The notes under the pieces are model-generated. The model had not been told where the DNA came from. It worked only from the letters and a program-made list of their open reading frames with translations, and ran no database searches. The position numbers were made by a program, and so were the translations under genes. Positions 1 to 42,124 of a stretch of DNA of 42,124 nucleotides are shown here, piece after piece; position 1 is the first letter of the stretch; each line of letters begins with the position of its first letter. The stretch is from a virus. Location of the stretch: positions 1 through 42,124 of the IMG/VR virus record IMGVR_UViG_2124908038_000006; one strand, 5' to 3'.

Positions 1-369
1 TGAATCATCACCAGAAAAATAGATATATTTTATATTCGCCTCTCGTAAGGCTAAATTACAAATATTACATGGCCTGGCCATTCTAACCAATCCTCCACAA
101 GTCATCCGCACTACCATGATGCTTTCCACATATGATCTATTTTTTACTAATGACGCTATTTCAGCATGGAGATATTCCCTGTTCCTATTACCGGCCTTCA
201 ATGATAATCTACTTTGCATGGGATGGGTTTTCTGATAACTGTTCTCGCCGATCGAAATGATATTATTATGATGATCAAGTGAAGCCGCCAATACCCAATA
301 TTTTTTATTTGAATCAATGGTAGGTGAAAGAGTATCGATCAATTTTTGATAGACTTTTTCTAGCTTCAT
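1..369 (-). CDS. Cytidine/deoxycytidylate deaminase-like protein, 3' end outside window
   Basis: The frame is open from the ATG at 369 to the window edge, giving 123 residues without a stop. It shows a zinc-deaminase signature: HAE at residues 68-70 (ligand His and proton-shuttling Glu) and PCNIC at 100-104 (the two ligand cysteines). The spacing of about 30 residues fits the CDA/dCMP deaminase superfamily. Such enzymes deaminate cytosine nucleotides and in phages usually feed dUMP to thymidylate synthesis; which substrate is used here cannot be told. The start overlaps the upstream stop as ATGA, so translation is probably coupled to the 81-residue gene. No thymidylate synthase is visible in the window. 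The superfamily call is fairly safe, the substrate is open. Confidence 0.72.
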   Translation of the reverse strand, partial: MKLEKVYQKLIDTLSPTIDSNKKYWVLAASLDHHNNIISIGENSYQKTHPMQSRLSLKAGNRNREYLHAEIASLVKNRSYVESIMVVRMTCGGLVRMARPCNICNLALREANIKYIYFSGDDS

Positions 370-611
370 TCAAAAAACCAATAAATCATTTGCGTTCTAT
401 CTTCTATATTTCCTTTAACTATTTTTTTCATAGTACCCAAGGGTATTTGTTTTAACATCTTTTGAGACAAAAGAAATGACGTTACATTATGATATCCTTC
501 AAACCATAATTTTCTTTTATCCCCTGCACAAAATTGATAGCAAGCCCCATTAAATAAAACATAATCACCTTTTTTACTTTCTACTTCTTGGCGATAATAT
601 TTTATTTTCAT
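366..611 (-). CDS. Hypothetical protein, 81 aa
   Basis: A small basic, aromatic-rich protein with no recognised domain. The start is well supported: AAGGAG lies seven bases before the ATG. Its stop overlaps the start of the deaminase-like gene by four bases, which suggests co-expression with it. Base composition is AT-rich like most of the window and unlike the two GC-rich small genes just upstream of it in the same direction. Function is unknown. Confidence 0.7.
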   Translation of the reverse strand: MKIKYYRQEVESKKGDYVLFNGACYQFCAGDKRKLWFEGYHNVTSFLLSQKMLKQIPLGTMKKIVKGNIEDRTQMIYWFFE

Positions 612-659
612 AGTAACTCCTTAATATCTATTCCTTGCATGAAATTCCGATGTTTCATT

Positions 660-699
660 CTCCCCCTCGAGGGGAGTTTCGGCTAGGCGCCACCTAGCC
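660..699 (-). other. Two tandem GC-rich hairpins
   Basis: Two inverted repeats sit side by side between small leftward genes. One has 7-bp arms GGCTAGG/CCTAGCC with a 5-nt loop (681-699). The other has 6-bp arms CTCCCC/GGGGAG around TCGAG (660-676). No U-tract follows on the minus strand, so they are not classic intrinsic terminators. They could be a processing or stability element, or a composite weak terminator. They mark the junction between GC-rich genes (719-1256) and AT-rich genes (below 611). Confidence 0.4.
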
Positions 700-718
700 T
701 CGTCAGGGCGATTAGCGC

Positions 719-961
719 TTAGCTTATGAGCGCGTACTCGCGGCCGGATCGCTCATCATAGACAACTATCTTGGGCTGGATACGAGACCCATCGGGATTA
801 ATCCGGCGCTCGGCCAGCCTCAGACCATCATTGAGGGAGGCACGCAGGCGGGACAGTGCGGCTATGTATTGGCGCTTGGTCGCCGTCCGTCCGTTGCGGA
901 GCCTGATTGCGGTCTCGCGGTCGTAATTGTAGTGCGTCATGATCAAAATCGTCTTACCCAT
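719..961 (-). CDS. Hypothetical protein, 80 aa
   Basis: The frame could begin at 1006, but the ATG at 961 has GGAGG eight bases upstream and gives an 80-residue product, so that start is preferred. The protein is basic, with a hydrophobic N-terminal strand (ILIMTHY) followed by an Arg-rich helical stretch and a C-terminal strand ending YALIS. No family is recognised. Its GC-rich codon use contrasts with the flanking AT-rich DNA and matches the right-end module (38864-42124), which suggests a shared foreign origin. Confidence 0.6.
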   Translation of the reverse strand: MGKTILIMTHYNYDRETAIRLRNGRTATKRQYIAALSRLRASLNDGLRLAERRINPDGSRIQPKIVVYDERSGREYALIS

Positions 962-1058
962 GCTGGTATCCTCCATGAGCCGGCGCCCTTCGTCGCCCGC
1001 GCTCAACGCGCAAATTTGCTTTGATACGTCCTAGCTGATCATATTGTGTCTCCGTATT

Positions 1059-1256
1059 CTACTCGGTATACACGCGGATCGTCGCAGCGAGCTGCTCGGC
1101 CTGATTAGCAATCGTCTCGGCCGTGATTGTCCGGTCGCCAGGGCCAGACAAAAAATCGGGCGGGATCTCCTCGCCAAGGCGATCCGCGGTCTCGCGGAGC
1201 GCATCGCAATATTGGCTTACCAGGTCGATAATCTCGGTCTTGCTAAGCTTGTACAT
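1059..1256 (-). CDS. Hypothetical protein, 65 aa, first gene of leftward unit
   Basis: A short, mostly helical, acidic protein with no recognised domain. A strong ribosome site (GGGAGG, 6 bases before the ATG) and a well-formed sigma70-like promoter 30-58 bp upstream support it as the first gene of the leftward transcription unit. First genes of early units often encode host-takeover factors, but nothing in the sequence says so here. Composition is GC-rich, like the following gene. Confidence 0.65.
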   Translation of the reverse strand: MYKLSKTEIIDLVSQYCDALRETADRLGEEIPPDFLSGPGDRTITAETIANQAEQLAATIRVYTE

Positions 1257-1285
1257 AATGCCTCCCGTAATTGATTACACTGAGG

Positions 1286-1314
1286 ATGTTACTACTGATC
1301 GACGATTGTGTCAA
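1286..1314 (-). promoter_or_regulatory. Sigma70-type promoter for leftward genes
   Basis: Read on the minus strand there is a perfect -35 TTGACA (1314-1309), a 17-bp spacer and a -10 TAACAT (1291-1286), followed by the ribosome site and ATG at 1256. An A-rich tract lies directly upstream of the -35 and could act as an UP element. It is the best host-type promoter seen in the window and implies early transcription by host RNA polymerase. Confidence 0.7.
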
Positions 1315-1611
1315 GATTTATTTTTGTTTTTGCTCCACTTTGACATTCTCCCCGTTCTCTGTCATTTTCTCCGAAGTAATTTGTTATGGTATAAGCAATT
1401 AGGCTAATTTTTCGCTAAATTCTCCGATTCTCCGGATAATACATGCACATAGTCGATTGGAATAAAATTGTGTTATAAAGATATTACTAGAGATATTAAT
1501 TTATAACATGATGGATATATTTGTATAACACAAGTACATACGAATAAACGCATATTACTAAATTATAACATTTCCAACAACATATCAAAATAGAGCATAT
1601 CTAGATAAATA

Positions 1612-1660
1612 GATAATGATAATAATAATAATAATAATAATTATATATAATATATATAAT
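1612..1660. repeat. AAT triplet run and alternating AT tract
   Basis: About eight tandem TAA/AAT triplets are followed by alternating TATATA. This is the lowest-melting stretch in the intergenic region and a natural candidate for a DNA-unwinding element. Simple slippage expansion is the alternative explanation. Confidence 0.7.
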
Positions 1661-1691
1661 TAAGTATATTTTTTGGTTAGAGAAATTAACC

Positions 1692-1717
1692 GATAACGAT
1701 AGGATAACGAGATAACG
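1692..1717. repeat. Three direct GATAACG copies
   Basis: GATAACG occurs at 1692, 1703 and 1711, spaced 11 and 8 bp. Short, closely spaced direct repeats near an AT-rich tract resemble iterons or a repressor/activator operator. The protein that would bind them is not identified. Confidence 0.5.
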
Positions 1718-1990
1718 GCAATTGTGTCGGTAAGTGTCCATGTATATGTTATACAAGCAATTGCATATCGATGTCAAATATCGTATAGATTCGATATCGA
1801 CAATAATCGCGGTCATAATGCGCTAAATAAAAACGTTTCGATGGCAAAAGTGGCGATTCTAGATGATTTTAACTATGTCGCATAACGTTATAGATACATA
1901 ACACAGTATCTGTCCCGTTTCACATGTCTATCTACATGCCTAAGCGAATCGCGGCCCTGCCCAACGTCTATGCGATCCGTACGCTGATCG

Positions 1991-2014
1991 CGCATACGCA
2001 TACGCATACGCATG
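1991..2014. repeat. Tandem CGCATA hexamer repeat
   Basis: Three perfect CGCATA units and a fourth ending in G follow one another head to tail. It lies upstream of the first late gene. It may be a binding-site array or a slippage product; no spacer structure is present, so it is not a CRISPR. Confidence 0.7.
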
Positions 2015-2252
2015 CACGTTTCAACTCACTCGCTCGCCCTGGACGCGAGTTATCAAAACATAACATAGTCTTTTCCGTATATATAACAAAATGGGATACG
2101 GCCCGCGCGGTATATATGTATGCCTCTCGCAAAATCGAGCCAATTTTATAACCCGACACATTAGTCTTAGACACTGTTCTCTTTTTGCGCTTGTTTTTTA
2201 TTCTAAAACATCAGATACTATACTCAATTCCTGGAACCAAGGAATAAGCGTT

Positions 2253-2558
2253 ATGATTTTCAATATTCCGATCAGTTTCGAGCTTTACGGAATCAAGTAC
2301 AACGTCAAGTTCGTAGATAACTTGATTTCCGAAGGCGACAGGACAGGCGAAACGTCATATAGATTCGATGAAATACGAATTCAAAATATTCTAAAAGGTT
2401 TTGAAACAAAACCCGATCGACAAGAGCAAATATTTTTCCACGAGCTTACACACGTAATTCTTTACGCTATGCAAAATAAGCTTCGATCAGACGAAGTCTT
2501 CGTAGACGTATTCGCATCGTTATTGCATCAAGCATTGACGACTATGGAATTCAAATGA
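2253..2558 (+). CDS. Small HExxH metallopeptidase-like protein
   Basis: The frame opens at 2091, but the ATG at 2253 has AAGGAA nine bases upstream and begins the conserved-looking part, giving 101 residues. HELTH at residues 63-67 is a canonical zinc-metallopeptidase motif (two His ligands and catalytic Glu). A downstream Glu at 81 in a helical segment could be the third ligand. Similar one-domain HExxH proteins are common next to phage packaging genes, with unknown targets. It is the first gene of the late block and overlaps TerS by four bases (ATGA). Zinc-protein assignment is fairly sure, actual proteolysis is not. Confidence 0.7.
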   Translation: MIFNIPISFELYGIKYNVKFVDNLISEGDRTGETSYRFDEIRIQNILKGFETKPDRQEQIFFHELTHVILYAMQNKLRSDEVFVDVFASLLHQALTTMEFK

Positions 2559-3034
2559 ACGTTTTATCGGATATGGATGTTGAAGAGCTCGCATTACTCG
2601 CAGATCAGGATTTTAGAGAACAAGTCCAAGTCGAAGCAAGGACGCTTTCCGGTGAAGCTTTCGACACGTATCGGGACGTTATGTCAAGCTCAAGCGATGA
2701 CCAAGCGCGAGTAAAAGCAGCCGATAGAATCCTTTCACTTGCTGGCATTGAAGAAAAGCAAAACATATTGCCATCGGGCGTAAGCGAGGAAGTTTTCAAA
2801 CTAGCTCTAGCCGGCTTAGGCCAGCTGGCTGGAATTGCTAAACTACCCAACGCTTCAACGTCGATATTGAAAAATGTTACTCCGGCCAAGAACGATCCAA
2901 GGCTTATTCCACAACTCGAAATGCCAAAAGACGATTCGCCTATGAATACGAAATCAATAGCAATTGACGATAATGATGCTATACTCAATGTCATTGCAGG
3001 AGAGCGATATGAAATATACGAACGAAAATCATGA
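2555..3034 (+). CDS. Putative terminase small subunit
   Basis: A 159-residue acidic protein with an N-terminal helical half. Residues about 30-66 read as helix-turn-helix-like DNA recognition with the phrase ARVKAADRILSLAGI, which is typical of small terminase and related phage packaging proteins. The C-terminal part is low in secondary structure. TerS binds the packaging site and stimulates TerL. Position near the start of the late block, about 1.5 kb before TerL, supports this, though the two are separated by membrane genes. It is translationally coupled to the metallopeptidase-like gene. Assignment is by context plus a short sequence resemblance. Confidence 0.55.
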   Translation: MNVLSDMDVEELALLADQDFREQVQVEARTLSGEAFDTYRDVMSSSSDDQARVKAADRILSLAGIEEKQNILPSGVSEEVFKLALAGLGQLAGIAKLPNASTSILKNVTPAKNDPRLIPQLEMPKDDSPMNTKSIAIDDNDAILNVIAGERYEIYERKS

Positions 3035-3176
3035 ACCAGAAGTAGACGATTTTTTTCCTCTAGAACTCGAACGATTGCCAAAGTCCGAGAATCAGTTCTC
3101 GGATAATGGTTTTGAAATCAAGTCTAAGTCTAAGTCCAAGTCTAAAGGAGACTCAAATGCTAAAGTTTCTAGGTAA
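3009..3176 (+). CDS. Small acidic protein with Ser-Lys repeat tail, 55 aa
   Basis: The ATG at 3009 follows AGGAGA and lies inside the end of TerS (26-bp overlap, different frame). The first part is acidic and the C-terminus carries four Ser-Lys dipeptides encoded by a near-perfect AAGTCT repeat. The repeat runs into the ribosome site of the next gene, which overlaps this one by 20 bases. No family recognised. It could be a charge-bipolar linker or accessory protein, or simply a leader. Confidence 0.45.
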   Translation: MKYTNENHEPEVDDFFPLELERLPKSENQFSDNGFEIKSKSKSKSKGDSNAKVSR

Positions 3177-3402
3177 CGAGATCGTTTCGTTTTACGCTTC
3201 AGTCAAGAAGTTCGTCATTGCTTTTTTTAGCGCTTTCTATGATCATAGCGGAAAGCTTTCCTGGAAACGCATAAGTTCCGCGAGCGCGCTGTTTATCGGC
3301 ATTAGGCAAATTATTATTGCTCCTAATGATCATTTTGGAATCCTCGTTTGTTTCGTCTATGCGCTCGTGATCATGGTAATCGCTGCGATTACGAATAGCT
3401 AA
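3157..3402 (+). CDS. Membrane protein, holin candidate, 81 aa
   Basis: The ATG at 3157 has GGAG six bases upstream. The product has a basic middle and hydrophobic segments at about 38-52 and 57-78, consistent with one or two transmembrane helices, and a short polar C-terminus. Size and position close to spanin-like genes fit a class II or III holin, which would control timing of lysis by permeabilising the inner membrane. A second small membrane protein at 3666 is an equally good candidate. The assignment is inference from topology and neighbours. Confidence 0.5.
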   Translation: MLKFLGNEIVSFYASVKKFVIAFFSAFYDHSGKLSWKRISSASALFIGIRQIIIAPNDHFGILVCFVYALVIMVIAAITNS

Positions 3403-3413
3403 AGGAGAATCGT

Positions 3414-3662
3414 ATGCACTATCGAAATGGAAGAGAAGCTAAGAACGGAGACAAGATTGTATCGTTAGGGTTTAACGGATCGAACATCGTAGCGTTTGGC
3501 GTACTCTATGATGCGGTTCCGGGCAACGATTATTGCAATGGAAACATCGCGAGCGCACAAGCGTCGAAAGAGGGAGCTTGCCTTTGCGACTGCCTCCATG
3601 TCGACGACCTAGCAGCGATACTCGCCGAGAAGGGACTCGATAAGCGTCCCGACGGAAAGTGA
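3414..3662 (+). CDS. Small phage protein of SH3-like appearance, 82 aa
   Basis: The gene has a good ribosome site (AAAGGAGAATCGT before ATG). The opening, with a short beta-rich segment of the type YRNGREAKNGDKIV, resembles a widespread family of small phage proteins thought to adopt an SH3-like barrel, of unknown function. Two cysteines (ACLCDCLH) lie near residue 60. No enzymatic motif is visible. Confidence 0.6.
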   Translation: MHYRNGREAKNGDKIVSLGFNGSNIVAFGVLYDAVPGNDYCNGNIASAQASKEGACLCDCLHVDDLAAILAEKGLDKRPDGK

Positions 3663-3665
3663 AAT

Positions 3666-3941
3666 ATGACGATAAAAAATCTGATCGCGCCGTTTTGCGA
3701 CGAGGACTTCGATTTGGATATATTCCGAATCGTTGGCTTTATCGCATACTCCGGTGCGATCGTGATTGCTTTCAAAACTGTTTCTCTTGCGTTAACAGAA
3801 CTTCCGACAGAAAAGCTAGCTATCGTCGCGGCATTGGTAATATCGCTCTCAACCGTCGGAACGTTGCTGTTTTCTCAAGCTAGAAAAGGTGACGCGTCTC
3901 GTATTGACGCAAGAAACGATACGTATTCTAAGGAGCCTTAA
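3666..3941 (+). CDS. Two-helix membrane protein, holin candidate, 91 aa
   Basis: Two clear hydrophobic segments (about residues 20-42 and 51-70) are separated by a short polar loop, and a charged tail follows. This is the topology of a class II holin or a holin-like accessory protein. Its stop codon overlaps the start of the next gene (TAATG), and its last bases provide the AAGGAG that serves the two overlapping spanin-like frames, so the three are probably made together as a lysis cassette. Homology was not recognised. Confidence 0.55.
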   Translation: MTIKNLIAPFCDEDFDLDIFRIVGFIAYSGAIVIAFKTVSLALTELPTEKLAIVAALVISLSTVGTLLFSQARKGDASRIDARNDTYSKEP

Positions 3942-4480
3942 TGTGCTTAAAAGAGTTTTACCCTTTGCGCTCGCGTTTGCTCTTGGTGCTATTATCGCTT
4001 TTGGCATTGTATTCTATGCCACAAAAGACTCTGGCGCAAAGCTCAACGCAGAACTTAGTTCTACCCGAGCAAGCTTGGAAGACGCTGCACGACATGTCGA
4101 ATCCCTTGGTAACGAACTACGATCAGTATCAAAGCAGCTTGAAGTCGCAAATGGATATGTTGCAAGTCAAAAATCAACAATCGATGGATTACATAATAAC
4201 GTTAGAGAAGGACAACGAATCTCTAGCGGAATCCTTGATGATATTGAAAACGCAGGAAGCGACTTCAGAAAGCAACTTGTTGCATATACAAACGGCTTTG
4301 AAAGCCTCTACGAGTTCTACAATAAAGGCTCAAAGTGAAGCAAAGGCATTAGAAATGCGTATCGGTCTATGGAAGACAATCGGAATTAGCTTTGGACTTG
4401 GCCTTGGATCAATTGCTGTTTACGAAATCGGTCATAACGATTGGTCTCTAGGATCGATTAAGTTCAAAAAGATATGGTAA
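3941..4480 (+). CDS. Signal-peptide coiled-coil protein with C-terminal membrane helix (spanin-like)
   Basis: The 179-residue product has a basic N-terminus, a hydrophobic stretch (13-24) and a plausible signal-peptidase site near LAQSS (31-35). A long polar, helix-forming coiled-coil region (about 60-140) and a hydrophobic segment (about 143-163) before a basic tail follow. That puts the coiled coil in the periplasm, tethered by its C-terminus, as in phage lysis accessory proteins. No lipobox cysteine is seen, so it is not a standard o-spanin or u-spanin. It shares AAGGAG (3930-3935) with a second frame starting two bases later, and the two genes overlap for 396 bases. Coding character is good in both frames. 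Confidence 0.6.
   Translation: MCLKEFYPLRSRLLLVLLSLLALYSMPQKTLAQSSTQNLVLPEQAWKTLHDMSNPLVTNYDQYQSSLKSQMDMLQVKNQQSMDYIITLEKDNESLAESLMILKTQEATSESNLLHIQTALKASTSSTIKAQSEAKALEMRIGLWKTIGISFGLGLGSIAVYEIGHNDWSLGSIKFKKIW
3943..4338 (+). CDS. Membrane-anchored coiled-coil protein, i-spanin (Rz)-like
   Basis: GTG at 3943 lies seven bases after AAGGAG and yields 131 residues. An N-terminal membrane helix (about 6-26) is followed by a long polar coiled-coil region. This is the architecture of an inner-membrane spanin subunit, which bridges the periplasm and helps fuse inner and outer membranes at lysis. The open frame extends upstream to an ATG at 3889, but that start has no clear ribosome site and would overlap the previous gene. 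The gene is read in a different frame from the 179-residue gene starting at 3941, with which it overlaps along its whole length. Which member of the pair plays the o-spanin part is unclear, since neither has an obvious lipobox. Confidence 0.55.
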   Translation: MLKRVLPFALAFALGAIIAFGIVFYATKDSGAKLNAELSSTRASLEDAARHVESLGNELRSVSKQLEVANGYVASQKSTIDGLHNNVREGQRISSGILDDIENAGSDFRKQLVAYTNGFESLYEFYNKGSK

Positions 4481-4485
4481 AATAA

Positions 4486-6282
4486 TTGAAAACGTACAAG
4501 CGAATCGCAAACGATGACGGAAGTATCGCAACTTTCGAAATTCCGAAACACTTTGCGATTCGGTCTCATTCCGAAGCTCCGGATTTTCCGAATTTCGAAA
4601 AATCTCAGAAACTCATAGTCGACTTATTTTCAGATATTACTTCTTCCCATCCTACGACTAACGTTCGATCGACGTTGGACTTAATGCGCCAAGCGGGTTT
4701 AGTAAATCTTTGGTTTTTTCTAAAGGTAATCGCAGGCGCATATGGTCCGTATTCAGACTTGGACTCGGAACTTAATCTCGATATGGCAAACTGGCGACAA
4801 AGCGATGCGTGCATGTCGCCTGGAGCTAGATTTATCGCGCTTATGCCTAGAGGATTTAGAAAATCGACCGTTTTCTCTCACGGCGCTGATGCTTGGGAGC
4901 TTACACGAGACGGTAATCACCGAATACGCATAGTAAACGCGATCATATCGCGCGCCGAAGGATTCAAGTACTTAGTTCAAAGAACGATTGACTCGAATCC
5001 GCTTTACGCAGCGTTATATGGCCCCGGTTGGACTATGCCTGATAACTCTTCGATACCTTCGCGAGTTCCGATACCTAACTCGAAACATTGGAACGACGAA
5101 GAAATGGTCATGCCGACAAGATTGAAGTTCGCTCCGGAACCGAGCATTAAATCCGCGGGTGTTACTGGTTCTGGAGAAGGCGATCACCATACACTGATGA
5201 ACATTGACGATCCAATTGGGCTTGACGCTATCGATTGGCAATATCAAGCGACAGCCATGATGGAAAACGCCAAGAAATGGATGAATACGAACTTAAGCGC
5301 GTTGCTTATAATGCCCAAGAAAGACCGAATTGGGATCGTTGGAACTCGCTATGCGCAAGATGATTGCTATGCGCCATTCGTTTCAGACGCAAAGGATGTC
5401 GTCGGAGTCCAAGACGAAGACACGGTTCCAGTTCCCGGTGGCACTTGGTCTGTTTACTATCGACTTGTTCAAGAAGAAGGGCAAATGATTGCGCCGGAAA
5501 TCATTGACGAAGTTCAACTGTCGAAGATGGATGCTTGGACAGCAGCGTTGCAATATTGGAACAAGCCGCAAAAATCGGGCATAAACGAGTTCATGAAATA
5601 TGTCATAAAGCCTTGCAGACTGTTTCACGATGAACGCTCGAACTTGTTTCTGATATCATTTCGAGACGAGATAAGTGACGAAGTCAAAACACTCAATGCT
5701 GCATCGTTAACAGGACTCATATCGACCGATGCGGCGAGTACAGACCGTGGAATAAGCGTGCTTACGTCAAGAACAAGTGTTGCGGTTCACTTTATGGATG
5801 ACCAAAATCGCGATTTTCGGGTCTGGAGCAGGGTCGGATATTTGACTATGGATCAAGTTTTCGACGCCATATTCGAAGCGTGGAATGCTTTTCCAGGCTT
5901 GATTCAAGGTACCTTGTTCGAGACTAACGCGATGCAAAAAGGTCTATATCAGCTTCTTGACAAAGAACAGGACAAGCGCAAAATGTACATAAACTTACGC
6001 GAAGCACCGGCTAAAGGGGACAAGGTTGCTCGCATTCGAGCCGTACTTGGATGGCATTTTGCCCAAGGATTGATCTACGCAACACCGGAAGCAAGCATCG
6101 AGTTACGCCAGGAAAAGGATTCTTTCCCGTCAAAACATCTGGATGTTCTTGATGAGACCGAAAAAGCTTTATCTTGGATGAAACGACCGGCTAATGTAGA
6201 AGAAATAGAACTAGCGAACGAGGCTGAAATGGAACATATGATGAATATGACCGAGAACGATAACGCATTTGGATATTTTTAG
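4486..6282 (+). CDS. terL: Terminase large subunit (packaging ATPase-nuclease)
   Basis: A 598-residue protein of usual TerL size. The ATPase domain has a Walker A-like PRGFRKST (about 121-128) and a Walker B ending in IDD (about 240-242). The RNase H-fold nuclease half has an STDAAS strand with the first acidic residue near 415 and further acidic residues in the C-terminal third (DVLDETEK near 552-559). TerL powers DNA entry through the portal and cuts the concatemer. The start is a TTG at 4486 after weak ribosome sites, six bases after the spanin-like gene; the unusual start may hold expression down. The portal gene follows after eight bases. Confidence 0.9.
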   Translation: MKTYKRIANDDGSIATFEIPKHFAIRSHSEAPDFPNFEKSQKLIVDLFSDITSSHPTTNVRSTLDLMRQAGLVNLWFFLKVIAGAYGPYSDLDSELNLDMANWRQSDACMSPGARFIALMPRGFRKSTVFSHGADAWELTRDGNHRIRIVNAIISRAEGFKYLVQRTIDSNPLYAALYGPGWTMPDNSSIPSRVPIPNSKHWNDEEMVMPTRLKFAPEPSIKSAGVTGSGEGDHHTLMNIDDPIGLDAIDWQYQATAMMENAKKWMNTNLSALLIMPKKDRIGIVGTRYAQDDCYAPFVSDAKDVVGVQDEDTVPVPGGTWSVYYRLVQEEGQMIAPEIIDEVQLSKMDAWTAALQYWNKPQKSGINEFMKYVIKPCRLFHDERSNLFLISFRDEISDEVKTLNAASLTGLISTDAASTDRGISVLTSRTSVAVHFMDDQNRDFRVWSRVGYLTMDQVFDAIFEAWNAFPGLIQGTLFETNAMQKGLYQLLDKEQDKRKMYINLREAPAKGDKVARIRAVLGWHFAQGLIYATPEASIELRQEKDSFPSKHLDVLDETEKALSWMKRPANVEEIELANEAEMEHMMNMTENDNAFGYF

Positions 6283-6290
6283 GAGTCAAC

Positions 6291-8381
6291 ATGAGTGATA
6301 ACATAGACGAAATGATAAACAATTCCGATGGAAATTCCCGCCCACAGCAATCCGCATTCGGAATAAACATAAGTGATGAAAAAAAAGAGGATATTTTAAG
6401 CTATCTACTTGATGAACTTACGCAAGCCGAAGCAGCGAGAGCTGAACGGGTAAAAAAATGGATTAAGTGGCGTAGACAGCGCGAAGCAACTCCGGAACCG
6501 GCTGCTGGCGAGCATTCAATGGACAACGCGTCGCGTATTCAGCCTCCGTTGACGCAAATACATGCACAGACAGCTTACGCAAAAGTGAAAGGATACTATG
6601 ACACGGGAAAACCTTGGTTTTGGCAAGTGCGAAGCGCGAGCGATGTTCCGAAAGATCACGAAGATGCGAAATTGATTACTAAATATCTAGGATTGATATC
6701 CAATTCTCAAATGGATCTCAATATGGAACGCGTAAAGCGCGTAGTCTCCGACGAAGCAACATTCATGGGATTGCTTATGGTAAAAGTCGTATGGGATACG
6801 CTCGAATGGAACTTCAAGGCTGACACTGGAGACGGAAATACTGAAACACAGAAGATGATATTTCATGACGGTCCGAGTATTATACCGATTTCGCAAGAAG
6901 ATACGTACTATCCGCCATTTTGGGACGAAATACAGCGTATGCCATGGATTGCGCACAAGCTCCATTATCCTTTGCACGAGTTTGAAAACCGTATTGCCGA
7001 AGGTTTCTTCGAAGAACCGACGGATTCAAGCGGAATTGCGATCGACGTAAAAACTTGGCTTCGGGAAGACTTTACCGAGTCCGAAGAAGCGAGCGAAAAG
7101 ATGCGTGGATTCTCGGCCCGGGCGCCAAAAGTTATCGATCTCATGGAATTTCATTTCTTTTGGGATATCGACGACGACGGCATGTGGGAAGATTTGATAT
7201 TTACTATCCACGCAGATACAAAGACCATTGTTCGCATGGTTTATAACTCGATTGCTGCGAGAGAGTTCGAATCTTTTGGATTTATACCAAGAAGCTTCAT
7301 GCTTGAGTCTCGCGGCGTTGGCCAAATATGCGAAAGCTTACAAGACGAAGTAAGCGGAACGCATCGGCTTCGAAACGATGGAATGAAGCTTGCGACAATT
7401 AAAATGCTAGCTATGCGAAGGCAAGTTCTAAGAGAAAATAAAAATACTATCTATCAAGGCAAAGTCTGGATAACAGACAACCCTCGTGAAGACATGCAAG
7501 CGATTGCCCTTGGCGAAGTTCCCGCTTCGAGTCTTGAGAGCGAGAATATGATCTGGACCTTGACCGCTCAAGCAGTAGGCATCAGTTCTGTTGATCGAGG
7601 CTTTAGCGATCCGACACTCGGTTCTCGAGATACGTTCAAAGGCCAAGAATTGCGACTTCAGCAGTCCGAGAACATCATGTCGACTGTCATCGAGTCTACG
7701 TCTGAATCTTGGTCGCGAGTTGGGATGCTTGTTTTCTTTCAGCTAGTTCGAAATGCCAAACGCGTTATTTGGAATGAAAGACAACTTCAACGATTAACTG
7801 ACGAAGAAATAACCAGTCTTGAAAGCATACTGTCTATGCCTATGAGCGAGGTTCCGAGGAGACTGAAATTCGAGATCTATACGACCGATGTTGAACATGG
7901 ATATGAAACTCGACGAGAGACTATAATGCAACTGATGCAGTTGACGTTCCAAGCTCAGCCACAACTTGTGCAACTTTCGCAAGCTGTCTTTGGACCGCAA
8001 GGAATGCAACTTAAAGCCCAATCCCCGGATGCTTGGAACCAACTTCTTGAGATTTACGTAGGAAGCGTAAATTTACTCAAAGAAGCTTATGTCTTCGCGG
8101 ATTTCAACGATACCGAGAACTACTTGCAGGATGTTTCAAAATGGGAAAAGCTGATACAAGTCTTACGCGAAGCGAACGCACAACAGTTATCGTCACTTGA
8201 TAGCTTACGGAACCAAAGTCAAGGAGTTATGAATGCAGGAATCGGAAATGGAAATCCGCCGGCCGTCTCTGGGCCAGCTCCAGGCGGAGTCGGACCAGGA
8301 CCCGTCGGAACGAACCCCGTTGCAGCTACAGCAACAGCAATTCCTCAGGAAAATGGAGGAGCTAGCCCGAGGACTAGTTAG
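6291..8381 (+). CDS. Portal protein, podovirus type
   Basis: The 696-residue product has the length and composition of podovirus portals. It has an acidic helical N-terminus, a long alpha/beta body and a Gln-rich helical section (about 540-640), with a Pro/Gly-rich tail after about residue 645. The portal ring forms the DNA entry vertex and the connector for the tail. It is placed between TerL and scaffold as expected. A strong AGGAG precedes the start. The final 149 bases also encode the N-terminus of the next gene in another frame, which may explain the low-complexity tail. Confidence 0.85.
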   Translation: MSDNIDEMINNSDGNSRPQQSAFGINISDEKKEDILSYLLDELTQAEAARAERVKKWIKWRRQREATPEPAAGEHSMDNASRIQPPLTQIHAQTAYAKVKGYYDTGKPWFWQVRSASDVPKDHEDAKLITKYLGLISNSQMDLNMERVKRVVSDEATFMGLLMVKVVWDTLEWNFKADTGDGNTETQKMIFHDGPSIIPISQEDTYYPPFWDEIQRMPWIAHKLHYPLHEFENRIAEGFFEEPTDSSGIAIDVKTWLREDFTESEEASEKMRGFSARAPKVIDLMEFHFFWDIDDDGMWEDLIFTIHADTKTIVRMVYNSIAAREFESFGFIPRSFMLESRGVGQICESLQDEVSGTHRLRNDGMKLATIKMLAMRRQVLRENKNTIYQGKVWITDNPREDMQAIALGEVPASSLESENMIWTLTAQAVGISSVDRGFSDPTLGSRDTFKGQELRLQQSENIMSTVIESTSESWSRVGMLVFFQLVRNAKRVIWNERQLQRLTDEEITSLESILSMPMSEVPRRLKFEIYTTDVEHGYETRRETIMQLMQLTFQAQPQLVQLSQAVFGPQGMQLKAQSPDAWNQLLEIYVGSVNLLKEAYVFADFNDTENYLQDVSKWEKLIQVLREANAQQLSSLDSLRNQSQGVMNAGIGNGNPPAVSGPAPGGVGPGPVGTNPVAATATAIPQENGGASPRTS

Positions 8382-8571
8382 TAGCGAATATTGGGAATTG
8401 GTAAGCCTTGTGCTTATTGAAGGTCTTGAGGATGCTAAGGGAGCCTTGGAAAGCGAATCGACCGACGACAAGACATTGCGTGTGCGACAAGGCGAATCGA
8501 AAGCGTATCGATCCGCGTACAATCAGTTTTTGAGCTTGTCGAAGGACGTTTCAAAGGAGCAACATGAGTGA
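8233..8571 (+). CDS. Small helical protein overlapping portal, 112 aa
   Basis: AAGGAG lies 8 bases before the ATG at 8233, inside the portal gene and in a different frame, so the first ~50 residues are dual-coded. The product is Gln/Glu-rich and helical, without recognised motif. It ends by overlapping the scaffold start by eight bases. Several podophages carry a small gene of unknown function between portal and scaffold; a role in head assembly is possible. The ribosome site and protein-like composition beyond the overlap (8382-8571) make it real. Confidence 0.7.
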   Translation: MQESEMEIRRPSLGQLQAESDQDPSERTPLQLQQQQFLRKMEELARGLVSSEYWELVSLVLIEGLEDAKGALESESTDDKTLRVRQGESKAYRSAYNQFLSLSKDVSKEQHE

Positions 8572-9382
8572 TATTGTAGATAACGAAAGCCAATCCGAAG
8601 ATCAGGCCCAAGAACCCGAGTTGGACATTCAAATTGGCGAGCAAACGCCCGAGGCTAAGCCTGAAGTCGTAACGCTAACGCCGGCAGAATTTGCGGCTTT
8701 GAAAGCCCAAGGAGACAGCGCTAGCGCGATTCAGAAAGGCATCGAAGGTCTATCTTCGCGTATAAATCCGACATACGCTCCGCCTCCAAATACTGCCAAT
8801 GCACCGATGCAAACAGCGGAGGAGTATTTCACTGAGCATAGCGACGATCTTTTTGATAAAGAAAAAGGCGCTAAGGTCATGGCGGAATATACAAAGCGGA
8901 TAACTGAGCGCGAGTATGGACCGATTATCAATAACCTTTCGGCGCATTTTGCGGCTACAAAGAAAGAATTACTTTCTGCCAAAGATCCTATGTTCAAAAA
9001 ATACGAAGCTGAGATTGAGCAATTGGTAAAAAGCCAGCCGCAAAATATTCAGCTTCAACCGGATGTCTACGATAGAGCTTGGCTGACTGTGAGACAAAAG
9101 CATCAAGCAGAAATCGAAGAGGAAGGCATTAATGCTAAAGTCGACGAGAGACTTAATGCAAAGCTTAAGGAACTTGGAATTGATCCAAGTAAGCCCAAAG
9201 CTGATCCAAGGCCTCCGGCATATGCAAACAGCGAAGCACGCAGTGGCGGAAGCGCGCCTTCCGCTGGTCGAAAAACGGTTCGTTTACCAAACGAGGAAAC
9301 GAAGCAAAAGCTTGAGATCGAAGCGCGAAAGCGCGGTCTCGACATGGCTGATCTTTTACGGATCAAGGGATATACATCATAA
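8564..9382 (+). CDS. Scaffolding protein candidate
   Basis: A 272-residue, highly charged protein. It has an acidic N-terminal third, a long helical middle (about 85-205), a flexible Pro/Gly/Ser stretch (about 206-230) and a compact basic helical C-terminus. This is the usual form of scaffolding proteins, whose basic C-terminal helix binds the capsid subunit and which leave the procapsid before packaging. Position between portal and capsid genes supports it. No protease domain is visible. AGGAG lies seven bases before the ATG. Confidence 0.7.
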   Translation: MSDIVDNESQSEDQAQEPELDIQIGEQTPEAKPEVVTLTPAEFAALKAQGDSASAIQKGIEGLSSRINPTYAPPPNTANAPMQTAEEYFTEHSDDLFDKEKGAKVMAEYTKRITEREYGPIINNLSAHFAATKKELLSAKDPMFKKYEAEIEQLVKSQPQNIQLQPDVYDRAWLTVRQKHQAEIEEEGINAKVDERLNAKLKELGIDPSKPKADPRPPAYANSEARSGGSAPSAGRKTVRLPNEETKQKLEIEARKRGLDMADLLRIKGYTS

Positions 9383-10224
9383 TGGCCAGAACAGCAAGCG
9401 TAACTAAGGCTGCGAAAATCAAAACTTCGGTACCTAAATCTCAAGTGATAAACTCGGTTCCGGATAGCGATAGCTTAGGCCAAGTTTATCGCGTAACGGA
9501 TGCCACTACGCATGAGGAAATCATCCGATACGCAGAACTTCCGGGAGTTGTTCTTGAGTTCGACGTAGTTAAGTTCCAAAAGCTTGACGATGACTTTGTC
9601 TCAATGCTTCCAGCAAGCGCCCAGAAAGCTTATTGGCTTACGCTGGCCGAATACGAAGATCGGCGTAAGCTTGCTGATCGTGCCGTGTACGAGGCTACAT
9701 CTGTCGATCCAATGTCGAAATTGCTTGACGGACCGAGAGGAACGGCAAATCCGCTCGTGCGTGATGCCCTTGAAGTACAACGGCTTGCACCTGAGTACTA
9801 TTTCACATGGCGAATAGAAGGTGGCCAGGGCGATCTGGATTCCGCCCGAAGAGCTGGATTTCGTGTCATGTGCCGGCCAAAAGACGAGATCGAGCGTAAT
9901 ACTAAATCGCCGATCGAATGGACTGGGGAACGTTGGAAAATACGCGATGGCACTTCGGATCCGATAAGTGGCGATGAAATCTTCAATGTTATGGTTTATA
10001 TACGTAAACAGGCATGGAAAGATAACCTCGACGCTATGAGTATGGTCAGCCATAACGCATATTCAACGAATAAGAAGCAATTTGTCGAGGGAGTCGATAA
10101 CCTAAGTCGCGATATGCTATCGGCCAAAGAGCGAATACAAGTAGCTGATCTTGACGAATTACATATTGAAGAGCATACTTTAATTAGAAATGGAACTCGG
10201 GTCCAGGAAGATCCGAAGAATTAG
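9382..10224 (+). CDS. Hypothetical protein in head gene cluster, 280 aa
   Basis: The start overlaps the scaffold stop as TAATG. The protein has a basic N-terminus, then mixed alpha/beta sequence with several Trp and Tyr-rich parts (about 130-200) and an acidic C-terminal end. No known domain is recognised. Its place between scaffold and decoration genes suggests a minor head or assembly component. Abundant charged residues argue against a surface adhesin. Confidence 0.65.
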   Translation: MARTASVTKAAKIKTSVPKSQVINSVPDSDSLGQVYRVTDATTHEEIIRYAELPGVVLEFDVVKFQKLDDDFVSMLPASAQKAYWLTLAEYEDRRKLADRAVYEATSVDPMSKLLDGPRGTANPLVRDALEVQRLAPEYYFTWRIEGGQGDLDSARRAGFRVMCRPKDEIERNTKSPIEWTGERWKIRDGTSDPISGDEIFNVMVYIRKQAWKDNLDAMSMVSHNAYSTNKKQFVEGVDNLSRDMLSAKERIQVADLDELHIEEHTLIRNGTRVQEDPKN

Positions 10225-10227
10225 GTA

Positions 10228-10249
10228 TCAGGCAACCGAAATAGCCTGA
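10228..10249 (+). promoter_or_regulatory. Short hairpin before the capsid-decoration genes
   Basis: Six-base arms TCAGGC/GCCTGA enclose a 10-nt loop, just upstream of the ribosome site of the decoration gene. There is no U-tract, so termination is unlikely. A 5' stem can stabilise the highly expressed downstream message. It lies in one of the few intergenic gaps of the late block. Confidence 0.35.
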
Positions 10250-10264
10250 AAGGAAGCTGTTGGA

Positions 10265-10762
10265 ATGGCTAACACGAATACGCCGTATGGCTTTCGTCTA
10301 TGGTCGCAAATAGGAGCGGGAACGACAACTCCGTTGTCTCCGTCGCTTCTTAAAGTATCATCTGCTACGACGCTTAAGGTCGGTGATCCGGTCAAGTCGT
10401 CGCTCGGAGTCGGATACTTGGCAGCCGGAACGAATGCGATATACGGAATCTGCGATTCTCCCGTTCCTGGATGGAACGAAACTGCTACGCAATTGCATTA
10501 TCCGGACTTGCTGCCTGCCGTAGATTCGAGCATTTGGCGAGTTCAGAGTATCGGAACGACCAACGTAACCGCTGGTTATATGGGCGTAGCGTCAAAGAAG
10601 TATCGTATCGGAGGAACCACGTCTGGCTATACCGGTATCGATCTATCGCACTCAACGGGAGGCGTGATGCAAGTAATCGGTCTCGCTCCTGGTTCTGCCT
10701 TGGGAACGTATGCTGAGCTTCTTGTCGTCATAGCTCGCGGCGCGTTCTACGGCGCGGCGTAA
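10265..10762 (+). CDS. Capsid decoration/head stabilisation protein candidate
   Basis: A 165-residue, Gly/Thr/Ser-rich beta protein. It opens MANTNTPYGFR, a phrase typical of a family of small phage head proteins found immediately before the major capsid gene. It probably binds the outer capsid and strengthens it. Regular short hydrophobic strands and few charges fit a beta-barrel. The capsid gene follows after 25 bases. Confidence 0.65.
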   Translation: MANTNTPYGFRLWSQIGAGTTTPLSPSLLKVSSATTLKVGDPVKSSLGVGYLAAGTNAIYGICDSPVPGWNETATQLHYPDLLPAVDSSIWRVQSIGTTNVTAGYMGVASKKYRIGGTTSGYTGIDLSHSTGGVMQVIGLAPGSALGTYAELLVVIARGAFYGAA

Positions 10763-10787
10763 TCTCGCAGCGTAAGGAGAAGCAACA

Positions 10788-11687
10788 ATGGCATTAATGA
10801 GCGCTGCGAGGTTATCGCAGCTTTGGGAAAAGGACCTGACGAAAGAGTTCTTCGATGAGTACGAAAGGTGGCCTTCGATTGTCACCGATGTGCTCCATGT
10901 AACGGAAAACGGCGCTGATCACTATATTAAAGAAGGCTTGATGGCCTCCTTTGGTGCCGCGCCGCAAGTCTACGATGGGCAGGCATTTCCGTATGATGCT
11001 CTGTACCAGGGCCCGGAGAAAGTCGTTTACTTCAACGAGTACGGATTTGCGGCTCAGGCTACCCGAGTCATGATGGAAGACGATCGTCAGGACATCATGA
11101 AGAAAGTTGCCCGAGAGCAGGCTAAATCGATGGCGTACACGATTGAGCTTCAGGGCTGGGATTTGATCAATTCCGGTTTTGGCACGAGCCGAGTTGGTAT
11201 TGATAGCGTAGCGCTATTTAGCTCTGCTCACCCGATGTACGGTCCGCAAGGCGGAACGATATCGAACTTGCTCACCGGATCGCTGTCGAAGTTGAACTTG
11301 CAAGCCGCTATGGACAAGTATTCTGCGCTCGTAAACGAGCGGAATATTCCGGTCTACGCGATGCCGCCGTTTACGCTGATCATTCATCCCTCGAATCGAT
11401 GGATGGCTGAGATACTTGGCGGAAGCGATCTGGATCCGGATAGTGCGGGAAATGCGATTAACCCGGTAAAGTCCAAGTTTAACTTCAAGATGGTACCGTT
11501 TCTGACTTCGGCTACTACTTGGGCGCTGTTGGACGAGAAAATGCACGATCTGCGTTGGATTTGGCGTCGAAAGATCAAGTACGAGCCCGCGGTGGACTTT
11601 ATTACTGGAAACGTACTTTGGAAGGCCCACATGCGTGCGCTTTCGACCTTCTTCCACTGGCGCGGAACTGTCGGATCGGCGGGTTAA
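10788..11687 (+). CDS. Major capsid protein, HK97-fold (Mu gpT-like)
   Basis: The 299-residue product reads as a gpT-type major head protein. It has an N-terminal helical arm, a long-helix region around AREQAKSMAYTIELQ (about 106-120), the typical segment SSAHPMYGPQGGTISNLL in the middle, a P-domain phrase PPFTLIIHPSNRW, and a C-terminal strand with Trp-rich ends. It assembles the icosahedral shell. A clear GGAG ribosome site precedes the ATG. No N-terminal delta domain or protease is obvious, agreeing with a separate scaffold gene. Confidence 0.82.
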   Translation: MALMSAARLSQLWEKDLTKEFFDEYERWPSIVTDVLHVTENGADHYIKEGLMASFGAAPQVYDGQAFPYDALYQGPEKVVYFNEYGFAAQATRVMMEDDRQDIMKKVAREQAKSMAYTIELQGWDLINSGFGTSRVGIDSVALFSSAHPMYGPQGGTISNLLTGSLSKLNLQAAMDKYSALVNERNIPVYAMPPFTLIIHPSNRWMAEILGGSDLDPDSAGNAINPVKSKFNFKMVPFLTSATTWALLDEKMHDLRWIWRRKIKYEPAVDFITGNVLWKAHMRALSTFFHWRGTVGSAG

Positions 11688-11690
11688 GCC

Positions 11691-12095
11691 ATGGCATACG
11701 GTAAAACGGTCTCCACGGGCCTTACGAGCTTCATAGGCCCGCCCGACGTAAGCGGAGTCCCGATTGCCAAGGGGACCGGAACAAAGCTCGCCATAGGCTG
11801 GAATGGAGCAGGTGCGACGTCAGTGAGCTTTACGATGATAGGGGATATCCAGAAGCTTGGCGGTACGCCTCCGACTGGAAGCTCCTATGGAACCGCGCTG
11901 CCGAACACTGACGTGATCAAGAGCGCTTTCTTGGTCAAGATTACGGCGCCCGCCGCTCCGGTTGATGTTACGGACAAGGCGACTATTACCGGGGACAATA
12001 CGGTAAAGTTGACGGCAATTACTGCCGCGAACGCGTCGAACGCGTACTTGTTCGTAATATTCGATCAGCAAGACAAGATGGGTGCAAAGCGATAG
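11691..12095 (+). CDS. Small beta-rich virion protein candidate, 134 aa
   Basis: An Ala/Gly/Thr-rich, low-charge sequence with alternating hydrophobic residues suggests a beta-sandwich. It starts four bases after the capsid gene. A second decoration protein, fibre-type adaptor or Ig-like head protein are all possible. No family recognised. Base composition is slightly more GC-rich than the block average. Confidence 0.6.
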   Translation: MAYGKTVSTGLTSFIGPPDVSGVPIAKGTGTKLAIGWNGAGATSVSFTMIGDIQKLGGTPPTGSSYGTALPNTDVIKSAFLVKITAPAAPVDVTDKATITGDNTVKLTAITAANASNAYLFVIFDQQDKMGAKR

Positions 12096-12107
12096 GAGAG
12101 CAAGGAT

Positions 12108-12419
12108 ATGGGTCAGCCTGAAGGGCAGATTCAGTACTATACCAAGGAGTACAACGCCTTGGATTCAGGGGGATATGCTCTGTTGGCAAATCAGGGCAAT
12201 CCCCCTGGTGCTCAATTAGGCGAGCGGTGTTATATATGTACGATATGCAATATCGCTTTTCCTGAAAGCAAGATGCGATTGTTTCGCGGAAGATACTATT
12301 GCGTTCCGAATGATGATTATAAAGATATAGCGTCGATTCTTAAAGTCGAATGGGCCCGAGGATACAAGCCTCAAGGTCTTGGGACGGAAAGAATCATACC
12401 GCCTATCATACGAGGATAA
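12108..12419 (+). CDS. Zinc-ribbon-like phage protein, 103 aa
   Basis: Residues about 41-70 show CYICTIC followed by a short hairpin region and another Cys (RYYC), which resembles the small CxxC...CxxC protein found in head-tail clusters of many phages. The second CxxC is incomplete here: only one Cys is left, with Asp residues following. Zinc binding is therefore possible through Cys and Asp, or lost. The N-terminus is polar and the C-terminus basic. Role unknown. Confidence 0.6.
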   Translation: MGQPEGQIQYYTKEYNALDSGGYALLANQGNPPGAQLGERCYICTICNIAFPESKMRLFRGRYYCVPNDDYKDIASILKVEWARGYKPQGLGTERIIPPIIRG

Positions 12420-12423
12420 GCTT

Positions 12424-13533
12424 GTGACTATACCGGGATTAAGTTCGATAACTGCACCGTCTTCCGCGGCTATGCTATGGATTGCGGACCCGAACGCGAG
12501 TCCGCAGGACCAGAGCATAACGCTGCCGAACCTGTTCAAGTGGCTGCTGAAGAAGTACCCGCTTCCGCTTGCGTCAAGCGCTTCCCCCTATACCCTGGCC
12601 GCTCCGTTCAACAGCCCGTTTCTCGTCACGACAGGGGCGTCGGCGTTTGTGTTCAACCTCCCTGCGGCGACGGGAAGCGGCTTCCAGGTCGAGATCAAGA
12701 AGGTGGACTCCGGCGCAGGCGCTGTGCAGATAGCGCCCAACGGCTCGGACGTGATCGACGCGGCCGGGAACAACAGCATCTATCTCGGCTACCGGTGGCA
12801 GGGCGTGAGGCTCACCGATGTCGCGGCCAATGTGTGGGAAGTGCAGCCGATAGGAAAGCGGACTGTCGTCTCGGCAACGCTGTCGGGCGTCACGCTCATT
12901 GATTCGCTCGACACGGACTTCCTGTTCACAGGAGCATCGACAGTGACGCTTCCTGCGAAGCCCTTCCCGGGGCAGCGGATGACGTTCAAGGCCAATACGG
13001 CGGCGACCTCGGTCATAAGCGCGAACTCAGGCCAGACCATCGGAACGACAAGCTCGACAAGCTTCAGCCTCTATGCCCAGGAAGACTACGTCACGCTTGA
13101 GTGGGATGGCACGGGCATCTGGTATGTCGTTGCGACGAATGGCCCTATATATAAAGTTATACAGACAACTTCTGCTAGTTTGTTTCTTCCGGGTGGCTGG
13201 CGAATACTGGGCGATCCATCTTTGGGCACGTTACAACCGGGAGTATATAACTTTGAACTAGACTTAACTGTGGCGCTTATGGCCAATTCGGATTCAGAAA
13301 TAGCATTTGCGATAGGAAATGGCACGACGCCAATGGTACAAAGATCTTGTTTAGCATCTATCGTGTCTGGAGATTCTTGGTATCCCCTTCATCTAGCTGA
13401 AAGAAACTATAAACTGTCCTCCGCTTCGGTTATTCGAACATTATTCTTTCCAAATAAAGAAGGTTTAGTAGGTGAAGTTATGTTTGATTCTACAAGAATC
13501 GTAGGCCAAATAACTGCGCAAAGAATAGGATGA
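12424..13533 (+). CDS. Tail fibre/adhesin-like protein with mosaic composition
   Basis: GTG at 12424 lies eight bases after GAGG and gives 369 residues. After a short N-terminal segment there are two related beta-sandwich-like repeats (about 50-145 and 150-240), each ending with a strand-rich phrase of the kind YVTLEWDGTGIWYVV. A distinct C-terminal third (about 240-369) may be the receptor-binding tip. The first two thirds are GC-rich (41 G/C in the 60 bases from 12661) and the last third is AT-rich (25 in the 60 from 13261), with the change near 13140. This suggests a recombined fibre gene. Function is inferred from repeat type and position. Confidence 0.6.
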   Translation: MTIPGLSSITAPSSAAMLWIADPNASPQDQSITLPNLFKWLLKKYPLPLASSASPYTLAAPFNSPFLVTTGASAFVFNLPAATGSGFQVEIKKVDSGAGAVQIAPNGSDVIDAAGNNSIYLGYRWQGVRLTDVAANVWEVQPIGKRTVVSATLSGVTLIDSLDTDFLFTGASTVTLPAKPFPGQRMTFKANTAATSVISANSGQTIGTTSSTSFSLYAQEDYVTLEWDGTGIWYVVATNGPIYKVIQTTSASLFLPGGWRILGDPSLGTLQPGVYNFELDLTVALMANSDSEIAFAIGNGTTPMVQRSCLASIVSGDSWYPLHLAERNYKLSSASVIRTLFFPNKEGLVGEVMFDSTRIVGQITAQRIG

Positions 13534-13546
13534 CCTAGGAAAACAA

Positions 13547-13828
13547 ATGCAGTGGTCAGGAACCATATCGATAGCAACGTTGGTCAGCTTAATCATAGCT
13601 ATTATCGGTTTCGTTTATGCTATGGGAAAGCTTGTAGCTCGATTCGAAGTCATAGAGAATCGAGTTATCGAAGACCGAGAGACGAACTCGAATCAGCATA
13701 ATGAGTTCTACGGAACGACACGAAATGTCGAAGGTATCAAGGTTGAGATAACAAATTTGGTCAAGAACGTGGACGAGATGCGAATAGACGTAAGGGAGAT
13801 TCTTACTCGTCTTCCGGGAGATAGATGA
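13547..13828 (+). CDS. N-terminal membrane helix plus coiled-coil protein, 93 aa
   Basis: A hydrophobic helix (about 9-27) is followed by a charged helical tail with heptad-like spacing up to the C-terminus. This resembles haemolysin XhlA-type or other phage membrane-anchored accessory proteins sometimes tied to holin function. It starts 13 bases after the fibre gene and the next gene follows after one base. Without homology the role stays open: lysis accessory or tail-associated membrane protein. Confidence 0.55.
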   Translation: MQWSGTISIATLVSLIIAIIGFVYAMGKLVARFEVIENRVIEDRETNSNQHNEFYGTTRNVEGIKVEITNLVKNVDEMRIDVREILTRLPGDR

Positions 13829-13829
13829 T

Positions 13830-14372
13830 ATGAAAGTACTTTGGAAACGAGACGCAGGCTTGCTAACGTATGATCGAACTGACGGAACAGAGATAACCAT
13901 TCCGGTTTCTTGTATCGTTCGAAACGAGATCAACGGTTTAAGAAATGTTCTCGAAGCTCCTGTTTATACTGAGAATAAAGATGCAACCAAGGGAAAACCA
14001 TATATGCCAAGAGCTTTTCCAAAAGGTCTTTGGCATATCGTAGCTATGTTGCGAAAGATCGATCCTTACGAAGCGCCGTACTTTGTTTCCACTGATGCGC
14101 ATCAAAGTGTAACAGTATGGAGCGAGGTTTACTCGCAAAATGATAATCGAACAGTTCACTATGGAATACCATTGCGTGAACAGATTGAAGACTATGGATA
14201 CGGCTTTCATGATTCAATTTCCCTATCGACACTTGGTTGCGGACGGCATAACACAGATAACGTATGCGCTGACGCAGTTCCAGGAACGCATGAAACATTC
14301 GAAGGAAGGCTATTTCGAACTTACGTAAAGCTTGCACTTGAAGATGGCCCTATTCCCTTGGAGGTAGTCTAA
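13830..14372 (+). CDS. Possible L,D-transpeptidase/YkuD-like cell-wall protein, 180 aa
   Basis: The beta-rich product has the phrase YMPRAFPKG (58-66), common in phage and prophage YkuD/DUF5675-type proteins. It also has GYGFHDSISLSTLGCGRH (about 123-140), which matches the order of catalytic features in L,D-transpeptidases: His, then S/T, Gly, Cys137 and Arg139. The spacing from His127 to Cys137 is shorter than usual, and the motif reads STLGCGR rather than SHGCxR. Such enzymes act on peptidoglycan stems. A tail-associated role during entry or a lysis role would suit the site between fibre and tail genes. An L-shaped beta structural protein is the alternative. Confidence 0.4.
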   Translation: MKVLWKRDAGLLTYDRTDGTEITIPVSCIVRNEINGLRNVLEAPVYTENKDATKGKPYMPRAFPKGLWHIVAMLRKIDPYEAPYFVSTDAHQSVTVWSEVYSQNDNRTVHYGIPLREQIEDYGYGFHDSISLSTLGCGRHNTDNVCADAVPGTHETFEGRLFRTYVKLALEDGPIPLEVV

Positions 14373-14665
14373 TGGCAGCTAAAACGCCAAGCAACGGATT
14401 CTTGAAACTAACGAATAACGATACGTTTGATACCCCATCACCGTATCATGTATTTCAGCCTAGAGCACTTGAATGGTCCGGAGCTACCGCGGCTGGACAG
14501 CACGCGGCGATCGTAGATATCAATGGAACAACCGTATGCTGGCTTACTGCAAGCGGTAACGGAGATCACGTGGTTCTTGATGGGCACTATTGGGGCGAGT
14601 CTCGTCCCTGGCATACTCCGGTAACGGCTACTATGTCTGCTGGAGCGATCTTCATCGTAGTTTAA
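14372..14665 (+). CDS. Small beta-rich hypothetical protein, 97 aa
   Basis: The start overlaps the preceding stop (TAATG) and the sequence is Gly/Ala/Thr-rich with several Trp, suggesting a compact beta fold. It is probably a minor virion component. No family recognised. Confidence 0.6.
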   Translation: MAAKTPSNGFLKLTNNDTFDTPSPYHVFQPRALEWSGATAAGQHAAIVDINGTTVCWLTASGNGDHVVLDGHYWGESRPWHTPVTATMSAGAIFIVV

Positions 14666-14678
14666 GGAGTAAAGAGAA

Positions 14679-14804
14679 ATGACTAAGAGCATGGAAAGCA
14701 AAATGGCCAAGATGAAAGCCGAAGACAAGGCTGAGAGCAAAACGAAAAAGCGCAAAGCTCCGGCGAAAAAGATCAAGTCCAAAGCTAAAGGAAAAAAGAA
14801 ATAA
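14679..14804 (+). CDS. Lys-rich microprotein, 41 aa
   Basis: A good ribosome site (AAGGAG, ATG 10 bases on) and a TAATG junction with the next gene support this short gene. More than a third of its residues are Lys, with Ala, Ser and Glu. It has the look of a histone H1-tail-like, DNA- or RNA-binding peptide. A packaged DNA-condensing peptide or a small virion protein is possible. Confidence 0.55.
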   Translation: MTKSMESKMAKMKAEDKAESKTKKRKAPAKKIKSKAKGKKK

Positions 14805-14995
14805 TGCCCTTGGCTAAAGGAAAGTCCAAGAAAGCGACTGAAGCACGCTTTTCCGAGTTTCGACATGGAAAGACTTATGCGAAAACAGCAAAGAAGTTCG
14901 GAAAAGCAAAAGCGAACAGGCAGCTGGAAGCCGTAGCTCTTGGAGGAAAACGAAAGAAATCCAAGGCTAAAGCTAAAGCCAAAAAAGGCAAATAA
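14804..14995 (+). CDS. Lys/Ala-rich basic protein, 63 aa
   Basis: The opening MPLAKGKSKKAT resembles a family of small basic phage proteins that often lie in structural clusters, and the C-terminus is a run of Lys-Ala/Lys-Ser pairs. It overlaps genes on both sides by TAATG junctions. Together with the 41-residue gene it forms a pair of basic proteins. Nucleic-acid binding is inferred from composition only. Confidence 0.6.
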   Translation: MPLAKGKSKKATEARFSEFRHGKTYAKTAKKFGKAKANRQLEAVALGGKRKKSKAKAKAKKGK

Positions 14996-15993
14996 TGTCG
15001 TATACTGTTTCGGATATGATAGTCGAGGTTTTCGAGAACCTCGGCGAATCATCGGATCTTTACCCTTACGGTGCCACTTATGGCACCGTTGATCTTACTA
15101 CGCAAGGATCAGTTCGGTTACTGAAATGGCTCAATCGTGCGTATAGAAAAGTAACACAGACACAATTATCCGACGGAACTTTTATTCGATTCAGGTCTCT
15201 TGAAAGGCATGCTTTTTTCACGAATACCGTTCTTGCGTTGACTGTAGCCGCTGTTCCGGCTCCGAATCAAATACAGATTACTGGGTTGCTTCCGATAGCG
15301 AATAAGTATTCGAACTGGATCATAGATCTAGGTGCAATAAACGCAAACGCACAAGGAACTGAGCAACATTTGATTATCGGAAACGACACGACAACGCCGC
15401 CGATACTTACTCTCGCAAATCCGATAACAACCACACCAACGATAGGATCAACTGTAAACGTGTACAAGAAATGGTGGGCATGCTCGCTTAACTCTGGCGC
15501 AAACTACCATGCGGGTGAGTTTATTGCTATCGACCCGAAAGAAGATTTTCTTTCAGCATTATGGATATACGATATTCAATCTATGCGAGATATAAAGCGA
15601 TATGAAGAGAAAGCCCCGTTGAGAAAAAATGTGCTTACGCAAATTTATCCTGGAATGTTTTGGGACTTGGAAACTCCAGCTGGAGGTTGGAGTGCTTCAG
15701 GCATAGGTGGAGGAATCGAGTTTGATGTAGCTCCAGTAAACAATCTTGTTTTTGAATTGCATTATTATGGACTTAATGAAGAACTAAAACTTGCAGATCA
15801 AAAAATAATGATTCCAGATCAGTTCTCGGAAATGATAATCAAATGGGCGACAAAGACCGGAATGCTTAGAGACCGAGAATGGGATGCGGCATACGCATTA
15901 CGAAAAGAGTTCGAGACCGACATGCAAACTGCCATACAAGATGGCGCAATGCGTTTTGAGTACGATCAACCTTACTTATGGATCGATAAATAA
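14995..15993 (+). CDS. Head-tail adaptor / tail tubular protein A-like (T7 gp11-like)
   Basis: The 332-residue product starts with a helical segment (SDMIVEVFENLGE) and has a beta insertion (about 80-165). It ends in a helical part with charged helices (about 260-320) of the sort seen in podovirus gp11/gp4 adaptors. Those form a ring under the portal. The partner nozzle gene is 1.1 kb downstream, as in T7- and P22-like gene orders. Assignment is by pattern and gene order. Confidence 0.65.
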   Translation: MSYTVSDMIVEVFENLGESSDLYPYGATYGTVDLTTQGSVRLLKWLNRAYRKVTQTQLSDGTFIRFRSLERHAFFTNTVLALTVAAVPAPNQIQITGLLPIANKYSNWIIDLGAINANAQGTEQHLIIGNDTTTPPILTLANPITTTPTIGSTVNVYKKWWACSLNSGANYHAGEFIAIDPKEDFLSALWIYDIQSMRDIKRYEEKAPLRKNVLTQIYPGMFWDLETPAGGWSASGIGGGIEFDVAPVNNLVFELHYYGLNEELKLADQKIMIPDQFSEMIIKWATKTGMLRDREWDAAYALRKEFETDMQTAIQDGAMRFEYDQPYLWIDK

Positions 15994-16006
15994 GTGAAGT
16001 TATGCT

Positions 16007-16759
16007 ATGGCCGATGCTAATTTTCCACCTGTCAACCCGATAGATCGACCAAATCAATATCAGAAAGGATTCTATCCGTTCTCGGCGTTCTCGTCTGACG
16101 ATCCTAACGTAACGGCTAACCCGGTATTGAGGCTTATTCCACCGTGGAGATTTTCAGCTGGAGCGCCAATTGAGCCGCTTTCTTCTTCTGTGACTGCAAA
16201 TGCAACTGTTACTTTGCCTTCGACGTATCCTTCGCAGTATCAGATATACATACCCGCTGCGTATCTTGTTGCGTATTCTGGTGGGCCATATACATTAATA
16301 ATTACAACTGGCGTTTCGGGAAAAACAACAGTTCTTGTTCCAATATGCAAAAATGGCGACACGCTTCTATCGGGAAGTTTACTATTCAATATTTATGTCG
16401 ATACTACAGGCAACGTTACGAGCGATGCGTGGTCGATACTGGCGTCTAATGCTCGAGGATCATATTCGGCACTATCAAATGGAGAAATGGAAGCACGTAT
16501 AAGAGCAGTTTCTGAGGCTAATGGATCAGCAGGTGCGGGAGCCCCATGTCCTTATTATGGATTAAAAACATGGGGATTTCCTGCTGTTTTTAACACTATA
16601 GATTATGTAGATTCTGTTCCAAGTACATCTCCCGGACCAGATTGTATAGGGGGATATGTTCAAAGTGTAAATCAAGCCTCAGCTCAACTAATAGTGTATC
16701 AGTCGGCTAATTCGGCTATCTATATTTTAGGGTATGCTAAAGGAAGATGGAGAACATGA
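16007..16759 (+). CDS. Hypothetical tail-region protein, 250 aa
   Basis: A low-charge, Pro/Ser/Thr/Tyr-rich beta protein. The N-terminal 50 residues are Pro-rich (linker or attachment region) and are followed by alternating hydrophobic strands. The position between adaptor and nozzle genes and the composition suggest a tail appendage or fibre-like accessory. Its end is more AT-rich than its start. No family recognised. Confidence 0.55.
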   Translation: MADANFPPVNPIDRPNQYQKGFYPFSAFSSDDPNVTANPVLRLIPPWRFSAGAPIEPLSSSVTANATVTLPSTYPSQYQIYIPAAYLVAYSGGPYTLIITTGVSGKTTVLVPICKNGDTLLSGSLLFNIYVDTTGNVTSDAWSILASNARGSYSALSNGEMEARIRAVSEANGSAGAGAPCPYYGLKTWGFPAVFNTIDYVDSVPSTSPGPDCIGGYVQSVNQASAQLIVYQSANSAIYILGYAKGRWRT

Positions 16760-17070
16760 AGTTAAAATATATTCCCTTAAATTGCATCGACGAAGATAGC
16801 GAGATATTAGCTGTTAATGCGTCGACGATTAAAATAAATGGGACGTTCTATGTATTTCAAGGAACAATATTCGACAATCTTTCCGTACAGAAAACGTCGA
16901 ATAACTATATCCAGTCAGTAACGTTCGACGGTTCAATATATAGCATTTCAGTTTTAAGAAAATATACGAAAAACAATTCCGAGTGGTGCGATCTTAGCTA
17001 TGTCGACATGTCGGATAAATATACAAACGAAACAGTAGCGAATGCTATCATAATCCAAGGAGAAACATAA
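16756..17070 (+). CDS. Hypothetical protein, 104 aa
   Basis: The start at 16756 forms an ATGA overlap with the previous stop and has GGAG in front. An alternative in-frame ATG at 16747 lies too close to the ribosome site. The protein is beta-rich and polar, with no motif recognised. Its coupling to the 250-residue gene suggests the two products work together, for example as a chaperone and its appendage, but this is only inference. Confidence 0.55.
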   Translation: MKLKYIPLNCIDEDSEILAVNASTIKINGTFYVFQGTIFDNLSVQKTSNNYIQSVTFDGSIYSISVLRKYTKNNSEWCDLSYVDMSDKYTNETVANAIIIQGET

Positions 17071-17072
17071 TC

Positions 17073-18989
17073 ATGGCCCGACAAGGATCTCCATCGCCAA
17101 TGTTCTCCATGGGATTGCCTACCCCTCAACCGATCGTTATGCGACCGTTGCTTGGAATAGATTGGATAGCTTCGGAGCTTAATGCAATTCCTGGATCGTT
17201 GCTTGATGCCCAAAATGTCGTTGTAAGACCTAAAGGTCTATATCGCATTCCAGGATATGACTCTTTTCTAAGCTCCGCTGCGTGGATTCCAGCAGACAAT
17301 CCTTGTATAATGGCTTCCGGATGGGGGACTAACGGAGTTCAGTATCCGTTTTTATTTACTGAGAATTACATATTTCTTTGCTCTTGGACCAATGGATATG
17401 TCCGTGTTCCGTGGACTTATTCTGCTGGAACTATATCTACAACGGGAACAGCGGCTGTAGGAATAGGAACGCTTTGGAAAACTTTAGGAATCAATACTGG
17501 CGATAGTATAACAATTGCGGGTGTTACATATTTGATAGATCTAGTAAACTCGGATACAAGTCTTACATTGCATACAAGTGCCGGATCTCAATCGACGCAA
17601 GCGTATAGCATTTCGCGTTTACTCGGTGCCGGGAACAATTCTACCGTAGACTCGTGCGAAGTTCAGGATATAACGCTAGGCGACTATCTTGTCGCAACAG
17701 CGCCGAATAATCAGATGGTCATGATTATTCCTCCGACGCAAGCAGTTTCTAACTTGACAGCAACAGCGGCTAAACAGCCTGCATCGGGCGGATTTATGGC
17801 AAACTGTTGCGCATACTTTGTAGGCCGGGTATTTGCTGGAAATTTACAAGATGGCTCGCTTGGCTCGGCTCGAACTCGTATTAGATGGAGTAAAACTACT
17901 GACACGACTGACTTCAGCGATGCAACGGCATACATAGACTTACTCAGTCAAGGAAGTGGATTCTCAGGCTCGATACAAAGAATGATGCCCATGGGAACGT
18001 TGCTCGTAGTTTACTTAGACGATGCGATATTTGTCGGATCACCAAGTAATACGCCAAATTTGCCACTAAGCTTTCAACAGCTGCCTACGGGAAGAATCGG
18101 CATTGCCGGACCGAGAGCGGTTTCAAGCTTGATGCTTCCAAGGACTGAAGAGAATACTTATGGAATAAATACCACAGGACACTTTTTTGTCGGATTCGAT
18201 AACGTATACTTTCTTTCGTCCTCAAGTCTTGCGCTAGAACCTATAGGAAATAGAATTGTTCGCGAATCTATACTTCGATGCCTTTATCCTAATCGAATAC
18301 AAACTTCGGTTGATTGGCAACGAAAACGGGTCAGATTCGGATTTCCTAGGTCTGGACCGAATATCGAAAACATATTCGAATACGATTGGGAAACTAAGGA
18401 ATGGTCTTACGAATTTCGAAATACTTGGATGCTTGCCGATCCTTTGCTGACTCCGCCAGTAAACGTCGTCATGACTACCGTAACGCTTGTAACTATGACA
18501 ACGGTACTTGGAATAAGCATGAGTCCAAGCCCCTCGGCGAATACGATTCTGCGTGCTCATTACATAGAACAAAACGGAAGGCTTTGGAACTCATCGACGA
18601 ATGAGAACGCGGTCAATCCTGATGGAACAGCTAATCCAATACAAATCGAAACGATGGATTATGACGAAGGCGCAGCGGGAATGGTAAAGTTTTGGAGAAT
18701 GCTTAGACTCAAAATAAGTTACGATCCGGAAACGATACCGAATATCGACATCGTATTCGCTATTAGCATCAGTCTCGACCGCGGAAGAAGCTATAGGCCG
18801 ATCGGGAACATGACTATAAAGCAAGGAAACGACGAAGGTTATGTAAACTTTAGAGCTACCGGTCCGCATATCAGATTTTTGATAACGTCGGTTTCCGCTG
18901 TTACGCCATACTATATAACAGAACTTACGCGTCTTGCGTCTATTCGTGGCGTTCAGTCTTCGCTTAGGCAGCAAAATGCGATACATTAA
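17073..18989 (+). CDS. Tail nozzle protein (T7 gp12 / P22 gp10-like)
   Basis: A 638-residue, low-charge protein with a long succession of short beta strands and Gly/Ser turns. The pattern is that of the beta-propeller nozzle or packaged-DNA stabilisation protein of podoviruses: an N-terminal phrase with GSLLDAQNVVVRPKGLYRIPGY, then blade-like repeats, then a DWETKEWSYEF motif. It would seal the tail and keep DNA in the head. Gene order (adaptor, nozzle, small protein, internal proteins) agrees. Confidence 0.7.
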   Translation: MARQGSPSPMFSMGLPTPQPIVMRPLLGIDWIASELNAIPGSLLDAQNVVVRPKGLYRIPGYDSFLSSAAWIPADNPCIMASGWGTNGVQYPFLFTENYIFLCSWTNGYVRVPWTYSAGTISTTGTAAVGIGTLWKTLGINTGDSITIAGVTYLIDLVNSDTSLTLHTSAGSQSTQAYSISRLLGAGNNSTVDSCEVQDITLGDYLVATAPNNQMVMIIPPTQAVSNLTATAAKQPASGGFMANCCAYFVGRVFAGNLQDGSLGSARTRIRWSKTTDTTDFSDATAYIDLLSQGSGFSGSIQRMMPMGTLLVVYLDDAIFVGSPSNTPNLPLSFQQLPTGRIGIAGPRAVSSLMLPRTEENTYGINTTGHFFVGFDNVYFLSSSSLALEPIGNRIVRESILRCLYPNRIQTSVDWQRKRVRFGFPRSGPNIENIFEYDWETKEWSYEFRNTWMLADPLLTPPVNVVMTTVTLVTMTTVLGISMSPSPSANTILRAHYIEQNGRLWNSSTNENAVNPDGTANPIQIETMDYDEGAAGMVKFWRMLRLKISYDPETIPNIDIVFAISISLDRGRSYRPIGNMTIKQGNDEGYVNFRATGPHIRFLITSVSAVTPYYITELTRLASIRGVQSSLRQQNAIH

Positions 18990-19422
18990 GCTAATCGATG
19001 TTGACGATGATTTTGTTTCTAGCCTATGGACTAAGGTTGAGAATGCTGGAAGCTTTTATTCAATCGGGGACGGATATTCGAAAGAGCATTTACGAAACGT
19101 TCTTTACGCAAGCAACTTTGTTCTTTCTTGTCCTGAAGGAATAATTCGCTTCGAAATACATTCAGATTTTGTCGAGGCGCATACGATGATCTTTGGACAT
19201 TCAGCATTTTCCTATCTATCCGATATTGCAAGCGATATTGAAGAGCTAAAAGCTTCATTCTTTCCAGATAAGCCCTTATGCTGTATAATACCAGCCAAGA
19301 TGAAGAGCTTCTTAAGGCTCGTCAAAGCTATTGGATTCGCGCCTGAAAGTACCTTTCTTAGGCTTCTTTCTGGCCGACCGATTACTTGTATAAAGTTCAT
19401 ATGGAGGAAGACAAATGTCTAG
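18976..19422 (+). CDS. GNAT-like acetyltransferase-fold protein (T7 gp13-like position)
   Basis: The ATG at 18976 gives 148 residues and overlaps the nozzle gene by 14 bases. An earlier in-frame ATG at 18934 would increase that overlap. The order of strands and helices, ending in a phrase MKSFLRLVKAIGFAPES typical of GNAT C-termini, suggests an acetyltransferase fold. In T7-like phages a protein of this type lies between nozzle and internal core genes and is needed for virion assembly rather than known acetylation. Active-site features are not clear. Confidence 0.5.
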   Translation: MRYIKLIDVDDDFVSSLWTKVENAGSFYSIGDGYSKEHLRNVLYASNFVLSCPEGIIRFEIHSDFVEAHTMIFGHSAFSYLSDIASDIEELKASFFPDKPLCCIIPAKMKSFLRLVKAIGFAPESTFLRLLSGRPITCIKFIWRKTNV

Positions 19423-20053
19423 TCCTACAGCTGCTCCAACGCTGACAACGACCGGGCAGACGAGCGCATCGCAATACGGCTTTGTCGATCCACTTGGGTC
19501 GTCGTCGTCGCTTCAAAATGCCCTGTATGGCACCAACGGAGCGCTTAACGGCGACGCTTTGAGCTTGTACAAGAACAATGCGGATAGCGTCATGAACACG
19601 CTGTCAGGCCTTTCTGGGCCGTTACAGAAGACATTGTCGGATACTGCGACATATCAGGCTAATAATGCTCTAAACGCAACCGGATCCAACTTTGCCAACA
19701 TGGGAGCATTAGGTTCTGGAGCTGCTGCACAAGCCTTCGGGCAGGCTATTGCGAATCCATTTGCGCAAGCCCAGGCGCAGCTTCAAAACTCACAGTTGAC
19801 TACAGCTTCGTCGGCTTTAAGCAGTCTGCTAGGCGCAAGTACAAATGCCTATGGAAATGCGCTCCAAGCTGGATCAAGCCTTATGAATAATACTTCGGGC
19901 CTTGTTGCACCTACGACGATTACCAATCCTGAGTACACGGCGCAGGCTGGAAAGCAACAAGCGGCTACTCAAGGACTAACAGGCGGTCTTTCGACTGCTT
20001 TAGGTGGTCTTACTGGCGAAGCGGCCGGAAAAAAGGCAGTACAGACAAAGTAA
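19415..20053 (+). CDS. Internal virion protein candidate (gp14/gp7-like), 212 aa
   Basis: An Ala/Ser/Asn/Gln/Gly-rich, low-charge protein with long amphipathic segments. This is typical of the smallest of the three podovirus ejection proteins, which leave the virion first and form a pore in the outer membrane. It overlaps the previous gene by eight bases and precedes two larger ejection-type genes, exactly the usual order. Confidence 0.65.
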   Translation: MSSPTAAPTLTTTGQTSASQYGFVDPLGSSSSLQNALYGTNGALNGDALSLYKNNADSVMNTLSGLSGPLQKTLSDTATYQANNALNATGSNFANMGALGSGAAAQAFGQAIANPFAQAQAQLQNSQLTTASSALSSLLGASTNAYGNALQAGSSLMNNTSGLVAPTTITNPEYTAQAGKQQAATQGLTGGLSTALGGLTGEAAGKKAVQTK

Positions 20054-20062
20054 GGAGAAATT

Positions 20063-21754
20063 ATGCCCGCACCGCAACCACAGTTTACTGGACAGACTCC
20101 CTCGGAAGCCGTAGGGCAGGCTGAGGACTTTGGATCGAAATGGGCTCAAATAGTCTCACAGGGTGTACAGGAAGGAGTGAGAGCGCACCAGTTTAATAAA
20201 CAATTAAAACAAGTAGCTGACCTTCAAGCTCAAGCTGAGCATGCGTCGAGCGATCAGCTAAAGATGCAATTGCTTCAAAGGGATATTTCGACAAAGATGA
20301 CCGAGGCAGGTCCTGGAAACGAGGCCAAAGTTTTTAGCGAGAATGAACCATTAGTAAAACAACTCCTCAAGTTCTATTCCAACGGAGATGAAGTTCTAGC
20401 CAATTCAATGTACGAAGGCATTTCAAAGAAGTTTGTCGAAGACATGGCGCCCTCGGATTTGCTAAAAAATGGCTATATGGGTTTCAGTTCTGGTCAAGAA
20501 ACGCAACCAAATACTAATCCTAATACTGATACCGTTGCGCAACCTTCGACTGAAACTCAACCCAATACGCCTAGTACTGGTGCACAGACTCAAACTCAGG
20601 CACCTACTGCTATTCCGACAAAAGATACTGACTTTACTCCAGATGTTGTAAAACAAGTTGCGTCCAATTCAGATCTCATGAATCAGTTTAGAGACACGCT
20701 CAAAAAACAGAAACCCAATGATGCCAATTGGTCCAATGGTATTGATAAAGCTTCCAATGAGGCATTGATAAATAATAATAAGATTACCCTAATGGGACTA
20801 GGAAAAGCTTCCGGATCCACGGGCACTTTATCTCAATATGCAAAGGCGCTTCCGACTGGAGCTAAGGCTGCTATCGCTAGCCAAGCGTTCTCAAAAATCG
20901 AAACTGGTGACCCAAATGTTCCAATAACGAATAAAGAAAAAGTAGCTATGAATGGCGCAGCGCAATCTACGCTCAAAGTCTTGGATAGTGCGCAGACACG
21001 AGCTTATCTCGCCAACGGCGGAAGTAAAGAGGTGCTCGATCGGGCTGCAAAATCTCTTAACAATGCTATAGCCGCTGATCCAGATTTAGGCCAATATTTC
21101 AAGTCTACCGAAGGTCTGTCTCCTAGAGACGCAGCGGCATACGGTGCGCAAAAAGCGGCCGCTTTTGAAGCTTGGAAAACAGTAAGCCAACTTGGAATTG
21201 ACAAAGAAAAAGCCGATGCAGACATGATACGAGCAACGACAGAACGGGATAAGATTACGGTTCAAAAAAGAACCGATGCGTTGACTTTTGTTCAAAACTC
21301 AATTAAGAGCTGGAGCGAGATGGACGAAGTTATGCGAAAAGATTTGACAACGCAGAATAAGGGAATAACGGATACGCAAATAGACGCAGAAAGGAATAGA
21401 CGGCTACAAAATCCAAACGACGCGTATACTGCTGCTTATGGCCTTGCAGCACAGGCGCTCTCGCAATACTCAGGAATGCCTATTGGTGAAGTGAAAGCCA
21501 AGTTAAATGGCTCTTCATGGACCAAAGCAATAGGCGCATTCTTTACCGGGGAAAAGCTTAATCCTACAGTTGATAGCGCATCGATTCCGACAATGCCGGA
21601 TACTATTAATGGGAAAGGCGTAGCAACTCCTAATGGATTACCTAGTACTACTACTGTTCCTGGATCAAGTTCTAGCACTACAACTATTGAGTCTTCGAAA
21701 CCTGGAACGGTTGATCCCAAGTATCAACAGCAACTGAATAAATGGACTCGGTAG
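20063..21754 (+). CDS. Internal virion protein candidate (gp15/gp20-like), 563 aa
   Basis: The N-terminal part is Gln-rich and helical (about 1-135). A Thr/Pro/Gln/Asn linker with repeats of the type PNTN/TETQPN (about 150-195) follows, then a large helical body to about 520 and a Ser/Thr-rich tail. In gp15-type proteins the helical body forms part of the periplasmic DNA-ejection tube. The gene begins ten bases after the 212-residue gene and ends four bases before the giant gene. Assignment rests on order and helical content. Confidence 0.65.
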   Translation: MPAPQPQFTGQTPSEAVGQAEDFGSKWAQIVSQGVQEGVRAHQFNKQLKQVADLQAQAEHASSDQLKMQLLQRDISTKMTEAGPGNEAKVFSENEPLVKQLLKFYSNGDEVLANSMYEGISKKFVEDMAPSDLLKNGYMGFSSGQETQPNTNPNTDTVAQPSTETQPNTPSTGAQTQTQAPTAIPTKDTDFTPDVVKQVASNSDLMNQFRDTLKKQKPNDANWSNGIDKASNEALINNNKITLMGLGKASGSTGTLSQYAKALPTGAKAAIASQAFSKIETGDPNVPITNKEKVAMNGAAQSTLKVLDSAQTRAYLANGGSKEVLDRAAKSLNNAIAADPDLGQYFKSTEGLSPRDAAAYGAQKAAAFEAWKTVSQLGIDKEKADADMIRATTERDKITVQKRTDALTFVQNSIKSWSEMDEVMRKDLTTQNKGITDTQIDAERNRRLQNPNDAYTAAYGLAAQALSQYSGMPIGEVKAKLNGSSWTKAIGAFFTGEKLNPTVDSASIPTMPDTINGKGVATPNGLPSTTTVPGSSSSTTTIESSKPGTVDPKYQQQLNKWTR

Positions 21755-21757
21755 CAT

Positions 21758-24700
21758 ATGGACCAAAATCTTTCTAACATATTCTCGCAAATGAATTCCG
21801 ATCCGGACTTCATATCACTTAATTACCAGCAACAGTTCAACATAAGAGCTGCTGTTGCTGGTAAAGTAGCCGCTCAAGATGTCAATTTTCAATTGCTATC
21901 TCCTGATCAGCAACAGTCCATAATATCTCAATCAGCATTTCAGTCGCCTTCGCTTCAAGATAAGAATCTCGAGAATATTGTAAACGGTATTGTATCTAAG
22001 GCTAAACAAGGCGATCAGCAGGCATTAGAGAACGTAAACGAGTTAGCAAACATGAATGCTTCTGCCCGGTCATCGACTATCATTACTGCCGCGGCAAAGA
22101 TACAAGCGAGTTTATTTCCTGGATTCGCTGCGGCACAATTCGGATCAAGTCCGGAAAGCCTTACAGGATCAAGTTTGAAAAGCTTAATGGACGGAAATGA
22201 CGCAGCTAAGTTGTCTATTTACTTTGGCGAGCTTCCTGATCGCGATCCTATTTTCGCTCAAATGAAACCGACGAGTACTAAAATACTCGGCTTTGTCGAC
22301 TTTCCAACAGGCGGAACAGCCATAGCCGCTTCGGTAGGCTCGTTGATAGACTCTATTCCGTTCATAATGGGTCCAGCAGGGGCCGCGGAAAAAGCTGGTG
22401 TTGGCATTGCCAAGGGTATTGCTGAAAAGACCGCTTCAAGATTTATCGCGACCGGGAGTAAAATAGTCATCCCAGCATTAACGTCAACAATAGGCGCCGG
22501 CATCGGCCAAGTTGCACAACAGAATGCCTTAGCCGCTGTTAGTAGTAACCCAGACTTGTATACAAATACGGCGAATAAAATCGCTTCTACTTTTGGCCAA
22601 GGAGCGGCAGTTAACTTTATGCTAGCGCTTGGATTTCGAGCTATTCCAAGTGCGATAGTTACCGGAACAAGGACAGCCAAGAAAATATTTGGCGGTCAGG
22701 TAATAGATAAGACTTTAGCTTCGACCGGATCTTTGTGGTGGAAAAAAGCTACTGATCCAAGTGCGCTAGACGAAGCAGTACGAGCTTCCGGTGGAACTCC
22801 CGGTATTCCAACAGAAAATGTATTGTCGCTTAATCCTTTCGTGCGAGATTCGACTTGGATTAGAAACTACGCCACTGAAGCCGCATCACGCGATATGTCT
22901 ACGTTAGATCTAAGGCCGCTGGATCAAATAGCGATTGCGTCTAACGATATGCCCGATGTTATTTTTGCGCCTAAAGATTGGTCCAAACCTACGGATAGTG
23001 GATTCAATATTTGGGAAACAAAGGTAGACAAGGTAAACAAGAAGCTTACGTTCTTGAACACAGGGGAAGCGGATAACTTAGGCGATTTGAGATCTAAACT
23101 TTCCGACATGTTCTCGTCAAGATTCGACGGGATAAACGACGCGTCGAGACCAAATTCCATGGTAGCTTCGCAAACGTTGATAATACAAGGAAAGCTTCAG
23201 GCGTTGAATGCTAAAGCATACGATCCGTTTCCAGAAATAGTCGACAAAGGTTTCACTAGGCCAAGTTTACGCGGATATCTATCTCCTACAGAGGCCCAAG
23301 ACGCTGCTTACGCGTCGATAGCAAATGGCGGACAGGCATATCACGTTAAGCTCGATCTGACATCTGATATGGTAAACCGCATTGCGGATAACAAACCATT
23401 CATGATTGACGGAACGCCATTAAAAGCGATGTCTGTCGCTCCGGAAGAAGCCAATGCCCTGGCAATCATAGCGCATCCGGCGACTCCGGAGGCTTTGAGA
23501 GCCTCGCAAGTATTCGTACTGAAGTCAATAAAGGAAAACGCGGGCTGGACTGAAGCTGAAGCAAGGAAGTTTTTTCTTGTCCAAAATGGTTTTGACGGCT
23601 ATTTCGACGCAAACACAGGCATGATTGAAACCTTGTTCCCGTCGAGAATGAAGTGGATTACAGATCAATTTGATAAGTCTACGGGAAAGCTTTTGCCTAA
23701 ACGAGCTCAAGACATAGCTAATTCTGGCGCTCTTGGCTCTAAGATAGCATTACAAGCGAAAATAGAAAGCTCTATTGGAAAAGAATCGCTTATAGCCAAT
23801 CCGCAAGTCTTAGCCAATATTGCGACGTCCAAGTTCAAAGGAACGTTGGATCCAGTTTCAGTTCAGAACTTCGTAAAGCAAATATCGGATGCCAAGGGAA
23901 TTGATAACGCAGGAATACAAGTTCGAAGAATAGCTGGAGCTACAGATTTACTTGGAAAAGATACAAAGCTTTCTTCGAAAATAATCAAAAATGCCGACGG
24001 AAGCATCACAGTAAATATACCTGAGAGAATAACAAGCTTTACGGCACAGAAAAAATTCGTAAACGATATGATGTCGGGAATTGACAAAATAGGCATAAAG
24101 AATGCGCCCGAAGGAAAGTTCGAGGCAATCCGATCACGACAACTTTCTAAAGCAATCGATGTCGCACCTTCAAGATTCGTACTCCCTTTCGAAAATGAAG
24201 CGGCAAACTTGACTTGGCTCCAATCGATAGCTAAGAGTGAATTTGGAAATGCAAGTTTGGTAAAAAATCCTCATGGTGGATATGCTCTCGTCGATGCATC
24301 GAACAAGGTCCAAGGTACTTTTAAGGATTTGTTTGAAGCACGTGATTCCATGTTCACAGCGTCATTGGATGAAAAGTTTATTCGTGGAGACTTGTACAAG
24401 CAAGGATATAAGCTGACCGGAAAGAAAGGCTCTACGTATACGATATCCGGACCTGGAATAAAGACTTCAATAACTGGAAACAGTATCCAGGATTTGTTAA
24501 AACAGATCGATTATAAACCGTCCAAGATTTCTAATCGATTTGCACCAAGAGACGTAGAAATAACTCCGGATAAAACTATAGCTACTTTTGACGGAAAATC
24601 GCTTATAGCCAATCCGCATGACTTAGCTAACGCTATGGCTAAGTTCGAGAATCCTGACGAACTTGCAAATATGGTAAACGTAGTTCATAGAAATACTGGC

Positions 24701-27064
24701 GATGCGTTCAAGGTTTCGGATAACTACTTCCGTGTTGACGTTCCGAATCTTGGTTTAACTAAGTACTTCGGAAGCATCGACGAGGCCAAAGCGTTTTTAG
24801 ATTCCGATCTTGGCAATATCAAGAACTTGAAGAGCATTGCGTTCAGTAAAAATCTGTCTCTGTTCTATAACAATGCCAACGGTGGATTTATTCTTAGCGA
24901 TGGAACAAACATACTCAATGCTGCTTCGAAAGACGATGTAATGAAAATTTTTCGAAGCTATCCCGATGCTCCTGGAGCCAGAGAAGTCTTTTCTGCTCTT
25001 GATCCACAAGCCGATGCACAAGTAAAGGACGTCATCTCGAAGCTCGATCCGAATATTAATAAGGAATGGAAATCGAGTGATTTTGGAAAGAACATGCATC
25101 GGTGGAATACAGGCATGGTTGATCCAGATATTCCTGAAAATATTCGAAGATCGTTACTTGCTGACGTAGGCCATGCGATAAGAAACTTCTCATCGTCGCA
25201 TGATCGATTTACTGAGGGAACAATAAACCAAGAACTTGGACTTAAGCAACTTGGTATGCATCGTGGATCGGTAAAGCGAGGCTGGGAAGCGCAACATCTA
25301 CAAACATCTTGGGATGATAAAGTTATTATGAATATTTTCTCCGACGAGCATGGAAGAATAATGCCTATAGAACGACGCGAGGCCATCATAGCGTACAAGG
25401 AAGCTCAAGGAATGCCAGAGAACTTGCCACGGGCAAAGGCTATTTATGGAGAACTCTCTTCTCATGAGCAAGCGCAACTTGCCCGATTCAATACGTATTC
25501 AGATAAGCTATTTGAACGTTTTTCTATCGATCCTGATACTTACGTAAAAGGATTCGTTTCTCATGTTAGACAATATGTGATGAATAACTGGGAAGAATCC
25601 TCTATCGCAGTAAGCGCTGACGAGATCCTTCAGAAAGCTTACAATGGAAATGTTCCACCTAAGATAAGCGCATACTTTCGAAACGAGCGTGCAGAAGCAA
25701 TAATCGACGCTACCATGGAAAACGATCCAATAAAAATATTCCACCATTATGTAGATCAAGGCAACAAGGAAATGTTCCTCAAACAACCGATGCAGGATAT
25801 GCTTGATTACATGAGAAACAATAAAGATAACATTCCACGAGACGTAATCGGACATGTGATGTGGGATTTACACTCAATGGCAGGTTATCACGAGATAGAA
25901 GGTATGGCACAAGCAGAAGCGTTACTCGGTGCAATACATAAGAATGTTCTAGCGCGTATTCCGATTGTTAATAAGTTCCTTAAGCCTACAGACGCTGCTA
26001 CGGGAACCAATATGTTTCGTGATGTCATGTCGGTACCATATATTGGATTGATAGGATTCAGAGCTTGGCCGGCAGTAAGAAACTTAATTGGAGTATATCA
26101 GACTTTAGCTCCAAGAATAGGTATAGAACCTGTAGCAAATGCTTTGGCTAAAGTGATCGGTCCCAAAGGAAAAGATATCCTACTTCGACTTCGATCTGAA
26201 GGAACGTTACTAAATAGCATACCATCTACAATTGAGCTTAGTTCCGGAACAGTTTCCAAAATAGCTCGTAAAACATCGAGTTGGATATCTTCGTCTGACG
26301 ACTTGGTTCGTGCAACGGCTGCGATTACGGGCGAAAATATGCTAAACGATGGAATAAGAAACTGGAATAATAATGCTTTCAAGGGCGACATACAAAAGTT
26401 CAAGAACTTTTCAGGATTGAAGTCAATTCAAGTAACAGATAGCGCACTCGTAGATAAGATTGCTGAGCTCGCCACGTCAGGAGATGCGCTTAAGATACAA
26501 GAAGCTAAGCAACTTTTTGGTAAAAAGCTAGCTGATGAAACGTCGCCTGAGTTTGCACAATATGCGCAGCCGCATATGTATTCCGGAAACATACTTGGAT
26601 ATCTAATCGGCCGCATGGGAACTTGGTCAACATTGTATCGAGAGAACATTTATCGTGGATGGCAGAATGCTCAAGGAATCGCCGATAAAGCCGCGTTTGC
26701 AACTCGATTTATGTCTGTTGGATTGGGTATCGCCGGAGGATGCGCGCTACTTGGAATCAATGGCAATGACTTTATTCCTGGATATGGTGGACTATTTGGC
26801 GGCGGTCCGCATTCGCAAATGGCTATAGACGCATTACAATCACCAAGTACTTACGCTCAAGGAACCGCGGCTAGAAAAAGTCTTGAAAAAGCACTTCTAT
26901 TCACAGTTTACAACGAAAAGTCAGGACAACTTGAGCTTAATTATCCAAGTTCCTTGCCTGGATCGCTCACAGCGCATTATGGAAAGCAATTCCTTGATGC
27001 CATGGACCAAGGCGACTTATGGAAAATGATTCTGGCTGCGACTTCTACGCCGATTCGGAGATAG
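21758..27064 (+). CDS. Giant internal virion / DNA ejection protein, 1768 aa
   Basis: This is the third and largest ejection-type gene (gp16-like in position). It has no lysozyme or transglycosylase motif at the N-terminus, unlike T7 gp16. An Ala/Gly-rich hydrophobic stretch (about 180-308) could insert in the host membrane. Residues about 500-630 read like a polyvalent-protein/ADP-ribosyltransferase-type domain (GGQAYHVKLDL, then QNGFDGYFD, then FPSRMKWI). A degenerate beta-beta-helix module seems to occur four times (about 830-1075). The C-terminal 500 residues are helical with further hydrophobic parts (about 1640-1660). Enzymatic activity is unproven. Confidence 0.7.
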   Translation: MDQNLSNIFSQMNSDPDFISLNYQQQFNIRAAVAGKVAAQDVNFQLLSPDQQQSIISQSAFQSPSLQDKNLENIVNGIVSKAKQGDQQALENVNELANMNASARSSTIITAAAKIQASLFPGFAAAQFGSSPESLTGSSLKSLMDGNDAAKLSIYFGELPDRDPIFAQMKPTSTKILGFVDFPTGGTAIAASVGSLIDSIPFIMGPAGAAEKAGVGIAKGIAEKTASRFIATGSKIVIPALTSTIGAGIGQVAQQNALAAVSSNPDLYTNTANKIASTFGQGAAVNFMLALGFRAIPSAIVTGTRTAKKIFGGQVIDKTLASTGSLWWKKATDPSALDEAVRASGGTPGIPTENVLSLNPFVRDSTWIRNYATEAASRDMSTLDLRPLDQIAIASNDMPDVIFAPKDWSKPTDSGFNIWETKVDKVNKKLTFLNTGEADNLGDLRSKLSDMFSSRFDGINDASRPNSMVASQTLIIQGKLQALNAKAYDPFPEIVDKGFTRPSLRGYLSPTEAQDAAYASIANGGQAYHVKLDLTSDMVNRIADNKPFMIDGTPLKAMSVAPEEANALAIIAHPATPEALRASQVFVLKSIKENAGWTEAEARKFFLVQNGFDGYFDANTGMIETLFPSRMKWITDQFDKSTGKLLPKRAQDIANSGALGSKIALQAKIESSIGKESLIANPQVLANIATSKFKGTLDPVSVQNFVKQISDAKGIDNAGIQVRRIAGATDLLGKDTKLSSKIIKNADGSITVNIPERITSFTAQKKFVNDMMSGIDKIGIKNAPEGKFEAIRSRQLSKAIDVAPSRFVLPFENEAANLTWLQSIAKSEFGNASLVKNPHGGYALVDASNKVQGTFKDLFEARDSMFTASLDEKFIRGDLYKQGYKLTGKKGSTYTISGPGIKTSITGNSIQDLLKQIDYKPSKISNRFAPRDVEITPDKTIATFDGKSLIANPHDLANAMAKFENPDELANMVNVVHRNTGDAFKVSDNYFRVDVPNLGLTKYFGSIDEAKAFLDSDLGNIKNLKSIAFSKNLSLFYNNANGGFILSDGTNILNAASKDDVMKIFRSYPDAPGAREVFSALDPQADAQVKDVISKLDPNINKEWKSSDFGKNMHRWNTGMVDPDIPENIRRSLLADVGHAIRNFSSSHDRFTEGTINQELGLKQLGMHRGSVKRGWEAQHLQTSWDDKVIMNIFSDEHGRIMPIERREAIIAYKEAQGMPENLPRAKAIYGELSSHEQAQLARFNTYSDKLFERFSIDPDTYVKGFVSHVRQYVMNNWEESSIAVSADEILQKAYNGNVPPKISAYFRNERAEAIIDATMENDPIKIFHHYVDQGNKEMFLKQPMQDMLDYMRNNKDNIPRDVIGHVMWDLHSMAGYHEIEGMAQAEALLGAIHKNVLARIPIVNKFLKPTDAATGTNMFRDVMSVPYIGLIGFRAWPAVRNLIGVYQTLAPRIGIEPVANALAKVIGPKGKDILLRLRSEGTLLNSIPSTIELSSGTVSKIARKTSSWISSSDDLVRATAAITGENMLNDGIRNWNNNAFKGDIQKFKNFSGLKSIQVTDSALVDKIAELATSGDALKIQEAKQLFGKKLADETSPEFAQYAQPHMYSGNILGYLIGRMGTWSTLYRENIYRGWQNAQGIADKAAFATRFMSVGLGIAGGCALLGINGNDFIPGYGGLFGGGPHSQMAIDALQSPSTYAQGTAARKSLEKALLFTVYNEKSGQLELNYPSSLPGSLTAHYGKQFLDAMDQGDLWKMILAATSTPIRR
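23784..23805 (+). repeat. 22-bp exact direct repeat, copy 1
   Basis: This sequence recurs at 24597-24618, 813 bases away (271 codons), in the same reading frame of the giant virion gene. Both copies encode SLIANP and the match continues at protein level as LANxxxxKF. It suggests an internal duplication of a short helical module. Confidence 0.75.
24597..24618 (+). repeat. 22-bp exact direct repeat, copy 2
   Basis: Second copy of the repeat at 23784-23805, at about residue 947 of the giant virion protein. The identity at DNA level is higher than the neighbouring protein similarity would require, so the duplication or a conversion may be recent. Confidence 0.75.
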
Positions 27065-27065
27065 G

Positions 27066-27443
27066 TTACTCGTTTGGATACTGCATTCCAGGAGATCCAT
27101 GGCGTTCTACTTGTACTCGCCCATGCTTTTTGTCGTGGCACTCTCGACATAGTATATGAAGATCGTATGTCTTAGGGAATCCGTTTTTTCTTAGCCAAGC
27201 GTAAAATCTATTTCCTCCAGGAGATTGATGACCATAATGGAATACTAAATCTCTTTGCTTATTCCCTCCGCCATTGATATGGTCAAGCTCGAGAGATTCA
27301 ATATTTTCATTATTACACATAGCGCATTTTCCACCGTATGCGGCAATTGTTTCTTTTTTGAGCTTAGCTCTATATCGCTGTTGCCGCTCGCGTTTTGCGC
27401 TTGGATGTGATTTATCCCACTCAACACTCCGTTTTCCGGGCAT
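27066..27443 (-). CDS. HNH endonuclease
   Basis: The 125-residue protein has a basic N-terminus (about 15-35) and a zinc-stabilised HNH core. CAMC (40-43) is followed by the LELDHINGGG strand with the first catalytic His, and by LCREC plus the final HDKKHGR. It cuts DNA; homing or packaging-associated nicking are the usual roles of free-standing phage HNH proteins. AAGGAG lies seven bases before the ATG. It is the last gene of the minus-strand block, and its stop lies one base from the stop of the giant virion gene. Confidence 0.85.
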   Translation of the reverse strand: MPGKRSVEWDKSHPSAKRERQQRYRAKLKKETIAAYGGKCAMCNNENIESLELDHINGGGNKQRDLVFHYGHQSPGGNRFYAWLRKNGFPKTYDLHILCRECHDKKHGRVQVERHGSPGMQYPNE

Positions 27444-28044
27444 TCGATATCTCCTTGATGCGTTTTGCGAAAAGCTCGATCGATGGAATTATCGCAGTAA
27501 TTTCGTAAGCTGGATCGGGAAAAGCGATCTTTCCTTGTAATGCTGCGCGCTCGGAATAACGATCGATCAGGTATTTATATTCAACGAGATTCTTAGTCTC
27601 AAATACTTTGCCTTCAATATCTTCAAGGCTAAGGTCAAGCTTTCGTAAATCAGGCAGCAATCGTAAAATCTTTGCCGCTTGCTTTCGCCGGCGATAAAAA
27701 TAGCATTTTACCGTGTCAGCACTGGCGCCAGATAGCCTTTCAATTTCTTTCAATCCGCCGTAGAGAGCGATCTCTGGTATTTCCTTGCTATGGTCTTGGA
27801 GCCAAAGAGCAAAGTTTGAGTAAAGTCTTTTCGGATTATACGATACTTTTTCGGGCATAGAAATCCGCTTCTGTTGTGGAATGTGGTATCGATCCAGAAC
27901 ATTCTTAACCGTATCCTTGGAAATGTTACACGCTTTTCCGACGAGCCTTAGACTTCCAAAGTGCGCATAGGCCGCAAGAACTTTCTGGACACTTATGCCA
28001 CGGCGGACAATTTTCAATTCTTTTCGATCATATTCATCGCTCAT
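27421..28044 (-). CDS. Double helix-turn-helix DNA-binding protein
   Basis: Two HTH-like segments are visible in 207 residues: VGKACNISKDTVKNVLDRY (about 35-53) and IERLSGASADTVKCYFYRRR (about 101-120). The C-terminal half is helical and charged. It probably binds specific DNA, as a regulator or as a partner of the HNH enzyme whose start lies within its last codons (23-bp overlap). The ATG follows GAGGAGAAATAAC at the end of the previous gene. No exact family is recognised. Confidence 0.65.
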   Translation of the reverse strand: MSDEYDRKELKIVRRGISVQKVLAAYAHFGSLRLVGKACNISKDTVKNVLDRYHIPQQKRISMPEKVSYNPKRLYSNFALWLQDHSKEIPEIALYGGLKEIERLSGASADTVKCYFYRRRKQAAKILRLLPDLRKLDLSLEDIEGKVFETKNLVEYKYLIDRYSERAALQGKIAFPDPAYEITAIIPSIELFAKRIKEISNARKTEC

Positions 28045-28045
28045 G

Positions 28046-29512
28046 TTATTTCTCCTCGCCTTCGGTTCCTAGCCAACGCTCTCCACACCATTTGTATATT
28101 TCCTTAGTATTTGTACTCGGATAGCTTCGTATAGATCCATTCAATAATATCTCGATTTTGCCTTCTTCACTGAGCATCGTCAAGCCTTCTCGTAGCTCGG
28201 CAGCAGTAAACTTACCATGACGTTGGAGCTTTATGCGTTCAAGCTCATTCCGCGTTCGGATGTATTCCTCAAGTCTACCGATAAACGGTTTCATGTCGCC
28301 CTCGAATCCTCGGACCATAGGCAATGCTTGGAACCAAGTTTTCTTGATAATCATAATCGCATCTTTTACATCTTGAAGATCGATGATTCTATCTCTCGAA
28401 TCGTATCGTTGTACTCGAAGCAATAACGCAACCTTTAGCACAAGAACGTTTACTCGACTTTTCAATCCTTGATATTGCGAATCGGATTCGAGCTCGTCTC
28501 GCCATCGATCATACCAGCGATTATAATACTCATCTGCATCAGGCGACATATCGAACTCGCCGATAGTATTTCGAGCTATCCACTCAAGACGTTTAGATAA
28601 CTCATCTTGCGTCGGGGCGCTGGGAACAGTTCTCGGTCTAGCAAAGCGTCTTCCTTCGGTCTTAGGACAATAGACAAGCACCGTTCGAGATAGAAAACCA
28701 TCGCTTCGTGTGCCTTCATTGAGACTTGATCGAAAGCCAGTAAGCGTTGTTCCGGCAATCAACGTCGTATAGAGATACTTAAGCTCGACTCGCTTACGTT
28801 TTACTGTCCGCCAAGAAAACGGTCGCTCGCAATCGTAAAGAGCTAGAAGATTTTCCATGAGTCCGGTGTTATATTTTTGTTGACCCGCAAACGTAGCGAA
28901 CTCATGCGCGATGATCGCTGCTTCGGAAGTCTTTGAGTACCATAAGGGTCGATTTGTCTTTGGGTCAATTTTGCGCTCACCCTTAGCGTCCTTGAAGTAA
29001 AACCCTTGTACACCTTTTGGCTCCTTAGACTTTGGATGCATACCTTCGAGAAGAGCTTCAGGACTGGCCTTGTCCGCGACGATATTTATAGTTTTCATAA
29101 TTTTGAAATCCGGATCGTCGATAAAATCCACAAAGTGCTCTAGAATCTCAGTTGCGTCATTGATCGCCTCGGTCTTGTGCGCTATTCCTGGAGGACCGAC
29201 AAGGATGCAATAGAAATTGGCCCATAGACGCTTGGGTCCGAACTTTATCCAGGCTTCACGTTTTACGGTCGAAGATAAAATAAACAACGTTGTCCATATC
29301 GTGAATAAAGTTGTTATCTCTTTTCCTCGATGACGGTAAACGCAATCGGTTATAAAGCCTTTTCTTTTTGGCAAAATATCGTCATCCGGATCGGAATTCC
29401 AGAATACGTGTTTATCCTTCGATTCATCGAAGGGAATTGGCGCATCGGCTGCGTTAAGCTTAGACTTTGGCAAGCTTGGCGTTGGCTTTCTTCGTATTGG
29501 TCCACTTTTCAT
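28046..29512 (-). CDS. DUF3987-like replication ATPase
   Basis: A 488-residue protein with a P-loop variant LVGPPGIAHKTEA (about 108-120). A middle region with ALYDCERPFSW is followed by the phrase GTRSDGFLSRTVLVYC, characteristic of the DUF3987 family. The charged C-terminus is helical. DUF3987 proteins are often linked to primase/helicase functions in phages and plasmids. The start overlaps the polymerase palm gene by 53 bases and has only a weak ribosome site (GGTAAG), which suggests coupled translation. A replicative helicase of DnaB type is absent from the window, so this may take that role. Confidence 0.7.
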   Translation of the reverse strand: MKSGPIRRKPTPSLPKSKLNAADAPIPFDESKDKHVFWNSDPDDDILPKRKGFITDCVYRHRGKEITTLFTIWTTLFILSSTVKREAWIKFGPKRLWANFYCILVGPPGIAHKTEAINDATEILEHFVDFIDDPDFKIMKTINIVADKASPEALLEGMHPKSKEPKGVQGFYFKDAKGERKIDPKTNRPLWYSKTSEAAIIAHEFATFAGQQKYNTGLMENLLALYDCERPFSWRTVKRKRVELKYLYTTLIAGTTLTGFRSSLNEGTRSDGFLSRTVLVYCPKTEGRRFARPRTVPSAPTQDELSKRLEWIARNTIGEFDMSPDADEYYNRWYDRWRDELESDSQYQGLKSRVNVLVLKVALLLRVQRYDSRDRIIDLQDVKDAIMIIKKTWFQALPMVRGFEGDMKPFIGRLEEYIRTRNELERIKLQRHGKFTAAELREGLTMLSEEGKIEILLNGSIRSYPSTNTKEIYKWCGERWLGTEGEEK

Positions 29513-30275
29513 AGCTTACCATTTCCCCTAGTGATGCTATTGAAACTTCGATATCGACAGGAAATACGATATCTCTGTTCCAGAGATGACGCGGCTTTTC
29601 CATAATGCTTTTGAGCTTTCTAGCACAAGTGTCAACGTCTTTAATCAAACATTCGATTACGATTGAGTCATGAACCATGGATACAAGCTTCCAGTCTTCA
29701 TGCTTAAGGCACTCTTCGTACATGTCGATTAAACTTTCGTTCGCAATATCGCCAGCAGCAGATTGAATACGAGTATTTATTCCTTCGCGAGCTATCTCTT
29801 CGAACGTTCCAAGAAAAAAGCGCTTTCTTCCAGTTGCTGTGACGCATGTTCGCGTATCGCAAGCGGTTTTGGCCGCTTCCTTGAAACCGGCATTCAATCC
29901 TGGATGGGCTTCAAAGTACTTACGATCGGCTGTTCTAAATTGTGCCATAGTCAAGTTTACTTCAGGAACCTCGGCGCTTACTTTTTCGTATATCCCCCGA
30001 ACTCCGCCACCGTATGACCGACCAAAAACGAATATTTTAGCCGCACGGCGGATTGTTTTCCAGTCCTTATGCGTCTTGTCTATGTTAAACATTACCTTTG
30101 TATTCTCGTCGTGGATGTTTTTTCCTTCGGCGAACATCTTTTGCAACGGTTTGTCGTCAAAGTCAAAGGCCATTACGCGCAATTCTAGATTTGAAAAATC
30201 ACCCTGGACAAAGGCATGATTAGCTTCAGGAACGAATACTTTCTTCGCTTCAGGGGGAATGTTTTGTGCGTTCAT
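29460..30275 (-). CDS. DNA polymerase family A, fingers-palm catalytic part (separate frame)
   Basis: The 271 residues hold all three polymerase motifs. Motif A is GDFSNLELRVMA (about 26-37). Motif B/O-helix is RRAAKIFVFGRSYGG (about 75-89) with the Lys, Phe and Tyr positions kept. Motif C is SMVHDSIVIE (about 212-221). The N-terminal QNIP phrase continues directly from the TGRLAS motif that ends the upstream gene. Joining the frames by skipping one base at the TAA stop would give an uninterrupted polymerase. As read, it starts with ATG one base after that stop (TAACATG), behind a G-rich weak ribosome site. It may be a real second subunit, a frameshift product, or show an assembly error. Confidence 0.85.
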   Translation of the reverse strand: MNAQNIPPEAKKVFVPEANHAFVQGDFSNLELRVMAFDFDDKPLQKMFAEGKNIHDENTKVMFNIDKTHKDWKTIRRAAKIFVFGRSYGGGVRGIYEKVSAEVPEVNLTMAQFRTADRKYFEAHPGLNAGFKEAAKTACDTRTCVTATGRKRFFLGTFEEIAREGINTRIQSAAGDIANESLIDMYEECLKHEDWKLVSMVHDSIVIECLIKDVDTCARKLKSIMEKPRHLWNRDIVFPVDIEVSIASLGEMVSYEKWTNTKKANAKLAKV

Positions 30276-30276
30276 G

Positions 30277-32106
30277 TTACTCGTCCCCGCCTGAAGCTAA
30301 TCGGCCCGTTGCGGTTCCAAATATCTTATACAACGGGTGCACTCGACTATCGGGACCGGTACCAAAATCGGTATAGGTTGACAAAAGCTTTGCCGTTTTT
30401 TGGCGCTTTTCAAACAGAACGAGTACAGAGCGTAAAAGTTCCAGTTCCTCGAGTCTTTTCTTATGCTCTATTGTAGGCTTTCTAAACTTCGAAACCATTT
30501 CAATCTCGGTTGTCGCAGCTAATCGACAGAGTAATAATGCTTTTGCGTCTTTCGAAAATCCTGTCTTATTGCGTTTAGTTTTAGACTTGGACTTAGCCAA
30601 CGGTTTTACCGTATCGTAAAACTTTACTTTAGATTCGAGCTCGGAATACTTTTTAGTGCTCTTCTTTTTACCACAGTTATCAATATCATAACTGTGATAT
30701 TCTTCTAGCCATTTTTGCATGCTTCTCGGAAGTTCTCCATAAAACCAATACGATAAGTGATGCGGGCTTTGAAGACTAAAGTCTTCGGGAAGCTGGCCCA
30801 AAGTTCGTAATTGTAATTCATAATCAGCAAGTTCTTTTTCAAGCTCTTTTTTCCATTTTCTAAGCCTATTTCGATCAAGCAATAGGCCATTGTATGTTAA
30901 TTCAAGCGTAGGGCGGATAAGTCTTAGCGAGTAATTATAATAGATATGCTCTGTCCCGGTTTCTTTAAGGTCTTGCAGAAGCGGTGATAATATTTGATGA
31001 AGTACCACTGAATCTCGGCAATTATAGGTACGTAATTCAATATCAGGCGTTTCGCGCATTCGCGGAAACTTGAGTTTAATGTCTTTCCAGAAAGGCGTTG
31101 CTCCATATATGGAAACGATATATCCGAGATTGTGCGGAAGTTCCGGATGAATAGCGTGGTGAATAAGTAAAACATCATGCGCTATTCTTCCGATATGAAA
31201 ACCGTTAGCTTCAAGAACGCTTACGTCGAATGGCGCGTTCTGATACATAGTTGGACATTTTTCAAGGATGTCAGATAGACAATTCTTAACTCGATTCAAG
31301 TCTCCGTTTTTCCAGTACGGAACAAACCCTTGGGAATAAAACGGAATCGAAAACGCTTCTTCGCCTGAAAGTGCAAGACTCATAACGAATATCTCTGCTT
31401 CGTAATATGTCAACGCCGTAGTTTCGGTGTCGACGCCAAGTAGCGGCTTTCGTTTCAAGATATCTTTTGTTCTTGCTTCGATATCGCGTACAGTCGGAAA
31501 GAGTAAAAAATCTTCCTTTGGTGGAGTGTATCCATTTTGTGCAATATCGACTGCTTTTTCGATATCGTTAACGCATGTGGGCTCTTCGCCCCATTCGCCG
31601 TGAATAATAAAGCTTGGATGAAACGTAGGGATAGACCAAAAAGTGTGTCCTGCGATTTTAGTCTCATAAACGCTTCCCCGAACTTTATGTATCGATCCTT
31701 CGATGCCTAGTGCTGCTGTAGGCTTAGCTCCGAGCGGAACAAGCGTTCGAACGCCAAGATCATAAAGTTTCGATAGCTCTTCTTCGAGCCCTGGTTGGCA
31801 AGATTCAAGAGCTTCTATTCCTTCAGAAGAGTCAAGATTGTTCTCTGGCGGTCGGCAGTTTACTAAGTTTAGCAAATAAGCGTTTTGTCTGTATATTCCG
31901 GCTTTCGCCAAAATACGATCCAGTTCCTGTCCCGCCGAGCCGACGAAAGGATGCCCAAGTTGGTCTTCGTCTTTGCCTGGAGCCTCGCCAATGAAAGCTA
32001 TTCGAGGTTTTTCACTGGCACTTTCCCCTCGGACTTTGTTGCAATACCCAGAAAGTGGACATTCTTTGCATCGGCTCTTTGTTCTTGTTATACGAAGCAG
32101 CTTCAT
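30277..32106 (-). CDS. Uracil-DNA glycosylase (family 4-like) fused to 3'-5' exonuclease and N-terminal part of family A DNA polymerase
   Basis: The ATG at 32106 follows GGAGATAAA and gives 609 residues (an upstream ATG at 32130 is less likely). Residues about 1-200 are a UDG: cysteines 13, 16, 84 and 103 sit where family 4 enzymes bind 4Fe-4S. GEAPG is at 40-44, HPFVGSAG follows, then CRPP at 84-87 and an FHPS motif near 165. Next comes a proofreading exonuclease with DTET, NAPFD and YNCRD motifs, so the active site looks complete. The polymerase thumb follows and ends at TATGRLASGGDE, just before the palm. It would remove uracil and proofread. UDG fused to PolA is known, for example in SPO1-like phages. 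Confidence 0.85.
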   Translation of the reverse strand: MKLLRITRTKSRCKECPLSGYCNKVRGESASEKPRIAFIGEAPGKDEDQLGHPFVGSAGQELDRILAKAGIYRQNAYLLNLVNCRPPENNLDSSEGIEALESCQPGLEEELSKLYDLGVRTLVPLGAKPTAALGIEGSIHKVRGSVYETKIAGHTFWSIPTFHPSFIIHGEWGEEPTCVNDIEKAVDIAQNGYTPPKEDFLLFPTVRDIEARTKDILKRKPLLGVDTETTALTYYEAEIFVMSLALSGEEAFSIPFYSQGFVPYWKNGDLNRVKNCLSDILEKCPTMYQNAPFDVSVLEANGFHIGRIAHDVLLIHHAIHPELPHNLGYIVSIYGATPFWKDIKLKFPRMRETPDIELRTYNCRDSVVLHQILSPLLQDLKETGTEHIYYNYSLRLIRPTLELTYNGLLLDRNRLRKWKKELEKELADYELQLRTLGQLPEDFSLQSPHHLSYWFYGELPRSMQKWLEEYHSYDIDNCGKKKSTKKYSELESKVKFYDTVKPLAKSKSKTKRNKTGFSKDAKALLLCRLAATTEIEMVSKFRKPTIEHKKRLEELELLRSVLVLFEKRQKTAKLLSTYTDFGTGPDSRVHPLYKIFGTATGRLASGGDE

Positions 32107-32119
32107 TTTATCTCCATGG

Positions 32120-32311
32120 TCAAAGAGCAATGGACATTATTTCTTCAGCAAGCGCTCGTGTACGCTCGCCAAGGCCAAATCGATCTACCAAAGGCATGAT
32201 GACATAGTTATAGAGATAATAGCCTTCGGATCCTTGGTCGGCGTAAGCTCGTTTGCAAGCTTTCAGATGCTCTTCAACTTCGGGCCAATTCTCGGTGCAA
32301 GCGTCAATCAT
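32120..32311 (-). CDS. Small hypothetical protein, 63 aa
   Basis: The ATG at 32311 forms an ATGA overlap with the previous stop and is preferred over a TTG at 32365. The product is acidic and helical with several Tyr. No motif recognised. It sits between a gene of unknown function and the polymerase, with 13 bases to the latter. Confidence 0.5.
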   Translation of the reverse strand: MIDACTENWPEVEEHLKACKRAYADQGSEGYYLYNYVIMPLVDRFGLGERTRALAEEIMSIAL

Positions 32312-32892
32312 GGGTTTTTGCCCATAGGAAATGCTACCGCGGTATAGTTTCCAATTACTCCCCAAGGGCGTTTCGCTTGAAAAACGAACGCCAATATTTT
32401 TGAACGAACTGCTGATGTTTGTAAATCACAATAGACATATCCCGGGACGTTCTGATTTACTTCAAATATGTCCGGCTCGATCAAAGTATCACCTATAGGC
32501 TCATAGCGTATTTCATTTACTTTGAAATTGGGCCAATTTTTATCGTGAATAAAAACCGTAAGATAGTTCACTTTCTCAAACCAAGATGCTCGGCGCTTTT
32601 CTCCTACCCAAGCAACAACGGTCATATTCCAATCGCGCAAAGTTCCGATCAGGGCCATCATTTCGGTCGCGTCGACAAGCTCGTCAAGTCTTGTGTCAAT
32701 CAAAACGCCTCGGATAGCTTGGGATTTTAGATCTAGTATTTCATAAGCTTCGTGAATCTTAGTTGCTAGCTCGGTCGAGTTAAGGGAAAAAGACTCGGGG
32801 TCGCTGTCGGCCCCGAGCTTTACGTGAAGGGCAAAGTGTCCTCCAAGCGTTCCCCCCTCGATCGGTTGATACCGAATATGGGAGATACGCAT
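32308..32892 (-). CDS. Hypothetical protein, 194 aa, in replication operon
   Basis: An alpha/beta protein with a central region of hydrophobic strands (RGVLIDTRLDE and TVVAWVGEK, about 60-100) that look like a Rossmann-type or radical-enzyme activating fold without catalytic motif. A GAGG lies six bases before the ATG. It is coupled to the next gene. No assignment is offered. Confidence 0.6.
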   Translation of the reverse strand: MRISHIRYQPIEGGTLGGHFALHVKLGADSDPESFSLNSTELATKIHEAYEILDLKSQAIRGVLIDTRLDELVDATEMMALIGTLRDWNMTVVAWVGEKRRASWFEKVNYLTVFIHDKNWPNFKVNEIRYEPIGDTLIEPDIFEVNQNVPGYVYCDLQTSAVRSKILAFVFQAKRPWGVIGNYTAVAFPMGKNP

Positions 32893-32895
32893 GGA

Positions 32896-33456
32896 CTACC
32901 TCTTTTTAGTTGCTCCAGAAGATTTCTTAGGGCCTTTTTTCGAAGTCGACGCAGACTTGGTCACCGATCCGCCATCATCCGGAAGCCACATGTGCGGCTT
33001 GCCATCGTCATCTTTCTGCTGTATGACGGTGTTCTCAGGCTGTGGATCGCCATCGGCGTTCTTGCCCATGCGAATGCCGAACTTGACTCGGACCTTGGTT
33101 CCAGCAAAGTCTTCAGTTTCGTAGGCGTCGTCGTCGTCGAGTTCGACTCCCGCCGCGGCGCAAAGGTCAGCTATCTCGTCGGCAGCACGCGTATCGCTGT
33201 CTCGGTAGCTACCGTGCTCAGGCAGAAGCTGAATTATCCTATGTATGGTCTTTCGGCCTTGGGTCGTTCGCCCGGTCTTTTCGTCGTCCGGACCATCGAG
33301 AACGACCATGGGAAAAGCGTGAATGACGCAGGGGCTGTTCTCGCTTTCTTTGATTGATACTTCGCCTATTTCGACTACGTAATCGCCCTTGGGCAACGTG
33401 AAATCTTGCGCCTTGACGCCAGTTGAAGCATGCGCTCCAGGAACTTTCGCTTTCAT
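32896..33456 (-). CDS. Candidate single-stranded DNA-binding-like protein (DUF669-like)
   Basis: GGAGAAAAG precedes the ATG at 33456, giving 186 residues. A beta-rich core (about 20-130, with strands such as KGDYVVEIGEVSIKE and GTKVRVKFGIRMGK) could be an OB-type fold. The C-terminus is flexible and ends in a Lys/Ser/Thr-rich basic tail. Proteins like this often accompany Sak4-type recombinases. The usual acidic C-terminal tip of SSB is absent. The call is inference from fold impression and neighbours. Confidence 0.45.
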   Translation of the reverse strand: MKAKVPGAHASTGVKAQDFTLPKGDYVVEIGEVSIKESENSPCVIHAFPMVVLDGPDDEKTGRTTQGRKTIHRIIQLLPEHGSYRDSDTRAADEIADLCAAAGVELDDDDAYETEDFAGTKVRVKFGIRMGKNADGDPQPENTVIQQKDDDGKPHMWLPDDGGSVTKSASTSKKGPKKSSGATKKR

Positions 33457-33510
33457 CTTTTCTCCTTCGATCTTTTTGGTTCCAAGCAGAAACAAATTTT
33501 TTACTTAGCT

Positions 33511-33780
33511 CTAGAAACCTTTAGAAACCTTCGCTCTTTCAGCGTCGCGAGCTTCGATAATTCGCATCGCTGCATCGAGAGCGATGTCGATGCCGTAAAG
33601 CGCCAAGGCCTTGTCGATCTTCGCCAGCTCCGTAGCGAGGGCCTTGCGGGCTTTCTTGACGTTCGAGGCGAGCTGGATCTTCCGTGCGAGAACTATCGCC
33701 TCATTTACGTTGTCGAGATCGATAGACAGAAGCAAGCGATCGAGCTTGTCAATCTGCCTCGGATTCAAGTTCGTACCCAT
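33511..33780 (-). CDS. Helical hypothetical protein, 89 aa
   Basis: An almost fully helical, Ala/Leu/Lys-rich protein with regular charge spacing, preceded by a strong AAAGGAGAAAGGA ribosome site. It follows the only larger gap (123 bases) in the minus-strand operon, which may hold a secondary promoter (a TATACT box is visible but no good -35). Function unknown. Confidence 0.6.
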   Translation of the reverse strand: MGTNLNPRQIDKLDRLLLSIDLDNVNEAIVLARKIQLASNVKKARKALATELAKIDKALALYGIDIALDAAMRIIEARDAERAKVSKGF

Positions 33781-33903
33781 TCCTTTCTCCTTTGCGCTTT
33801 ATAGGGGCGCTACCCTAAGATACGTTGGATAAAATCGATAGCGTTTGGTAAAAATCTTACTTTGTCAGTATACACCTTTGTATGCCGTAGCGAGCAAGCG
33901 TAT

Positions 33904-34734
33904 TCACTTATTCTTGACCAATTTCTTTGCGTAATATTTTTCAAACTTAGCATATGAAGGGTCTTCGTGGGCTTCAAGCGGAATGCCCTTTCGCGATCCT
34001 GTGAACTCAACTCCGCGAGATTGGCATGGAGTAAGCCAAAAACTCGTCGAGTTATCTTTATTTCGCTCAATGTAATGTAAATAAATCTCGTCGAAAAAAT
34101 GCGGAAGTCTATTTCCAAGTGCTTGACCGACCATGGATGGAGCTTGATATCTTCGTTGCATGTCGTCTTGCTTGTCAGCGAGCTCGGCGGTCATAACAAC
34201 ATTCATTGGCAACGTCTTTACGAGATCAATGATTGAGAAAAAACGCTGCATAATGAGATTATAATCTTGTAACTGTAATGTTTCCATCTTCTTTCCAGCT
34301 TTGTCCGTATGCGTATCTTCAACGGTGATCTCGTTCGCAAAAAGATCACAAAAGCTCGTTCCGCTGTCGATGATAAAGGTCTTTGGCTCATAACCATAAG
34401 ACTCGATCTCTTTCCACATGTTTCCCTTTTTGTACTTCAGTTCGAGAACAAGCTGACGCAAATCTTGCCATGAGCATAATTCGTCTTCGCCTGTGTCCTC
34501 GGTCCAACGAACAAAGGGAAACACGCATGGATCGACTTTGCAATTTACCGGAACGTCGGAAGCAAGTCCAGCATCGGAATTAGCTATGACTGGATCGGGA
34601 AAAGTCAGGGCAAAATGGGTCTTGCCAACTTTCGAATATCCAACACTTAGTACTCGGACATAAGGCGAGGATTGCTCCGACATTCCTTGTGTATAGCGAT
34701 GGATAGCTTTTGTTTCGGCTTTTTTAGTTGGCAT
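33904..34734 (-). CDS. Sak4-like RecA-fold ATPase (recombinase/annealing helper)
   Basis: The ATG at 34734 has GGAGG in front and gives 276 residues. Walker A is GYSKVGKT (32-39), and Walker B follows as KTFIIDSGTS near residue 120. The size and motif set match AAA_24/Sak4-type phage ATPases, which promote single-strand annealing together with an SSB. The gene overlaps the end of the radical SAM gene by 11 bases. The nuclease partners are the Cas4-like gene (36173) or YqaJ (39848). Confidence 0.78.
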   Translation of the reverse strand: MPTKKAETKAIHRYTQGMSEQSSPYVRVLSVGYSKVGKTHFALTFPDPVIANSDAGLASDVPVNCKVDPCVFPFVRWTEDTGEDELCSWQDLRQLVLELKYKKGNMWKEIESYGYEPKTFIIDSGTSFCDLFANEITVEDTHTDKAGKKMETLQLQDYNLIMQRFFSIIDLVKTLPMNVVMTAELADKQDDMQRRYQAPSMVGQALGNRLPHFFDEIYLHYIERNKDNSTSFWLTPCQSRGVEFTGSRKGIPLEAHEDPSYAKFEKYYAKKLVKNK

Positions 34735-35710
34735 TTTTTCCTCCGTAGTACGAGTTTGCTTTCCAATGTAGTCTTTTTGAAAAGAATTGATTGTAGTAAT
34801 CTCTCTGATACCAGTAATCAGTTCCAGGATCATCGCGGAAGTTAACCTTTCCGCGAAAACCGATACCAGTATAAGCAATAGGACAAGTATCGCATGGATA
34901 ATGGTAAACACCGTGATCTTGATCTATTCTACGTGATTTTATCTTTTCGTTGTTATACAATTCAACTAAGCTATTGTTAAAATCAACCGTTCCGTATGAT
35001 CCTACCATTTCGTTTACGGCTTTATCGCAATAGGCACATATTGCTAGTTGCCCATTCCAGCGAATGACCATAAAGTTATTGTCGAAGTATTGACAGGGCT
35101 CCGTCCGCATGATGTTTGCGTTTTCTCCCATAAGCGCATCCCCGACGACAACGAAGTCAATGTCGGTGTTCGATAGCCAATACTGAACGTACCGCTCGAT
35201 TTCACCGTAGTCTTGGCCCCGTCGGCATATCTTGACGGCAAGTTCGGTCTTTGAAGCAAGTTCTGATTTGAGTTCAAAGAGTTTTCTAAGATTACGTTTG
35301 ATGATCTCTTCATTCGAACCCGGACGTGCCTTTGAAATGTTGCCGCTATTGAATAGGCCGTCAAGCGAGACGATGAGCTGATAGCAACCGGAATTGGGTT
35401 TGAGCAATTCGCATAAGACATCTTCTCTCCAAATGGTCAAGTTTGTCGTGACATAGAAACGACGCTTTTTTTCATTTAGATATTGCATCATTTCTAAATA
35501 TCTAGAATGCAAAAATGGCTCTCCATTGGCCCAAGGAATGATAGTACTATCCGGAGATTCGATGGTTGCGCGATCGATGATAGACTTAAAAAAGTCTACG
35601 TCAATATCGCCTACGGGAAACTTTCCGGTATTGTCAACTGACGGGCAATAACGACATTGGAGATTGCAGCGATTCGTAGCCTCAATAATAATTTGCTTTG
35701 GCTTAGTCAT
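34724..35710 (-). CDS. Radical SAM enzyme with SPASM-like C-terminus
   Basis: The preferred ATG at 35710 gives 328 residues. The CxxxCxxC iron-sulfur motif is at C15, C19 and C22 (TNRCNLQCRYCP). A GEP motif (NGEPF, near 68) and the barrel strands of a SAM radical fold follow. The C-terminal third has five further cysteines (TEPCQYF, CAYC, CDTC), as expected of a SPASM or twitch domain with auxiliary clusters. SPASM enzymes modify peptides, proteins or sugars, but the substrate here is not visible and no precursor peptide gene was found nearby. It overlaps genes on both sides, so it belongs to the recombination operon. Confidence 0.82.
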   Translation of the reverse strand: MTKPKQIIIEATNRCNLQCRYCPSVDNTGKFPVGDIDVDFFKSIIDRATIESPDSTIIPWANGEPFLHSRYLEMMQYLNEKKRRFYVTTNLTIWREDVLCELLKPNSGCYQLIVSLDGLFNSGNISKARPGSNEEIIKRNLRKLFELKSELASKTELAVKICRRGQDYGEIERYVQYWLSNTDIDFVVVGDALMGENANIMRTEPCQYFDNNFMVIRWNGQLAICAYCDKAVNEMVGSYGTVDFNNSLVELYNNEKIKSRRIDQDHGVYHYPCDTCPIAYTGIGFRGKVNFRDDPGTDYWYQRDYYNQFFSKRLHWKANSYYGGKNAN

Positions 35711-35969
35711 CACAATATTCCTCCTCATCTTGTTCGAGTAATTGCATTTCTTTCTTCAAGTCCTCGGCCCAAGATTCAAGCTTAGAGCTATGATCTTCGT
35801 CGAGCTCGATGCCTTCCTCTTCGAGTCTAAGCTTGAAATGTAAAATATCAAAATGAAACTGGTCTACGATCTCGAACTTTTTACTGCGATAATAGCTCTT
35901 GACGTCCTCCTCGGCTAAGTTTGCCTTTTGGGCAATAATTTTATCCAAGTCTTTTATTTCATTGAACAT
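35703..35969 (-). CDS. Acidic helical protein, 88 aa
   Basis: A strongly acidic helical protein with an EEEYCDD end and no recognised domain. Its stop lies within the start region of the radical SAM gene (8-bp overlap), and AAAGGAGTAGGAA precedes its ATG. Possible roles are DNA mimicry or a partner peptide for the SAM enzyme; neither is supported by a motif. Confidence 0.6.
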   Translation of the reverse strand: MFNEIKDLDKIIAQKANLAEEDVKSYYRSKKFEIVDQFHFDILHFKLRLEEEGIELDEDHSSKLESWAEDLKKEMQLLEQDEEEYCDD

Positions 35970-36171
35970 TTCCTACTCCTTTCTTAGCTTCGGTAACTTG
36001 CCAAGAATAGATCGCTCGGACAAGTGAATCGCGTTCGATCACGTTTCTTCGATATGCGCTGAAGAAAAGTTTCAGCAAGCCAAAGTTGACTTTGTCGACA
36101 TTTTGTTTTTGAAGCATTAACTTTTCCATAAACTTAGGACATTTGAAATACGATTGGCAAAGAGTTTTCAT
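35959..36171 (-). CDS. Small basic hypothetical protein, 70 aa
   Basis: The start has GGAGG five bases upstream and the end overlaps the next gene by 11 bases. Two Cys lie in the N-terminus (about 5 and 11). The rest is helical and basic. No family seen. Confidence 0.6.
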   Translation of the reverse strand: MKTLCQSYFKCPKFMEKLMLQKQNVDKVNFGLLKLFFSAYRRNVIERDSLVRAIYSWQVTEAKKGVGNVQ

Positions 36172-36172
36172 T

Positions 36173-37123
36173 TCAACCTCCAGCTATAATATCATCCACG
36201 GGCTCGACGATATCTTGAATCTTGAACTTTCCGGGGCGTTTACGAAATCCGGGAAGAAGCTTAGTTTTAGCATCAAGTTTCGACCGACAAATGTCTGCGA
36301 ATTCACAGGGGCGATTATACGCGTTACAGTAGTACGAATTACGAGAAAATATTGCCGGATCATGACCAGAATAGACCGCGCGCATTTTCTGCGTAATCTC
36401 CGTTGCTTTTTGTGCCATGGATCGCGCGAAAAAAGCAATGTCTTCCGGTTCACGATAAACAAAGTCGCCACGATGATTTGTTATTTTGCTCGCATCTTTA
36501 CTATTAGAAGACAAAAATGTAATGTCGGGAACGACAGCAGTTACTTTGCGCTTGTACTGCTTTTCCGCACCCCACCAATATCCTGTAACTTGATCGCCGT
36601 ATTGAATATTGATAAGAGTTGACTTGATTGACCAAGATGAGGTTTTGGTTTCGAAGATCAAGCAATTATCATACTTGTCTTCAGCAATCATGTCGATTCG
36701 CATTGTAAAATGCCAGCTTGGCCGACCGGGAAAAGGTACCTTTATTGCTCGCTCAACGTCGATTATGTTTAAGTTTTTCAAGTCGCTTTTACCCCAATCA
36801 TTGATCCATGAGGCTAGCATAGCCGGCGTTCGATCAAGGGCCGAAAGATATTCTTCCTGGCTTTCAAACTCGAGTTTATGAAATTTGATTTCTGCTCGTA
36901 CTAAATCGATTGCTTTCTTTTCGTTTTCAGTCCGATAAAATTGAGCTTTGCCAGCATGAAATGCACCTCCGGCAATCAATGGCGTCGCAACGAACTTAGG
37001 CTCAAGTCTAGGCGGGCCGAAGCGTATATACGCCTTTCTTTCGCAACATTGATATAGGTTATAAAAATGAAACCCCGACGCGGAACTAGATCGCTCTGGC
37101 TTTTGATCCGGATTCTTGATCAT
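36173..37123 (-). CDS. Cas4-like PD-(D/E)XK nuclease with Fe-S cysteines
   Basis: The 316-residue protein has the nuclease core RIDMIAEDKYDN then FETKTS (Asp near 145, Glu-x-Lys near 160), as in the Cas4/AddB/RecB nuclease superfamily. A Cys pair near the N-terminus (residues 26-27) and two or three Cys near the C-terminus (YCNAYNRPCEFADIC) are placed as in Cas4-type 4Fe-4S binding. It probably resects DNA ends to make 3' single strands for the Sak4-like ATPase. It overlaps the upstream gene (ATGA). No CRISPR array or other cas gene is present, so a CRISPR role is not suggested. Confidence 0.8.
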   Translation of the reverse strand: MIKNPDQKPERSSSASGFHFYNLYQCCERKAYIRFGPPRLEPKFVATPLIAGGAFHAGKAQFYRTENEKKAIDLVRAEIKFHKLEFESQEEYLSALDRTPAMLASWINDWGKSDLKNLNIIDVERAIKVPFPGRPSWHFTMRIDMIAEDKYDNCLIFETKTSSWSIKSTLINIQYGDQVTGYWWGAEKQYKRKVTAVVPDITFLSSNSKDASKITNHRGDFVYREPEDIAFFARSMAQKATEITQKMRAVYSGHDPAIFSRNSYYCNAYNRPCEFADICRSKLDAKTKLLPGFRKRPGKFKIQDIVEPVDDIIAGG

Positions 37124-37374
37124 CTATCGACCCAACTTTCTTTCCACTTGGACTTATCAACGTCAGGATTAACCGGGCCCAAAAGTACATAGCCTCGACC
37201 ATATTCGCTTCCGCGCCATTTTAGATCGAAAGGCTTTTTCTCGCTACCTTTGATCTCAGGCTTTACGCCCCAAGCCCAAGCTACGCCATCAGGATTGAAA
37301 CAAGCGCCAATGATGTTTGACGGAAGATTTGAAAAGTCCGGGTTCCAGATCGGTTTCGATTTAGCTTTAGACAT
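37120..37374 (-). CDS. Hypothetical protein, 84 aa
   Basis: A Trp/Gly/Pro-rich small protein with no motif recognised. It is linked to genes on both sides by TAATG and ATGA junctions. Its regular place in front of the nuclease gene may point to a helper role. Confidence 0.55.
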   Translation of the reverse strand: MSKAKSKPIWNPDFSNLPSNIIGACFNPDGVAWAWGVKPEIKGSEKKPFDLKWRGSEYGRGYVLLGPVNPDVDKSKWKESWVDR

Positions 37375-37637
37375 TATTTGCGCCTTTCGGCGAGCATGGC
37401 GTCAGCCAACCGATACGAATATTCCGCGATGACATCAGCCGAATCACTATGGATGTTGAAGTATTTAGCAACTGCTACAAGTGCTTGTGCTGCGAAGTAG
37501 TCACGTAAAGTCATTCCAGGTGCGTGCTCGATCCATTCGACACGGCCATCGGGCAATGACGTTGGGGTTGCTCCTCCATACCCATTTACGCCCACAATTC
37601 CCGGATACGCCGGCTCACGATTTACTTTATCGTTCAT
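37374..37637 (-). CDS. Conserved-type small phage protein, 87 aa
   Basis: The C-terminal half (GMTLRDYFAAQAL to DAMLAERRK) matches the general pattern of a common phage/prophage protein of unknown function. The N-terminus is Gly/Pro-rich. AGG-type ribosome site and an 11-bp overlap with the upstream gene are seen. Confidence 0.6.
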   Translation of the reverse strand: MNDKVNREPAYPGIVGVNGYGGATPTSLPDGRVEWIEHAPGMTLRDYFAAQALVAVAKYFNIHSDSADVIAEYSYRLADAMLAERRK

Positions 37638-38766
37638 ATTTAGCCTCCAGCTTTGAGCTTGCTTCGATTAACGCTTTACGATGCGCATTAGATATTTCAA
37701 TTATCTTCAACATTGCGTTGTATGCCCATCGATCGGAAGATATTAGATTTTTGCTCGAGCCTATGTCAGACGAAAGACATGTAGGCATTGTCACAGATTC
37801 TAAGGAAGCTTTATAAAACAAAGCACAAGATTCAATAAGCATAATAAATCGGTCTTTGCGATATTCGCCTTCCATATAGTTATTAACTAAATAAAGCATC
37901 TGAATCGCATAGCCGAGCGAAGTTAGGTTCGTTTGCAATTTCATTCCTGAATAGTCAAGGATAAGCGCGTTTTCGGCCGCGGCAATATTTTGATCTATAT
38001 GCCAATTTTCAAAGGATACTTTGTATTTTCCATCGAGCTGCAATTCAGCCGCGGGCGCGCGCAAAAGCGGCGATACGTATTCTGTTCCGAGCCATCCGCA
38101 ACAATCTATGCCAAGATAGATACGTTTAGTTTCCGAGTTCCCGCAACACATATCAGCAAAGCTTAGCATAGCATTGGCGACAGAGCCTGCCTGAACTATC
38201 CAACGATGAACATCAGGGAAAAGAACGCGCAAAATATCATTGTAGGCTAAATCTGTCGAAGCGAAAAAAGACAAATATGGAAGATAAAAGTACATATTTT
38301 TTCGGTCGAAAATGGACTCTTCTGAATACCAGGATGGATCAGCAGTTACTGGAAGAACTAGAATCCAGTTTTTGGCATCGGAAGGAGACAAGTCACGTAG
38401 GATATCGTATTGTAATGGGTTCGAGTCCGCGACCATAACAACATCGGGCTTTCGATTTTCGACCAGCGATGCTCCGACTGCTGTCGGACCGCAAAATATT
38501 GCTATATTCGGATCTTTAGGTATATTCTTTACGATGTTCGTAACTGAAGGTCCGGAGCCGAGAACGACAATAGACTGTTTATCTTCGAGTTTTTCGCAAA
38601 GCTTCTCAATGCTTTGCGGAACAAAGTTAGCTTTAATCAACGCACGAGCATTCGTAAACCATGAAGCGAGAAAATGCCGCATAGCCTCTTCAGTTACTTC
38701 GCCCGCGTGCTCGTTCCAAGCGTTGATTGAAGCGTTTTCAGAATCAGTAAGCTTTCCGTTTTCCAT
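37627..38766 (-). CDS. DUF115 / MptE-like protein
   Basis: The ATG at 38766 gives 379 residues. A nucleotide- or sugar-binding motif VLGSGPS near residue 68 is followed by alternating strands and the phrase PDVVMVADSNPLQYD, as in DUF115 proteins. Those include 6-hydroxymethylpterin diphosphokinase MptE and the Maf-type factors that modify surface glycans. The C-terminal third is helical. What it modifies here is unknown: DNA base, phage glycan or host surface are possible. It is the first gene after the candidate terminator at 38852-38877 and presumably starts its own transcription unit. Confidence 0.65.
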   Translation of the reverse strand: MENGKLTDSENASINAWNEHAGEVTEEAMRHFLASWFTNARALIKANFVPQSIEKLCEKLEDKQSIVVLGSGPSVTNIVKNIPKDPNIAIFCGPTAVGASLVENRKPDVVMVADSNPLQYDILRDLSPSDAKNWILVLPVTADPSWYSEESIFDRKNMYFYLPYLSFFASTDLAYNDILRVLFPDVHRWIVQAGSVANAMLSFADMCCGNSETKRIYLGIDCCGWLGTEYVSPLLRAPAAELQLDGKYKVSFENWHIDQNIAAAENALILDYSGMKLQTNLTSLGYAIQMLYLVNNYMEGEYRKDRFIMLIESCALFYKASLESVTMPTCLSSDIGSSKNLISSDRWAYNAMLKIIEISNAHRKALIEASSKLEAKYER

Positions 38767-38851
38767 TATCGCATCCTTCCTTTCTCGTTTGCGTTTATGA
38801 TTCGTCGAGCATAAGCTACAGTTGACTCGGGCACATTTGTTATTCGGCCGC

Positions 38852-38877
38852 AATTATAAAACCAGAGCGCACGCTCT
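38852..38877 (-). terminator. Candidate intrinsic terminator after the lysozyme gene
   Basis: On the minus strand an inverted repeat AGAGCG-CGCTCT (38864-38877, the first base overlapping the stop codon) is followed by GGTTTTATAATT. The stem is short, with a 2- to 4-nt loop, and the U-tract is interrupted, so efficiency is uncertain. It coincides with the jump from GC-rich to AT-rich DNA. Confidence 0.5.
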
Positions 38878-39257
38878 CAGGTGCCGTATCGGCGATGCAG
38901 GTCCGCAAGGTAGCCGAGGGCGACCAGGGCGTTGTCGGTGGGGTTAAACACATCGAAGAGGCCCGGCGGATGCGGATAATATTTTCCGACAAGATAGTCC
39001 TGCCAGCGCTGGCTTATGGCGAAGAGTCCGCGTGCCCGCGAGCCATAGCAGTCGACCGGGCCGATAGCCTCCGCTTCGCCCCATGCACCGGTCTTATACC
39101 AGCCTGACTCTTCGATCTGGAGCGCGTCCGCTACCGAGCGCGGCACGCCGAGGCTTGCGGCTATGTCGAGGACCATGGCGTGGACGCCTGGGCTTATCGG
39201 CGCGGCGGTTAGGGTGGCGCAGGCGAGGGCCAGCGCGAGGGTGAGTGCTTGCTTCAT
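38877..39257 (-). CDS. Secreted SLT-type lysozyme/transglycosylase (endolysin candidate)
   Basis: The ATG at 39257 gives 126 residues with an N-terminal signal or signal-anchor sequence (1-19). The catalytic part shows IEESGW with Glu 49/50 as the acid, ARGLFAISQRW in the middle and a C-terminal phrase with DNALVALGYLADL. This is the order of motifs of SLT/goose-type lytic enzymes that cleave the glycan strand. It is shorter than most and could be a SAR- or Sec-exported endolysin. An alternative is a role in entry or host-surface remodelling. It overlaps the methyltransferase-like gene by four bases. Confidence 0.72.
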   Translation of the reverse strand: MKQALTLALALACATLTAAPISPGVHAMVLDIAASLGVPRSVADALQIEESGWYKTGAWGEAEAIGPVDCYGSRARGLFAISQRWQDYLVGKYYPHPPGLFDVFNPTDNALVALGYLADLHRRYGT

Positions 39258-39835
39258 AAACCCTTCCCCTCCGCCGCCAACGCGGCACGGGTGCCCCATT
39301 GGTCAGCCATCGCCGAAGCGATTCCAGGAAAGGTGCGCGAGCGCTCCCGCCAGCGGTCCGGGCTCGGGTGCATCTTGTGGATTCTAGCCTCGCGACCTTC
39401 GACGATATTTGACGGGCGAAGGGTTGGCAGATTCTTGAGCCATAAGCAGGTCGCCTTCGTCTCGCCGTGGCCGAACATCCACGGCTGGATGATCTGATCC
39501 GGCTTCCTGATTCGGCTCGATATGATGCTGATCGGATTCTCGATGGCGATCCGAGGGATTGGGGCGCCCATAAGCTCCCTGACGAAAATGAGGGCATCCA
39601 ATATCTGCGCCGGCCGATCCTTCATCCACCTGGCCCCGGATACGGCCAGGTAGGTGCAGGGCGGATGGGCGATCATAAGATCCCAATTATCCCCAAGGAT
39701 CTCCAGCACGTCCCCCACGATGTGCGGGCCCGGTCTTTCTGTGTCCAGGAGATCGCATGACCAGGCGTCGTGACCCTTCGCGGCGAAGGCATCGCGGACG
39801 ATGCCGGAGAACTCACAGGCTACCAGGACTTTCAT
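39254..39835 (-). CDS. DNA cytosine methyltransferase-like protein, 193 aa
   Basis: A SAM-binding opening (VACEFSGIVRDAF) is followed by DLLDTE, GDV, the PPC motif within AHPPCTYLAVSG and IENP. These are the core motifs of C5-methyltransferases, with Cys as nucleophile. The protein is half the usual length and no target-recognition domain is visible, so it may be a mini-enzyme, a methyl- or hydroxymethyl-type variant, or a decoy. Phages carry it widely. A GGAGGGGAAGGG ribosome site precedes the ATG. Confidence 0.75.
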   Translation of the reverse strand: MKVLVACEFSGIVRDAFAAKGHDAWSCDLLDTERPGPHIVGDVLEILGDNWDLMIAHPPCTYLAVSGARWMKDRPAQILDALIFVRELMGAPIPRIAIENPISIISSRIRKPDQIIQPWMFGHGETKATCLWLKNLPTLRPSNIVEGREARIHKMHPSPDRWRERSRTFPGIASAMADQWGTRAALAAEGKGL

Positions 39836-39847
39836 CCCTTCCCCTCC

Positions 39848-40882
39848 TTACCTAAACGTCTTGCCGTTGTACGAGGCAAGTTTCTTACCTTGAGTATCCC
39901 GAATAATCCACTTGTCCGCGCTCTCCTCGTCCTGCGTGGCCGCGAGCGTGTCCGCGTGGGCGATCATCTTGACTTTGAGGGCGTCGCGGGACTTAGCCGC
40001 GGCGGCGGACTCCTCGCCGATCTGCTTATGCTCGGCTATCCAGCGCGCGAGGTCGTCGTCCGCGATGATGATGCCGCGAGGCTCGGGACACAGGCGCTTA
40101 ACATCCGCGTAGGTCCGGGGCGGGGGCGGCGTGTCGCCGAGGACGTAGCGTGTCCACCACTCGCGGTAGTGCTCGAGCATAAGGGCTTGGAGCTTGGGGT
40201 TCGCGGGGATGCGGTATTGGTGGAAATAGCCCATCTCGGCAAGGACGCGGGCCCATACCTGCGGGTCGATGGCGTTAATATTCTCCTCGGTATCGATGTG
40301 CCAGCCGCCAAAGTCGTCGCGCCGCACTATGTATCCCATCTTCTCCCACTGGTCCGGCATCTCGGGGAACACGAGGACGGAGACTATGGCCTCGCTCGCG
40401 CCCGTGCAGAGCATTTGGTGCTGGACCTGGATCTGGTACTCGCGCGGGATTCGGTCGGTGCCGGGCTCGCCCCATTTCTCGCGGAAGGCGAAGGCGGTCG
40501 TGGTCTTGCCTTCGTGGAGGGTGCACGGCTTGTCTAAGTCGGGGTATAGTGTATACCCTGTAGGAAGGCGGTCATCGGACTCAGAGTAGATACCGTCCAC
40601 ATGGCAAGTAAGAAATTCCCTTTCATAGAATTGTTCACGAAAACCTATACCCCGATGGGTCGCCTCTTCGCTCAGGGCCACCACCGCATCCTCGAAGGCG
40701 GTGCCCCAGCGCAAGGGCGCGCCCTCTTTGAACTCGGGCGGGGTGTAGCCGTGCGCGGCGTTGTAGCCTTCTTGGCGCTCTTCCTGGAGGAGCTGCCAGG
40801 TCTCGAAGGGCGTGGCCCAGGCGGACATACCCAGGATCGACGCGCCGCGGCTGGTGCTGATGGCGCGGGGCTGGCTACCCAT
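39848..40882 (-). CDS. YqaJ-type recombination exonuclease
   Basis: The 344-residue protein shows the YqaJ nuclease layout. An early Gly/Ser-rich ASILGMSAWATPFETW is followed by a Glu in WGTAFEDAV (about 60-68), HVDGIY with Asp, HEGKTTT with the Glu-x-Lys pair, and YQIQVQHQML. This is a PD-(D/E)XK exonuclease fold, usually paired with a RecT-type annealase. The C-terminal third is helical. The window thus has two resection-type nucleases, and this GC-rich one may have come in with the right-end module. Start overlaps the RNA ligase stop by eight bases. Confidence 0.85.
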   Translation of the reverse strand: MGSQPRAISTSRGASILGMSAWATPFETWQLLQEERQEGYNAAHGYTPPEFKEGAPLRWGTAFEDAVVALSEEATHRGIGFREQFYEREFLTCHVDGIYSESDDRLPTGYTLYPDLDKPCTLHEGKTTTAFAFREKWGEPGTDRIPREYQIQVQHQMLCTGASEAIVSVLVFPEMPDQWEKMGYIVRRDDFGGWHIDTEENINAIDPQVWARVLAEMGYFHQYRIPANPKLQALMLEHYREWWTRYVLGDTPPPPRTYADVKRLCPEPRGIIIADDDLARWIAEHKQIGEESAAAAKSRDALKVKMIAHADTLAATQDEESADKWIIRDTQGKKLASYNGKTFR

Positions 40883-41429
40883 TAGCGCCTTTTCCGCCCT
40901 CGTCTTTTTCGAAGGTTTTTTTGAACATGATACGAGCCGCTTCGTGGTAAATGACTACCCCTTCGGGTTTCATGAATCCAGGCGCCGCGCGCGATCCCTG
41001 CTCTTGCATTACGCTCATACATTCGCGAATTATGCCGGTATCGAAGTCGCCGCGGTAAAGAACTGGAACGACGCGACAGCATGACGGGCAAAGGGGCCGA
41101 GCGTTATCGAAATCCTCGAGCCATTTTGCCGTATTGAACAAGCTCCAGACTTTGTCGGCTTGTCCATATTTCCGCTGAATACCCGAGCCCCACCATTCGC
41201 CGAAGTGCCTGCCGGGGCCGAGCTGTAAAAGCTCGTCCTTGTGTTCCTGCGCCCACCGAGCGAACCCGAAGTTGTCATCTTCTGGCGTAATCCATCGCGT
41301 CCGGCTTCCGACTAAAACCTCACCATCGTCGCCAATGAATATTTGCGCGTTTGTCCCGTCGATCTTTTCGGTAATCGTCATCATGCGAGAGAGTCGCGCG
41401 ATCTTTGGAAACTCATCAAACTCTTTCAT
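40875..41429 (-). CDS. Minimal RNA ligase (nucleotidyltransferase)
   Basis: The ATG at 41429 has GGAGG upstream and gives 184 residues; the open frame extends further but as Arg-rich noise. Motif I is EKIDGTN with Lys22 as the AMP-accepting residue. SRTRW, GEWWGSGI (motif III-like), EGVVIYH (motif IV) and FKKTFEKDE (motif V-like) follow. It resembles RNA_ligase-family enzymes that seal nicks or broken tRNA, but without the additional C-terminal domain of T4 Rnl2. It begins 40 bases after a tRNA-like element. Function in repair of host-cleaved RNA is plausible. Confidence 0.82.
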   Translation of the reverse strand: MKEFDEFPKIARLSRMMTITEKIDGTNAQIFIGDDGEVLVGSRTRWITPEDDNFGFARWAQEHKDELLQLGPGRHFGEWWGSGIQRKYGQADKVWSLFNTAKWLEDFDNARPLCPSCCRVVPVLYRGDFDTGIIRECMSVMQEQGSRAAPGFMKPEGVVIYHEAARIMFKKTFEKDEGGKGANG

Positions 41430-41468
41430 CCTGTCCCTCCTTGAAAATGGCCGAGCGTCGGCCTGATA

Positions 41469-41578
41469 TGGAAGCGGCGGGAGTCGAACCCGCTGGCCAC
41501 CTACTGATCTACTGACGGCGCAAGAGGCTTTCGCCAACTGTCCGGATTTCCTCAATAAGTCCGTTCCCCTCAGCTTCC
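41469..41578 (-). ncRNA. tRNA-like structured element, non-canonical
   Basis: Read on the minus strand, the 3' end is that of a tRNA. There is a perfect 5-bp T-stem (GCGGG/CCCGC, 41477-41481 with 41489-41493) with a 7-nt TTCGACT loop, then CGCTTCC and a discriminator A, but no encoded CCA. A 5' segment GGAAGCT (41578-41572) can pair with CGCTTCC in six of seven positions, giving 110 nt in all. The middle, with a GGCGAAAGCC tetraloop hairpin, does not fold into ordinary D- and anticodon arms. It could be a tRNA remnant, a tRNA-mimic, or an att site copied from the end of a host tRNA or tmRNA gene. Confidence 0.4.
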
Positions 41579-41602
41579 CTGTTCCGCCCCGATTCGCCGA
41601 GC

Positions 41603-41641
41603 GGGTGGTGCTAGCCAGTTTATTAATGGTCTGGCCCACCC
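41603..41641 (-). other. Two-part hairpin upstream of the tRNA-like element
   Basis: GGGTGG (41603-41608) pairs with CCACCC (41636-41641), and the inner GCCAG pairs with CTGGC. A 5-nt one-sided bulge and a 12-nt AT-rich loop complete the structure. It lies 25 bases from the tRNA-like element in the same gap and on the same presumed transcript. It could be a processing signal or a part of a larger RNA. There is no U-tract for termination. Confidence 0.45.
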
Positions 41642-41650
41642 GGTATTTGC

Positions 41651-41935
41651 TCAGGCCGAAACCTGGAGGACCGGGAACCTCAAAAAATGCACCCCAGCCG
41701 AAACATGGTAGCGCGGGTGATATTGGATGCCGGCATCCGCTCCCGTGGAGGGCTTCTTCGGCTTCACGGGCGCGATGATGGCGAGGAGCTCGTCGACGTC
41801 TTTCAGATCGGCGGCCCGGGCCTTGCGCCATTCCTTGACCTGCTTGACGTCGAGCGGATTGATGCCCCTCTCGACGAGGCGAATCTTGCCCGAAAGCTCC
41901 ATGACCTTGACGTTCTGCTTCTCGGTCAGCTTCAC
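41651..41935 (-). CDS. Small charged hypothetical protein, 94 aa
   Basis: GTG at 41935 forms a GTGA overlap with the preceding stop. The first 60 residues are a Lys/Glu-rich helical segment and the rest a short Gly/His/Pro-containing tail of doubtful conservation. No family is recognised. It is the second gene of the GC-rich module. Confidence 0.45.
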   Translation of the reverse strand: MKLTEKQNVKVMELSGKIRLVERGINPLDVKQVKEWRKARAADLKDVDELLAIIAPVKPKKPSTGADAGIQYHPRYHVSAGVHFLRFPVLQVSA

Positions 41936-42111
41936 GGCTGGGCCAGCGGCGCGGGCGCCTCTTCGGGCATGGCGCTCGGGTTCGGCTGGATCTCGGGCGG
42001 GGTCTCGCTCTCGGCGTCGTCGTCATCCGCGGCGGCGCACATGGCCGCGATAAAAAAACCGAACATCGCCGACACGGGAGCGAGGAGCAACAGCCACAAT
42101 GCGGACATCAT
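41932..42111 (-). CDS. Single-helix membrane microprotein, 59 aa
   Basis: GGAGG lies seven bases before the first of two consecutive ATG codons. A hydrophobic segment (about 4-24) is followed by an acidic and Pro/Ala/Glu-rich tail, so it is an anchored or secreted small protein. It is the first visible gene of the GC-rich module. A lysis or superinfection role is possible, but no homology is recognised. Confidence 0.55.
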   Translation of the reverse strand: MMSALWLLLLAPVSAMFGFFIAAMCAAADDDDAESETPPEIQPNPSAMPEEAPAPLAQP

Positions 42112-42124
42112 CGCAGCGCCTCCG

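Follow-up and report, generated by a model that had tools for sequence, protein, structure and literature searches.

Family A DNA polymerases are among the best-studied enzymes, and their TGR..QN loop grips the primer end. In the T4-like Aeromonas phages 25 and 44RR, the split PolB chains encoded by genes 43A and 43B co-purify with activity (PMC2988022); nrdA of Aeh1 is split by mobE, and the T4 topoisomerase gene 60 by mobA (PMC2988022). Genes 43A/43B and Aeh1 nrdA are the closest by mechanism to the locus reported here, which lies in a 42,124-nucleotide stretch of viral DNA (hereafter the window) and is shared with five related viruses (with the window, the clade). As in the clade, 43A and 43B divide a replicative polymerase between two genes with a mobile endonuclease or a spacer in the gap, although theirs is a family B enzyme with another break point, whereas ours belongs to family A. 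In Aeh1 nrdA and T4 gene 60, insertion of a homing endonuclease also left a working enzyme in pieces, but the enzymes are different ones.

Within family A, the polymerase of MEP401 and MEP402 (Zobellviridae; PMC10580990; split loci L032:6111-8221 and L033:6651-8762) is likewise divided over two ORFs, which a small ORF separates, and where the authors suspected an intron (PMC10580990). Their cut lies between the whole TGRLSS..NLQNF and motif A, some 20 residues downstream of the break in the clade, and therefore looks like a separate event; unlike in the clade, the polymerase has no UDG domain, and one kind of small gap ORF is found in the two isolates. Polymerase genes also carry group I introns with HNH endonucleases at site 674 (PMC3428280, PMC11878797), those of SPO1, SP82, Bastille and Pf-WMP3 having been placed there in E. 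coli numbering (PMC3428280). These introns share with the clade the site, the enzyme family and the HNH endonucleases, but their RNA is spliced to give one protein, whereas no intron was detected in the clade and the window has no insert. A further comparison is offered by vir526 (Caudoviricetes sp., BK063670; host given as Methanomicrobiales), for which no paper was found: it has the same UDG, exonuclease and PolA arrangement followed by the same primase family, but its polymerase is one unbroken gene of 859 aa, about 36% identical to that of the window. A two-ORF family A polymerase was thus already known from MEP401/MEP402, from which the present locus differs as a seemingly independent and stable division of PolA that falls at the intron site and has a slot for exchangeable cargo; no earlier report of a PolA split at site 674 with a cargo slot was found in open-licence papers.

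Two ORFs for one polymerase in the window

Positions 29460-32106 of the window (minus strand, as for all window features given here) hold two ORFs, the first encoding a UDG-like domain, exonuclease and polymerase N-half, and the second the polymerase C-half. The N-half (609 aa; 30277..32106) runs from an ATG at 32106, a start backed by MKLFRITRTKS in the relatives, to a TAA at 30279-30277, with TATGRLASGGDE as its last residues. It contains a UDG-superfamily domain (PF03167; 31597..32013; E=7e-25), which also matches solved family 4-type UDGs by profile, a 3'-5' exonuclease with proofreading motifs I-III (DTETT, NAPFD and YNCRD; 31012..31431), and the thumb. The C-half (271 aa; 29460..30275) has its ATG at 30275 and its stop at 29462-29460; it begins with MNAQNIP and carries the fingers and the remaining palm, including motif A (GDFSNLELR; 30177..30203), motif B or O-helix (RRAAKIFVFGRSYGG, including RRAAKIFVFG; 30006..30050) and motif C (MVHDSIVIE; 29652..29678). 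The commoner form of motif C is HDE; in the window and in all five split relatives it is HDS.

The DNA_pol_A profile (PF00476) matched with its first part in the N-half and its remainder in the C-half (E=7e-36 for the latter), parting at about 123|124 in the window and at 124-127|125-129 in the relatives. Motifs A, B and C and the Pol I fold place the enzyme in family A, and the N-terminal UDG and exonuclease in the polymerase chain place it with the UDG-fused phage polymerases (PHROG 17, SPO1-like). The coordinates, motifs and junction given in an earlier note on this DNA were all recovered, and the proofreading and polymerisation motifs that it described as intact were all found (exonuclease I-III, DFSNLELR, RRAAKIFVFG and VHDS).

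The two ORFs meet at TAACATG (30273..30279), that is, the N-half stop, one base and the C-half start, at the position of Pol I site 674|675; the letters across the junction are GGCGGGGACGAGTAACATGAAC (longer form, GAGTAACATGAAC). No cargo gene lies in this gap. A GGGG run is located about 10 bases upstream of the C-half start, and no strong Shine-Dalgarno sequence was seen before the C-half in the window. When TAAC is read as one step, a continuous polymerase of 881 aa results, in agreement with the earlier note's statement that skipping one base at the TAA restores a single frame; the same TAACATG recurs at 28048-28042, between the next two genes, as that note had also pointed out. The C-half is overlapped by a DNA primase gene (phrog_14296; 28046..29512), in the same order as in vir526. 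TAACATG is also present at the first junction of MEP401.

A structure predicted for the read-through chain (mean pLDDT 88, pTM 0.83; 21 sequences in the alignment) matched Klenow and Bst Pol I, with a best E of 8e-31 and target-length TM values that mostly fell at 0.79-0.85, and placed the break in a non-helical stretch whose block confidence was 72-85. Since the model is of a fused chain, it shows where the break lies rather than how two chains bind. In Pol I, this loop carries R668, N675, Q677 and N678 near the primer end.

Relatives divided at the same point

Relatives were sought in IMG/VR, where single-sequence scans gave one and profiles gave the rest. A scan with the C-half recovered IMGVR_UViG_3300028653_000022 (L001; 75% identical), and a three-row profile recovered four further close relatives (L006-L009), which were confirmed with profiles of either half. 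All five are metagenomic assemblies, are 63-77% identical to the window per half, and are broken at its break point, in separate genes, which answers the earlier note's question of whether close relatives have the shift. A near-identity search of a phage collection with the window gave no match, and the sole match in one scan of genome contigs was a distant polymerase from a bacterial MAG.

The N-halves of the relatives stop 2-10 residues past TGRLSS (GND, GEGEE, GEGQEESESV or GD before the stop), and their C-halves begin with [M/V/L/I]N[A/W]QN[I/L]P. Between the halves lie 0.33-1.7 kb of other genes: several ORFs (1.7 kb) in L001, a single 191-aa methyltransferase-like ORF in L006, a single 111-aa ORF of no known family in L007, an HNH_3 protein in L008, and a protein combining HNH_3 and AP2 in L009; a homing endonuclease (HNH_3) is present in the gaps of L008 and L009 and absent from the window. 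In all five relatives, the final cargo ORF shares four bases with the start of the C-half, and in L006, L007 and L009 the cargo start also overlaps the N-half stop. The exchange of cargo is best seen between L007 and L009, which are 93% (N-half) and 90% (C-half) identical but have unrelated cargo, homology being lost just past the N-half stop and regained at the C-half start. The N-half of L006, whose cargo is methyltransferase-like, is also closely preceded on its upstream side by a gene for an MT-A70 methyltransferase (2076-2600 and 4429-5004).

The C-half starts in the clade are ATG|AAC, TTG|AAT, ATG|AAC, GTG|AAC and twice ATA|AAC, the ATA codons being those of L008 (L008:5001) and L009 (L009:2911), with ATG, GTG or TTG in the others. 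AUA starts are rare, and the missing NTG in these two viruses is odd; an AUA start could possibly be rescued by coupling through ATAA, and L008 has an in-frame GTG eight codons upstream as an alternative C-half start.

For the pair L007/L009, dN/dS was 0.079 (N-half) and 0.075 (C-half). For the window and L001, dN was 0.18 (N-half) and 0.20 (C-half), and dS was saturated, so no ratio is given for that pair. These substitution rates indicate strong purifying selection on both halves. Whether built from the N-half or from the C-half, the trees placed the six split viruses together on one side of a branch with 100/100 support, with one change of state between unbroken and split, and a single origin of the split is therefore the simplest reading. 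Fourteen more distant viral loci, including the vir526 group (L003, L012-L015), read across the break point without a stop; the clade thus has two adjacent conserved ORFs for one enzyme that is unbroken in the outgroups. One of the fourteen, L017 (IMGVR_UViG_3300002446_000251; 2289-5723), has a related unbroken-type polymerase into which a Hint intein is inserted in frame at GRLA|C, some four residues upstream of the split site; an HNH ORF occupies a different frame there (4339-4878). The six records, which may be fragments, yielded neither PolB nor PolIII nor a second PolA, and the split PolA is therefore probably the replicative polymerase of these viruses.

Site 674 and the origin of the division

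On E. coli Pol I the break maps to P674|N675, and the split therefore coincides with a place where HNH elements are known to land, the insertion site of the SPO1-type intron genes. In SPO1L5, the first exon reads TGRLSSNEP and is followed by an HNH ORF and then by TTTG|AACGCTCAACAA (NAQQFP), the splice point being our reading from the sequence and the stated site. As the gathering level of Rfam also misses this intron, Rfam was used in E-value mode with SPO1L5 as positive control. At E<=1 its intron was detected (RF00028, 24.2 bits, E=9e-4), and no catalytic intron RNA was found at this level, which is of limited sensitivity, in the gaps of L001 and L006-L009. The gaps of L006, L007 and L009 are each filled by one ORF that overlaps both halves, and L008 and L009 do not have the terminal G expected before the AAC codon. 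Together these observations make introns unlikely, least surely in L008 and L009. The proposal that the gaps of the relatives are spliced introns, the window being a special derivative, draws on the shared SPO1/Bastille site, the HNH genes of L008 and L009 and the ATA codon at both of their C-half starts; it also has to accommodate a window that has no insert and yet has a stop and a frame change, and we consider it unlikely.

As read from six genomes, the polymerase is encoded by two conserved genes with a shared break, both purifying-selected, and the different genes that occupy the gap in five relatives point to a stable two-piece enzyme rather than an error or a frameshift. The earlier note had put forward three options for the junction, of which a two-subunit polymerase with coupled translation is strongly supported, assembly of the subunits being presumed, and the other two have fallen. 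A +1 programmed frameshift at the TAA, giving a fused protein in the window virus, would need only one skipped base, but it could not join the halves in the five relatives, whose gaps hold genes, no prfB-type slip element is conserved (at the place of a shift site the relatives have those genes), and TAACATG is an ordinary junction of the next gene pair too; this reading is very improbable. Just as improbable is that a normal single gene was broken by a wrong base in sequencing or assembly, for which the nearby GGGG run might be invoked: the error would have had to strike exactly where the clade is divided, all of the nearest relatives have two genes there, separated by 0.33-1.7 kb, and a single error cannot account for six genomes. 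Decay into a pseudogene would fit a gene broken relative to its outgroups, but selection on both halves, the conserved catalytic motifs and the lack of a replacement polymerase in the six records leave it almost no likelihood. Ligation of the two chains after translation by a split intein is brought to mind by the intein of L017; no intein halves were found at the ends of the two chains in the window or its relatives, where the N-half stops 2-10 residues past TGRLxS and the C-half opens at the motif, which leaves no space for intein parts, and the chance of this is minimal.

The locus thus very probably encodes a two-chain family A polymerase in pieces, which was split once by a mobile element and whose gap became a cargo slot, the two chains presumably assembling. 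An HNH-carrying mobile element at site 674 would first have broken a single ancestral gene, and the first invader may have been a group I intron or a free-standing homing endonuclease. The gap would then have become a cargo slot, with the window lineage losing its cargo. Both chains would be made from one message, the terminating ribosome restarting on the second chain at TAACATG, and would come together non-covalently as a single Pol I-type replicase. The primer-grip motif would be shared between them, its TGRLxSG half lying in the first chain together with the UDG-like domain, proofreading exonuclease and thumb, and its xNAQNIP half in the second, which would also supply motifs A-C, the fingers and what remains of the palm. 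More tentatively, and with considerable doubt, it can be suggested that an obligate two-subunit polymerase arose from a gene with a group I intron at site 674: the (N)TG that ended the intron, directly before AAC, would have come to serve as start codon for the second subunit, and the intron itself would have given way to an exchangeable slot for genes co-expressed with the polymerase.

A natural series of polymerase genes

If six divergent viruses keep a natural break in the primer-gripping loop under purifying selection, a palm can be built from two chains, and biochemists would have a split polymerase at hand. Members of the family form a natural series of unbroken genes, an intein, an HNH gene in the gap, other cargo and an empty gap, to which the SPO1-like phages add introns at the same site, so that the path from mobile element to split gene could be tested. 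Two PHROG polymerase families cover only the C-part (phrog_2573; 336 positions) or only the N-part (phrog_12241; 502 positions), and further split or intron-broken polymerases may therefore be hidden there. Elsewhere in the window, a radical SAM protein that weakly matches SPASM (34724-35728), an MptE-like protein just at the Pfam cut-off (37627-38853) and, at the window's end, an RNA ligase (PF09414; 40875-42026) were observed.
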